Shown here in pieces: positions 1 to 41,342 of a stretch of 41,342 nt of DNA. The translations under genes were made by a program, and so were the position numbers. Under the pieces are notes generated by a model. That model saw only the letters and a list, made by a program, of their open reading frames with translations, had not been told where the DNA came from and searched no databases. The stretch is from a virus. How positions within the stretch are numbered: the first letter of the stretch is position 1; every line of letters begins with the position of its first letter. The stretch lies in IMG/VR virus record IMGVR_UViG_3300028025_002236, positions 1 to 41,342 of that record. One strand, written 5' to 3'.

Positions 1-38
1 GACGGGCCAGTTCTATACCTAGAGGAGTTTCTAGTCTT

Positions 39-1937
39 ATGCCTAAACAGCAGGACAGTCTCCATCTACGCCTAGCGGCTGGAAAAACATTAGATTCTAA
101 TGAGTCTAAGTCCAGGCTGCTTGAGATGATAGCCAAGGGATTCTCAGTTGAGGATGCCTGTAAGGCTGTTGGTAAGTCTTCTAAGACTTTTTATTATTAT
201 ACTAAGTCTGATCCAGATTTTGACCGTGAAGTAAAGTTAGTCCGCGCCCTTAAAGCCAGGGGTGGTCAAATCTCTGATGCCGATAAGGCTATGACCTTTA
301 AGGACTTTCGTAAAGAGTTTATGAAGTCTGAGACGTTTGCCCATCAGCAGAACGTTATTGACCTTATTGAAAATAATGACCCTTCTTGGTTACACCCAAG
401 TATGCTCTTTGAACGTGGTATTAAGAATTATGTTTTGGTGAATATGCCACCGGAGCACGCCAAGTCAATGACAGTGTCTATTGACTACATCACATATAGA
501 ATCTGTGTTGATCCTAATGTGCGTATCAAGGTTGTGTCTAAGACACAGACTATGGCTAAAGAGTTCTTGTATGCTGTGAAGCAAAGATTGACCAGCCCGT
601 TCTATGTGGACCTTCAAAGAAGGTTTGCACCAGCTGATGGGTTTAAGGCCACTTCTGATAAGTGGACCCAGGACGCAATTTATATTGAACGTGAGTCCGG
701 CGAAAAAGATCCGACCCTTCAAGCACTTGGTATCGGTGGACAGATTTACGGTGCCCGTGCCGATTTGATTATTCTTGATGACTGTGTGACTTTGTCTAAC
801 TCTGGTGAGTATGAGAAACAGATTAGATGGATTCAACAGGAAGTACTGACACGTATTGGTCCAACAGGTAAGTTGTTGATTGTTGGTACCCGTGTTGACC
901 CTATTGATATGTACCGTGAGCTTCGTACTAATGACAGGTATCCTGAAGGTAAAAGTCCTTGGACTTATTTGGCTATGCCAGCTGTTTTGGAGTTTGATGA
1001 GAATCCTGAGAATTGGGTTACTTTGTGGCCTAAGTCTGATAGGCCTTGGTCTGGGGATCCTGTGGATCCTGATAAGGACGGCCTCTTCCCTAGATGGGAT
1101 GGAATTAGACTAAAGCAACGCCGCAGCGTTTTGGATGCTAAAACTTGGGCTATGGTTTATCAACAGCAAGATGTTGAGTCTGAGTCTGTGTTTTCTGCTG
1201 AACTTGTTCGTGCCGCAGCTAATGGTATGAGGGGTTGTGGTCCGCTTGTTGCCGGTGCTCCTGGTTATCCTGCTGACACTTCAGGCTTTTACACCGTTTG
1301 TGCTATGGATCCTGCTATGTCGGGTGACACGTTTACGGTTGCTATTTCTGGTGATAGGAATACTAAACGTAGGTATCTTCTTGATGCTTCTCGTATGCCT
1401 GCACCAACTCCGCAGCGTATCAGGGAAATAATTTTTCAGTGGACGGAACGTTATAAGCCTGCTGTTTGGGTTATTGAGAAAAACGCTTTCCAGTTGTTCC
1501 TTACCCAAGATGAAGAAATTAATGCTTTTTTACAATCACGGGGTATACGTCTTGTACAACATTACACGGGCAATAACAAGATGGACCTTGAGTATGGTGT
1601 TGCTTCTCTTGGTACTTTGTTTGGCAGTTTTGGTCCGGATGGTAAACCAGCTAAGAATGCTCTTATTGAGTTTCCGCGTGCAGAGTCTGAAGGCGTTAAA
1701 GCACTTATTGAACAATTGATTACTTGGTCTCCTGGTACAAAAAATAAACAGGATGGTCCGATGGCTTTATGGTTTGCTGAAACCCAGTTAAGGGATTATG
1801 TGAATCAGCAGGGAAGTTATGGCAAGACTTGGGTTAGAAACCCTTTTGCTACACCAATTGATTTGGCTAAACGCCAGGTGGTGGATTTAGAAGAATATGC
1901 ACGCAAACAGCGTGCTGTTAATTCAGGATGGTATTAA
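39..1937 (+). CDS. terL: Terminase large subunit (TerL)
   Basis: This is the ATP-driven packaging motor and headful or cos nuclease. The ATPase half shows an atypical Walker A (NMPPEHAKSM, residues 135-144) and a Walker B (LIILDD, 243-248). The C-terminal RNase H-like nuclease half begins near AMDPAMSGD (about residue 424) with its first acidic metal ligand. The 632-aa length is slightly above the usual 450-600 because of an extra N-terminal segment: residues 25-62 form a helix-turn-helix of the small-terminase type (LLEMIAKGFSVEDACKAVG). No separate small terminase gene was found. The ATG is preceded by AGAGGAG at 21-27. It is the first gene of the late operon and overlaps the portal start by one base (TAATG). 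The family call is secure; the small-subunit role of the HTH is inference. Confidence 0.95.
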   Translation: MPKQQDSLHLRLAAGKTLDSNESKSRLLEMIAKGFSVEDACKAVGKSSKTFYYYTKSDPDFDREVKLVRALKARGGQISDADKAMTFKDFRKEFMKSETFAHQQNVIDLIENNDPSWLHPSMLFERGIKNYVLVNMPPEHAKSMTVSIDYITYRICVDPNVRIKVVSKTQTMAKEFLYAVKQRLTSPFYVDLQRRFAPADGFKATSDKWTQDAIYIERESGEKDPTLQALGIGGQIYGARADLIILDDCVTLSNSGEYEKQIRWIQQEVLTRIGPTGKLLIVGTRVDPIDMYRELRTNDRYPEGKSPWTYLAMPAVLEFDENPENWVTLWPKSDRPWSGDPVDPDKDGLFPRWDGIRLKQRRSVLDAKTWAMVYQQQDVESESVFSAELVRAAANGMRGCGPLVAGAPGYPADTSGFYTVCAMDPAMSGDTFTVAISGDRNTKRRYLLDASRMPAPTPQRIREIIFQWTERYKPAVWVIEKNAFQLFLTQDEEINAFLQSRGIRLVQHYTGNNKMDLEYGVASLGTLFGSFGPDGKPAKNALIEFPRAESEGVKALIEQLITWSPGTKNKQDGPMALWFAETQLRDYVNQQGSYGKTWVRNPFATPIDLAKRQVVDLEEYARKQRAVNSGWY

Positions 1938-3766
1938 TGGCAAGAGACATACAAGATATTGCTAATACTTACCAACAACTAAAACAACGATACGCAAATC
2001 GTGATTCACGTTGGTCGGATGTTTTAGAAGTTCGTAAAGGTAATATCAATAACGTTTTCCCAGGATTGTTCCCAGCGGAATATCCTAAACCTATGGTGGC
2101 AAACTTTATTGACGTTGCCGCACGCGACATCGCTGAAGTAATTGCTCCTCTTCCTGCTATTAACTGTTCAGCAACTAACGCTGTTTCTGACCGTGCACGT
2201 ACCCGTGCCGACAAGAGAACAATGATTGCTGCCGGATACCGCGACACTTCACGTCTACAAGTTGAAATGTTCACCGGTGCTGACCGTTACGTAACTTTTG
2301 GTGCTCTACCTTTCATTATTGAAGCTGATTACGAAAACAACACCCCACGTATCCGTTTAGATAACCCTTTTAATTCTTACCCTGAGTTTGACCGTTTTGG
2401 TCGTTTGCTTTCCTACACAAAACTTTACGTTAAAGCCGCACAAGATTTAGTTAACGATTTTCCAGAATACGAATCAGTTATCCTTGGTAAGTTTGAACAA
2501 CGTGGTTCTATGCGCCCTATCCAACTTGTGCGCTATATGGACAAACACGAAACAATTCTTTTCCTACCAGAACGCGCTAACTATGTTCTACAACGTGCTA
2601 AAAATCCTCTTGGTAGATTAAACATTGTTTTCGCTGTTAGACCTGGTGTTGATTCTGATGATGACCAACGTGGACAGTTTGATGATATTCTTTGGGTACA
2701 AGTCGCACGTGCCCGTTTTGCTACTTTACAACTTGAGGCGGCACAGAAATCTGTTCAAGCACCTTTTGCGTTGCCAGCAGATGTTAACGTCCTTGAAATG
2801 GGACCTGACGCAACTATACGTTCCGCATCTCCAGAAAAGATTCGCCGTGTTGATTTAAATGTGCCCCCTGGATTATTCCAAGAATCAGCAATGCTTGACC
2901 AAGAAATGCGTATGGGTGCACGTTACCCTGAAGGACGCCAAGGTGTAAGCCAAGGCAGCATTGTTACAGGTCGTGGCGTTGAAGCCCTTATGGGTGGATT
3001 TGATACACAAGTTAAAACAGCGCAAGCTGTTTTGGCTGAAGCCTTAAAACAAGTATTTGAAATTTGTTTTGAGATGGATGAAAAACTTTTCGGCAATGTT
3101 GAAAAGACTGTGCGCGGCGTTGACGCTGGCGCACCGTATGAGATCACTTATACCCCCAACAAGGATATTGATGGGGATTATACAGTTGATGTCACCTATG
3201 GACTGATGGCCGGATTAAACCCCAACCAGGCTTTGGTATTCGGACTCCAAGCGCGCGGAGACCAATTAATTTCCCGCGACTTCCTCCGCCGTCAGATGCC
3301 GTGGGAAATAAATGTTACACAAGAAGAACAAAAAATTGAAATTGAAAAACTACGCGACTCTCTTGTTGCAGCAATAAGTGGATACGCTCAAGCGATCCCT
3401 TCATTGGCAACACAGGGTCAAGACCCTGGTGAGATCCTTTCACGTATTGCAACAGTAATAGCAGGTAGACAAAAAGGTCAACCTATAGAGCAGGTAATCG
3501 CGGAAGCGTTTGCCCCTCAAGCACCGCCAACTTCTGCTGAGGCTGCAGCCCCTGGTATGGAACAACCCGTCCCCGGTTCCGCAGGTGAGGCTCCCTCCGG
3601 TGGTGCTTCAGGTTTAAGTGCAATAACTGGTGGTCCACGTGGTGTGGTGCCAGGACAAGTGGGACCAGGTGGTAGACCACCTTTACAATCTTTGCTGGCT
3701 GGATTAACCGGTTCTGGCAAACCCACACTATCTTCTAGTGTGACAAGAATGGTCCCTGCGGGCTAA
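1937..3766 (+). CDS. Portal protein
   Basis: This is the dodecameric head vertex channel through which DNA is packaged and ejected, and the docking point for TerL. The call rests on its position directly after terL, its size (609 aa from the chosen start) and its sequence character: an alpha/beta body, a long helical central part with RYPEGRQGVSQGSIVTGRG (about residues 340-358), and a disordered Ala/Pro/Gly-rich C-terminus (residues from about 530). I chose the ATG at 1937 (MARDIQDI) over an in-frame ATG at 1928, because 1937 overlaps the terL stop as TAATG and has CAGGA about 8 bases upstream, whereas the 1928 codon itself overlaps that Shine-Dalgarno. The long flexible C-terminus is typical of portals in actinophages. 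Confidence 0.88.
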   Translation: MARDIQDIANTYQQLKQRYANRDSRWSDVLEVRKGNINNVFPGLFPAEYPKPMVANFIDVAARDIAEVIAPLPAINCSATNAVSDRARTRADKRTMIAAGYRDTSRLQVEMFTGADRYVTFGALPFIIEADYENNTPRIRLDNPFNSYPEFDRFGRLLSYTKLYVKAAQDLVNDFPEYESVILGKFEQRGSMRPIQLVRYMDKHETILFLPERANYVLQRAKNPLGRLNIVFAVRPGVDSDDDQRGQFDDILWVQVARARFATLQLEAAQKSVQAPFALPADVNVLEMGPDATIRSASPEKIRRVDLNVPPGLFQESAMLDQEMRMGARYPEGRQGVSQGSIVTGRGVEALMGGFDTQVKTAQAVLAEALKQVFEICFEMDEKLFGNVEKTVRGVDAGAPYEITYTPNKDIDGDYTVDVTYGLMAGLNPNQALVFGLQARGDQLISRDFLRRQMPWEINVTQEEQKIEIEKLRDSLVAAISGYAQAIPSLATQGQDPGEILSRIATVIAGRQKGQPIEQVIAEAFAPQAPPTSAEAAAPGMEQPVPGSAGEAPSGGASGLSAITGGPRGVVPGQVGPGGRPPLQSLLAGLTGSGKPTLSSSVTRMVPAG

Positions 3767-3779
3767 GAAAAGGAAACAA

Positions 3780-3962
3780 ATGAAGTCATTTAGTGGCGGC
3801 AAGAAGCCAGCAAACCAAGGTTCTGCTGGAAAAGCATACGAACAACCAATTAAAAAATCTGGTGTTCCAAGCATTGCAAAACCAGGTATGTCAAAGATTA
3901 TGTTCTCTGCACAACCATCTGGTACAAAAGGTGGAAAACCACCAAAGCACGCTGGTAAGTAA
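3780..3962 (+). CDS. Small basic Lys/Gly/Pro-rich protein
   Basis: A 60-aa, strongly basic, Gly/Pro/Lys-rich protein that is probably disordered, ending in KHAGK. AAAAGGAAACAA just upstream of the ATG is a good ribosome-binding site, and the gene sits 13 bases after the portal. No family is recognised. Its composition and position among head genes suggest a minor virion or DNA-associated protein, but this is inference only. Confidence 0.7.
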   Translation: MKSFSGGKKPANQGSAGKAYEQPIKKSGVPSIAKPGMSKIMFSAQPSGTKGGKPPKHAGK

Positions 3963-3987
3963 ACAATTAATTTAAGGACGTATATAA

Positions 3988-4464
3988 ATGGCAAGAGGTG
4001 GAATGAGACCTACAGCACCGCAAAACAATCCTATGAATGTTAATGCGCGTGGTGGTAATGGTCAAAGCGGTGACGCTACACAAGCAGCCAAATATGTCCC
4101 AGGTCTCCCATACGGAGAGGGGCAAGCACTTATGGAAACACAAGGAGCAGCCCCTTTGGCTGCGGCTCCGAGTATTGAACAATCAAGTATGCCTTCGGGC
4201 CTCGCATCAGCCGCAGCCTCACAACCTTTAACACCATTAAGTGCACAAAGTGCTAGACCTGGGGAACCAGTAACAGCAGGTGCAGAAATGGGTGCAGGTC
4301 CAGGAATGGAAGCGTTAGGTTTACCTAATCCTGCAGCAATGATGAATGAAGACTTTCAAAAACTTGCAAGATTTTTACCACTTCTTGAAGCAGAAGCACA
4401 ATCACCAGAAGTTTCCAATACTTTTCGTTTAGCAGTTAGATATATTAAAAGCCAGGTAATGTAA
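3988..4464 (+). CDS. Ala/Pro/Met-rich head-region protein
   Basis: A 158-aa protein with a low-complexity N-terminal two-thirds rich in Ala, Pro, Gln, Ser and Met, and a helical C-terminal segment (about residues 118-158, NEDFQKLARFLPLLEAEAQ) that looks folded. TTAAGGACG lies upstream of the ATG. The stop overlaps the next ATG as TAATG. This layout, a disordered arm plus a short helical tail between portal and capsid genes, is common in actinophage head modules, but I cannot assign a function. Confidence 0.75.
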   Translation: MARGGMRPTAPQNNPMNVNARGGNGQSGDATQAAKYVPGLPYGEGQALMETQGAAPLAAAPSIEQSSMPSGLASAAASQPLTPLSAQSARPGEPVTAGAEMGAGPGMEALGLPNPAAMMNEDFQKLARFLPLLEAEAQSPEVSNTFRLAVRYIKSQVM

Positions 4465-4625
4465 TGTTATCTTTCGCTGATCGCTTTGATGCAGGAGTTT
4501 CAGCGCTAGGTGTTGAATTATCACCACTAGCTTTTGATCTTGCTAAAATGAAATGGGATAACCCAAACGATTTTGAAACAGTTTTAAACTTATTAACTAA
4601 CAACAAAGAGGGTACAACGGTTTGA
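4464..4625 (+). CDS. Small protein between portal and large virion protein
   Basis: A 53-aa ORF with ATG at 4464 inside TAATG and stop TGA at 4623-4625, beginning MLSFADRFDAGVSALG. It is mildly acidic and probably helical (ADRFDAGVSALGVELSPLAFDLAKM). The precise overlaps on both sides (TAATG upstream, TTGA downstream) support a translated gene even though it is short. No family is recognised. Confidence 0.6.
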   Translation: MLSFADRFDAGVSALGVELSPLAFDLAKMKWDNPNDFETVLNLLTNNKEGTTV

Positions 4626-7600
4626 GTATTATTAGTCGTTGGTTAGAAGATACTTTTAATGAAGCAGCTACGGGTATTGCTAAGCAAGTTGCACCTTTAT
4701 TTGGTGTTGATAAAACTAAAATTGATCAAGAAATGCCTAAGCCTTTAGATGCTTTTACTCAAAAAGTTGGACCTGGTGCTACAAAAGTAGCTGAAAAAGT
4801 TTTAGGTGTTCCAGGTATTGCGCCAATTCTTAAAGGTGTTTACACAGTTTATGAAGAAGCATACCGTAGACCTTTAACAACAGCTGTATTATTAGCTGGT
4901 CAAGATAAATTATCTGATGCTAAAAATGTTTATCAAAGTACTGCAAATGTTCCAGAAGAAAATATTAAAGGTATTGGTTTAACTCAAGCTATTGCTGAAG
5001 TTACCGCTGAACCTTTTCGTCAAGTTATTAAATCTTCTGAAGAAATACTTAACCCTGAACAATATGATGCAACAGTTAAAAACGTTGAAAAATATGTTCC
5101 TTGGTTTTCTCCAAATTTTGATATTACTGATCCTCAAGCACGTAAAGAAGTATTTGAAGAAACTTGGTCAGGTTCACTTTTTACTGGTGGCCTTTCACTT
5201 TTACAAATATGGGCTGAAGGTGCTGGTACAGCAAAGTTAGTAACATTAACAGCAACTAAAGCTGGTGTTATTCAAACAGCACGTGGAGCTAAAGAAGCTT
5301 TAAAAGTTCAAGGTGCAGAATCTGTTAACTGGATTGATAATGGTGCACAAGGCGCTTTCCCTAACGGTATTGCAGTTCATTATAAAAACGCTGTAGATAA
5401 TACTTCTGAAACTATTATTCGTGAAACTAATCCTTTAGTTTATGAACTTCCAGCTGAAATGCAAGGTAGAGCTGCATATCTTTATGCTAATGCTAAAACT
5501 GCCAAAGAAGTTGATTTAATTGCTCGCACACATTTTGGTGATACTCAAGCTTTTGATGAGCTTTGGAAAGTTAAAGCTTCCGCAGCTGATGCTTTAAATG
5601 AATTTGGTATGTTTGAATGGCAATATGGTCCTCTTGCTCCTATAACAGATTTTAATCGTGCAAGTAAAATTGCTGCGGTTGTTAAAGATTTAGAAAAAAC
5701 TAATCCTCAACTTGCTAAAATTACTGAATCTTGGGCTGTTGATTTAGGTCGTGGTATTGGTTTGTCCGATTGGGCACCAAGTAAATTTGTTACTATTGAA
5801 CAAGCACGTAAAGCAAGAGCTGATTTAAGATTTGGTAGACGTTACGGAAACGTTATCCAAGCAAACAAACTTGATGCAAATATGCAAGTTACAACAATTC
5901 AAGATAATCGTTTTACTAGAGCAATTCACGTTGTTCAAAACCTTTTTAATGAATCACCTCGTTACTACATAAACTATTCTGACCCACGTGGTATTGCTGA
6001 TACTGCTGTTGAAATTGTTTCAGAGGTAGGTCGTGTTAAATATTTACGTGGCACACCTGAATTGCAAAAATACACTGCTGCTTACGCTAATGCCGCAAGT
6101 GATACTCAACGTAAAGCTGTTCTTGAAGGCATTGAAGAAGATGTTATTAAAAAAATTGGAAATAACTATAGTCTTCCTGAAGATGTAGCTATTAGATTAT
6201 ATCAAGATTTTAAAACTAATAGAAGTAACGCTCAAGGTAGCATCGCGCGTGACAACGCTATGGAATTACCTGATACTTCTATTATGATTGCTGATCCTTG
6301 GGTTCGTTCACAACTTGCTGATACCCATATCCTATTAGATTTTAATCTTTTTGATAAAGCACTTAAAGAGTATGTAAGAAAAAATAAAGACATTCAAAAA
6401 GCATCACCTGGTTTTTGGGCAACTGGTGGAGAACTATTTGATTATATGAACTCTGTGTTTAGTCACGCTGTTCTTATTCGTCCAGGATATATTCCAAAAA
6501 ACGCTATTGTTGAACCTATGATGCGTATGATTGCTATTGGTGATGCAGCAGCTATGGCTAACGATATTCTTCCTGCAACTAAAAACTTTGTTCTTAACAA
6601 CGTTAACCGTGGTAGATTAACTGCAGATATTGTTTTAGATACTGTTAAAGGTAAAACACCTGCAAGATACCGGCAACGTATTGCTGCTTCACAAGAAGAT
6701 AAAGCTTTAAATATTAATCTTCTTAAAGAAGTTGACAAACAGATTAAAGATATTGATAATCAGATTAAAGATTTTGAAGTTAAACAAATGACAACTGGTT
6801 TTAGTGACCTTGATGAGTTTAATCTTGATTTACTCAAAGACAAAAAAGATGATTTAGTTGCTAAACAAAATCTTCACAAAGAAACCATAAACACTCTTGA
6901 CAAAAATATTGCAGAATACTTTGATGATTTGTTATTTGAACAACAAACACGCGATAAACTTAAAATCCGTCAAACTCGTTTAAATGAAGATAGAAAATTT
7001 GAAACTAAAGCTGGAAGTATAACACTTCCTGGACCACAAGCAGTTAGCGCTAAGGGTGGTCTTGCTATGCGTTCAGAAATTGATCCAGCAGCAGGAGCAT
7101 TACAACAAGCAAACTTATCTTACGGTATGAATAGATATAATGCTTTTGCTAAACAGTCTGAAGTTACTAAAGTTAAACCTGGTGAACCAGATTACTTTAG
7201 TTCTATGTCTAAAGAACTTAATGTTAATGCTAAAAACGATGAACTTGTAAAAATGTGGGCTGCTGGTGTTTCTAAAGAAGATGCTTTAGCTTGGTTAAAT
7301 GGTCGTAAAGATATTGTTGTTGGTTCTGAAACCATTGGTAAATCTTCAGGTGTAAACTATCGTAAACTTATTCTTGAAGTAAACCCTGAATACAGAATGC
7401 ACTCTTTTGAATCACAATTTGTTAATGATGTTTATAATCGTTACGATTACCTAATACCTGATGCTGATTTAAAACCACAGTTTATAGCCCGTGATGTTAC
7501 AGCTAAAGAACTTGAAGCACGTTATGCTTTACGTAATGATCTTCCAGTCCTTGAAGGTAATAGATCAATTTATGCTGCAAGTAAATGGCAAAAAGTTCAA

Positions 7601-9520
7601 GCAGCATCTGCTTCCTTGTCTCGTCTTGGTTTTCAAGCAATCACAGCACCTGAAAGAATCTTGTTTCGTAACCCATTCTTTACAAGAAAATGGGATGAAT
7701 CAATCCGTAGACAAATTCAACAAGCAGAAGAATTTGGTGTTGAAGTAACCTCTGATTTAGTTAATGATCGTTTTAGATTTATTGCTAACTCTGAAGCATT
7801 AAAAGCTGTGGAGCAAACATTTTACACTGTTAGACGTTTAAATAATTTAAACTACGCTTTAAGATTCTTTACAGGTTTCCCAACCGCTGTTCTAAATTCG
7901 TACAAGTTTTGGGCTAAATCTATTGCTAAAAACCCATACAATGCTGTTTTGCAATATAAGTTTCAAAACCTTCCATACGAATCACCAAAGATTTTTGATA
8001 TTCTTCCAGGTGATGTTTACGATGCAGATATTATTGTAGATCAAGATGGAAACAAAGTAGGTAAAGATACTCCTCGTAAAGAAGGAGAACAACGTTTTCT
8101 TATTCTTGGTAAACCTGCTTGGTCTAATAAAACTGATTTAGAACCTTATACTAAAAAAGTTGATGTTGACCAATGGAACTTTCTTCTTGGTTCACCTAGT
8201 GCTTCTTGGTTGTTTTCAATAAGTATTTCTAATCTTGTAAGTCTTCGTCCTGAATGGGAAAAGGCTTTTAAAAACTATATGGGTGAAAGTGTTTACAATA
8301 AGATTCTTTATGGTGGCAGACCCGTTCAAGGTGAAGGTGTTGCAGGTAAAACTTTAGGAGTATTTACTCCTGGTTATTTTGATGCTGCTCTTCCTTTGTT
8401 AAAACAATCTCTTAATGCTGCTTTTAATGAATCATTTCAAGATGAAGCTGCTTTTGCTCAAAGGTATTGGATTAATTACAGCACAGCTATGGTTAACTGG
8501 GCTTCTCAAGGTTATCCTAAAGATCAAGAACCTAAACAAAAAGATATTAGAAAACAAACTTATTCAGATATGGCTAATGTTGTTCTTGAAAAATGGATGG
8601 CACCTTTAGGTATTTCAAATCAACCAGTGTCGCAAATAATTCGTGATCAAAGACAAATTCTTATTGAAAGATACCGTACAGGCGAGTTACCTTTACCTGC
8701 TGGTAAAACTGCTGTTCAAGCAGCAACTGAAGCAATGAATGATATTTGGGGTATTGATATTAATAGGTACTTTGTTTCTTCTTATAAAAAACAAAGTAGT
8801 TTAGAACCTTCTCAAGAAGCTTTTGCAACATTTAAAAAACATAAACCTCTTGTTGATAAAGCTGCTCGTATTGATCCTATGATGATTGGTATTATTACTA
8901 ATCCTGATACCCCCGGTGATTATTCACCTGCTGTTGGTTCTTGGATGCAATCTGCTTTTGCCGGTAATAAGCCTCTTTCTGGTGTTAAGAAAACTGCTGA
9001 AGAATCCAAGGCAGAGTTTGAACTTCGTACTGGTTGGGCTGAATACATTAGGGTTAAGAATAAGTATGATGCTCTTTTAGCGCAGTCCGGTGCTAAGTCT
9101 TACGGTAAGAATCCTGCTTTGAAGCAAAAACTTGAAAATGAAAAACAAGAAATTGGTCGTAAGTATCCTACTTGGTTTAATGAGTATGGTCCTGGTGGTG
9201 GTACTGCTTCAACTAATAGAGCACTTAAAGTTATTGTTGCTGCTTTAACTGACGAGTCTTATATGAATGATAATAAAGATAGTCGTAAATGGCAAACTAT
9301 TACTGCTTGGTTTTTAGAACGTGAAAAAGTTATTCAAACAATTAAAGCTAATCAACGTAATAAATCTTTTGTTAAACAGGTTAAAGATCGTTGGGCTGAT
9401 AAACAACAAGATTATGTTAATGCTGATATAGCTTTTGCAGAGTTGTATGCACAATATTTAGATAATGACAATCTAGCAAACGGACTAGATGTACTTACGA
9501 GTAGTTTGGAAAATCAATAA
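4622..9520 (+). CDS. Very large virion protein (1632 aa), possibly internal or ejection protein
   Basis: By far the largest gene, taking 12% of the window. It starts with TTG overlapping the previous stop (TTGA) and has GAGGG about 9 bases upstream. The N-terminal 250 residues are helical and hydrophobic-patchy; residues about 699-796 form a Lys/Asp/Glu-rich coiled coil. RPGYIPKNAIVEPMMRM (about residues 620-637) and FFTGFPTAVLNSYKFWAKS (about 1080-1100) recall conserved stretches in giant structural proteins of other actinophages; this is from memory and unsearched. No peptidase, MuF, lysozyme or RNA polymerase motif was found. Its place between portal and scaffold, ahead of two companion proteins, fits an internal core or DNA-ejection protein that enters the host with DNA, but that is inference. 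Confidence 0.8.
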   Translation: MSIISRWLEDTFNEAATGIAKQVAPLFGVDKTKIDQEMPKPLDAFTQKVGPGATKVAEKVLGVPGIAPILKGVYTVYEEAYRRPLTTAVLLAGQDKLSDAKNVYQSTANVPEENIKGIGLTQAIAEVTAEPFRQVIKSSEEILNPEQYDATVKNVEKYVPWFSPNFDITDPQARKEVFEETWSGSLFTGGLSLLQIWAEGAGTAKLVTLTATKAGVIQTARGAKEALKVQGAESVNWIDNGAQGAFPNGIAVHYKNAVDNTSETIIRETNPLVYELPAEMQGRAAYLYANAKTAKEVDLIARTHFGDTQAFDELWKVKASAADALNEFGMFEWQYGPLAPITDFNRASKIAAVVKDLEKTNPQLAKITESWAVDLGRGIGLSDWAPSKFVTIEQARKARADLRFGRRYGNVIQANKLDANMQVTTIQDNRFTRAIHVVQNLFNESPRYYINYSDPRGIADTAVEIVSEVGRVKYLRGTPELQKYTAAYANAASDTQRKAVLEGIEEDVIKKIGNNYSLPEDVAIRLYQDFKTNRSNAQGSIARDNAMELPDTSIMIADPWVRSQLADTHILLDFNLFDKALKEYVRKNKDIQKASPGFWATGGELFDYMNSVFSHAVLIRPGYIPKNAIVEPMMRMIAIGDAAAMANDILPATKNFVLNNVNRGRLTADIVLDTVKGKTPARYRQRIAASQEDKALNINLLKEVDKQIKDIDNQIKDFEVKQMTTGFSDLDEFNLDLLKDKKDDLVAKQNLHKETINTLDKNIAEYFDDLLFEQQTRDKLKIRQTRLNEDRKFETKAGSITLPGPQAVSAKGGLAMRSEIDPAAGALQQANLSYGMNRYNAFAKQSEVTKVKPGEPDYFSSMSKELNVNAKNDELVKMWAAGVSKEDALAWLNGRKDIVVGSETIGKSSGVNYRKLILEVNPEYRMHSFESQFVNDVYNRYDYLIPDADLKPQFIARDVTAKELEARYALRNDLPVLEGNRSIYAASKWQKVQAASASLSRLGFQAITAPERILFRNPFFTRKWDESIRRQIQQAEEFGVEVTSDLVNDRFRFIANSEALKAVEQTFYTVRRLNNLNYALRFFTGFPTAVLNSYKFWAKSIAKNPYNAVLQYKFQNLPYESPKIFDILPGDVYDADIIVDQDGNKVGKDTPRKEGEQRFLILGKPAWSNKTDLEPYTKKVDVDQWNFLLGSPSASWLFSISISNLVSLRPEWEKAFKNYMGESVYNKILYGGRPVQGEGVAGKTLGVFTPGYFDAALPLLKQSLNAAFNESFQDEAAFAQRYWINYSTAMVNWASQGYPKDQEPKQKDIRKQTYSDMANVVLEKWMAPLGISNQPVSQIIRDQRQILIERYRTGELPLPAGKTAVQAATEAMNDIWGIDINRYFVSSYKKQSSLEPSQEAFATFKKHKPLVDKAARIDPMMIGIITNPDTPGDYSPAVGSWMQSAFAGNKPLSGVKKTAEESKAEFELRTGWAEYIRVKNKYDALLAQSGAKSYGKNPALKQKLENEKQEIGRKYPTWFNEYGPGGGTASTNRALKVIVAALTDESYMNDNKDSRKWQTITAWFLEREKVIQTIKANQRNKSFVKQVKDRWADKQQDYVNADIAFAELYAQYLDNDNLANGLDVLTSSLENQ

Positions 9521-10674
9521 TGGCATTACCGGACCCAAATAAAAACAATCCAGATACAAAAGAACCTTGGAAAACTGGTGACACTTTTGTTGACAATGGT
9601 GTAACTTACATTTGGTCTGGTACTGGTGGTGTTGGTAGTTGGACTAAAAAAACTATTGGTGTTCCCGGTGGAAATATTCCTGATGGAAGCGTTACTGGTG
9701 AAGACGGCACTGTTGTTTCTGGTGTTTATGATTCTCAACCAAATGTTAAATTTGAAGTTAAATCTGGTCTCCCTGGTGATGTTGCATCTGAACCTAAATC
9801 TTGGTATGAGGCTTTAGGTGTACTTTCTGGTATACGTGGACAAGCGGATCAAAAAGAATATAAACGTTACGTTGCAGCATTAAAACAAACACCCTTTTGG
9901 AGTGGTAACGTTGAATCATCTTATAAAGATCTTCTTTACTCTGCCGCAGCACAAGATGTAACTGTTGAAGAACTTCTTTTTAAACGCAAATACACTGGTG
10001 TTGAAGGTGCTGGCGATGGCGTTACTAAAGCTAACAATTTAAAATCTTACAAACGTGCCATTGAACGTTCTGCTATTGATAAGGGTATTGTTTTAGATCA
10101 AGGTCTTGTTAATAGTTTAGCAGCACAAGCTATTGCCCAAAGTTGGGATTCTGCAACTCTTGCTGAAGAGGTTGCTAGACGTGGTAAAATTGATATTACT
10201 AAAGGTGAAGCTGCTACACAAAAAGCAACATTAAAACAGTGGGCCGGAGATAACGGTATTTCTTTTGATGAGTCTTGGTATGATACTGCTGTTAATAATA
10301 TTATTACAGGTAAAGGTACAGCTGATACTTACAAAGCTGATATAACTAATCAGGCTAAAGGTTTGTATTCTGCTGAATACTTTACTAAAGGTCTTGATAA
10401 TGGGTTTAGTATCCGTCAACAGGCTTCTCCTTATATTACTTATTTGGCTAAGATTCGTGGGGTTGACCCAACAAGCATTAGTTTAAGTGATCCAGTATTG
10501 ATGAAGAATCTTACTAAGCGTGATGATAAGGGTAATCCTGTTATTCCTTCTTATTATGATTTTACTTTAGATGTTAGAAAAAATGATCCTTCTTGGGGTT
10601 ATTCTTATGAGGCACAGGATGAAACTACTTCTATGTTAAATACGTTTGGGAAAATGTTTGGGAAGAGTTGGTAA
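9520..10674 (+). CDS. Structural protein, companion of the large virion protein
   Basis: A 384-aa protein. The first 60 residues form a small beta motif around TFVDNGVTYIWSG, similar to aromatic-rich WSG modules in phage structural proteins. The rest is helical, ending in a region around ASPYITYLAKIRGVDPTSIS (about residues 307-326) and a Trp-ending C-terminus (FGKMFGKSW). It overlaps the previous stop by one base (TAATG) and the next start in the same way, so three long genes form one translational block. The C-terminal half resembles conserved actinophage structural proteins from memory; its function is not known. Confidence 0.78.
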   Translation: MALPDPNKNNPDTKEPWKTGDTFVDNGVTYIWSGTGGVGSWTKKTIGVPGGNIPDGSVTGEDGTVVSGVYDSQPNVKFEVKSGLPGDVASEPKSWYEALGVLSGIRGQADQKEYKRYVAALKQTPFWSGNVESSYKDLLYSAAAQDVTVEELLFKRKYTGVEGAGDGVTKANNLKSYKRAIERSAIDKGIVLDQGLVNSLAAQAIAQSWDSATLAEEVARRGKIDITKGEAATQKATLKQWAGDNGISFDESWYDTAVNNIITGKGTADTYKADITNQAKGLYSAEYFTKGLDNGFSIRQQASPYITYLAKIRGVDPTSISLSDPVLMKNLTKRDDKGNPVIPSYYDFTLDVRKNDPSWGYSYEAQDETTSMLNTFGKMFGKSW

Positions 10675-11777
10675 TGGCTGAAAAAAAACCAAGTAGACAA
10701 GAGTATTTAGTATCTCAAGCAAAACTTTTACCTAAAGAACAACAAGCTGCAGCTATTCAACAAATTAATGCTGCTGCTAAAGCTAAAGGTGGAATAACCC
10801 CAACTAAGTTAAATGAACTTAATTTAGGTATTGAGCGTGTTCTTTATGGTGCTGATGCACTAGGTGGTACTGCCGGTGCTAAACCTGTTGCTGCTGGTGC
10901 AGCCGGAACAACTCCTGTAGTTGACCCTAATGCTGCACAAACTGCTTTTAACAGACAAAACTGGAAAGAACTACTTAAAACAACTTTAATTAACTGGGGT
11001 TTACCTACCCTTGTTCCTGTAGTTCAAGGATACATTGACCAAGGTTACAGTGGTGAAACAGCATCTTTGATGATTCAAAGTGAACCAGTATATCAACAAC
11101 GTTTTGCTGGTAACGTTACACGTCAAAAAGCAGGTTTACCTGTTTTATCACCTGACGAATATCTTTCAACAGAATCAGCATACAGACAATCTATGAGAGC
11201 TGCTAATCTTCCTACAGGATTTTATGATGATCCTTCAGATTTTTCAAAGTTTATTGCTAACGATGTTTCACCTGCTGAACTTAAATCACGTGTAGATGCT
11301 GCAGCACTTTCTATTACTAATGCTGATCCATATTACACAAGTTCTTTAGCAAGAATGTACGGTATCGGTACAGGAGATATGGTTGCATATGCTCTTGATC
11401 CTGAACGTGCTTTACCTTTAATTAATAAACAAGTTCAAGCAGCACAATTTGGTGCTGAAGCTGCACGTCAAGGATTACAATCAACAACATCTATGGCTGA
11501 AACTTACACAGGTATGGGTGTTACACAAAACCAAGCACGTCAAGGTTTTGAACAGGTTGCACAAATTCTTCCTGAAGCACAAAGACTTTCTCAAATAACA
11601 GCTGGTGCTAAACCTGTTGGTTTTGAAGAAGTTACTTCAGCTGTTCTTGGCGGAGAAAGTTCTGCTGCATATAAGAAACAATTACAAGATCTTGCTCAAC
11701 AAGAGCAATCAAGATTTGCTGGTCAAGCAGGCGTAGGTAGAGGTTCTCTATCACGCAACACTGCAGGCCAGTTCTAA
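10674..11777 (+). CDS. Structural protein (helical, actinophage-conserved type)
   Basis: A 367-aa protein starting at the ATG inside TAATG. An upstream in-frame TTG at 10668 would add two residues and is less likely. A helical core (about residues 100-270) includes GLPVLSPDEYLSTE, NLPTGFYDDPSDF and GIGTGDMVAYALDPERALP, a signature I remember from many actinobacterial phages. It is followed by AAQFGAEAARQG and a Gly/Gln-rich tail. This module usually lies between portal and capsid genes and is annotated only as structural or hypothetical. It probably acts with the preceding two proteins. Confidence 0.78.
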   Translation: MAEKKPSRQEYLVSQAKLLPKEQQAAAIQQINAAAKAKGGITPTKLNELNLGIERVLYGADALGGTAGAKPVAAGAAGTTPVVDPNAAQTAFNRQNWKELLKTTLINWGLPTLVPVVQGYIDQGYSGETASLMIQSEPVYQQRFAGNVTRQKAGLPVLSPDEYLSTESAYRQSMRAANLPTGFYDDPSDFSKFIANDVSPAELKSRVDAAALSITNADPYYTSSLARMYGIGTGDMVAYALDPERALPLINKQVQAAQFGAEAARQGLQSTTSMAETYTGMGVTQNQARQGFEQVAQILPEAQRLSQITAGAKPVGFEEVTSAVLGGESSAAYKKQLQDLAQQEQSRFAGQAGVGRGSLSRNTAGQF

Positions 11778-11895
11778 AACCTACTAAGCGCACCGGCACT
11801 TAGAAGCGTAACCGAAGACCGGCAGTATGAGCCATCACAGATTCCCCTGTTTGTGTATGTGGCATACGACAACTTAATGAAAGGGAGTGGCTGCA

Positions 11896-12354
11896 ATGGC
11901 CAACCAATACGAATACGAAGACGAAACAGAAGAGCAAGATAACGGCCCAGCCGAACTTCGCAAAGCATTAAAGAAAGCACAAAAGGAACGTGAAGCTATT
12001 GAAGCTGAACTGTCCCAACTGCGTTCTGATATGCGTTCTCGTTCCGTTAAGGATGTATTGGCCTCAAAAGGTGTGTCAGATAAACTAGCGAAACTTATTC
12101 CTAGTGATGTTAATACACCTGAACAGATTGATGCTTGGTTAAACGAATACAGTGATGTATTCGGTATTAGACAACCTGAGTCTGTTCAACCGTCTGTAGA
12201 TGAAGAAACCGTAAGAGATAATCAACGTATCAACAATGTGACTTCAACAGCACAAAACCCTTCAGGTGAGCAAACGCAACACCAAAAGGTTATGGGCGCG
12301 AAGACCAAAGATGAACTTGATCAACTTCTTTTCGGTCAATCACTCGGACGATAA
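11896..12354 (+). CDS. Capsid scaffolding protein
   Basis: This protein probably guides procapsid assembly and is then lost. It has 152 aa, with an acidic N-terminus, a coiled coil of about 35 residues rich in Glu/Lys/Arg (AELRKALKKAQKEREAIEAE), a short helical domain (VKDVLASKGVSDKLAKLIP) and a disordered, charged C-terminus. These are the hallmarks of phage scaffolds, and it lies immediately before the major capsid gene. The ATG at 11896 is preferred over a GTG at 11887, because GAAAGGGAG (11877-11887) is correctly spaced only for the ATG. The 118-base gap upstream holds a small palindrome (GTATG TGG CATAC, 11855-11867) and no gene that I can see. Confidence 0.82.
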   Translation: MANQYEYEDETEEQDNGPAELRKALKKAQKEREAIEAELSQLRSDMRSRSVKDVLASKGVSDKLAKLIPSDVNTPEQIDAWLNEYSDVFGIRQPESVQPSVDEETVRDNQRINNVTSTAQNPSGEQTQHQKVMGAKTKDELDQLLFGQSLGR

Positions 12355-12390
12355 CCGCAACTACTATCAACCTTGAAAGAGGTGAACTGA

Positions 12391-13344
12391 ATGCCTACAG
12401 AAAATTATACTAGCACTAGCACCGCGTCCCTTGGAACTTCCTTGGTACAAACTGCTTATGACCGCTATGTAGAATTTGCATTACGTGCTATGCCACTTAT
12501 CCGCGACGTTGCAGATAAGCGCCCAGCACAACAGGCTATGCCAGGTTCATCTGTCGTATTCCAATTATACACAGATCTATCTGCCGTAACCGGAACTCTA
12601 ACTGAAACAACTGATCCAGATTCAGTTGCTTTAGGTAACACAACCAACGTTTCTGTAACTCTTAACGAATACGGAAACGCTGCAATTGCAACACGTAAAT
12701 TAGAACTGTTCTCATTGTCTGATGTTGATCCAGCAATTGCTGACATCATCGCTTACAATATGGCAGACTCTATTGACGGATTTGCTCAAACCGTTCTTCG
12801 CGGTGGAAGCAACGTAATTTACTCAGGTGGTGGATCAACAACTACTGGTGTTACCGGTGGTGCTGCTTCACAAATCACTTCAGCAAATATCCGTAGAGCT
12901 ATTGCTAAGTTACGTGCAAACAAAGCTGTTCCACGTGTTGGTGAATTATACTGGGTTGGAATACATCCAGAAGTTTCACACGACTTACGTGCTGAAACAG
13001 GCGCAGGTGGATGGCGCGAAGCACACGTTTACAACGAATCAGGTGCTGGCAATCTATGGCCAGGATCTATCGGTGTTTACGAAGGTGCAATGTTCGTAGA
13101 ATCCCCACGTATGTACAACGCTACAGACGGTGGATCAAGCGCAAGAGTATTCCGCACAATCCTTGCTGGAAAGCAAGCATTGGCTGAAGCTGTTGCCGAA
13201 GAACCACACGTAGTGATTGGTCCTGTGACCGATAAGTTAATGCGTTTCCGTCCAATCGGATGGTACGGCGTACTAGGATTTGCTCGCTACCGTGAAGCAG
13301 CCTTGTTCCGCATTGAGTCAACCTCAAGCATCAACAACTCCTAA
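12391..13344 (+). CDS. Major capsid protein
   Basis: The main head shell subunit, 317 aa, presumably with an HK97 fold. Supporting features are its position right after the scaffold, a strong ribosome-binding site (AAAGAGGTGAACTG), and a sequence typical of capsid proteins that keep their N-terminus. These include an N-arm (about residues 1-40), a beta-rich E-loop-like stretch (about 48-95, VVFQLYTDLSAVTGTLTE), a spine helix, and a P/A domain containing WVGIHPEVSHDLRAETGAGGWRE (about residues 190-212). It resembles the N4-gp56-like capsid family from memory. It is followed at once by a hairpin terminator, as is usual for this highly expressed gene. Confidence 0.88.
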   Translation: MPTENYTSTSTASLGTSLVQTAYDRYVEFALRAMPLIRDVADKRPAQQAMPGSSVVFQLYTDLSAVTGTLTETTDPDSVALGNTTNVSVTLNEYGNAAIATRKLELFSLSDVDPAIADIIAYNMADSIDGFAQTVLRGGSNVIYSGGGSTTTGVTGGAASQITSANIRRAIAKLRANKAVPRVGELYWVGIHPEVSHDLRAETGAGGWREAHVYNESGAGNLWPGSIGVYEGAMFVESPRMYNATDGGSSARVFRTILAGKQALAEAVAEEPHVVIGPVTDKLMRFRPIGWYGVLGFARYREAALFRIESTSSINNS

Positions 13345-13359
13345 TTCGTTAGGAACAAT

Positions 13360-13388
13360 TGTAGCCCCCGCTTTCGGGTGGGGGTTAC
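13360..13388 (+). terminator. Hairpin terminator or attenuator after the capsid gene
   Basis: The arms TGTAGCCCCCGC and GGGTGGGGGTTACA pair as TGTA/TACA, G-T, CCCCC/GGGGG, G-T and C-G around a 6-base loop, followed by ACCTTTTAAGG. The T-run is short, so partial termination (a step-down in expression after the capsid gene) is likely. Confidence 0.75.
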
Positions 13389-13405
13389 ACCTTTTAAGGA
13401 GAACA

Positions 13406-13666
13406 ATGGCATATTATTTTACACCACCTACTGTTGGTGAAGGTCCTGCTGGTATGGGTGCATTGTTTTATCGTTATAAGTTAACCAGAGCTAATAGTAT
13501 TTTACAAAGAACTGACGGGTCTTATTACAGTATTCGTACACCCAGCGTTGATGAAACACAGTCCGCTGCTTATTACTATCCAGGCGGTCACGCCAATTTG
13601 ATTTCTGAAAGTGAACGTACAAGTTTAATTGCTGCCGGTTACGGCGCCTATATTACAGAGGAATAA
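13406..13666 (+). CDS. Small structural protein following the capsid gene
   Basis: An 86-aa protein beginning MAYYFTPPTVGEGPAG, rich in Tyr, Gly and Pro, containing YRYKLTRANSILQRTDGSYYSIRTPS. The ATG at 13406 has AAGGAGAAC just upstream, so the longer upstream reading frame into the capsid gene is rejected. The sequence resembles short proteins that precede fibre genes in actinophage genomes. Its function is unknown; it may be a head decoration or connector. Confidence 0.72.
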   Translation: MAYYFTPPTVGEGPAGMGALFYRYKLTRANSILQRTDGSYYSIRTPSVDETQSAAYYYPGGHANLISESERTSLIAAGYGAYITEE

Positions 13667-14014
13667 ATGACACCAGGTAGATATAATATGAAGGTTTATC
13701 AAGGCTCAACTTTTAGCCTTGCACCACAATGGAAAATTGATGGTGAGTATGTTGATGTTACTGGTTACACTGCTGCTATGGATGTTAAAAACTCTGCTTC
13801 TTCTGAAACAACTATTGTTGTTTTGTCTTCCGATAATGGTCGTATCACTGTTGGTACAACTAACGGTAAGTTCACTTTAAGTCTTTCTGCTGCTACAACT
13901 ACTTCTTTAGCTGCTGGTCAATACGTTTATGATCTTGAAGTTACTTCCCCAGGTGGCGTTGTTACTCGTTTACTTGAGGGTGGCTTCACTGTTTATGAAG
14001 GGGTTACTTCTTAA
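13667..14014 (+). CDS. Beta-sandwich fibre or appendage protein
   Basis: A 115-aa protein with the pattern KVYQGSTFSLAPQWKIDGEYVDVTGYTAAMDVK followed by alternating strands and ending GGFTVYEGVTS (opening motif at about residues 9-40). This is the small immunoglobulin-like beta-sandwich found in many phage fibre and baseplate-adhesion modules. The GAG GAATAA ATG junction places it directly against the previous gene, and the collagen-like fibre gene follows with no gap. It probably anchors or joins fibre subunits. Confidence 0.7.
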   Translation: MTPGRYNMKVYQGSTFSLAPQWKIDGEYVDVTGYTAAMDVKNSASSETTIVVLSSDNGRITVGTTNGKFTLSLSAATTTSLAAGQYVYDLEVTSPGGVVTRLLEGGFTVYEGVTS

Positions 14015-14940
<926 letters not shown>

Positions 14941-14941
<1 letters not shown>

Positions 14942-15786
14942 TGGCTGTTTTAAAATATTATAATACAACAACTTCTGCGTGGGAATACATTGCTGCTTCC
15001 ACTACAGCCAATTTTACTTCTTGGAAAAAAACTATGTCAGGTGGAGAAACATCTGTTTCTGGTACTGACGATAATGCTGTAACTCTTTCTTACACTGTTG
15101 GTTTGGAACAAGTTTTCATTAACGGTGTTTTACAAGTTCGTGGATCTGATTACACAGCTACTACTGGTACCAGTGTTACTGGTTTAACTGCGTTGGTTGC
15201 TAATGATATTGTGACTGTGGTTTGTTATGCACCGTTTAATATTGCTAACACTATTGCCCCTACAGTGGTTGATGCTAAGGGTGATTTGTTGGCTGGTACG
15301 GCTGCTGATACTGTTGGTCGTTTGGCTGTTGGTGTTGATAATGCTTATCTTCGCCCTGATTCTACAGCAAGTACTGGTTTGAAATGGGATAATGATGCTT
15401 GGACTTCTTGGACACCAACATTTACTAACTGGGCATTGGGTAATGGAACTATTAACGCTAATTATAAACAGATAGGTAAAACTGTTTTCTTTAGAATCAA
15501 ATTTACTCTTGGTTCAACAACAACAAAATCAGGAACTCCGTTTTTAAGTTTGCCAATAACTGCTTCAAGTTTTTACTCAGAGTATCCTATGGTAGTAAAT
15601 TCTCATTATATTGATGCTGGAACAGATAATTATTATTATGTTTCTGCAATTGATTCTACAACTTTATATGCTGGATACAATATATGGACAACAGCAGGTA
15701 ATAAAAGAGACGTGTCACCAACTGCACCATTTACTTGGGCAACTAACGACATAATGATGTTTCACGGATTTTATGAGGCGGCATAA
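14941..15786 (+). CDS. Tail fibre protein
   Basis: A 281-aa protein starting at the ATG in TAATG. The N-terminal domain contains GLEQVFINGVLQVRGSDYTA (about residues 55-75), the module widespread in phage tail fibres for display of tips. It is followed by a linker APTVVDAKGDLLAGTAADTV (about residues 106-125), also common in fibre proteins, and a beta-rich C-terminal jelly-roll-like domain (about residues 145-281) that would bind the receptor. It lies within the first fibre block. Confidence 0.82.
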
Positions 15787-15977
15787 TGTTTAAAATAATA
15801 TGTGATAAAAATGATTGTGCAAACAAAGATATAACTTATTATATGAAAGAAGCAACTCATCCTTCAATGTGTGGTGGTTGCAAACAAGGCATTGTTCCTA
15901 TTGAGATGTCTCAAGCAGAATTTGATGATGTTTTTGATTATGACCCGTTTGCTGTTATTCCGATGGAAGGTGCATAA
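15786..15977 (+). CDS. Small Cys-containing protein in fibre block
   Basis: A 63-aa protein with a possible zinc site: C8 and C13, then CGGC at about residues 29-32, followed by an acidic tail (FDDVFDYDPFAVIP). It overlaps both neighbours by one base (TAATG). Small proteins with this layout recur among actinophage fibre genes. I infer that it is a fibre-associated assembly factor; there is no direct evidence. Confidence 0.68.
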   Translation: MFKIICDKNDCANKDITYYMKEATHPSMCGGCKQGIVPIEMSQAEFDDVFDYDPFAVIPMEGA

Positions 15978-16972
15978 TGACGTTCGCTAGAGATCTAGCT
16001 AGTTTTGCTGATTCGGCTTCACAGAATCTTACTTTTCGTAATAAAATCATTAATGGTGATTTTAATATTTGGCAACGTGGAACAAGTTTTACAAATACTG
16101 CTAATGCTGGATACACAGCCGACAGATGGTTAACAAATGTTGGAACAGGTGGAACTATTGTAACCTCTCAACAATCTTTTACTCCAGGAACTGCACCTGT
16201 TGCAGGTTATGAAGCACCTTTCTTTTTAAGATTAAATCGTTCAACTACTGGTTCTGGTACTTCTTATTTTGTGCATAGAATTGAAGATGTTAGAACTTTT
16301 GCTGGACAAACGGTTACTTTATCTTTTTGGGCTAAAGCCTCTAGTGCTTATACTTTTGATGCTGGAGATGTTTATGCTTATAGAAATTATGGAACTGGTG
16401 GTTCAACTGCTGAAGGTGTGGGAACTTTTGGTGCGGCAATTTTAAGTACGTCTTGGCAAAGGTTTAGTCTTACTTTAAATGTACCATCTGTTTCTGGTAA
16501 AACTATTGGTGCAAGTAGTTATTTAGAAATTGCTTTTAGTTTTCCTACAAGTAAAAGTACTTTTACTATTGATTTGTGGGGTGTGCAGGTTGAGGCTGGT
16601 CCTGCTCCTACACCTTTTGAAATTAGACCTGCACAAACTGAACTTGCTTTATGTCAAAGATATTATTATAAAACTTACAGTCAGGCTGTTGTACCTGCCA
16701 CAACCGCTAGTTATGAAGGTTCAAGAGTTATAAATTATAATGGAACTACAATTGTTCGCTATAGCATTTCTTATTCCACAATGCGAACTGCTCCAACAAT
16801 CACAGTTTATAATCCTGAAACAGGTTCAACAGCATCTATTCGTTCAGATAATTCAACAAATGTTTCATTAGGTGGTCCTTACAACATTGGCGATGGTGGT
16901 GCTTTTGTTGATACAACACCACCATCTGGCCAATATGGAAGATTTCAATTTGTAGCAAGTGCGGAGTTATAA
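15977..16972 (+). CDS. Tail fibre protein with carbohydrate-binding-like domain
   Basis: A 331-aa protein opening with RNKIINGDFNIWQRGTSF (about residues 21-38) and YTADRW (about 46-51), a signature seen in many phage tail fibres and receptor-binding proteins. It is followed by a jelly-roll-like galactose-binding or CBM-type region (FVHRIEDVRTFAGQTVTLSFWAK, then VEAGPAPTPFEIRP, about residues 205-218) that ends in the usual LALCQRYYYKTY motif. The C-terminal 100 residues are a separate tip domain. It is likely a receptor-binding protein. Confidence 0.85.
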   Translation: MTFARDLASFADSASQNLTFRNKIINGDFNIWQRGTSFTNTANAGYTADRWLTNVGTGGTIVTSQQSFTPGTAPVAGYEAPFFLRLNRSTTGSGTSYFVHRIEDVRTFAGQTVTLSFWAKASSAYTFDAGDVYAYRNYGTGGSTAEGVGTFGAAILSTSWQRFSLTLNVPSVSGKTIGASSYLEIAFSFPTSKSTFTIDLWGVQVEAGPAPTPFEIRPAQTELALCQRYYYKTYSQAVVPATTASYEGSRVINYNGTTIVRYSISYSTMRTAPTITVYNPETGSTASIRSDNSTNVSLGGPYNIGDGGAFVDTTPPSGQYGRFQFVASAEL

Positions 16973-16973
16973 A

Positions 16974-17135
16974 ATGAATACATATAAATTACTTCAAGAA
17001 TACAATGTAATTATTAAAACAGATGCAAAGGGATTGATAAGTTCTATTCCATATGACCTAGCAAACTCTGATTATCAAGAATATCTTGCTTGGGTTGCTG
17101 AAGGTAACACAGCAGAAGAGTACCAACCAGAATAA
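16974..17135 (+). CDS. Small fibre-associated protein (possible fibre chaperone)
   Basis: A 53-aa ORF beginning MNTYKLLQEYNVIIKTDAKG and containing SSIPYDLANSDYQEYLAW and EGNTAEEYQPE. This I-P-x-D-x-x-N-x-D-Y-Q-x-Y-x-x-W pattern is common in short phage proteins and C-terminal domains next to tail fibres. The ATG lies two bases after the previous stop. It is too short for most automatic gene cut-offs, yet the sequence is convincing. Confidence 0.72.
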   Translation: MNTYKLLQEYNVIIKTDAKGLISSIPYDLANSDYQEYLAWVAEGNTAEEYQPE

Positions 17136-17153
17136 CAACATATTGGGGACGAT

Positions 17154-18224
17154 ATGAAAATAGCAGCATACACAATTGCTTTAAATGAAGAGAAACACGT
17201 TATGCGATGGTTGGAAGCAACCAAAGACGCAGACCTACGTGTGGTAGCAGATACAGGTTCAACAGATAAAACTGTTGCCCTGTTACAGGCTGCACCAAAT
17301 GTTATTGTGCACCAAATATCAATTAAACCTTTCAGGTTTGATGATGCCCGAAACGCAGCACTAGCACTAATACCAGATGACATAGACATTTGTTTGTCCC
17401 TGGATATGGATGAGATACCTGAGAAGGGTTTCTTTCACACTGTGCGTGAGACGTGGGAAGCTGACACGGATCGTGGTTGGGTGTGGTGGGACACCGGTAA
17501 CAAGTGGCGTAACAACAACAGACTTCATCGTAGGCATGGGTACAGGTGGATTAAACCTTGCCACGAAGTAACTTTTAAATATACACCTGGTGACGAAAAA
17601 ACTTTAGAGTATGATTTGACAGTGTTTCATAAACCTGATGACAGTAAGGCTAGAACTTATTATTTGCCTATGCTTGAGGGTGCTGTGCACGAAGACCCAC
17701 GCGATGCACGAATGTGGGCTTACTTAACACGTGAATACTATTTTCACAAAATGTGGGACAAAGTTATTGAAACCGCTTTCGCAACATTAAATGCTGGTGG
17801 TTGGTATGTTGAACGCTCAGCTGTGTGTCGTGCAGCAGGTCAGGCTTCACAGGAACTTGGTAACAACGAGAACGCACTTAAATGGTTTCAAAGAAGTATT
17901 AAAGAAAACCCAACAGAGTTAGAACCTTGGTTTAGTTTTGCACAGTTTGCTTACACTACCAGCAACTGGCAAGGATGCTGGGACGCTGCAAGTAAAGTTA
18001 ACGAACTTGAACGATCATCACATTACCTAAACGACAAGTCCATTTGGGACTGGCGTTGCTACGATCTGTTAGCTGTATCAGGTTGGCAACTTGGTAAAAA
18101 GGATGAGGCTGTTAAGTTTGCAAAGATGGCCCTTGAGGCTAACCCTACGGACGGGCGCTTACAAGATAACTTGAAGTGGTTGGAGGAAAACTATGTCACT
18201 GCACCAATTGAGGACGCATCCTGA
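17154..18224 (+). CDS. Family-2-like glycosyltransferase with TPR tail
   Basis: A 356-aa, GT-A-fold enzyme that would transfer a sugar from a nucleotide sugar. Visible motifs are ALNEEKH (residues 9-15), DTGSTDKT (33-40) and the metal-binding LSLDMDE (81-87). From about residue 190 to the end, helical pairs with TPR character appear (ALKWFQRSIKENPTELEPWFSFAQFAY; the later ALEANPTDGRLQDNLKWLEE). Fusion of GT2 to TPR repeats occurs in phage and bacterial protein- or cell-surface-modifying enzymes. Its place among fibre and capsid genes suggests glycosylation of virion proteins, perhaps the Thr-rich collagen-like fibre; that target is inference. TTGGGGACGAT precedes the ATG. Confidence 0.87.
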   Translation: MKIAAYTIALNEEKHVMRWLEATKDADLRVVADTGSTDKTVALLQAAPNVIVHQISIKPFRFDDARNAALALIPDDIDICLSLDMDEIPEKGFFHTVRETWEADTDRGWVWWDTGNKWRNNNRLHRRHGYRWIKPCHEVTFKYTPGDEKTLEYDLTVFHKPDDSKARTYYLPMLEGAVHEDPRDARMWAYLTREYYFHKMWDKVIETAFATLNAGGWYVERSAVCRAAGQASQELGNNENALKWFQRSIKENPTELEPWFSFAQFAYTTSNWQGCWDAASKVNELERSSHYLNDKSIWDWRCYDLLAVSGWQLGKKDEAVKFAKMALEANPTDGRLQDNLKWLEENYVTAPIEDAS

Positions 18225-18513
18225 GTTTGTTGAAGGATGTTTTGGTTGTAAGGCTGCAACGTTAGAGTTGCATCCTGGTGATGCTGCACATATGCGTGAA
18301 ATCCCTAAACGTAAATGGGATGCTGAGTTGAACGCTTATGCTGATGCAAGACGTCAGGGTATTCAACCTGCTGGCACAAGTATGAAAGCAGTGAAGGATG
18401 CTGTTACTGCTAGTGAAAATCTTGGTAAAGCCTACGATGGTGGAACAATGCCACCAGCAAACAGGTTAGCCAACAAACAAGTAGCGAAAGCTATGAACAA
18501 GATGGGAATATAA
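18193..18513 (+). CDS. Small phage protein with GCFGCK motif
   Basis: A 106-aa protein that begins inside the glycosyltransferase gene (32-base overlap) with TGGAGGAAAAC as ribosome-binding site. The N-terminus HPEFVEGCFGCKAATLEL (residues 9-26), with a Cys pair, is a conserved opening I recall from many actinophage minor proteins. The middle is helical and charged; the tail is basic (ANKQVAKAMNKMGI). The role is unknown. It starts a run of tiny genes, 18193-19523. Confidence 0.75.
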   Translation: MSLHQLRTHPEFVEGCFGCKAATLELHPGDAAHMREIPKRKWDAELNAYADARRQGIQPAGTSMKAVKDAVTASENLGKAYDGGTMPPANRLANKQVAKAMNKMGI

Positions 18514-18514
18514 T

Positions 18515-18679
18515 ATGTGTTACGAATGTGGATGTTACGGTGCTGTTAACCCTTACGGTGTTGGCGGTTCCGCTGTTGGTAAACCTGCTAAGGCAAAAGG
18601 TGGAGTCCCACCTCGTATGCCTCAGCCAAAATATGTTGAAGTTGGTAAATACGAAAACGAACCAAAGGATAAAAACTAA
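18515..18679 (+). CDS. Tiny Cys/Gly/Pro-rich protein
   Basis: A 54-aa ORF whose N-terminus is MCYECGCYGAVNPYGVGG, giving three cysteines in the first seven residues, with a Lys/Pro-rich tail. The ATG at 18515 follows the previous stop by one base, and the stop overlaps the next ATG (TAATG). The cysteines could bind a metal. No family is recognised with confidence. Confidence 0.62.
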   Translation: MCYECGCYGAVNPYGVGGSAVGKPAKAKGGVPPRMPQPKYVEVGKYENEPKDKN

Positions 18680-18813
18680 TGCCATATAGCAAATATTCTA
18701 AGAAACAAAAAGGTTTAGCTGCTATTGCTGAACCACGTAAGAAGATCACTGGTGCAGACTTGAAGAAAGCTAAAAAAATGTCTAGCACTAAGAAGATGGG
18801 TAAGAAGAAATAA
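18679..18813 (+). CDS. Tiny Lys-rich protein
   Basis: A 44-aa ORF with 16 lysines (MPYSKYSKKQKGLAAIAEPR, then a Lys-rich helix ending GKKK). It starts within TAATG and ends one base before the next ATG. It is very basic, so it may bind DNA or RNA or be packaged with DNA. This is inference from composition only. Confidence 0.6.
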   Translation: MPYSKYSKKQKGLAAIAEPRKKITGADLKKAKKMSSTKKMGKKK

Positions 18814-18814
18814 T

Positions 18815-19096
18815 ATGGCTAAATCTGCTGCTTGGCAACGTAAAGAAGGCAAGAACCCTAAAGGTGGTTTGAACGCCAAAGGTCGTGCTTCATATAACAA
18901 GGCTACAGGTGGAAACCTGAAACCTCCTGTCAAAGCAGCAGAGGCCAAAAAGTCACCTAAGTCTGCTGGTAGACGTAAGTCTTTCTGTGGTCGTATGTGT
19001 GGTATGAAATCTAAATTGACCTCTGCTAAAACTGCAAGGGACCCTAATTCACGTATCAACAAATCGTTGAGGGCGTGGGATTGTAGTTGCAAATGA
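18815..19096 (+). CDS. Basic virion-region protein of DUF6321-like type
   Basis: A 93-aa protein with AWQRKEGKNPKGGLNAKGRA (residues 6-25), a KPP linker, SFCGRMCGMKSKLTSAKTAR (about 56-75), and the ending INKSLRAWDCSCK. From memory this arrangement matches a short phage family called DUF6321, common in marine and freshwater phages. It is a strongly basic protein with Cys residues near both ends of its C-terminal half. Function unknown; it is regularly found near structural genes. Confidence 0.75.
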   Translation: MAKSAAWQRKEGKNPKGGLNAKGRASYNKATGGNLKPPVKAAEAKKSPKSAGRRKSFCGRMCGMKSKLTSAKTARDPNSRINKSLRAWDCSCK

Positions 19097-19245
19097 AAAA
19101 AGTTTGGGAAACAAAAAACCCTAAGAAAAAATCAACAAAGTTAACACCTGCTAAAAAGGCTGCTGCTAAGGCACGCGCTAAAGCTGCAGGTCGCCCTTAT
19201 CCTAATCTAATTGACAATATGGCTGTTGCGAGAAAGAAGAAATAA
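19093..19245 (+). CDS. Tiny Lys/Ala-rich basic protein
   Basis: A 50-aa ORF starting at an ATG that overlaps the previous TGA (ATGA). It contains KLTPAKKAAAKARAKAAGRP (residues 16-35) and then YPNLIDNMAVARKKK. The LTPAxKAxAKARAKAAGRPYPNLxDNM pattern recurs in phages of aquatic bacteria from memory. It is histone-tail- or protamine-like in composition. Its stop overlaps the next ATG (TAATG). Confidence 0.7.
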   Translation: MKKVWETKNPKKKSTKLTPAKKAAAKARAKAAGRPYPNLIDNMAVARKKK

Positions 19246-19523
19246 TGCCTTACGGTTTTGCTGGCTCAACATTGGTTGACGAATTAAATAGACTTGCTAA
19301 CGGTGGTGGATCTTATCCTAACCGTAACGTTTATCAGGATGCACAAGGTGCTGCCAATAAATGGGCTGGCACAACCGGCATTGGTCTTCTTGGTGCACTT
19401 AATAAGAAAGCCTCAGCTGGTCGCAGTGCTGCTGACTACAAAGGTTTAAACGCTGTATGTAATGAACTTGCAGGAACAACAGGTTTGTCTGCTATTCCTG
19501 CTCTAAGAGAGGTTGCTTCCTAA
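19245..19523 (+). CDS. Small conserved structural-region protein
   Basis: A 92-aa protein in Gly/Ala/Asn-rich style (FAGSTLVDELNRLANGGGSY, then a helix KGLNAVCNELAGTTGLSAIP). TAATG overlaps occur at both ends. A protein of this type commonly precedes the adaptor or tail-tubular gene in related phages, as it does here; no function is known. Confidence 0.7.
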   Translation: MPYGFAGSTLVDELNRLANGGGSYPNRNVYQDAQGAANKWAGTTGIGLLGALNKKASAGRSAADYKGLNAVCNELAGTTGLSAIPALREVAS

Positions 19524-20416
19524 TGCCAAATTTTTCTGACCTTGTTGACGAAACACTTATTGCCCTATCTGGGTACACACAACGTCAAGACCAAGCAACC
19601 TATTTAACACAAGCTATGACTGATTCACAGACCACACTTGTTGTTGCTGATGCTTCAACTTTGTCACGTGGTTTGATTGAAGTTGGTGACGAACTTATGT
19701 GGGTTGACTCTTTTGATCGTGCAACTTCCACAGCTACCCTTGCACCTTATGGTCGTGGGTTTCGTTCCACACAAAAATCACCACACTCTATTGGTGATCG
19801 TGTAACCATTTCCCCATCTTTCCCTAAAGATATTATCCGTAAACAAATCAACAACTCTGTGTCCGGTGTATTCCCTGACATCTTTGGTGTGTACTACACA
19901 ACATTTAACTTTATCTCAAGCCAAAACACTTACGAACTTCCGCAAGAAGCAGATGAGATTTTGCAAGTAACCTGGCAAACAACTGGTCCTACACGGGAAT
20001 GGTTGCCTGTCAGACAATACGCTATCAACAAGAACGCATATGTTGGTACTTTCAATACAGGTAAATCTATTTCAGTTTATGATGGTATTGTTCCTGGTCG
20101 TACTGTGCACATTGTTTATTCACGTCAACCTCAAGAAATGCTTTTATCTGGTGACGATTTTGAGGATGTAACTTTGTTACCAAGTTATGCTAAAGAAGCT
20201 GTTGTTCTTGGTGCAGCGTATCGTATGGCTTCATTTATGGACGTTGGTCGTTTACCTTCGCAGGCTGCTGAGGTTGACCAGATTGATCAACAGTCACCTG
20301 TTGGTTCCGGTGGAACTGTTACTAGGGCTTTGTTCCAGTTGTATCAGCAAAGACTTTCTGTTGCTTCTAAGAGGCAGCAAGAAGATTTCCCAATTCGTAT
20401 TAGATATGGAAGGTAA
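19523..20416 (+). CDS. Tail-tube/adaptor-like protein (head-tail joining)
   Basis: A 297-aa protein. The N-terminal region (residues 1-95) contains a beta module with LVVADASTLSRGLIEVGDEL. The rest holds IIRKQINNSVSGVFPDIFGV, a central beta domain and a helical C-terminal part, PSYAKEAVVLGAAYRMAS (about residues 215-232), ending in KRQQEDFPIRIRYGR. The order and the C-terminal helices with RMAS resemble tail tubular protein A / gp11-type adaptors of short-tailed phages. I take it as the ring linking portal to tail nozzle; moderate confidence. Confidence 0.6.
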   Translation: MPNFSDLVDETLIALSGYTQRQDQATYLTQAMTDSQTTLVVADASTLSRGLIEVGDELMWVDSFDRATSTATLAPYGRGFRSTQKSPHSIGDRVTISPSFPKDIIRKQINNSVSGVFPDIFGVYYTTFNFISSQNTYELPQEADEILQVTWQTTGPTREWLPVRQYAINKNAYVGTFNTGKSISVYDGIVPGRTVHIVYSRQPQEMLLSGDDFEDVTLLPSYAKEAVVLGAAYRMASFMDVGRLPSQAAEVDQIDQQSPVGSGGTVTRALFQLYQQRLSVASKRQQEDFPIRIRYGR

Positions 20417-20418
20417 GT

Positions 20419-21198
20419 ATGCCTGTTAATCGTTATTATTCGTCTACTGCTGTAGACACCACCTTGACTGGTGCTGTTAATGCTTCAGCGACTACTATCA
20501 CTGTTGCTGCTGTGTCAGGGTTCCCTGCATCATACCCTTACACTCTTGCACTTGATTATGATACTTCTTCTGAAGAACTTGTTAACGTAACAGCTGCTGC
20601 TGGTACAACGTTAACTATTGTTCGTGGTCAAGATGGTACAAGTGGTGTTTCTCACGATGCTGGTGCTGCTGTTAAGCACGTTATTTCTGGTCGTGATTTG
20701 CGTGAACCTCAAGAACATATGGCTGCATCAAGTGGTGTGCACGGTGTTACTGGTTCAGTGGTTGGTACATCAGATACCCAAACTCTTAGCAATAAGACTT
20801 TAACTACACCAAGTATTGGTTCTTTTGTTAATGCTACTCACGCACATACTGCTGCTGCAACAGGTGGAACTCTTACTGCTGCTGCAATCTATTATGGTTT
20901 CAATAGCAATACTGGTTCTTATACTATTACTTTATCTGACCAAGGTAAGATTTTGCCGTTTAATACAACATCAACTGGTACTGTTACTATTCCTTTGAAT
21001 GCTTCTGTAGCTTTTCCTACTGGTTCTTTTGTGAACTTTGTTCAAGCTGGTACTGGTCCTATTTTGATCACTGGTGCTTCAGGTGTGAGTGTTCAGTCTG
21101 AGTCTTCTAAGTTAAAACTTAAGGGTCAGTATGCTGTTGCTGGTTGTGTTAAAACTGATGTTGACACTTGGGTTGCTTTCGGTAACTTGGTGCTTTAA
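20419..21198 (+). CDS. Tail fibre protein
   Basis: A 259-aa protein beginning the second fibre block. The N-terminal domain contains TTITVAAVSGFPASYPYTLA (about residues 25-44) and LTIVRGQDGTSG (about 66-77), a module very common at the start of phage fibres. It is followed by ISGRDLREPQEHM, the linker SDTQTLSNKTLTTPSIGSF (about 118-136) and a beta-rich tip with HAHTAAATGG. GGAAGGTAAGT gives a ribosome-binding site. Confidence 0.8.
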   Translation: MPVNRYYSSTAVDTTLTGAVNASATTITVAAVSGFPASYPYTLALDYDTSSEELVNVTAAAGTTLTIVRGQDGTSGVSHDAGAAVKHVISGRDLREPQEHMAASSGVHGVTGSVVGTSDTQTLSNKTLTTPSIGSFVNATHAHTAAATGGTLTAAAIYYGFNSNTGSYTITLSDQGKILPFNTTSTGTVTIPLNASVAFPTGSFVNFVQAGTGPILITGASGVSVQSESSKLKLKGQYAVAGCVKTDVDTWVAFGNLVL

Positions 21199-22010
21199 TG
21201 TTTCTTCTTGCGTCTTTAGGTTCAGCAGGTATTGAGGCCACTGGTGGTATTGAAACCACTTATTCTTCTGGTGGTATTAATTATAAGGTTCATTCTTTTA
21301 CATCTACTGGTGACACAATTTTTAATGTACTTTCTGGTGGTGATGTTGACTACTTAATTGTTGCTGGCGGTGGTGGTGGCGGCGGTGGACCTGGAGACGA
21401 TGGTGGCGGTGGTGGTGGAGGAGGCGGTTTACTAACTGGTTCTTTTACTAACATTGCTACAGGTGCGTACACAATTACTGTTGGTGCTGGTGGTTTTGCT
21501 GGAAATACGTCAACTGCTCAGGCAGGTAATGGTGGCAATTCTGTTTTTAATGGTCAAACCGCTATCGGTGGTGGTGGTGGTGACGTTATTCATAATGCAA
21601 CAGGTGCCAACGGTGGTTCTGGCGGTGCAGGTGGTGGTTTAGGTACTGCTGGTCAAGGTAACAATGCTGGACCTTCTCGCGGAGACCAGCAAGGCGGCTC
21701 TGGCGGCGGTGGTGCTGGTGGTGCTGGTTCAATTAGTTTGGGTGGCGCTGGTTTAACTAATTCTATTCGTACTGGTTCTGCTGCAACTTATGCTGGCGGT
21801 GGAGGTGGTGGACAAGGTTACGCTTCTCCTGCTGGTGGTGGTAATGGTGCTCAACCTGTTGCTGGTTCAGGTGGTGGCGCAAATAGTGGTGGCGCTGGTG
21901 TTGCAAATACTGGTGGCGGTGGAGGCGGAGGAATGGATGATGTTGACGGTTCAGGTATTGGTGGCGTTGGCGGTTCAGGCATAGTTGTTATTAGATACAG
22001 AACAAACTAA
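21198..22010 (+). CDS. Glycine-rich fibre/adhesin protein (paralogue 1)
   Basis: A 270-aa protein. A short N-terminal beta region leads into VDYLIVAGGGGGGGGPGDD (about residues 51-69) and then over 180 residues made mostly of Gly with Ala, Ser, Thr and Asn. It closes with GVGGSGIVVIRYRTN, the classic end of glycine-rich phage fibre domains. Such domains can fold as packed polyglycine-II helices at receptor-binding tips. It is clearly paralogous to the gene at 22354-23247 (shared YL(I/V)VAGG, GGLLTG, YTITVG and final GSG(I/V)V(V/I) elements). Confidence 0.8.
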   Translation: MFLLASLGSAGIEATGGIETTYSSGGINYKVHSFTSTGDTIFNVLSGGDVDYLIVAGGGGGGGGPGDDGGGGGGGGGLLTGSFTNIATGAYTITVGAGGFAGNTSTAQAGNGGNSVFNGQTAIGGGGGDVIHNATGANGGSGGAGGGLGTAGQGNNAGPSRGDQQGGSGGGGAGGAGSISLGGAGLTNSIRTGSAATYAGGGGGGQGYASPAGGGNGAQPVAGSGGGANSGGAGVANTGGGGGGGMDDVDGSGIGGVGGSGIVVIRYRTN

Positions 22011-22024
22011 AGGATAAAATATAA

Positions 22025-22354
22025 ATGGCATCAACATATAAAGTCTTGGCACAAAGTGCACCAAGCGCAACAACAAACACAGACGTATACACAGTTGGAT
22101 CAGGTAAGTCAGCTGTTGTTTCTACTATCACTATATGTAATCGTTCAGGTTCTGCTGCTACGTATCGTATTGCTATTCGCATTGCTGGTTCAACTTTGTC
22201 TAACGAAGAGTATATTGCTTATGATTCAAATGTTCCAGGAAATGATACTATTGCTTTAACTCTTGGTGTTACTTTGGCTGCTACAGATGTTGTTACAGTT
22301 TATGCTTCTACAGCAAATTTATCTGTTAACATTTTTGGTGCGGAGATTGCTTAG
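22025..22354 (+). CDS. Beta-rich fibre-associated protein
   Basis: A 109-aa protein with alternating beta strands (KVLAQSAPSATTNTDVYTVG, STITICNRSGSAATYRIAI, VTVYASTANLSVNIFGAEIA). This is a compact beta-sandwich type known beside fibre genes in actinophages and cyanophages, where it probably decorates or joins the fibre. AAGGATAAAATATAA precedes the ATG. Its stop shares bases with the GTG start of the next gene (TAGTG). Confidence 0.7.
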   Translation: MASTYKVLAQSAPSATTNTDVYTVGSGKSAVVSTITICNRSGSAATYRIAIRIAGSTLSNEEYIAYDSNVPGNDTIALTLGVTLAATDVVTVYASTANLSVNIFGAEIA

Positions 22355-23247
22355 TGTTTACCAAAGCATCTAGTTCTAATTTTTACACACAATTAAAATC
22401 TAATAGGGTTGGTTATATAAGTTCAACTTCTTCTCTTAGTCCTACCCCAACAAGTATTGAATATCTTGTTGTTGCAGGTGGTGCAGGTGGCGGTGGTGGT
22501 GAAAGCGGAACTTTTCATAACGGTGCTGGTGGCGGTGCTGGCGGACTTTTAACTGGCACACAATCTGTTACAGCGGGAACAAGTTACACAATTACTGTTG
22601 GTGGCGGTGGTAATGCTGGTGCCGCAAACCAAAATGGTGGTGCTGGTAACAATAGTGTTGCTTTTGCTATTACTTCAACTGGTGGCGGTTTTGGTGCACG
22701 TGGAGAATCTAACGGAAATATAAATGGTGGCGCTGGCGGTTCTGGCGGTGGTGCAACTCGTTTAGGCACTGGTGGTGCAGGTACCAGTGGACAAGGTAGC
22801 AATGGTGGTAACGGTGCTGATGTAAGAGCAGGTGCTGGCGGTGGCGGTAAAGGCGCTAATGGTGGTTCAGGTAATTCACAAGGTAGCGATATTGGTGGTG
22901 TTGGTGGTATTGGTACAACTTCTTCTATAAATGGCACATCAACTTATTACGCTGGTGGTGGTGGTGGTGGTGAATCCGCTTCTGGTGGTTTAGGCGGCGG
23001 CGGTGGTGGCGCGGTAGGCGCTAGAACTAGCGGTACAGCAAATACTGGCGGTGGCGGAGCAGGTGGAAGAAGAACTGGTGTTGCTGGTACTGCTGGTGGT
23101 TCAGGTGTTGTAATACTTGCATATCCAGATAGTTTTTCTAATATTACAACAATAAGTGCTGGCTTAACTTACACTTTAAGCACAGTGTCCCGTACAGGTT
23201 ACAAAGTTTATACTTTCACAGCAGGAACAGGAACAATAACAATCTAA
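22354..23247 (+). CDS. Glycine-rich fibre/adhesin protein (paralogue 2)
   Basis: A 297-aa protein starting with GTG inside TAGTG. It repeats the plan of the 21198 gene: a short N-terminal segment, IEYLVVAGGAGGGGG (about residues 36-50), GGLLTGTQSVTAGTSYTITVG, a long Gly-rich region and GSGVVILAYPD. Unlike paralogue 1 it carries an extra C-terminal beta domain of about 40 residues (ISAGLTYTLSTVSRTGYKVY). The long Pro-rich reading frame on the opposite strand is an artefact of the Gly repeats. Confidence 0.8.
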   Translation: MFTKASSSNFYTQLKSNRVGYISSTSSLSPTPTSIEYLVVAGGAGGGGGESGTFHNGAGGGAGGLLTGTQSVTAGTSYTITVGGGGNAGAANQNGGAGNNSVAFAITSTGGGFGARGESNGNINGGAGGSGGGATRLGTGGAGTSGQGSNGGNGADVRAGAGGGGKGANGGSGNSQGSDIGGVGGIGTTSSINGTSTYYAGGGGGGESASGGLGGGGGGAVGARTSGTANTGGGGAGGRRTGVAGTAGGSGVVILAYPDSFSNITTISAGLTYTLSTVSRTGYKVYTFTAGTGTITI

Positions 23248-23591
23248 TGGCACATTATGCTTTTCTTGATGATAGAAACATTGTTACCGAAGTAATTGTA
23301 GGAATAGATGAAACAGAACTTATTGAAGGTTTAACACCTGAAGAATGGTACGGTAACTTTCGTAACCAAACCTGCAAAAGAACTTCATACAATAATAACA
23401 TTCGCAAAAACTATGCTGGAATAGGTTATACCTATGACCCTGAACGTGACGCTTTTATTCCACCTAAACCATTTAATAAATGGATTTTAAATGAAGAAAC
23501 CTGTCAATGGGAAGCACCAACACCATACCCAACAGATGATAAACGTTATGTATGGAATGACAACCGAGGAGAATGGGAAGAACAACAATGA
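23247..23591 (+). CDS. Fibre-region protein with YGNFRNQTCKRTSYN motif
   Basis: A 114-aa protein with the pattern MAHYAFLDDRNIVTEVIVGI (residues 1-20), EEWYGNFRNQTCKRTSYN, YAGIGYTYD and then FIPPKPFNKWILNEETCQW. This is a very widespread short phage protein next to fibre genes in aquatic-phage genomes (from memory), often at the end of the fibre cluster as here. Function unproven; it may be a fibre tip or assembly factor. Confidence 0.8.
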   Translation: MAHYAFLDDRNIVTEVIVGIDETELIEGLTPEEWYGNFRNQTCKRTSYNNNIRKNYAGIGYTYDPERDAFIPPKPFNKWILNEETCQWEAPTPYPTDDKRYVWNDNRGEWEEQQ

Positions 23592-23839
23592 CACTACAGG
23601 TAACTAAAAACATTATAACAAGATCACTAGCTTTATTTATATCTTTTGCTTTACCATCCGTAGGTGTAGGTGCTTTCGCAGGAGTAGAACCAGTTAAAGC
23701 AGCAGCCATTGCTGGAGGCCTCGCTATTGCAGGTGTAGTAACAGACCTTGCCAGAGAGTTCCTAAAAGACGGAGACCTCACATTGGCTGAAGTTGATGAA
23801 GTATTTAAGAAAGCATCAAAAGGTAAAGGCGGCAAATAA
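23588..23839 (+). CDS. Putative holin (small membrane protein)
   Basis: An 83-aa protein with two hydrophobic segments (about residues 12-31, SLALFISFALPSVGVGAF; and about 36-53, AAAIAGGLAIAGVV) and a charged tail ending KKASKGKGGK, matching holin class II layout. It lies directly upstream of a peptidoglycan peptidase. I chose the ATG at 23588, which overlaps the previous TGA (ATGA) and follows GGGAAGAAC; an in-frame ATG at 23573 would add five residues. Two more small membrane proteins at 25317 and 25514 compete for the holin role. Confidence 0.6.
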   Translation: MTLQVTKNIITRSLALFISFALPSVGVGAFAGVEPVKAAAIAGGLAIAGVVTDLAREFLKDGDLTLAEVDEVFKKASKGKGGK

Positions 23840-24241
23840 TTGGCACTACCTATTGCTAACGGAAAAATAACCACACCATACGGCAAAGCCGGTAAGATGT
23901 GGAAATCAGGAAAACACACAGGTGTGGATTTTGCTGTACCAACAGGTACCGACATTGTTGCTGCTTGTGATGGTGTAGTTCAAGGCAACAACTGGGGTGC
24001 GGCCTACGGTAAACAAGTTATTGTTAAGGCCAATATCAATGGTAAAGACCTTTGGATGATATATGCTCACTGTTCAGAAACTTTTGTTAAAGCTGGAGCC
24101 AAGGTTAAAAAAGGTCAACATATTGCTGAATCTGGGAATACTGGTAACTCAAGTGGTCCTCATCTTCATTTTGAAGTAAGAGACGGTGCACGCTGGTCAG
24201 CTTCTAAAGATGTTGATCCTAAGGATGTTTTAGCGGTATAG
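23840..24241 (+). CDS. M23-family peptidoglycan endopeptidase (endolysin candidate)
   Basis: A 133-aa zinc metallopeptidase of the lysostaphin/LytM type. Zinc ligands and catalytic residues are visible as HTGVD (H26, D30), YAH (H77) and the signature GPHLHFEVR (H108, H110). It is only the catalytic domain, with no cell-wall-binding domain or signal peptide, so export would rely on the neighbouring holin candidate. The start is TTG at 23840, directly after the preceding stop, with AAAGGCGG upstream. It could instead be a virion lysin. The other wall-degrading enzyme in the window is the lytic transglycosylase at 37085-37510. Confidence 0.88.
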   Translation: MALPIANGKITTPYGKAGKMWKSGKHTGVDFAVPTGTDIVAACDGVVQGNNWGAAYGKQVIVKANINGKDLWMIYAHCSETFVKAGAKVKKGQHIAESGNTGNSSGPHLHFEVRDGARWSASKDVDPKDVLAV

Positions 24242-24360
24242 TTTAAGACTGGGACCATCACCTCTGCTTGCACGTGGTATGCAAGGAAACTGCAGTTGTA
24301 CTTGCACGGAGTTGGCTGACCTCTAGGGTCATTGTCAGCCTTAATTTTTAGGGATAACAT
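24242..24360. other. Gene-free gap with hairpins after the endopeptidase
   Basis: This 119-base gap contains a 6-bp inverted repeat, CTTGCA (24267-24272) with TGCAAG (24280-24285), and a terminator (listed separately). No tRNA fold or convincing promoter was found. The gap is long for this compact genome, so a short untranslated RNA cannot be excluded. Confidence 0.4.
24314..24349 (+). terminator. Intrinsic terminator
   Basis: The stem GGCTGAC (24314-24320) pairs with GTCAGCC (24334-24340) around a 13-base loop and is followed by TTAATTTTT. The loop also contains an alternative inner pairing (TGACC with GGGTCA). This is the second clear terminator inside the late region. Confidence 0.8.
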
Positions 24361-25320
24361 TTGAAACACTTCTCTATTGTTTTCGTTATATTTGTGTTAA
24401 CAACTATGGTTGCTAATCCGTCTTATTCTGATGATGTAACAATTAACCTTGATCAAACAACACCTTATGTGGATGTGCCGGTAACTATCACTGAACCTGT
24501 TGATGCAACTGTGTCAACTGTTACTGGTACACCGCAAACTAATCCTGGGTTTGTTGATTCTTGGATTGAGATTTGGCAAGGTGCTGTTAGGCTTGCTTAT
24601 AATGATGATGGTGCACATAGTGCAACAAACATTTTGGCATCTATTATTACTATGCCTTTAACAGCTGGTGAGTATTTTATTCGTGCAACATCGTATGCTT
24701 ACACGTGTTGTAATCAGTATCCTGTTGGGTCTTATTTGTTGTCTACGAATTTAATAATAGTATCAACACCTGTACCAACCCCAACACCAATATTGCCAAC
24801 CCCAACTGAGACTGCGACACCTACTCCAAGCCCATCTGAGACTTCAAGTGTGCAACCATCTCCTGAGCCTTCTCCGACTCCTTCAGAGACTCAGTCACAA
24901 CCAGAGAATCTTCCCGATCAAGATAATTCTCCAGTGGTTCAACCGTCTCCAACGTTTTCGCTAGACGTGCCAGTTGAAGTAAGTCCAGAATCTGTGGCTC
25001 CAGTTGAGCCAAACGTTTTAGAGCTACCTGTTGAGGAGTTAACATCTAGCGACCTTTCCTTAGTTGATGAAGTTGTACAAGATCAAGAAGATGTTGTACA
25101 AGATGATTCGTTAAGTTTGCCAGAGTCAGTCCAACAAATATTTGAATCCATAGGTTCTGCATTAGAGTCCATTCCTGGTGGCGAGCAAGTTCTTGCTGCC
25201 GCCCAATTTGTTAATAATCTTGGTTCCGAGTTTACACCTGAGGAACGCCGTGAGGCACAACAGGTGGTTCTTGGTGCAATTATCGTATCACAACTAGCAA
25301 ACCCTAGGAGGGTTAAATGA
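24361..25320 (+). CDS. Secreted Pro/Thr/Ser-rich surface-like protein
   Basis: A 319-aa protein starting with TTG, with AGGGAT just upstream. Residues 1-23 are a signal peptide (basic MK, hydrophobic core FSIVFVIFVLTTMV, then ANPSYS). A beta-sandwich-like domain follows (about 25-135), with FVDSWIEIWQGAVRLAYNDD and a CC pair at 116-117, resembling pre-peptidase C-terminal-type domains. Then comes a Pro/Thr/Ser/Glu-rich spacer (about 136-200) of the kind that spans the actinobacterial wall, an acidic region, and a mildly hydrophobic C-terminus (VVLGAIIVSQLANP). No sortase motif is seen. It looks like a host surface protein captured by the phage, perhaps for exclusion or envelope modification; this is inference. 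Confidence 0.78.
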   Translation: MKHFSIVFVIFVLTTMVANPSYSDDVTINLDQTTPYVDVPVTITEPVDATVSTVTGTPQTNPGFVDSWIEIWQGAVRLAYNDDGAHSATNILASIITMPLTAGEYFIRATSYAYTCCNQYPVGSYLLSTNLIIVSTPVPTPTPILPTPTETATPTPSPSETSSVQPSPEPSPTPSETQSQPENLPDQDNSPVVQPSPTFSLDVPVEVSPESVAPVEPNVLELPVEELTSSDLSLVDEVVQDQEDVVQDDSLSLPESVQQIFESIGSALESIPGGEQVLAAAQFVNNLGSEFTPEERREAQQVVLGAIIVSQLANPRRVK

Positions 25321-25514
25321 AACGTGTCTTGTCCTTTCTTGGGCGACACTTCCGTGCTTGGTTCGCAGAGTCCTTCACACTTGTAGGTCTGCTGATCGCT
25401 TGGATTGTTCTTCCACCTGGTGATACTCGTGGTGTTGTTGGTGTTGCTATCATTTTTGCTTTCCTTTTTTGGACCTTGTCTGAGGTTACGTTTGATGATG
25501 AGGACAAAAAGTAA
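25317..25514 (+). CDS. Small two-helix membrane protein (alternative holin)
   Basis: A 65-aa protein with two predicted transmembrane segments (SFTLVGLLIAWIVLP, about residues 19-33; GVVGVAIIFAFLFWTL, about 39-54), a basic N-terminus and an acidic C-terminus (DDEDKK). It overlaps the previous stop (ATGA) and the next start (TAATG). It is holin-like in size and topology, or a partner of the next gene. Confidence 0.62.
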   Translation: MKRVLSFLGRHFRAWFAESFTLVGLLIAWIVLPPGDTRGVVGVAIIFAFLFWTLSEVTFDDEDKK

Positions 25515-25738
25515 TGGTTTTGGAGAATGCTGCTTTGGCTGCCACAGCCCTTGCCGGAATTGTTATTGTTGTTTCTGCTTTGGCTTGGGTGTTTAAGAAT
25601 TGGTTGAAGAATTATTTGCAGGAATTAAAACCTAATGGTGGTAGTTCGTTAGCGGATTCTGTTAAACGTATTGAGCATCGTATTGATTTTTTGACTGAAG
25701 AAATGATTAACCATCTGAAGGAGCATAATGGCAACTGA
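25514..25738 (+). CDS. Single-helix membrane protein with coiled coil
   Basis: A 74-aa protein with one transmembrane segment (about residues 6-27, ALAATALAGIVIVVSALAWV), then LKPNGGSSLADSVKRIEHRI (about 39-58) and an amphipathic coiled coil. The LKPNGGSS-x-x-D-x-x-x-R-(I/L)-E motif is shared by many actinophage membrane proteins that accompany lysis genes (from memory, DUF2746-like). It is likely a holin or antiholin component. The next gene starts 11 bases inside this one. Confidence 0.68.
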   Translation: MVLENAALAATALAGIVIVVSALAWVFKNWLKNYLQELKPNGGSSLADSVKRIEHRIDFLTEEMINHLKEHNGN

Positions 25739-27929
25739 GAGTATCACAGAACCGATAGTTTCCCCAATTGGTATCACCCAAACAAACCAAAACCTTTTCA
25801 CTAACACCAGTAACATTTATGATATTGCTATCGCAGGTGAACCTTTCCTTCTTGCCTCATCAGATAAATACCCTTACCAACGCCAAACAGCTACCTATCG
25901 TAAGCAACAGTTTGATAACACTAAAGAAGTTGGTGAACAATCCTTTGAGGGTTGGTGGCTAAGATCTCAATCTTCTTTCCATAATGGTTCCGGTATTAAC
26001 TATCTTGACCCTTATGTTTCTGAGAATGTTCAGTACAGATTCTTTGACTCAGAAGGTGTTGATGTTTGGACACCAGGTCAAGCTACTCTTTTAAAGAATG
26101 TTTCTTCAACACATCAGGTCACTGGTGCTATTCGTGCTAATGGTAGACCTTGGCAGTTCTTGCGTTCTATTAAATGGGCACAAAACGGTAACACCTATGA
26201 AGGTGTTTTAAATCACGATGAGTTTGATGTTGATAAAGTTTTTCCAACCATAACTGTTTCTATTAACAATAAAGCTCTTACTTCTAACGTTGCCACGTTA
26301 ACTACTACAGCAGCACACGGTTTGTGTGTTGGTATGGAAATCACTATCACTGGTGTTGATGCCACATTTAATGGTACTTATACCATCACTGGTGTTCCAA
26401 CAACAACAACTTTTACTTACGCAAAAACTGCATCTAACGTTACTTCTACTGCTGTGTCACCTGTTGGTACAGGTGTAACAAATGTTATACATTTCATTGA
26501 CTACAACACTGGCACAGATGACCCTGTGTTTTCTATCTGTGATGATGGTACAACAGCATACTGGGTTACTAACGATACTGCTTCAGGTAAACTTGAAGTC
26601 AACAAAAAAATCTTAACTGGTACTGCTTCTACTGCAGCAACAGTAATGTTTACTTCCCCTGGTATCACTGTAACTAACGCTGTAATTGAATATGTTAAAG
26701 AACGTATTGTTATGTGCGCTAATGACAAAGTATACGAGTTCTCTTCAAGCGCATCAGCTTTACCTACAGCTGTGTATACACATAGCGATGATGATCATAT
26801 TTTTACAAGTATTACAGCATCAGGTGCTGCCATTTATGTTGCAGGTTATTCCGGTATTCAATCAAACATTTACAAATTTACTTTGAACTCATCCGGTGTT
26901 ATGCCAACATTGACATCTGCTATCACAGCAGCTGAGTTACCAACTGGTGAAGTTGTTTACAAAATCTATTACTACCTTGGTTATATGATGATTGGTACAT
27001 CTAAAGGTGTACGCATTGCCACAGTTTCCGATGATGGTTCTTTAACCTATGGTCCTTTGATTGTTCATACTGAGCAACCTGTTTACGATTTTGCTGCCAG
27101 AGATAACTTCGTTTGGGCTGCCACAAATGTTAACGGTAAACCTGGTGTGACACGTCTTGATTTATCTCAAGAGATTGAACCGTTACGTTTTGCTTACGCA
27201 AACGATTTGTACTACAACGAGGATCAGAACCGTTCAACCACTGCTTGTGCTTTTGTTAACGGCAGTGAACGTCTTGCTTTCTGTACAAACAATAATGGTA
27301 CCGATGGTTATGTTTACATTGAAGATGCTAACACTTTAACCGAAACAGGTTACATAACAACAGGTTTCATCAGGTATGCAACTGTTGAAAAGAAATACTT
27401 TAAGTTAGTTAAACCACGTTTTAATACACCAATGTATGGTACTTGTGTTATCTCAACTAAAGAAGTTGACGGCGACATTAACTCCATCATTACTATTGCT
27501 GGTTCTGTTCCAGCATTAAACACAGATTTAACAACTAACATAAACACACCGCAAGAAGAACTAGCTTTCAAGTTTACCTTCGGTCGTGACACAACTGACA
27601 CAACTAAGGGTCCAGAGTTTGACGGATACCAGGTTAAGTCTTTACCTGCTGTTAATCGTGCACGCCAATTAACTATCCCGTTACTTAACTTTGATTTTGA
27701 ATCAGATCGTTTTGGTGTGTTAACAGGTCACGAAGGTCGTGCTTGGGAACGTTTACAAACACTTGAAACCATTGAAGCTGCAGGAGACACAGTCATCATC
27801 CAAGACTTCACAACTGGTGAACAGGTCAATGGTGTTATTGAGCAGTTAAGTTTTGAGCGTACTAGCCCACCGGATCGTAGATATACGGGTTTTGGTGGCA
27901 TTGTGTACGTGTCCATACGTACCGTTTAA
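25728..27929 (+). CDS. Large tail protein (733 aa), nozzle/tubular-like
   Basis: A 733-aa beta-rich protein with GEPFLLASSDKYPYQRQTA (about residues 36-54), RKQQFDNTKEVGEQSFEGWW (about 58-77) and repeated blades of strands in the middle (IYKFTLNSSG..., VVYKIYYYLGYMMIG...), suggesting a beta-propeller. It ends with RRYTGFGGIVYVSIRTV. A Big-like insert (about 180-250) contains TVSINNKALTSNVATLTTTA. The opening motif occurs in conserved actinophage tail proteins. I infer a nozzle or tail-knob protein that completes the late operon. GAAGGAG precedes the ATG. Its stop shares the bases TTAA with the convergent HNH gene. Confidence 0.75.
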   Translation: MATESITEPIVSPIGITQTNQNLFTNTSNIYDIAIAGEPFLLASSDKYPYQRQTATYRKQQFDNTKEVGEQSFEGWWLRSQSSFHNGSGINYLDPYVSENVQYRFFDSEGVDVWTPGQATLLKNVSSTHQVTGAIRANGRPWQFLRSIKWAQNGNTYEGVLNHDEFDVDKVFPTITVSINNKALTSNVATLTTTAAHGLCVGMEITITGVDATFNGTYTITGVPTTTTFTYAKTASNVTSTAVSPVGTGVTNVIHFIDYNTGTDDPVFSICDDGTTAYWVTNDTASGKLEVNKKILTGTASTAATVMFTSPGITVTNAVIEYVKERIVMCANDKVYEFSSSASALPTAVYTHSDDDHIFTSITASGAAIYVAGYSGIQSNIYKFTLNSSGVMPTLTSAITAAELPTGEVVYKIYYYLGYMMIGTSKGVRIATVSDDGSLTYGPLIVHTEQPVYDFAARDNFVWAATNVNGKPGVTRLDLSQEIEPLRFAYANDLYYNEDQNRSTTACAFVNGSERLAFCTNNNGTDGYVYIEDANTLTETGYITTGFIRYATVEKKYFKLVKPRFNTPMYGTCVISTKEVDGDINSIITIAGSVPALNTDLTTNINTPQEELAFKFTFGRDTTDTTKGPEFDGYQVKSLPAVNRARQLTIPLLNFDFESDRFGVLTGHEGRAWERLQTLETIEAAGDTVIIQDFTTGEQVNGVIEQLSFERTSPPDRRYTGFGGIVYVSIRTV

Positions 27930-28351
27930 TTATTTATTGTTGCTGACCAATAGTCTGAACCACATTTAGGACAATGTATATCTTTTGCTCTTTGACCATA
28001 TCTAATTGCACCTAACCACAGTTCAAGATTCTTTGGTTCATTATCGTGACGTATGCCATTCTTATGGTGAACTGATTCACCTTTCTTTAATGGACGACCA
28101 AGTATTTCTTCCATTACTACTCGGTGTTCAGGAACCCATTTATCTTTATGTTTAATTAATACATAACCATTAGGCATAATTCTACGTGTTCCATTATCTA
28201 AAACAACACCTATATAAGTTTTGTTTTTGTTGTATTCTCTACCAATTTCTACAACACAAGATGAACAATGTTTAGCTACAGATCTTTTACCTATGGTTTC
28301 TTTGGTAAATTTCTTGTTACATCTTTTACATACCAGTTTATGAACATTCAT
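27926..28351 (-). CDS. HNH homing-type endonuclease
   Basis: A 141-aa free-standing nuclease. The HNH active site is ESVHHKNGIRHDNEPKNLEL (about residues 92-111), preceded by HRVVMEEILGRPLKKGE. Structural zinc-site cysteines occur at C8/C11 and C29/C32, and another pair (CPKC, 127-130) lies near the end. It is the only minus-strand gene in the first 36 kb and sits at the end of the late operon, the usual site of a mobile intronless homing endonuclease. No intron is evident in its neighbours. A putative promoter lies at 28394-28399. Confidence 0.9.
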   Translation of the reverse strand: MNVHKLVCKRCNKKFTKETIGKRSVAKHCSSCVVEIGREYNKNKTYIGVVLDNGTRRIMPNGYVLIKHKDKWVPEHRVVMEEILGRPLKKGESVHHKNGIRHDNEPKNLELWLGAIRYGQRAKDIHCPKCGSDYWSATINN

Positions 28352-28393
28352 TAAATACCTTTTCTACCTATTAAAAACGGTCTTTTAAGGTCT

Positions 28394-28399
28394 ATTATA
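28394..28399 (-). promoter_or_regulatory. Putative -10 box for the HNH gene
   Basis: On the minus strand this reads TATAAT, a perfect -10, with GTG before it. The best -35 is TTAACC, 15 bases upstream and inside the terminator loop, which is a poor match. It lies about 43 bases before the HNH start codon. An independent promoter makes sense for a gene facing against its neighbours. Confidence 0.4.
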
Positions 28400-28405
28400 C
28401 ACTAC

Positions 28406-28441
28406 ACCCTCAACGGTTAACCCCGTTGGGGGTCTTTTTTT
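28406..28441 (+). terminator. Strong terminator of the late operon
   Basis: The stem ACCCTCAACGG (28406-28416) pairs with CCGTTGGGGGT (28423-28433) over 11 bp with one G-T pair around a TTAACC loop, followed by C and seven T. Late transcripts coming through the antisense of the HNH gene would stop here, insulating the downstream replication operon. Confidence 0.88.
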
Positions 28442-28618
28442 GTTTTTCAAATACTATGTTTATTACTCGGAACCGCCCAAAGCGGTTCCTCGTTAACGGG
28501 TCGCTCGCACATACTCACCGGCTCGCTCCGAGTATAATCGTATTGTCAAATACTTAGCAAGCGACACGCTTGGTGCGTGTCGTTAAACGAATTACAAACT
28601 TGTGATATTGTGAACCTT
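28442..28618. promoter_or_regulatory. Palindrome-rich control region before the replication operon
   Basis: No gene was found here. Three inverted repeats are visible: GGAACCGC/GCGGTTCC (28469-28476 with 28482-28489), nested inside TACTCGG/CCGAGTA (28464-28470 with 28528-28534), and CGACACGC/GCGTGTCG (28562-28569 with 28575-28582). A perfect TATAAT occurs at 28533-28538 without a clear -35. The region is more GC-rich than its surroundings. It is a candidate operator cluster or replication origin. Confidence 0.6.
28583..28611 (+). promoter_or_regulatory. Putative promoter giving a leaderless transcript
   Basis: TTAAAC (28583-28588) and TATTGT (28606-28611) are separated by exactly 17 bases. 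The -10 is preceded by TGA, giving an extended -10. The start point would fall near 28617-28619, that is on the ATG at 28619, which has no Shine-Dalgarno. The hairpin 28562-28582 abuts the -35. The match to consensus is partial. Confidence 0.42.
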
Positions 28619-28801
28619 ATGGAACCAATCATCGGGCACAGAAGTTTCTCATCATTCACCTCCTGGATGAAATGCGGCAAAGCCTGGCAACTAGAACGCC
28701 AGCTACAAGCACCACAAATACCTGCGTGGTATTTCCTCGGAGGATCAGCATTCCACGCGGCAGTAGAACAATTTCTAAAAGAACAATATGAAACCGATTG
28801 A
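28619..28801 (+). CDS. N-terminal fragment of a RecB/Cas4-like nuclease
   Basis: A 60-aa ORF corresponding to the helical N-terminal part of PD-(D/E)XK (RecB/Cas4/PDDEXK_1) nucleases. SFSSFTSWMKCGKAWQLE (residues 9-26) contains the usual first Fe-S cysteine (C19), and FLGGSAFHAAVE (39-50) contains the motif-I histidine (H46). It stops at 28801, before any catalytic residue. The missing body is encoded 357 bases downstream at 29159-29821. There is no Shine-Dalgarno; the ATG may be leaderless. Either the two pieces assemble in trans or the nuclease is broken. Confidence 0.72.
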   Translation: MEPIIGHRSFSSFTSWMKCGKAWQLERQLQAPQIPAWYFLGGSAFHAAVEQFLKEQYETD

Positions 28802-29003
28802 CGAACTTGTACCTGATAAATCAAAACCAAAATTTGATTTAAGAGGAATACCAACACACGTATGCTTATGTGGTTGTAAAGTTTGGAATCTTAAAGTAAT
28901 GTTTGAAGACAACGCAATCTCAATGTATTTTTTGGATATGTTTTGTTCCGCTTGTGGTAGCCCTGCTACTGCACCAACAGCAGAGGAATTAGATTGTGAT
29001 TAA
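28788..29003 (+). CDS. Small zinc-ribbon-like actinophage protein
   Basis: A 71-aa protein with IDELVPDKSKPKFDLRGIPT (residues 4-23), then HVCLCGCKVWNLKV and FCSACGSPATAPTAEE. The paired cysteines (CLCGC and CSAC) form a likely zinc ribbon. The opening DELxPDKSxPKFDLRG is very characteristic of a protein found in many actinobacterial phages near replication genes (from memory). It overlaps the end of the nuclease N-fragment by 14 bases and thus interrupts the nuclease locus. Confidence 0.78.
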   Translation: MKPIDELVPDKSKPKFDLRGIPTHVCLCGCKVWNLKVMFEDNAISMYFLDMFCSACGSPATAPTAEELDCD

Positions 29004-29166
29004 GTTTTCTTATCAAACAAATAACTCATTAGAAAAAGAGTTACGAAATAAGATAAGTAAAGAAATTGAACAACTACCTTTTTTCTCACATCCAGAATGT
29101 TGTAAGTTAACTAACGAAGTTGTAATACAATCAGTATTAAAAATAACAAAGGGTCAATATGTCTAA
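28996..29166 (+). CDS. Small protein inserted in the nuclease locus
   Basis: A 56-aa ORF starting with GTG; AGAGGA at 28982-28987 is a good ribosome-binding site. The sequence runs MIKFSYQTNNSLEKELRNKI and then EQLPFFSHPECCKLTNEVV, with a CC pair. It overlaps the previous gene by 8 bases and the nuclease C-fragment by 8 bases. No family is recognised. The overlaps on both sides argue that it is translated. Confidence 0.55.
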   Translation: MIKFSYQTNNSLEKELRNKISKEIEQLPFFSHPECCKLTNEVVIQSVLKITKGQYV

Positions 29167-29821
29167 AGATTTAGCAATCAAGTATTGGAACGCCCATTTC
29201 CAAACTATGATTGATGAAAAAGCAGCAGCCACAGACACTATCCCTTCTGCTTGGCGTGCTGGCGGTCGCGCCACCAAAGCGTATCCGGAAAAAGAAAACG
29301 ACATTTGGTGGCAAGACAACGGACCTAAAATGGTTGACAACTTTATCCAATGGTGGAAAAATAATAAATGGTCAGTGTGGAATCACAATGGTGTTCTACA
29401 AGTTGAACCAGAATACAATGTGATGTTTGGTGACATACTTGTTAAATCTTTTATTGATCTTGTAGCTGTCACACCTGATGGTGATATTGTTATTGTTGAT
29501 TACAAGTCAGGTGTTTATATGCCTGACACAAATATGCAGTTAGGTTTATATGCTTGTGCTGTCCAAAGTGTAACCGGTGTTAGACCAACAAAAGGTTACT
29601 TCTATAACGCCCGACAGGGAATAATGGAAGATGCAGGGGACTTATCACGTTGGACAGTGCAACTATTTACAGAACTATTTGCACAATTTGAGAAAGGGAT
29701 TCAGGCAGAAATTTTTTTGCCAAATCTTGGTATGATGTGCAAGTCCTGTTCTGTTAAAGATTATTGCCACGCTTACGGCGGGGAGCTGGCAGTAAAGTAT
29801 GACCCACTTGCCACTCTATAG
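29159..29821 (+). CDS. C-terminal catalytic part of a RecB/Cas4-like nuclease
   Basis: A 220-aa protein with the PD-(D/E)XK core: E83, the motif-II Asp in SFIDLVAV (D100), motif III VDYKSG (D114, K116) and the QxxxY motif MQLGLYA (Q127, Y131). The C-terminus carries CKSCSVKDYCHAYG (C194, C197, C203), matching the last three Fe-S cysteines of Cas4/AddB-type nucleases. The first cysteine and the motif-I histidine are on the separate 60-aa protein at 28619. Like Cas4 it would be a single-strand exonuclease used in phage recombination or replication; here it is not linked to CRISPR genes. AAAGGGTCAAT precedes the ATG. Confidence 0.85.
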   Translation: MSKDLAIKYWNAHFQTMIDEKAAATDTIPSAWRAGGRATKAYPEKENDIWWQDNGPKMVDNFIQWWKNNKWSVWNHNGVLQVEPEYNVMFGDILVKSFIDLVAVTPDGDIVIVDYKSGVYMPDTNMQLGLYACAVQSVTGVRPTKGYFYNARQGIMEDAGDLSRWTVQLFTELFAQFEKGIQAEIFLPNLGMMCKSCSVKDYCHAYGGELAVKYDPLATL

Positions 29822-29833
29822 AGAAGGAAAAGA

Positions 29834-30208
29834 ATGAGCGCAGAAACACCAGGAGTGAAGACACAACTTAACTTCAAAACCTCACAAGGTACATTAGTTA
29901 ATATTTATCTTTACTCTTATGATGAAGAAGAAATCAAAGGTGCATTAACAGCGATTGCTAATGTGACACCTGAGATTAACGCAGTGGAAACACTGTACAA
30001 CGCACAAGGTGCACTACGTGCATCCCTTGGTGCAACACCTGTTGAACAACCAAGAACACAATCAGCACCTGCTGATGGTGCTAAAGCTTGTAAGCACGGT
30101 GAGATGAAATTCCGTACCGGTTCATCTGCTAAAGGACCTTGGAAGGGTTATTTCTGTCCTTCACCAAAGGGCACAGCAGATCAGTGCGAACCACAATTCA
30201 TTAGATAA
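29834..30208 (+). CDS. Small recombination/replication-region protein with Cys/His tail
   Basis: A 124-aa protein. The N-terminal 60 residues form a beta-beta-alpha unit (QLNFKTSQGTLVNIYLYSYD). A Pro/Ala linker leads to a possible zinc module, ACKHGEMKFRTGSSAKGPWK (about 85-104), followed by GYFCPSPKGTADQCEPQFIR. The module C-x-H-G-x-M-x(n)-C-x(n)-C with GPWKGYFCP recurs in actinophage proteins adjacent to RecB-like nucleases (memory). It may be a single-stranded-DNA-binding partner; not shown. GAGAAGGAAAAGA precedes the ATG. Confidence 0.72.
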   Translation: MSAETPGVKTQLNFKTSQGTLVNIYLYSYDEEEIKGALTAIANVTPEINAVETLYNAQGALRASLGATPVEQPRTQSAPADGAKACKHGEMKFRTGSSAKGPWKGYFCPSPKGTADQCEPQFIR

Positions 30209-30224
30209 TTATTAGGGAGCAGAA

Positions 30225-31049
30225 GTGTTAACCATTAAGCAAGCTGCTGTGCGGCATCTTGATGAACCACAACTGCTTCCTGATATTTTTCCTTCATTAA
30301 AAAAAGAAGGCATAAGGTTCAGACGCGGTCAGGTAACAATGATCGCTGGTCAACCTAACAGTGGTAAATCTTTACTTGCATTATTTTATGGCATTAAAGC
30401 AGAGGTTCCAACGTTGTATGTGTCTGCTGACACTGACGCCTACACCACAAGTATTCGTGCTGCTGCTGTTATCACAGGGCATATGGCAAACACTATTGAA
30501 GAATCTTTTAAGAATGATGGTCAAGAATTTTATACTAAAGAACTTGCATCATTGAAACATATGGAATTTTCTTTTGACCCTTCACCAACATTAGATGATG
30601 TTGATCTTATGGTTAAAGCTTATGGTGAAAAGTATGGTGAGTGGCCTCACCTAATTATTATTGACAACCTTATGAACGTGTCCGCTTTGCACGACAACGA
30701 ATGGACTGGTATGCGTGACATTATGAAAGCCTGCCATCACATTGCTCGCGAAACAGATTCAGCTATTTTTATTTTGCACCATACTTCTGAGGCTGAGGGT
30801 GAGCCAACACGTCCACCTTCAAGGCGTGCTATTCAAGGTAAAGTTTCACAACTACCTGAAATGATTTTGACAGTTGCTATGGAACCTGAGTATTCAGAGT
30901 TTCGTATTGCTTGTGTTAAAAATAGGTTTGCTAAACATTCAGCAATGGGTGATAAGTGGATAGCGTTAAAGGTTGATGCTAGTCGTATGACGTTGAAAGA
31001 CGAAGACCTTATGCAACAGGCTTTAAGATTCCAAGGAGTTCAAATATAA
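30225..31049 (+). CDS. RecA/DnaB-like ATPase (helicase-type)
   Basis: A 274-aa P-loop ATPase with Walker A GQPNSGKS (residues 42-49), Walker B LIIIDN (143-148) and a sensor-like FILHHTSE (about 186-193) followed by a GKVSQLPEM loop. This fits the SF4 (DnaB/KaiC/RecA) fold. It is shorter than DnaB (about 450 aa) and lacks the N-terminal primase-binding domain, so it may be a minimal replicative helicase or a recombinase. Linkage to primase and nucleases supports a replication role. The start is GTG with AGGGAGC upstream. Confidence 0.85.
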   Translation: MLTIKQAAVRHLDEPQLLPDIFPSLKKEGIRFRRGQVTMIAGQPNSGKSLLALFYGIKAEVPTLYVSADTDAYTTSIRAAAVITGHMANTIEESFKNDGQEFYTKELASLKHMEFSFDPSPTLDDVDLMVKAYGEKYGEWPHLIIIDNLMNVSALHDNEWTGMRDIMKACHHIARETDSAIFILHHTSEAEGEPTRPPSRRAIQGKVSQLPEMILTVAMEPEYSEFRIACVKNRFAKHSAMGDKWIALKVDASRMTLKDEDLMQQALRFQGVQI

Positions 31050-31402
31050 TGTCGGCTAAAAATAAAGCCAAAGGTTCAAAGTTTGAAACAGATGTAATGA
31101 AATGGTTACGTTCCAAAGGTTACACAGCGGAACGTTTACGTCAAGCTGGTGCAAAAGATGAAGGCGATCTTGTTGTTTATGTTTCAGGTGTGCCTTACTT
31201 GTTTGAATGCAAAGCAACCATTAAGTTAGACCTACCACAATTTTGGAGAGAACTACAAGCAGAAGTGATAAACTATGCTGAAGCAAGAAACTTAAACGTT
31301 GGACCTATTGGTTATGTTGTTGTCAAAAGACGCAACGGTGGTATTGAAGATGCTTGGGTTATCCAATCATTAGACCAATGGAGCAAACAGTACAAACCGT
31401 GA
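31049..31402 (+). CDS. Holliday-junction-resolvase-type PD-(D/E)XK nuclease
   Basis: A 117-aa nuclease. Motifs are KGSKFETDVMKWLRSKGY (E13 in helix 1), AKDEGDLVVY (D40) and LFECKAT (E53, K55), the Hjc/Hje-like arrangement. The size matches archaeal- and phage-type resolvases. It would resolve branched replication or packaging intermediates. It overlaps the upstream ATPase by one base (TAATG) and the methyltransferase by up to 25 bases. It might look like the nuclease half of a restriction system, but its length and motifs fit a resolvase better. Confidence 0.8.
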   Translation: MSAKNKAKGSKFETDVMKWLRSKGYTAERLRQAGAKDEGDLVVYVSGVPYLFECKATIKLDLPQFWRELQAEVINYAEARNLNVGPIGYVVVKRRNGGIEDAWVIQSLDQWSKQYKP

Positions 31403-32040
31403 AACCAAAACTATTAGATTTGTATTGCAAAGCTGGAGGTGCCAGTATGGGTTATCACCTTGCAGGTTTTGATGTTATAGGTATTGATAACAAAAAACAA
31501 AAACGATACCCATTTACTTTCATTCAAGCAGATGCTTTAGAAGTGTTGCAAGATATAGATTATTTAAAAACATTTGATGTGCTCGCAGGTTCACCTCCTT
31601 GCCAAACACATTCTGCAACAAAACATTTACGCAACGCTCAAGGTAAATCAACAGACAAAGTAGATTTGATACCTCAAACAAGAGAAGGTTTTATTGCATC
31701 AGGTAAACCTTATGTTATTGAGAATGTTCCTGGGGCACCTTTGAAGAATCCTGTGGTAATGTGTGGTTCATCATTTAATCTTAAAGTTCGTAGACACAGA
31801 TTGTTTGAATCAACTTTTGAATTAAAAGAGTTACCTTGTGATCATAAAACTCAAGGTAAACCTGTTGGAATATATGGTTCTATGCGTGATGAGATACCTA
31901 ACGGTGGTCATACTGCTAAGACTATTGAACAAGCACGTGAAGCAATGGGTATTGATTGGATGATTTGGGGAGAACTTGTTGAAGCTATACCACCTGTGTA
32001 TACAAAATATTTAGGTGAACAAATAATTCAACAACTATGA
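31378..32040 (+). CDS. DNA (cytosine-5) methyltransferase
   Basis: A 220-aa enzyme that methylates cytosine C5 using S-adenosylmethionine. The motifs are LLDLYCKAGGASMGYH (motif I, residues 12-27), GSPPCQ with catalytic C75 (motif IV), VIENV (motif VI, 113-117) and RRHRLFES (motif VIII, 138-145). The protein is much shorter than cellular Dcm/M.HhaI because little is left for a target-recognition domain, as is common in phage orphan methyltransferases. It probably protects phage DNA from host restriction or marks replicated DNA. The start is uncertain: ATG 31378 or GTG 31399, the latter overlapping the previous TGA as GTGA. Confidence 0.9.
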   Translation: MEQTVQTVKPKLLDLYCKAGGASMGYHLAGFDVIGIDNKKQKRYPFTFIQADALEVLQDIDYLKTFDVLAGSPPCQTHSATKHLRNAQGKSTDKVDLIPQTREGFIASGKPYVIENVPGAPLKNPVVMCGSSFNLKVRRHRLFESTFELKELPCDHKTQGKPVGIYGSMRDEIPNGGHTAKTIEQAREAMGIDWMIWGELVEAIPPVYTKYLGEQIIQQL

Positions 32041-32399
32041 ATGAGAAGCACGATCTTGAAACTGTAGTTAAACACTACGGTGGAAAAGTAAGAACTAGCA
32101 CAGGGTGGCAAGCCACCAAATGTGTGATACATCCTGATGCACACGCATCAGCAACCGTGAACACACGGGAACAACTTTACAGTTGTTTTGTGTGTGACCT
32201 TTACGGTGATGTGTACGAACTGATTAAAAAAAAGGAAGGGATAGAGTTCAAAGATGCTGTCGCAAGAGCAGAAAGCATTACTAACGGAAACCGCAGCACG
32301 GTATTACGAAGCACTAAACGCAGAGACAGCCTCTTACCTCAAATCAAGGGGAATAAGCAAAGAGGTGGCCGCTACATTCCTGCTAGGTACAGTGACTGA
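32037..32399 (+). CDS. Primase zinc-binding (CHC2-type) protein
   Basis: A 120-aa protein with TKCVIHPDAHASATVNTREQ and YSCFVCDLYGDVYELIKKKE, giving a C-x2-H ... C-x2-C zinc finger of the DnaG N-terminal type (about residues 28-52) that recognises template and stabilises primer synthesis. The last 50 residues are read in a different frame over the start of the TOPRIM gene and are unlike any primase sequence. It overlaps the methyltransferase stop (ATGA). It is thus the zinc half of a two-gene primase. Confidence 0.82.
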   Translation: MNEKHDLETVVKHYGGKVRTSTGWQATKCVIHPDAHASATVNTREQLYSCFVCDLYGDVYELIKKKEGIEFKDAVARAESITNGNRSTVLRSTKRRDSLLPQIKGNKQRGGRYIPARYSD

Positions 32400-32886
32400 T
32401 CCTGCACCTGGACACGAACACGCTGTTGGTGCGCTGAGTATTCCGTATCTTACTAAAGCTGGTGTTGTTGGTATTAAGTTTCGTAAAACTGATGGTGGTC
32501 AACCAAAATACATTTGGCCAACAGGGCAGAAGATTGGGATGTTTAACGTTAACGATTTAAGTTTGGACACAGAAACTATGTGTATCTGTGAGGGTGAGAT
32601 TGACACAATAATTTTGTCAGGGATGTGTGGTATACCTGCTGTGGGTGTGGCCGGTGTAACACAGTGGAAAGACTGGTTTCCTATGATGCTTGAAGGATAC
32701 AAACGTATATTTGTTTTTGCTGATAATGATGTTAAAGAAGATGGCCGTAACCCTGGGATGGAACTGGCTAAAAGGATTAAAGAAGATTTAAACAGTGCAG
32801 TAGTAGTTAACCTACCTGAAAACAAAGATGTTAACGATATGTTTTTACGTGAAGGTGCTGACTGGTTTAAGGAGAAGATAGCGTGA
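32254..32886 (+). CDS. Primase TOPRIM-domain protein
   Basis: A 210-aa catalytic half of the DnaG-like primase. TOPRIM motifs are CICEGEID (E113, E115, D117), VFADND (157-159) and KDVNDMF (191-197). The N-terminal part (about residues 25-100) matches the alpha/beta RNA-polymerase lead-in (YLKSRGISKEVAATFLLG, SIPYLTKAGVVGIKFR). The ATG at 32254 lies inside the zinc-protein gene, in the +1 frame; an in-frame stop (TAG, 32242-32244) precedes it, so it must start within the overlap, with GAG at 32244-32246 as a weak ribosome-binding site. Helicase-interacting C-terminal domains are absent. Confidence 0.88.
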   Translation: MLSQEQKALLTETAARYYEALNAETASYLKSRGISKEVAATFLLGTVTDPAPGHEHAVGALSIPYLTKAGVVGIKFRKTDGGQPKYIWPTGQKIGMFNVNDLSLDTETMCICEGEIDTIILSGMCGIPAVGVAGVTQWKDWFPMMLEGYKRIFVFADNDVKEDGRNPGMELAKRIKEDLNSAVVVNLPENKDVNDMFLREGADWFKEKIA

Positions 32887-33416
32887 CAACAATCATTGGC
32901 ATACAAAAACCAGACCATTGCTTACTCATTGCTGACTCACGTGTAACAGATGATGGTGGAAGAACTTATTCACATCACGCAGTAACCAAGATAACTAAAC
33001 GTGGCAAATACCTTATTGCAGGTGCAGGAACAACACAACCCTGCGACATCATTCAACACATTTGGAAACCACCAACACCAACACCAACCTCATACAAAGA
33101 CCTATACCATTTTATGATCGCAGAAGTAGCAACCTCAATGCGCCTAGCTTTAGCAATGAACGGGTACACACCTGATAAAGAAAACGATGAACCAGATTTT
33201 ATATTCTTGATTGCATTAGGAGGAGTTATCTTTGAGCTGGATGATTCCTTATCGGTACTGATGCGAGATGACGGTATCTATGGCATTGGCTCCGGTTCTC
33301 CTTATGCAATAGGTGCTTTACAAGCAGGTGCAACTTGGAAACAATCAATGCAAATAGCTGCACGAAACAATGTGTTCACAGCAGCACCATTCATTACACA
33401 TAAGCAGATTAAATGA
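32883..33416 (+). CDS. Proteasome/HslV-like Ntn-hydrolase peptidase
   Basis: A 177-aa protein with the fold signature of proteasome beta-type/HslV/Anbu peptidases. The initiator Met is followed by TTIIGI, so removal of Met exposes Thr as the catalytic N-terminal nucleophile. LLIADSRVTDDGGR (residues 14-27) supplies the D17/R19 equivalents, VTKI supplies the catalytic-Lys equivalent (K36), and GIGSGSPYAIGA (about residues 135-146) matches the conserved GSG(G/S)xxA segment of HslV and proteasomes. The start is GTG overlapping the primase stop (GTGA). No HslU- or ARC/Mpa-like unfoldase is in the window. It could self-assemble into rings or interfere with the host proteasome; that is inference. 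Confidence 0.78.
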   Translation: MTTIIGIQKPDHCLLIADSRVTDDGGRTYSHHAVTKITKRGKYLIAGAGTTQPCDIIQHIWKPPTPTPTSYKDLYHFMIAEVATSMRLALAMNGYTPDKENDEPDFIFLIALGGVIFELDDSLSVLMRDDGIYGIGSGSPYAIGALQAGATWKQSMQIAARNNVFTAAPFITHKQIK

Positions 33417-33628
33417 AAAGAGAATTTGTTGGTGGACCAATGGATGGCACAAGTATTCCTTTAGATGATGATGATTTGATGGATGAAATACACATAGATA
33501 TGATAAACTTGAACGGTTCTGTTACTGTTCACGTTTACACAGAAGATGAAAAATCAGGTAACTATAAATATGATGGCGAATTTCCGCCAGATGATTTATA
33601 TGAAGAGGAAGAAGATGAGGATGAGTAA
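33413..33628 (+). CDS. Small acidic protein
   Basis: A 71-aa, very acidic protein. REFVGGPMDGTSIPLDDDD (residues 3-21) resembles the short FxGGPxDG opening seen in many actinophage proteins. A beta core (VTVHVYTEDEKSGNYKYDGE) and a poly-acidic tail (EEEEDEDE) follow. It overlaps the peptidase stop (ATGA). Acidic phage proteins of this sort sometimes mimic DNA or bind basic host proteins; no evidence here beyond composition. Confidence 0.7.
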   Translation: MKREFVGGPMDGTSIPLDDDDLMDEIHIDMINLNGSVTVHVYTEDEKSGNYKYDGEFPPDDLYEEEEDEDE

Positions 33629-34016
33629 TGACACAAGTGGAGTGGGAACAGGTGCTGGTACTTCTGATGAGTCAGGGGTTCAAGATAGTGGCGCACAACA
33701 GGCAAACGGAAACGATAACCGTAAAGCTCCCACAAGTTTTTTCTACGACCACCCAGCAGTCACCGATCACGGAAGTGGCATAGCCCTACAAGACTTAACA
33801 TCTTTTATGGAATCATTCAATGATTATGTTGTGAGCCGTATCAAAGGTGTTGGTGCTGACCAGTATATGAAGTCAACAGGTCAGTTGTTTGAAACGTTTA
33901 GTGTTAAAGAAACAGTTGATGAACTGTTGGCAGAGTTGGCTGACACTATTGCTTACACCAATTTTATTGCTATCAAAGTGATAGCACTATCAAATGCTAT
34001 TAAGGATAAAGAATGA
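33615..34016 (+). CDS. Phage protein of unknown function (dATP/dGTP-type helix?)
   Basis: A 133-aa protein. A disordered Gly/Ser/Asp/Gln-rich N-terminus (to about residue 45) is followed by a helical domain (LTSFMESFNDYVVSRIKGVG, then KETVDELLAELADTIAYTNFIAIKVIALS). The EELADxxxYxxFIAIKV pattern recalls the helical dCMP/dNTP-associated small proteins (MazG/DUF550-like) of phages, but the acidic motif is incomplete, so I do not assign this. The start is ambiguous between ATG 33615 (GAGG six bases upstream) and 33621. Confidence 0.62.
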   Translation: MRMSNDTSGVGTGAGTSDESGVQDSGAQQANGNDNRKAPTSFFYDHPAVTDHGSGIALQDLTSFMESFNDYVVSRIKGVGADQYMKSTGQLFETFSVKETVDELLAELADTIAYTNFIAIKVIALSNAIKDKE

Positions 34017-34768
34017 AACGCATAGTAGTGCTATCGGATATGCAAATACCTTTGCATAATAAACCAGCAATAGAAGCAACAATAAAGTTCGTTAAAGACT
34101 ACCAACCTGATGAACTTTTCTGTGTTGGCGATGAAGCTGATTGTTTAGCACCGGCACGCTGGTCTAAAGGTTATGTTGCAGAACATTCTAATCTGCAAAG
34201 AGATCTTGATGAGACTACTCGTATTATGGGTAGGTTTCGTAAAGCAATAGGTAACAAACCATTTCATCTTATGAGAAGTAATCACGGTGATCGTATACAA
34301 AGATACATTGAACGTGACGCACCAGCACTTGCAACACTTCGTGATTTGAAGTATGAAAAACTTCTTGGCTATCGTGATTTAGAAATCACTTATCACAATA
34401 AACTATGGAACTTTGCCCCAGGTTGGGTAATGGGCCACGGCGATGAAGGACCAACAAGTCGTTACGCAGGTGGCACAGCAACATCATTAGCTAAAAAAAT
34501 TGGTATGTCAGTTGTATGTGGACACACACACAAACTTGGTTTAATTCATAGCAACACAGCTTTCAATGGTAAACAAACCTCATCATTATATGGGTTTGAA
34601 GTTGGAAACATAATGGATCTAAAGCAAGCAACCTATCTTAAAGGTGGCTCAGCTAATTGGCAAACAGGATTTGGAATCTTATACATTGACAAAGGTAAAG
34701 TAACACCAGTACCAGTACCAATGATAGGTAACTCATTCGTAGTAGAAGGTAAAACATACAAATGGTAG
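34013..34768 (+). CDS. Calcineurin-like metallophosphatase
   Basis: A 251-aa metal-dependent phosphoesterase. It has the five-motif set: SDMQ (D9), GDEAD (39-43), NHG (90-92), GHG (141-143) and GHTH (170-173), which coordinate two metal ions. This can be a phage phosphatase or a DNA-end-processing nuclease (Mre11/SbcD-like core), or act on nucleotides. No capping or DNA-binding domain is evident. It overlaps the preceding stop (ATGA) and the sigma-like gene by seven bases. Confidence 0.87.
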   Translation: MKRIVVLSDMQIPLHNKPAIEATIKFVKDYQPDELFCVGDEADCLAPARWSKGYVAEHSNLQRDLDETTRIMGRFRKAIGNKPFHLMRSNHGDRIQRYIERDAPALATLRDLKYEKLLGYRDLEITYHNKLWNFAPGWVMGHGDEGPTSRYAGGTATSLAKKIGMSVVCGHTHKLGLIHSNTAFNGKQTSSLYGFEVGNIMDLKQATYLKGGSANWQTGFGILYIDKGKVTPVPVPMIGNSFVVEGKTYKW

Positions 34769-35385
34769 AAGACAAATGGGTACAAGATGTTGTTGAAATA
34801 GCACAAACATCAGCCTACGTAATCACACGCAACTACAAAGGTTTCGCTGAAGCAGATGATGTCAAACAAGAATTACTTGAATGGTCACTGAAACGAAACG
34901 ACAAAATACAAGAATGGTTAAACGAAGACTTATCCAAACAAGAATACCGAATGGGTATCAAACGTTTAGCTAAAACATTTAATCGTATGGCAGATAGATA
35001 TTGTCGTAAAGAGAAAGCCAAAAAACTTGGTTACTCAATACACGATGAAGCATTCTATTCAACAGGTATGATAGAAGAACTCCTACCAATGGCATTTAGT
35101 TCAAACATTATAACCAAAGACCCTGCAACAGAGTATGTTTCTAATGGTGGCGGAGACCCTGCCACAGCAGGATCATTCCTTGCCTCAATGTATGACATAC
35201 GAATAGCGTTACGTGGACTGACAATAGATTTGTACGAAATACTTCGTATGCGTTACGAAGATGGTTTAAAACTTGAAGACATTGCCTCATACTTTGATGT
35301 AACAGACTCAACTATTAACCGTAAAATTAGCACAGCTATTAAACAAATCAGTAAAGAACTTGGTGGCGAATCACCTTGGAACTAA
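34762..35385 (+). CDS. Sigma-like transcription factor
   Basis: A 207-aa sigma-70-family-like protein. An N-terminal helical region carries the region-2-like EADDVKQELLEWSLKRND (about residues 30-47). After a linker lies a clear region-4 helix-turn-helix, LKLEDIASYFDVTDSTINRK (169-188), followed by basic residues. It is probably a phage sigma factor that redirects host RNA polymerase to later phage promoters, fitting its place at the end of the early operon. Overlap with neighbours is 7 and 10 bases. I cannot match its target promoters here. Confidence 0.78.
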   Translation: MVEDKWVQDVVEIAQTSAYVITRNYKGFAEADDVKQELLEWSLKRNDKIQEWLNEDLSKQEYRMGIKRLAKTFNRMADRYCRKEKAKKLGYSIHDEAFYSTGMIEELLPMAFSSNIITKDPATEYVSNGGGDPATAGSFLASMYDIRIALRGLTIDLYEILRMRYEDGLKLEDIASYFDVTDSTINRKISTAIKQISKELGGESPWN

Positions 35386-36062
35386 CGCAAAACATTACAT
35401 CACTGAAAAACATACATAAAAATAAAGATGTGTACGTGCTTGGTTCAGGTGCAACCCTAAACTTTATTGACCCAAAATTTTTTTACAAAAAGATAACCGT
35501 GTCAGTTAATGATGTGGGTGAAATATATTTACCGACCACACAATATGTTGTGACCAAGTATCACCCTGAAGCAATAAGTTACGCACAACAAATGCCTGAT
35601 GTTAATATTGTTGTTAGTCGTGGAAGTCTTGGTGGACCACATTATTCTGCTTTACCTGCGTTAAAAAACTTGTACACTTTTGATCACAACGTAAACAAAG
35701 GACCATCAACTAGCACCGTAATTGATTGGCCTTTGGAAGATGGTAGTTTGTATGTGTCTTGGTCAAGTATTACCTCAGCTATGCATTTTGCTGCATATTT
35801 GGGGGCTAAGAATATTATTATGGTTGCTCACGATTGCGGTGAACTTGATGATAAAGGTTGGGTTAGTGGTTATCCTGTTGAAAATTGGAATAAAGATAAA
35901 ATTGAGGAAGCTAAAGAGCGAAACAAACAGTTTGAAATACAATCAATAGCAGTTAAAACAAAACTTAAAGAACTGTATGGTTGTAACGTTTACAGTCTTA
36001 ACCCTTTCATTAACTACAACCTTGAAGGTGTCAAGTATCGTAGTCACAACGAAATCAATTAA
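35376..36062 (+). CDS. MptE/DUF115-like or sialyltransferase-like protein
   Basis: A 228-aa protein. KDVYVLGSGATLNFIDPKFF (residues 17-36) followed by KITVSVNDV (39-47) is the Rossmann-like opening shared by DUF115/MptE-like proteins and some sugar transferases. SITSAMHFAAYLGAKNIIMV (about 132-151) continues the fold. I infer a glycan- or cofactor-linked transferase working with the other two glycosyltransferases. The start is TTG at 35376, inside the sigma gene. The stop shares TTAA with the convergent gene at 36059. Confidence 0.62.
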   Translation: MELTQNITSLKNIHKNKDVYVLGSGATLNFIDPKFFYKKITVSVNDVGEIYLPTTQYVVTKYHPEAISYAQQMPDVNIVVSRGSLGGPHYSALPALKNLYTFDHNVNKGPSTSTVIDWPLEDGSLYVSWSSITSAMHFAAYLGAKNIIMVAHDCGELDDKGWVSGYPVENWNKDKIEEAKERNKQFEIQSIAVKTKLKELYGCNVYSLNPFINYNLEGVKYRSHNEIN

Positions 36063-36640
36063 GCCTTTTGTATATTCCATTTCTTAAAAAATAATTCCTC
36101 ATCAACCTTAGTCATAGCCATCAACTCTTGGTTGTCTCTTGTTAATTCGTTGCCGTGAATATGGCGCACCATAGCTGGAACGTGCACAACACCTTTACTA
36201 TTACGTGCCTGCATATCAAGATCCCTGTCACCATACCACCACTTATAGTTCTCATCAGGTCTAATACCAGACTTAACATCAATTATCCAACAGTAACCAC
36301 ACACATAACCTTGAAACGGAAACGGATAACCAAGCACAGCACCAGTGCCTTTCATAACCTCAGCGATACGGCGCAAAGGATTATTAGCTATCTCAACATC
36401 ATCATTTAACACAGCAACATACTCAGCACCACGTTCAATAGCGTAATCAATACCAGTATTCCACCACTTATGAATATTAAATTCACCTGTGTATTGTAGG
36501 TTTATCGCGTTGTCAATGTCCTCATCAGGTAAAGTACGCACCAGTATTCTTTTACTTGGTTCAATGTCACACTCTTTAAATATGTCTTGTAAGTATTGTG
36601 TGCGTGCACCTGTTGGAATAACTAACCACAAATCAATCAT
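36059..36640 (-). CDS. GT-A-fold glycosyltransferase
   Basis: A 193-aa protein. After LWLVIPTGARTQYLQDIF (residues 4-21) come WNTGIDYAIERGAEYVAVLN and NDDVEI (79-84), the DxD-type metal site, then YGYPFPFQGY-like loops and WWYGDRDLD (135-143) with RHIHGN, a motif string of family-2-like transferases. The ATG at 36640 follows GAGAAGG and overlaps the upstream gene by 8 bases; an upstream in-frame start is rejected. It is the last gene of the leftward arm. Confidence 0.8.
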   Translation of the reverse strand: MIDLWLVIPTGARTQYLQDIFKECDIEPSKRILVRTLPDEDIDNAINLQYTGEFNIHKWWNTGIDYAIERGAEYVAVLNDDVEIANNPLRRIAEVMKGTGAVLGYPFPFQGYVCGYCWIIDVKSGIRPDENYKWWYGDRDLDMQARNSKGVVHVPAMVRHIHGNELTRDNQELMAMTKVDEELFFKKWNIQKA

Positions 36641-37085
36641 TAACAACCTTCTCAATCCAATACTGATCATAATCTTCAGCAGAAAATATAACATTAAGAT
36701 CCCGTTCACCTGTATCGTGACGGGTAGTGAACTCAGGTGTTATATCACCTAAAACTATAGCAGGTATCAACAATAAACCATCATTAAACCTAAAACAAAT
36801 CCTGTGTTGCGCGTTGTCGTTGTATGGTGGGGCAATAATAATTTTTTGCAACTTCTGAAACGGAAACTTTGCAGGCATAGAAGCTGGTTGGTTCAACCAT
36901 TTGATTTCCAGATCACCAATATAATTTTCCCTACCATTATCTCGTCTGCGTTGAACGTGATAGTCGGTAAAGAAAAATGGTGGTGTGCCATAGAAAACCC
37001 AATCAGGGTAGATCTCTTTGATAGCGTCAGTTACTTTCGTTGAACGCCTTTCGTCACCCCATACTTGCCTAATGGGTTCTTGCAT
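36633..37085 (-). CDS. Possible PD-(D/E)XK-type nuclease, conserved phage protein
   Basis: A 150-aa protein starting at the ATG in TAATG. DYHVQRRRDNGRENYIGDLE (residues 41-60), then IKWLNQ, gives an ExK pair (E60, K62) after upstream acidic residues, like the PD-(D/E)XK active site. KFPFQKLQKIIIAPPY and CFRFNDGLLLIPAIVLGD follow, a block I recall in actinophage hypothetical proteins. Not proven to be a nuclease. It carries motif copy 1 (CAACGACAACGCG). Confidence 0.5.
   Translation of the reverse strand: MQEPIRQVWGDERRSTKVTDAIKEIYPDWVFYGTPPFFFTDYHVQRRRDNGRENYIGDLEIKWLNQPASMPAKFPFQKLQKIIIAPPYNDNAQHRICFRFNDGLLLIPAIVLGDITPEFTTRHDTGERDLNVIFSAEDYDQYWIEKVVND
36810..36822 (-). promoter_or_regulatory. 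Repeat motif copy 1, CAACGACAACGCG
   Basis: Exact match to CAACGNNAACGCG, read on the minus strand. It lies within the 36633-37085 gene, where the codons are AAC GAC AAC GCG (N-D-N-A). Confidence 0.65.
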
Positions 37086-37510
37086 TAGTACCAACCATAT
37101 TGTTTGTGATGTGCAAGAGCTTTAACCCAAGACCCATACCTGTCCATAACATATTTATGTGAAGCAATAAGTTGAATACGATAATCAGCAGACTTCTCAA
37201 TACCAACTTGTTCCCAAGTTTGATCCAACAACTGACCCAAACCATACGCCGTAGACTTCTTGTTCTGCGCGTCAGGATTCCAAGATGACTCCAACATAAT
37301 CAATTCGTGCAACGCTTCATACTCTTTAACTGACACCATAGACCGAGCATAACTTCTAGCTGTATCAGGTACGCGTTGTTGTTGTTTAATAGGTGACGAT
37401 ACATAACCCTTTAACGCGTTGTCGTTGCCCTCTAACGGCTCATCTGTGGGCAACATTAAAGCAAACCCGATACCAACTATCAACATACCTATCACAAACT
37501 TTAGTTCCAT
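37085..37510 (-). CDS. Membrane-anchored lytic transglycosylase
   Basis: A 141-aa protein: an N-terminal membrane anchor (about residues 4-20, KFVIGMLIVGIGFALML), a spacer of about 40 residues, then a transglycosylase (SLT/lysozyme-like) domain with the catalytic Glu in LIMLESSWNP (E74) and the STAYGLGQLLDQTW signature (about residues 86-99). It would cut glycan strands of peptidoglycan. Being in the leftward (presumably early) arm it may remodel the wall, or it could be a lysis factor. The start overlaps the WhiB gene. It carries motif copies 2 and 8. Confidence 0.87.
   Translation of the reverse strand: MELKFVIGMLIVGIGFALMLPTDEPLEGNDNALKGYVSSPIKQQQRVPDTARSYARSMVSVKEYEALHELIMLESSWNPDAQNKKSTAYGLGQLLDQTWEQVGIEKSADYRIQLIASHKYVMDRYGSWVKALAHHKQYGWY
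37372..37384 (-). promoter_or_regulatory. Repeat motif copy 8, CAACAACAACGCG (one mismatch)
   Basis: One base differs from CAACGNNAACGCG. It lies within the transglycosylase gene, read as CAA CAA CAA CGC (Q-Q-Q-R). Confidence 0.4.
37415..37427 (-). promoter_or_regulatory. Repeat motif copy 2, CAACGACAACGCG
   Basis: Identical to copy 1. It lies within the transglycosylase gene (N-D-N-A), 31 bases from copy 8. Confidence 0.65.
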
Positions 37511-37746
37511 TTACCACTCCTGTTCCTAATCTTGTACCGATCTGGTTCATTAGTGCCACCCCAAATACCTCTCAGCTCAGGGTCTTTCAATGCGTAGTCT
37601 AAACATTTTTGTTTAATCTCACACCTGTTACATATTTTCTTTGGGTTTTGTACTTCCGAGAATTGACCTTTTGGGGGAAAGAATAACTCTGGGTCAATCT
37701 CAGCGCACAATGCCCCTTTCCAATAATCTCTTGCTATCCACTCCAC
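37501..37746 (-). CDS. whiB: WhiB-family iron-sulfur regulator
   Basis: An 81-aa protein with the four-cysteine signature C14-x24-C39-x2-C42-x5-C48, which binds a [4Fe-4S] cluster, and the GIWGGT turn (residues 60-65), followed by a basic tail (KIRNRSGKW). WhiB proteins occur only in Actinobacteria and their phages and act by binding the host sigma-A region 4. A phage copy can redirect or repress host transcription, as known for the mycobacteriophage TM4 WhiB. The start is GTG with GGGGAA seven bases upstream. Confidence 0.95.
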   Translation of the reverse strand: MEWIARDYWKGALCAEIDPELFFPPKGQFSEVQNPKKICNRCEIKQKCLDYALKDPELRGIWGGTNEPDRYKIRNRSGKWN

Positions 37747-37828
37747 TTATTTTCCCCAATGCTTGTTGTAGTTTCCATAACATAACAGCTTCTTTGCCTA
37801 ACCTAACAATGTGTTTCGGTGGCTTCAT
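37700..37828 (-). CDS. Tiny helical ORF overlapping the WhiB gene
   Basis: A 42-aa ORF (MKPPKHIVRLGKEAVMLWKL...), basic and helical. Its ATG overlaps the previous TGA (ATGA) and GGGG lies upstream. It overlaps the WhiB start by 47 bases in another frame. Translation is plausible but not certain. Confidence 0.4.
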   Translation of the reverse strand: MKPPKHIVRLGKEAVMLWKLQQALGKISGVDSKRLLERGIVR

Positions 37829-37893
37829 CTTTGACCCCAAACAAGAAACGCTAACAATACAACACCAAACGAGATAAATAACTCAACAATCAT
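37825..37893 (-). CDS. 22-residue membrane peptide
   Basis: The ORF encodes MIVELFISFGVVLLAFLVWG followed by QR, a single hydrophobic helix. The SD-like GAGGACGACAA is well placed, and ATGA overlaps occur at both ends. Micro-membrane-proteins of this size occur in phages as inhibitors or lysis helpers, but no family is recognised. Confidence 0.5.
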   Translation of the reverse strand: MIVELFISFGVVLLAFLVWGQR

Positions 37894-38000
37894 TTGTCGT
37901 CCTCACTTGTCTTAAAATCGTCACGACAATCAGAACACCACTTACCTTGCAAATATGTTTTAGTATTCACTTCACATATTTCACACAACAATAGACTCAT
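37890..38000 (-). CDS. 36-residue zinc-finger-like protein
   Basis: The ORF begins MSLLLCEICEVNTKTYLQGK and then has WCSDC, giving a C-x2-C ... C-x2-C pattern, followed by an acidic tail ending SEDDK. AAGGAGGAAACAA, a near-perfect Shine-Dalgarno, precedes the ATG. It is a convincing tiny gene of unknown function. Confidence 0.65.
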   Translation of the reverse strand: MSLLLCEICEVNTKTYLQGKWCSDCRDDFKTSEDDK

Positions 38001-38101
38001 TTTGTTTCCTCCTTGTTGCACTCGTTGTCACAGCTACAATACCAAGATTTACTACACACATAGCAAACCCCATAACTATCCTTATTAGATCTCTTGAACA
38101 T
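37997..38101 (-). CDS. 34-residue Cys-rich protein
   Basis: The ORF begins MFKRSNKDSYGVCYVCSKSW and then has YCSCDNEC, giving six cysteines in 34 residues, probably metal-bound. There is no Shine-Dalgarno, but the start lies 17 bases inside the upstream gene (coupled translation), and the stop overlaps the next ATG (ATGA). Confidence 0.5.
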   Translation of the reverse strand: MFKRSNKDSYGVCYVCSKSWYCSCDNECNKEETK

Positions 38102-38234
38102 CAACATCATCATAATCATCCAAGTAATCATTAGCTGACTTTAATCTGTCAGTAATCAACACATAAGCGTCCTCGTTACTATTAGCCTCAACAGTAACGT
38201 GTACGCGTGCTGTGCCTCTATATGTTTTACTCAT
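38085..38234 (-). CDS. Small acidic protein with beta N-terminus
   Basis: A 49-aa ORF: MSKTYRGTARVHVTVEANSN, then EDAYVLITDRLKSANDYLDDYDD, very acidic at the end. GAGGGTGAA precedes the ATG. The N-terminal pattern (V-x-V-x-V-E-A-N-(S)-N-E-D-A) is like the 51-aa gene at 38971 (LVDFAGEAISLSAENNEDAI), so the two may be distant paralogues. Confidence 0.65.
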   Translation of the reverse strand: MSKTYRGTARVHVTVEANSNEDAYVLITDRLKSANDYLDDYDDVDVQEI

Positions 38235-38353
38235 TTCACCCTCACAAGGTTAGGTTTTTCTGGCATATTATTGGTTTCCGGAATATAAGTAAGTTCACGA
38301 ATAATAAATTGGAGCATAGCCTCTATCCGGTCTAAGCGTTCCTCTGTTGTCAT
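38231..38353 (-). CDS. 40-residue helical protein
   Basis: The ORF begins MTTEERLDRIEAMLQFIIRE and has a tail LVRVK. It resembles short coiled-coil proteins often seen beside small phage genes. Its TGA overlaps the next ATG (ATGA), and a weak AAGAAG lies upstream. No family. Confidence 0.55.
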   Translation of the reverse strand: MTTEERLDRIEAMLQFIIRELTYIPETNNMPEKPNLVRVK

Positions 38354-38478
38354 ACTTGCTTCTTTTCGTATTCGCGTTCAACATCATTTTCTTTAGCGTG
38401 TTGCTCAGCTAATTCTGCTTCGCAAACTAAACAGTAATTTCCCCAACTTTGGCCGTGGCAGGTGATTGGATCCCACAT
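38350..38478 (-). CDS. 42-residue Cys/His protein
   Basis: The ORF begins MWDPITCHGQSWGNYCLVCE, giving C, H, C-x2-C as a likely zinc site, followed by a charged helix. AAAGGTGAG upstream is a strong Shine-Dalgarno that is also the last codons of the preceding gene. The WDPITCHGxSWGNYCxxCEAE pattern is common in actinophage small proteins from memory. Confidence 0.65.
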   Translation of the reverse strand: MWDPITCHGQSWGNYCLVCEAELAEQHAKENDVEREYEKKQV

Positions 38479-38630
38479 TACGCACTCACCTTTCGTCTTC
38501 TTGGTCGGTGCATTTTAATAAAATCTTTAATCCAAACACCTGTACAATCAGGACAATAACCCAAATCGCTAAGATTATAACCAATTTTTAGGTGCTTATT
38601 ACATTTGATACATATTGGTAAAGTTGTCAT
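38478..38630 (-). CDS. 50-residue zinc-ribbon protein
   Basis: The ORF begins MTTLPICIKCNKHLKIGYNL and then has YCPDCTG, giving C-x2-C ... C-x2-C, followed by a basic tail (HRPRRRKVSA). It overlaps the previous stop (TAATG) and has AAAGGTGG upstream. Its final codons for KVSA form the Shine-Dalgarno of the next gene. Confidence 0.65.
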   Translation of the reverse strand: MTTLPICIKCNKHLKIGYNLSDLGYCPDCTGVWIKDFIKMHRPRRRKVSA

Positions 38631-38971
38631 TATGCGTCCACCTTTGCAAAAGCTTTAATGTAATCGTTGAATTGTATTTTATGTCCGTCTAATTCAACAG
38701 ATTGCATTTCAAAATCAACGATAGTTTCTTGGTAAGACTCTTCACAAGTCTCATTAACAAAAACACCATAGCCTGTTTCTGAGTTCCAATTATCGCCAAC
38801 AATTTGTGAGATCGTAATTCTAATTGCATAAGAATTGTCGTCCCACCTACCACGACTAGCTTCTAAGGCGTTAGCCAAATCTTGCAATTTGCTATCGCCA
38901 CCCCAATGACTATAAAGTACGACTCTGTCGCCTTTTGTAGTCTTAAATTGGAAATTAGTTCTTGCACCCAT
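38630..38971 (-). CDS. Conserved hypothetical protein, beta-rich
   Basis: A 113-aa protein with FQFKTTKGDRVVLYSHWGGD, a run of strands (YAIRITISQIVGDNWNSETGYGVFV) and the ending FAKVDA. The SHWGG motif near residue 21 recalls small actinophage proteins. AAGGTGAGTGCGTA precedes the ATG. No function. Confidence 0.72.
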   Translation of the reverse strand: MGARTNFQFKTTKGDRVVLYSHWGGDSKLQDLANALEASRGRWDDNSYAIRITISQIVGDNWNSETGYGVFVNETCEESYQETIVDFEMQSVELDGHKIQFNDYIKAFAKVDA

Positions 38972-39126
38972 TACGCACTCACCTTAAAAGTGGCGTCATC
39001 AGCAATACTATCGCCATATTCCTCGGTGATAATATCTTTAGCTAATTTAATGGCGTCCTCGTTATTTTCTGCAGATAAACTAATAGCCTCACCTGCAAAA
39101 TCAACTAACACTACATACTGTCCCAT
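38971..39126 (-). CDS. 51-residue protein, first gene after the leftward promoter
   Basis: The ORF begins MGQYVVLVDFAGEAISLSAE, continues NNEDAIKLAKDIITEEYG and ends KVSA. It is of beta-alpha design. AGGGAT precedes the ATG. It is the first gene downstream of the promoter at 39174-39203, with an untranslated leader of about 40 bases. Confidence 0.68.
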   Translation of the reverse strand: MGQYVVLVDFAGEAISLSAENNEDAIKLAKDIITEEYGDSIADDATFKVSA

Positions 39127-39173
39127 TTGCTATCCCTAGCCCTTCTTAATTAGTAGCTTATGCCACTAAACCT

Positions 39174-39203
39174 ATTATCCTTGCGCGTTACCGTTGTAGT
39201 CAA
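39174..39203 (-). promoter_or_regulatory. Leftward sigma-70-type promoter with an embedded operator-like motif
   Basis: On the minus strand TTGACT (39203-39198) and GATAAT (39179-39174) are separated by 18 bases, a good sigma-70 match. The spacer contains motif copy 3, CAACGGTAACGCG (39184-39196). A protein bound there would block polymerase. Genes from 39126 leftward would depend on this promoter. Confidence 0.72.
39184..39196 (-). promoter_or_regulatory. Repeat motif copy 3, CAACGGTAACGCG, in promoter spacer
   Basis: Exact match to the consensus, non-coding. It lies entirely between the -35 and -10 boxes of the leftward promoter at 39174-39203. Confidence 0.72.
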
Positions 39204-39231
39204 GCACATTTTTATAACAATTTGATAACAA

Positions 39232-39411
39232 TCAGCAAGAGTGCCTATTAGCTAATTTCACAGCTTCCCGATACATCAACCAACCACGCGCCGACACAGC
39301 CGTAGTATAAAAATCGCATTTAGCGCACCAAATAATATACGGGTGCGATCCGTTCTCACGCGTTATCGTTGTCCCCACGCGTAGTTCCACGCGTTGTCGT
39401 TGTCCACTCAT
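39232..39411 (-). CDS. 59-residue Cys-containing protein
   Basis: The ORF begins MSGQRQRVELRVGTTITREN and has HPYIIWCAKCDFYTTAVSAR with a C-x2-C pair and a final RHSC. The ATG at 39411 has GAAAGGA ten bases upstream; an in-frame TTG at 39417 is less likely. It carries motif copies 4 and 5 in its first 18 codons, in different reading frames. Confidence 0.65.
   Translation of the reverse strand: MSGQRQRVELRVGTTITRENGSHPYIIWCAKCDFYTTAVSARGWLMYREAVKLANRHSC
39359..39371 (-). promoter_or_regulatory. Repeat motif copy 4, CAACGATAACGCG
   Basis: Exact consensus match within the 39232-39411 gene, read as ACG ATA ACG (T-I-T), a different frame from copies 1 and 2. Confidence 0.65.
39390..39402 (-). 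promoter_or_regulatory. Repeat motif copy 5, CAACGACAACGCG
   Basis: Identical in sequence to copies 1 and 2, but read as CAA CGA CAA CGC (Q-R-Q-R), the third frame. It lies near the start of the 39232-39411 gene. Confidence 0.65.
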
Positions 39412-39439
39412 ACCCAAAAAATCCTTTCAATAAGTAGGT

Positions 39440-39474
39440 AAGAGGCGCACGCTTAGGGAACGCGCGCCCCTCTT
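39440..39474. repeat. GC-rich inverted repeat between small genes
   Basis: AAGAGG-CGCACG (39440-39451) pairs with CGCGCG-CCCC-TCTT (39461-39474) with a 2-base bulge and one mismatch. It has no T-run on either side, so it is not a standard terminator. TTGACA on the minus strand (39479-39474) abuts it, but there is no good -10. Confidence 0.45.
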
Positions 39475-39485
39475 GTCAAATAAAC

Positions 39486-39635
39486 CTAGATTACCCCTAA
39501 ACCTTGCCCGATCCGTACCACAACCACGGCAAAAGCTTTTAATAAAGCCCAACCCATAGCCAACCCGATCAAAATAGTGAGTATATCGGCTACTAACTCA
39601 CCCCGTGGGGTAAGTCGCGCGTTATTGTTGTTCAT
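39486..39635 (-). CDS. 49-residue membrane protein
   Basis: The ORF begins MNNNNARLTPRGELVADILT and has ILIGLAMGWALLKAFAVVVV, a single or hairpin hydrophobic segment (about residues 17-42). GAGGTG lies upstream; the start overlaps the previous gene by 14 bases. Motif copy 6 overlies its first codons. Confidence 0.62.
   Translation of the reverse strand: MNNNNARLTPRGELVADILTILIGLAMGWALLKAFAVVVVRIGQGLGVI
39618..39630 (-). promoter_or_regulatory. Repeat motif copy 6, CAACAATAACGCG (one mismatch)
   Basis: One mismatch. It begins just after the ATG of the 39486-39635 gene and overlaps the end of the upstream gene, so it could affect translation initiation as well. Confidence 0.42.
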
Positions 39636-39768
39636 TAGCCAACACCTCACGTCTAAACATAGCCAAAGCCTCACGCTCTGTGTAGTAATAATATCTGCGC
39701 GTTACCCAATAGCCCCCAACAATGTCGGACACAACCCACGCGCCCTCGTAATTCTTTTCTATTGTCAT
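39622..39768 (-). CDS. 48-residue conserved-type phage protein
   Basis: The ORF begins MTIEKNYEGAWVVSDIVGGY and has WVTRRYYYYTEREALAMFRR. The WxVSDIVGGY-WVxRRYYYYTxxEALxxFRxE pattern is typical of small actinophage proteins (memory). Function unknown. Confidence 0.66.
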   Translation of the reverse strand: MTIEKNYEGAWVVSDIVGGYWVTRRYYYYTEREALAMFRREVLANEQQ

Positions 39769-39809
39769 ACTTATCCAATCCGATCGCCTACCCTAAGCGA
39801 TCAAGGAAA

Positions 39810-39833
39810 CCCCCAACGCTCACCGATTGGGGG
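39810..39833 (-). terminator. Leftward intrinsic terminator
   Basis: On the minus strand CCCCCAA and TTGGGGG form a 7-bp stem with a G-T extension, followed by TTTCCTT. It lies just downstream of the 39847-40272 gene. An adjacent inverted repeat, GATCGC/GCGATC (39782-39787 with 39797-39802), may be regulatory. Confidence 0.72.
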
Positions 39834-39846
39834 CAACCTTGACTAA

Positions 39847-40272
39847 TTAGATTTGCTCTCTATCTAAAATACACCCGTGGCACTCACAAGGCACAAAACC
39901 TGAGATAGTAGCGTCCCAATCTTTGCGTGCCTTTGATAAAGTCTCAAATTTCTTAGACTCTCTATGAATTGTGCCATATGGGCACAAAATAACTATTTCA
40001 TAATATCTTTGTGCGCCTTTATCGTATCTACTACTTACAATGACAGACAAAGACTCAACCTCGCCCAATACTTTCACGCCCTTGAAATCTGCGATTTTAG
40101 AATTAAAAAAACGCATAGTTTGAGGCTTAAAGTAAAAGGTGCCGTTTTCCTTTTCTGCGATTTGTGACTCGTGCCAAATTTCGGCCGGCCTTGTCGGATA
40201 ATTTCTACACCCATTGCAAGAACACGCGAAACGCTCAATATATGTTCTTTTCTTTTGTTGCTTTGTTTCCAT
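39847..40272 (-). CDS. Cys-cluster protein of unknown function
   Basis: A 141-aa protein. FACSCNGCRNYPTRPAEIW (residues 15-33) contains three cysteines, and the C-terminus has FVPCECHGCILDREQ with three more, so N- and C-terminal cysteines could jointly bind zinc or a cluster. Between them lies a beta-rich domain (VKVLGEVESLSVIVSSRYD) resembling a small beta barrel. AAAGGGTTACAA precedes the ATG. No family is recognised. Confidence 0.72.
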   Translation of the reverse strand: METKQQKKRTYIERFACSCNGCRNYPTRPAEIWHESQIAEKENGTFYFKPQTMRFFNSKIADFKGVKVLGEVESLSVIVSSRYDKGAQRYYEIVILCPYGTIHRESKKFETLSKARKDWDATISGFVPCECHGCILDREQI

Positions 40273-40309
40273 TTGTAACCCTTTTCTACCCTAAACCACG
40301 CGCCCTATA

Positions 40310-40322
40310 CGCGTTGGCGTTG
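40310..40322 (-). promoter_or_regulatory. Repeat motif copy 7, CAACGCCAACGCG, near a promoter
   Basis: Exact consensus match, non-coding. It starts six bases after the extended -10 box at 40328-40333, at the expected transcription start, upstream of the 39847-40272 gene. Confidence 0.7.
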
Positions 40323-40327
40323 CTCCC

Positions 40328-40335
40328 AATATACC
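40328..40335 (-). promoter_or_regulatory. Putative extended -10 promoter
   Basis: On the minus strand the -10 TATATT (40333-40328) is preceded by TGG, giving an extended -10 box without a recognisable -35. The expected start lies at about motif copy 7 (40310-40322), as for a steric-block operator. The next gene starts at 40272. Confidence 0.48.
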
Positions 40336-40361
40336 AGCTTTTTGCTAGTTATGAGATGAAA

Positions 40362-40386
40362 GACACCAGACAAAGCGCCTGGTGTC
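40362..40386 (-). terminator. Leftward terminator
   Basis: A perfect 8-bp stem, GACACCAG/CTGGTGTC, with a 9-base loop. On the minus strand it is followed by TTTCAT. It would end transcription from the 40400-41084 genes. The T-run is short. Confidence 0.6.
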
Positions 40387-40399
40387 AATCAACCCTCAA

Positions 40400-40612
40400 C
40401 TATCCCTCAAACGCCAAACGTTGCACGTCCTGACCCTCACCCTCAAGAGTCACCGAACGCGTGCCGTCCACATTAACCCACAACCTGAAACGCGCCCCAC
40501 ACTCACACAACGCGTCCAAATCGTTCAAGGCCTCCATCTCCCACACTTCACGGGTGGAACGATCACAACTCAAACACCTAACCTCAACAATGCCGTGATA
40601 GGTAGCACTCAT
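40400..40612 (-). CDS. 70-residue zinc-ribbon-like protein
   Basis: The ORF begins MSATYHGIVEVRCLSCDRST and has DALCECGARFRLWVNVDG, giving C-x2-C and C-x-C pairs (residues 13/16 and about 36/38) and a beta-ribbon. The ATG overlaps the preceding TGA (ATGA). Small zinc ribbons are often transcription-related, but no function is assigned. Confidence 0.66.
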   Translation of the reverse strand: MSATYHGIVEVRCLSCDRSTREVWEMEALNDLDALCECGARFRLWVNVDGTRSVTLEGEGQDVQRLAFEG

Positions 40613-40893
40613 CTCTCATCCACCCCATAACTCAACCATTGATCACACAACACATCAACAATCTCACCAACAGGCAAAGACGCAGAAATCGCGTCATTTA
40701 AATCATTACACGCCCCACCACTAGTTTGCCACTCAATACGATTGCCCTCATCACTCAAACCCACAAAAACATCAAAACCCTCACCCAAACCAACAACACG
40801 AACATAATTTGGGTACTCGTGAGACACAACAACACCCGACAACCTCTCACCCAACACAATACAAACGTCCTCAACTAAATTGTTTTTTTGCAT
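40609..40893 (-). CDS. 94-residue acidic protein
   Basis: The ORF begins MQKNNLVEDVCIVLGERLSG, runs through a beta region VVVSHEYPNYVRVVGLGEGF, and ends VGEIVDVLCDQWLSYGVDER. Acidic overall. The ATG at 40893 overlaps the previous TAA (TAATG); longer upstream starts are rejected. Unknown function. Confidence 0.65.
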   Translation of the reverse strand: MQKNNLVEDVCIVLGERLSGVVVSHEYPNYVRVVGLGEGFDVFVGLSDEGNRIEWQTSGGACNDLNDAISASLPVGEIVDVLCDQWLSYGVDER

Positions 40894-41084
40894 TAGTTCA
40901 CACTCGCAACATAAACACAAAATACCCAAGTGCTCACCAAAGCAATAGCCAAATAGGTATCACTTTCGGCATATCTAACACGATCCACGGCATTAGATAA
41001 ATGAAACCTCACACTATCTACGGCATTAGATAGATGAAACTTAGTAGCCTCCACCCGTCTATATGTCTTAGAATAAATATACAT
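40893..41084 (-). CDS. 63-residue membrane protein with tandem 11-residue repeat
   Basis: The ORF begins MYIYSKTYRRVEATK, then FHLSNAVDSVR and FHLSNAVDRVR as two tandem 11-residue repeats, then a hydrophobic C-terminus (TYLAIALVSTWVFCVYVASV). It is the first gene of the leftward arm. GAGGGA lies only 2-3 bases before the ATG, an unusually short spacing. Confidence 0.58.
   Translation of the reverse strand: MYIYSKTYRRVEATKFHLSNAVDSVRFHLSNAVDRVRYAESDTYLAIALVSTWVFCVYVASVN
40982..41040. repeat. Tandem 33-bp repeat inside the first leftward gene
   Basis: The copies at 40982-41007 and 41015-41040 share CACGGCATTAGATA-like sequence plus ATGAAAC and are 33 bases apart, so the protein repeats 11 residues. 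The second copy contains the inverted repeat TATCTA CGGCAT TAGATA (41015-41032). Confidence 0.7.
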
Positions 41085-41342
41085 ATTCCCTCAATCTGTA
41101 AAAGTGACCCCTAATGATCACACTAAAATCATCCCACAACCACAAACCAAACACAACCCCAAACAACCCCAAACCCCAAAACGTTACCAAATCGTTATAA
41201 AGCTTTACACACAACCAACAACCAAACACCAACCAAACCAAAACCCAAACCCACCCCTAAACGCCTTACAAATTGCCACTAGAAATCACCAACAAACGCC
41301 CTAGACATAACCCACCAACAACCCCCCCAAACACCCTGGGTC
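41085..41342. other. Gene-free, C/A-skewed terminal region
   Basis: This 258-base tract is almost only C and A on the + strand (ACCCCAAAC-type words), hence G/T on the minus strand. An AAAGCTTT palindrome lies at 41199-41206, next to TATAAA on + and TATAAC on the minus strand, which could be -10 boxes. No believable gene was found: the + frame at 41104-41304 is low-complexity Pro/Gln/Asn/Thr/Lys. It lies between the leftward arm and terL if the genome is circular or permuted, so it may hold divergent promoters or a packaging or replication signal. Confidence 0.55.

Follow-up and report, generated by a model that had tools for sequence, protein, structure and literature searches.

A Cas4/RecB-type phage nuclease domain divided between two conserved open reading frames

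Cas4 (Sso0001), the AddB nuclease domain, AdnA, Dna2 and ACE1 carry one N-terminal and three C-terminal cysteines in addition to a RecB-type PD-(D/E)XK core. Each of these nucleases is a single chain, and we know of no split version of any of them; the Fe-S staple is known for holding together one nuclease chain. In archaeal Cas4, the cluster is formed by one N-terminal and three C-terminal cysteines, and any single Cys-to-Ala exchange renders the protein insoluble (PMC3466216). Among phages, the closest described proteins are the single-chain actinophage “Cas4 exonucleases” (PHROG 1870/69; e.g., Leviosa gp36 and MrGordo gp72); in Leviosa (a Propionibacterium phage), MrGordo (a Mycobacterium phage) and Archetta, a DnaB-like helicase is encoded a few genes downstream.

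The division of one ancestral gene into two, with DNA inserted in between, is a feature of several other phage enzymes, namely Aeh1 NrdA, Aeromonas phage 25 gp43A/B and T4 gp39/gp60. The inserts of these genes include homing endonucleases, and the split forms of NrdA and gp43 are active enzymes (PMC2988022).

The locus discussed here combines features of all these systems. It shares the RecB-type core and the cysteine arrangement with the Cas4 group as well as the domain, the motifs, the four cysteines and the downstream DnaB-like helicase with the actinophage exonucleases; unlike both, it is divided over two chains, at about 30% identity to the actinophage proteins. From the split NrdA, gp43 and gp39/gp60 enzymes it differs in that the break lies in an Fe-S nuclease, the cargo consists of small genes that do not encode endonucleases, and loci without cargo, in which the ORFs overlap, are common. 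While the protein family and split phage enzymes as such are known, what appears to be new is the conserved splitting of a Cas4-type Fe-S nuclease with putative ligands on two chains and with variable cargo; the open literature searched, subscription journals being largely outside it, contained no report of a split Cas4/RecB-type phage nuclease.

One nuclease domain on two open reading frames

The window, i.e., the whole stretch of DNA that was analysed, is a virus record of 41,342 bases, of which the region 28619–29821 was studied (Table 1). The ORFs of 60, 71, 56 and 220 amino acids found there overlap one after the other and open a replication/recombination operon running from left to right; 357 bases (28802–29158) holding two small ORFs lie between the halves of the nuclease. 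The N-terminal half (N-half) reads MEPIIGHRSFSSFTSWMKC19GKAW...GGSAFH46AAVEQF, and its start codon may lie upstream of 28619, with GTG 28577 as a candidate. The C-terminal half (C-half) is followed by the gp49-like gene, the DnaB-like helicase and a RusA-like resolvase, and a terminase is encoded at one end of the window.

Table 1. Features of the window, with coordinates, strand and distinguishing traits
Feature	Position	Strand	Remarks
Collagen-like Gly-x-Thr repeat protein	14015–14941	+	amid likely virion structural genes
HNH_3 endonuclease with zinc ribbon	27926–28351	-	directly upstream of the split gene
N-half of Cas4/RecB-like exonuclease, 60 aa	28619–28801	+	C19, first putative Fe-S ligand; motif I GGSAFH with H46
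Passenger 1, zinc-ribbon-like protein, 71 aa	28788–29003	+	two CxC/CxxC cysteine pairs; 14-base overlap with N-half
Passenger 2, 56 aa, no assigned family	28996–29166	+	seen only in the window and L024
C-half of exonuclease, 220 aa	29159–29821	+	FID100L; VD114YK116SG (D114-x-K116); Q127LGLY131 (QxxxY); C194/C197/C203
Mycobacteriophage L5/D29 gp49-like C-terminus	29834–30208	+	conserved neighbour
DnaB-like helicase/RecA-fold ATPase	30225–31049	+	conserved neighbour in split and fused loci
ORF with C5 cytosine methyltransferase-like motifs	31354–32040	+	SPPCQ, ENV; soon after the nuclease operon
Zinc-finger primase-like ORF	32037–32399	+	overlaps the next ORF by about 146 bases, different frames
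Toprim ORF	32254–32886	+	

The 60-aa and 220-aa products correspond to complementary parts of a single Cas4/RecB/AddB-type nuclease domain. In the PHROGs collection, the N-half matches phrog_69 (E 1.6e-10) and positions 14–66 of phrog_1870, of which the C-half covers positions 78–296 (E 1.9e-39). Likewise, the 247 positions of the Pfam family PF12705 are shared out between the N-half (positions 3–51, E 0.0029, which is under the family cut-off) and the C-half (79–247, E 2.7e-12), whereas the intact viral relative L112 spans positions 2–246 in a single chain. Annotation pipelines can therefore miss the split. In the cultured phage LanE43AprF5, the 61-aa N-half clears the PF12705 cut-off (E 2.6e-7, positions 1–48).

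Profile matches, active-site residues and the one-plus-three cysteines thus place the pair among the Cas4/RecB-type PD-(D/E)XK nucleases (PF12705 / PHROG 1870), encoded by two ORFs instead of one polypeptide in the window as well as in each of the 168 split loci analysed. The neighbours in the window are phage replication/recombination genes, with no cas1/cas2 alongside as for a CRISPR-associated Cas4. A previous sequence-only reading of the window had given the coordinates, lengths, motifs and the 357-base gap with its two small genes correctly, and its claim that the two products make one complete nuclease agrees with the complementary profile matches, which are far beyond chance. It had also assigned the 71-aa product to a zinc-ribbon family; the gene is clearly conserved, but the ORF has no Pfam or PHROG match.

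Conservation of the split and of both halves

IMG/VR was scanned with three queries (N-half, C-half and a distant C-half), which yielded 272 loci, including the window and the cultured records. Separate ORFs were present in 248 of these and a single ORF in 12, the other 12 being truncated by the contig end. Where at least 600 nt were available upstream of the C-half (235 loci), 223 loci were split and 12 fused, a fraction which gives no estimate of the prevalence of the fused form because the loci were retrieved as best matches to queries that are themselves split; in none of the 235 did a C-half lack its N-half. A megablast search of cultured phages gave no match, and a scan of genome contigs returned no relatives. 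Dropping identical sequences and locus L104 left 168 non-identical split loci, in 91 of which the two ORFs overlap or are adjacent, while 73 carry a zinc-ribbon gene and 4 carry other inserts between the halves. L104 (843–1394) was rejected as a true split, since it is a single frameshifted copy inside a fused clade and a probable indel.

Two of the records, OX376641 and OX376640, are the genomes of the Planktophila phages LanE43AprF5 and LanE43AprE7, which were isolated on, and shown to lyse, “Ca. Planktophila” LanE-43, a common freshwater actinobacterium (PMC10202952). Both carry the split in the form of a 61-aa ORF (2257–2442) and a 202-aa ORF (2426–3034; loci L031 and L272). Each of the two records has a single matching place, so that no second intact copy of the nuclease was found in either genome; phages with the split can thus complete a productive lytic cycle.

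Throughout the 168 non-identical split loci, the residues expected of an active Fe-S nuclease are retained. H46, D100, D114, K116, Q127 and Y131 are kept in 168/168, C19 in 165/165 alignable loci, and C194, C197 and C203 in 167/167 alignable loci. Both halves clearly evolve under purifying selection, with a median pairwise dN/dS of about 0.17 for the N-half, a short gene whose values are noisy (90th percentile 0.69; pairs non-independent), and of about 0.11 for the C-half; only pairs with a dS of 0.15–1.2 were used, and the last six N-half codons were excluded on account of the ORF overlap.

Probable assembly in trans and competing readings

Alignment with fused relatives puts the break between ‘...GGKAVHECTEYYD’ and ‘...FKERWEHNY’. 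In the AlphaFold model of the fused L112 (pTM 0.78), which matches ACE1, AdnA, Dna2 and AddB in the PDB, with weaker matches to EXO5 and Cas4, this point falls in the loop between helix 31–48 and helix 55–70; because the break is interhelical, the fold could close without a peptide link. The split sequence of the window itself was modelled as a tethered fold, consisting of the N-half, a 120-residue read-through linker and the C-half, using an alignment (A6) of in-frame read-throughs of 12 loci (the window and 11 relatives). This replaced the tethered alignments A3 and A5, which contained mixed half-chains and were dropped since the N-half was misplaced. The resulting model is of moderate quality (pTM 0.60), with pLDDT values of about 85 for the motif-I helix 41–60, mostly 75–90 for the core of the C-half, 54–68 for the N-terminal 30 residues and below 50 for the linker. 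Foldseek did not show the position of the N-half in this model, which is compatible with packing of the halves and no proof of it.

On this basis, we regard it as highly probable that the two ORFs together specify a single Cas4/AddB-type exonuclease whose chains assemble in trans. The small chain would contribute helix 1 together with C19 as the N-terminal Fe-S ligand and H46 of motif I, while the large chain would provide the D-(D)-x-K catalytic core, QxxxY and the remaining three cysteines; neither the [4Fe-4S] staple nor the catalytic metal site would be complete until the two chains bind after translation. Physical association, a shared cluster and nuclease activity are what we infer from these sequence features. 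By analogy with the insolubility of the archaeal Cas4 Cys-to-Ala variants, the C-half alone should be unstable. It is also likely, with somewhat more room for doubt, that a widespread environmental actinophage lineage carries an obligate two-subunit Cas4-type exonuclease with both metal sites formed across chains and with the split as a permissive site for the insertion and exchange of passengers. If so, the Fe-S staple would join two chains in a natural split nuclease, whose activity would depend on assembly.

Several other readings of the locus have to be weighed against this assembly in trans. The two chains might have separate roles, the large one acting by itself, possibly with the help of a different metal or partner, while the small one would serve as a regulator or a DNA-binding peptide; the passenger genes indeed force separate translation, and the core catalytic D-x-K sits in the C-half, but the N-half keeps an invariant fourth cysteine and the motif-I histidine, which are relevant only in a joint fold, and it is lost from no locus, so that this reading is unlikely. 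Programmed +1 frameshifting, which would join the overlapping ORFs into a continuous nuclease and make their separation only apparent, could draw on the position of the C-half in the +1 frame in 115/118 cargo-free, small-gap loci, where the overlap of most ORF pairs ranges from a few to about 23 nt. However, the overlaps vary in sequence and length without a common slippery site, each C-half has a start codon of its own, most commonly 5 nt ahead of the N-half stop, the window region shows no known intron family, and frameshifting is unable to join halves across the 177–955 nt of coding cargo in 77 loci, where they are equally conserved. We therefore consider such frameshifting improbable.

Even less can be said for a broken and decaying gene or for an error of assembly or sequencing. 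Early decay would resemble a split gene with insertions, yet purifying selection and invariant motifs persist across loci down to 33–47% identity, none of the 168 non-identical split loci shows motif decay, and cultured lytic phages carry the split; degradation is thus strongly disfavoured, and we give it very little weight. An error is suggested at most by L104, whose frameshift resembles a simple indel. It is contradicted by the number of non-identical sequences, more than 160 drawn from many contigs, and by two isolate genomes, and since the cultured lytic phages are split, we hold this reading, which the sequence-only reading had named as one that would dissolve the split, to be ruled out. 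The preference of that reading for function over inactivation is supported by the kept motifs, by the split in the cultured phages and by the break, which lies in one and the same loop in those split relatives that were examined; the intact homologues that it had proposed to look for do exist, as single-chain actinophage exonucleases and as fused relatives.

Origin of the split and its passenger genes

Between the halves, the inserts of the 77 cargo-bearing loci usually comprise a zinc-ribbon gene and none to two others. Cargo families in the relatives are the zinc ribbon, a protein of up to 86 aa (50 ORFs) and proteins of 73–77 aa (4) and 107–114 aa (3), with examples at L074:1861–2076, L076:2305–2502, L046:553–774 and L256:2182–2511. 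A relative of the zinc-ribbon gene is present elsewhere in the LanE43AprF5 genome and, in 7 of the 12 fused loci, upstream on the opposite strand.

In the simplest history, a frameshift or a short overlapping pair would have arisen at the tolerant interhelical loop as an initial step, and the resulting site would then have taken in zinc-ribbon and other passenger genes at no cost, which would explain their presence between the halves. As 91 loci have meeting or overlapping ORFs versus 77 with inserts, the split probably preceded the entry of the passengers, an order that we infer. The tree requires two changes between the fused and the split state, but the AU test does not reject a single split clade (p 0.127). 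Taken as a progression, the fused form, the split form with overlapping ORFs and the split form with one to three cargo genes would provide a clean series for genes that fall into pieces and then become insertion sites.

Homing by the HNH gene upstream of the N-half was rejected as the cause of the split, since this gene lies outside it and is found nearby in only one other locus (L003). The inserts between the halves are zinc-ribbon and small uncharacterised genes, which sets them apart from genes in pieces with homing endonucleases, and Rfam gave no intron or other RNA in the window region 27500–30500. The HNH_3 gene may itself be a free-standing homing endonuclease. Further downstream in the window, the overlapping primase-like and Toprim ORFs are possibly a second enzyme encoded in two genes.
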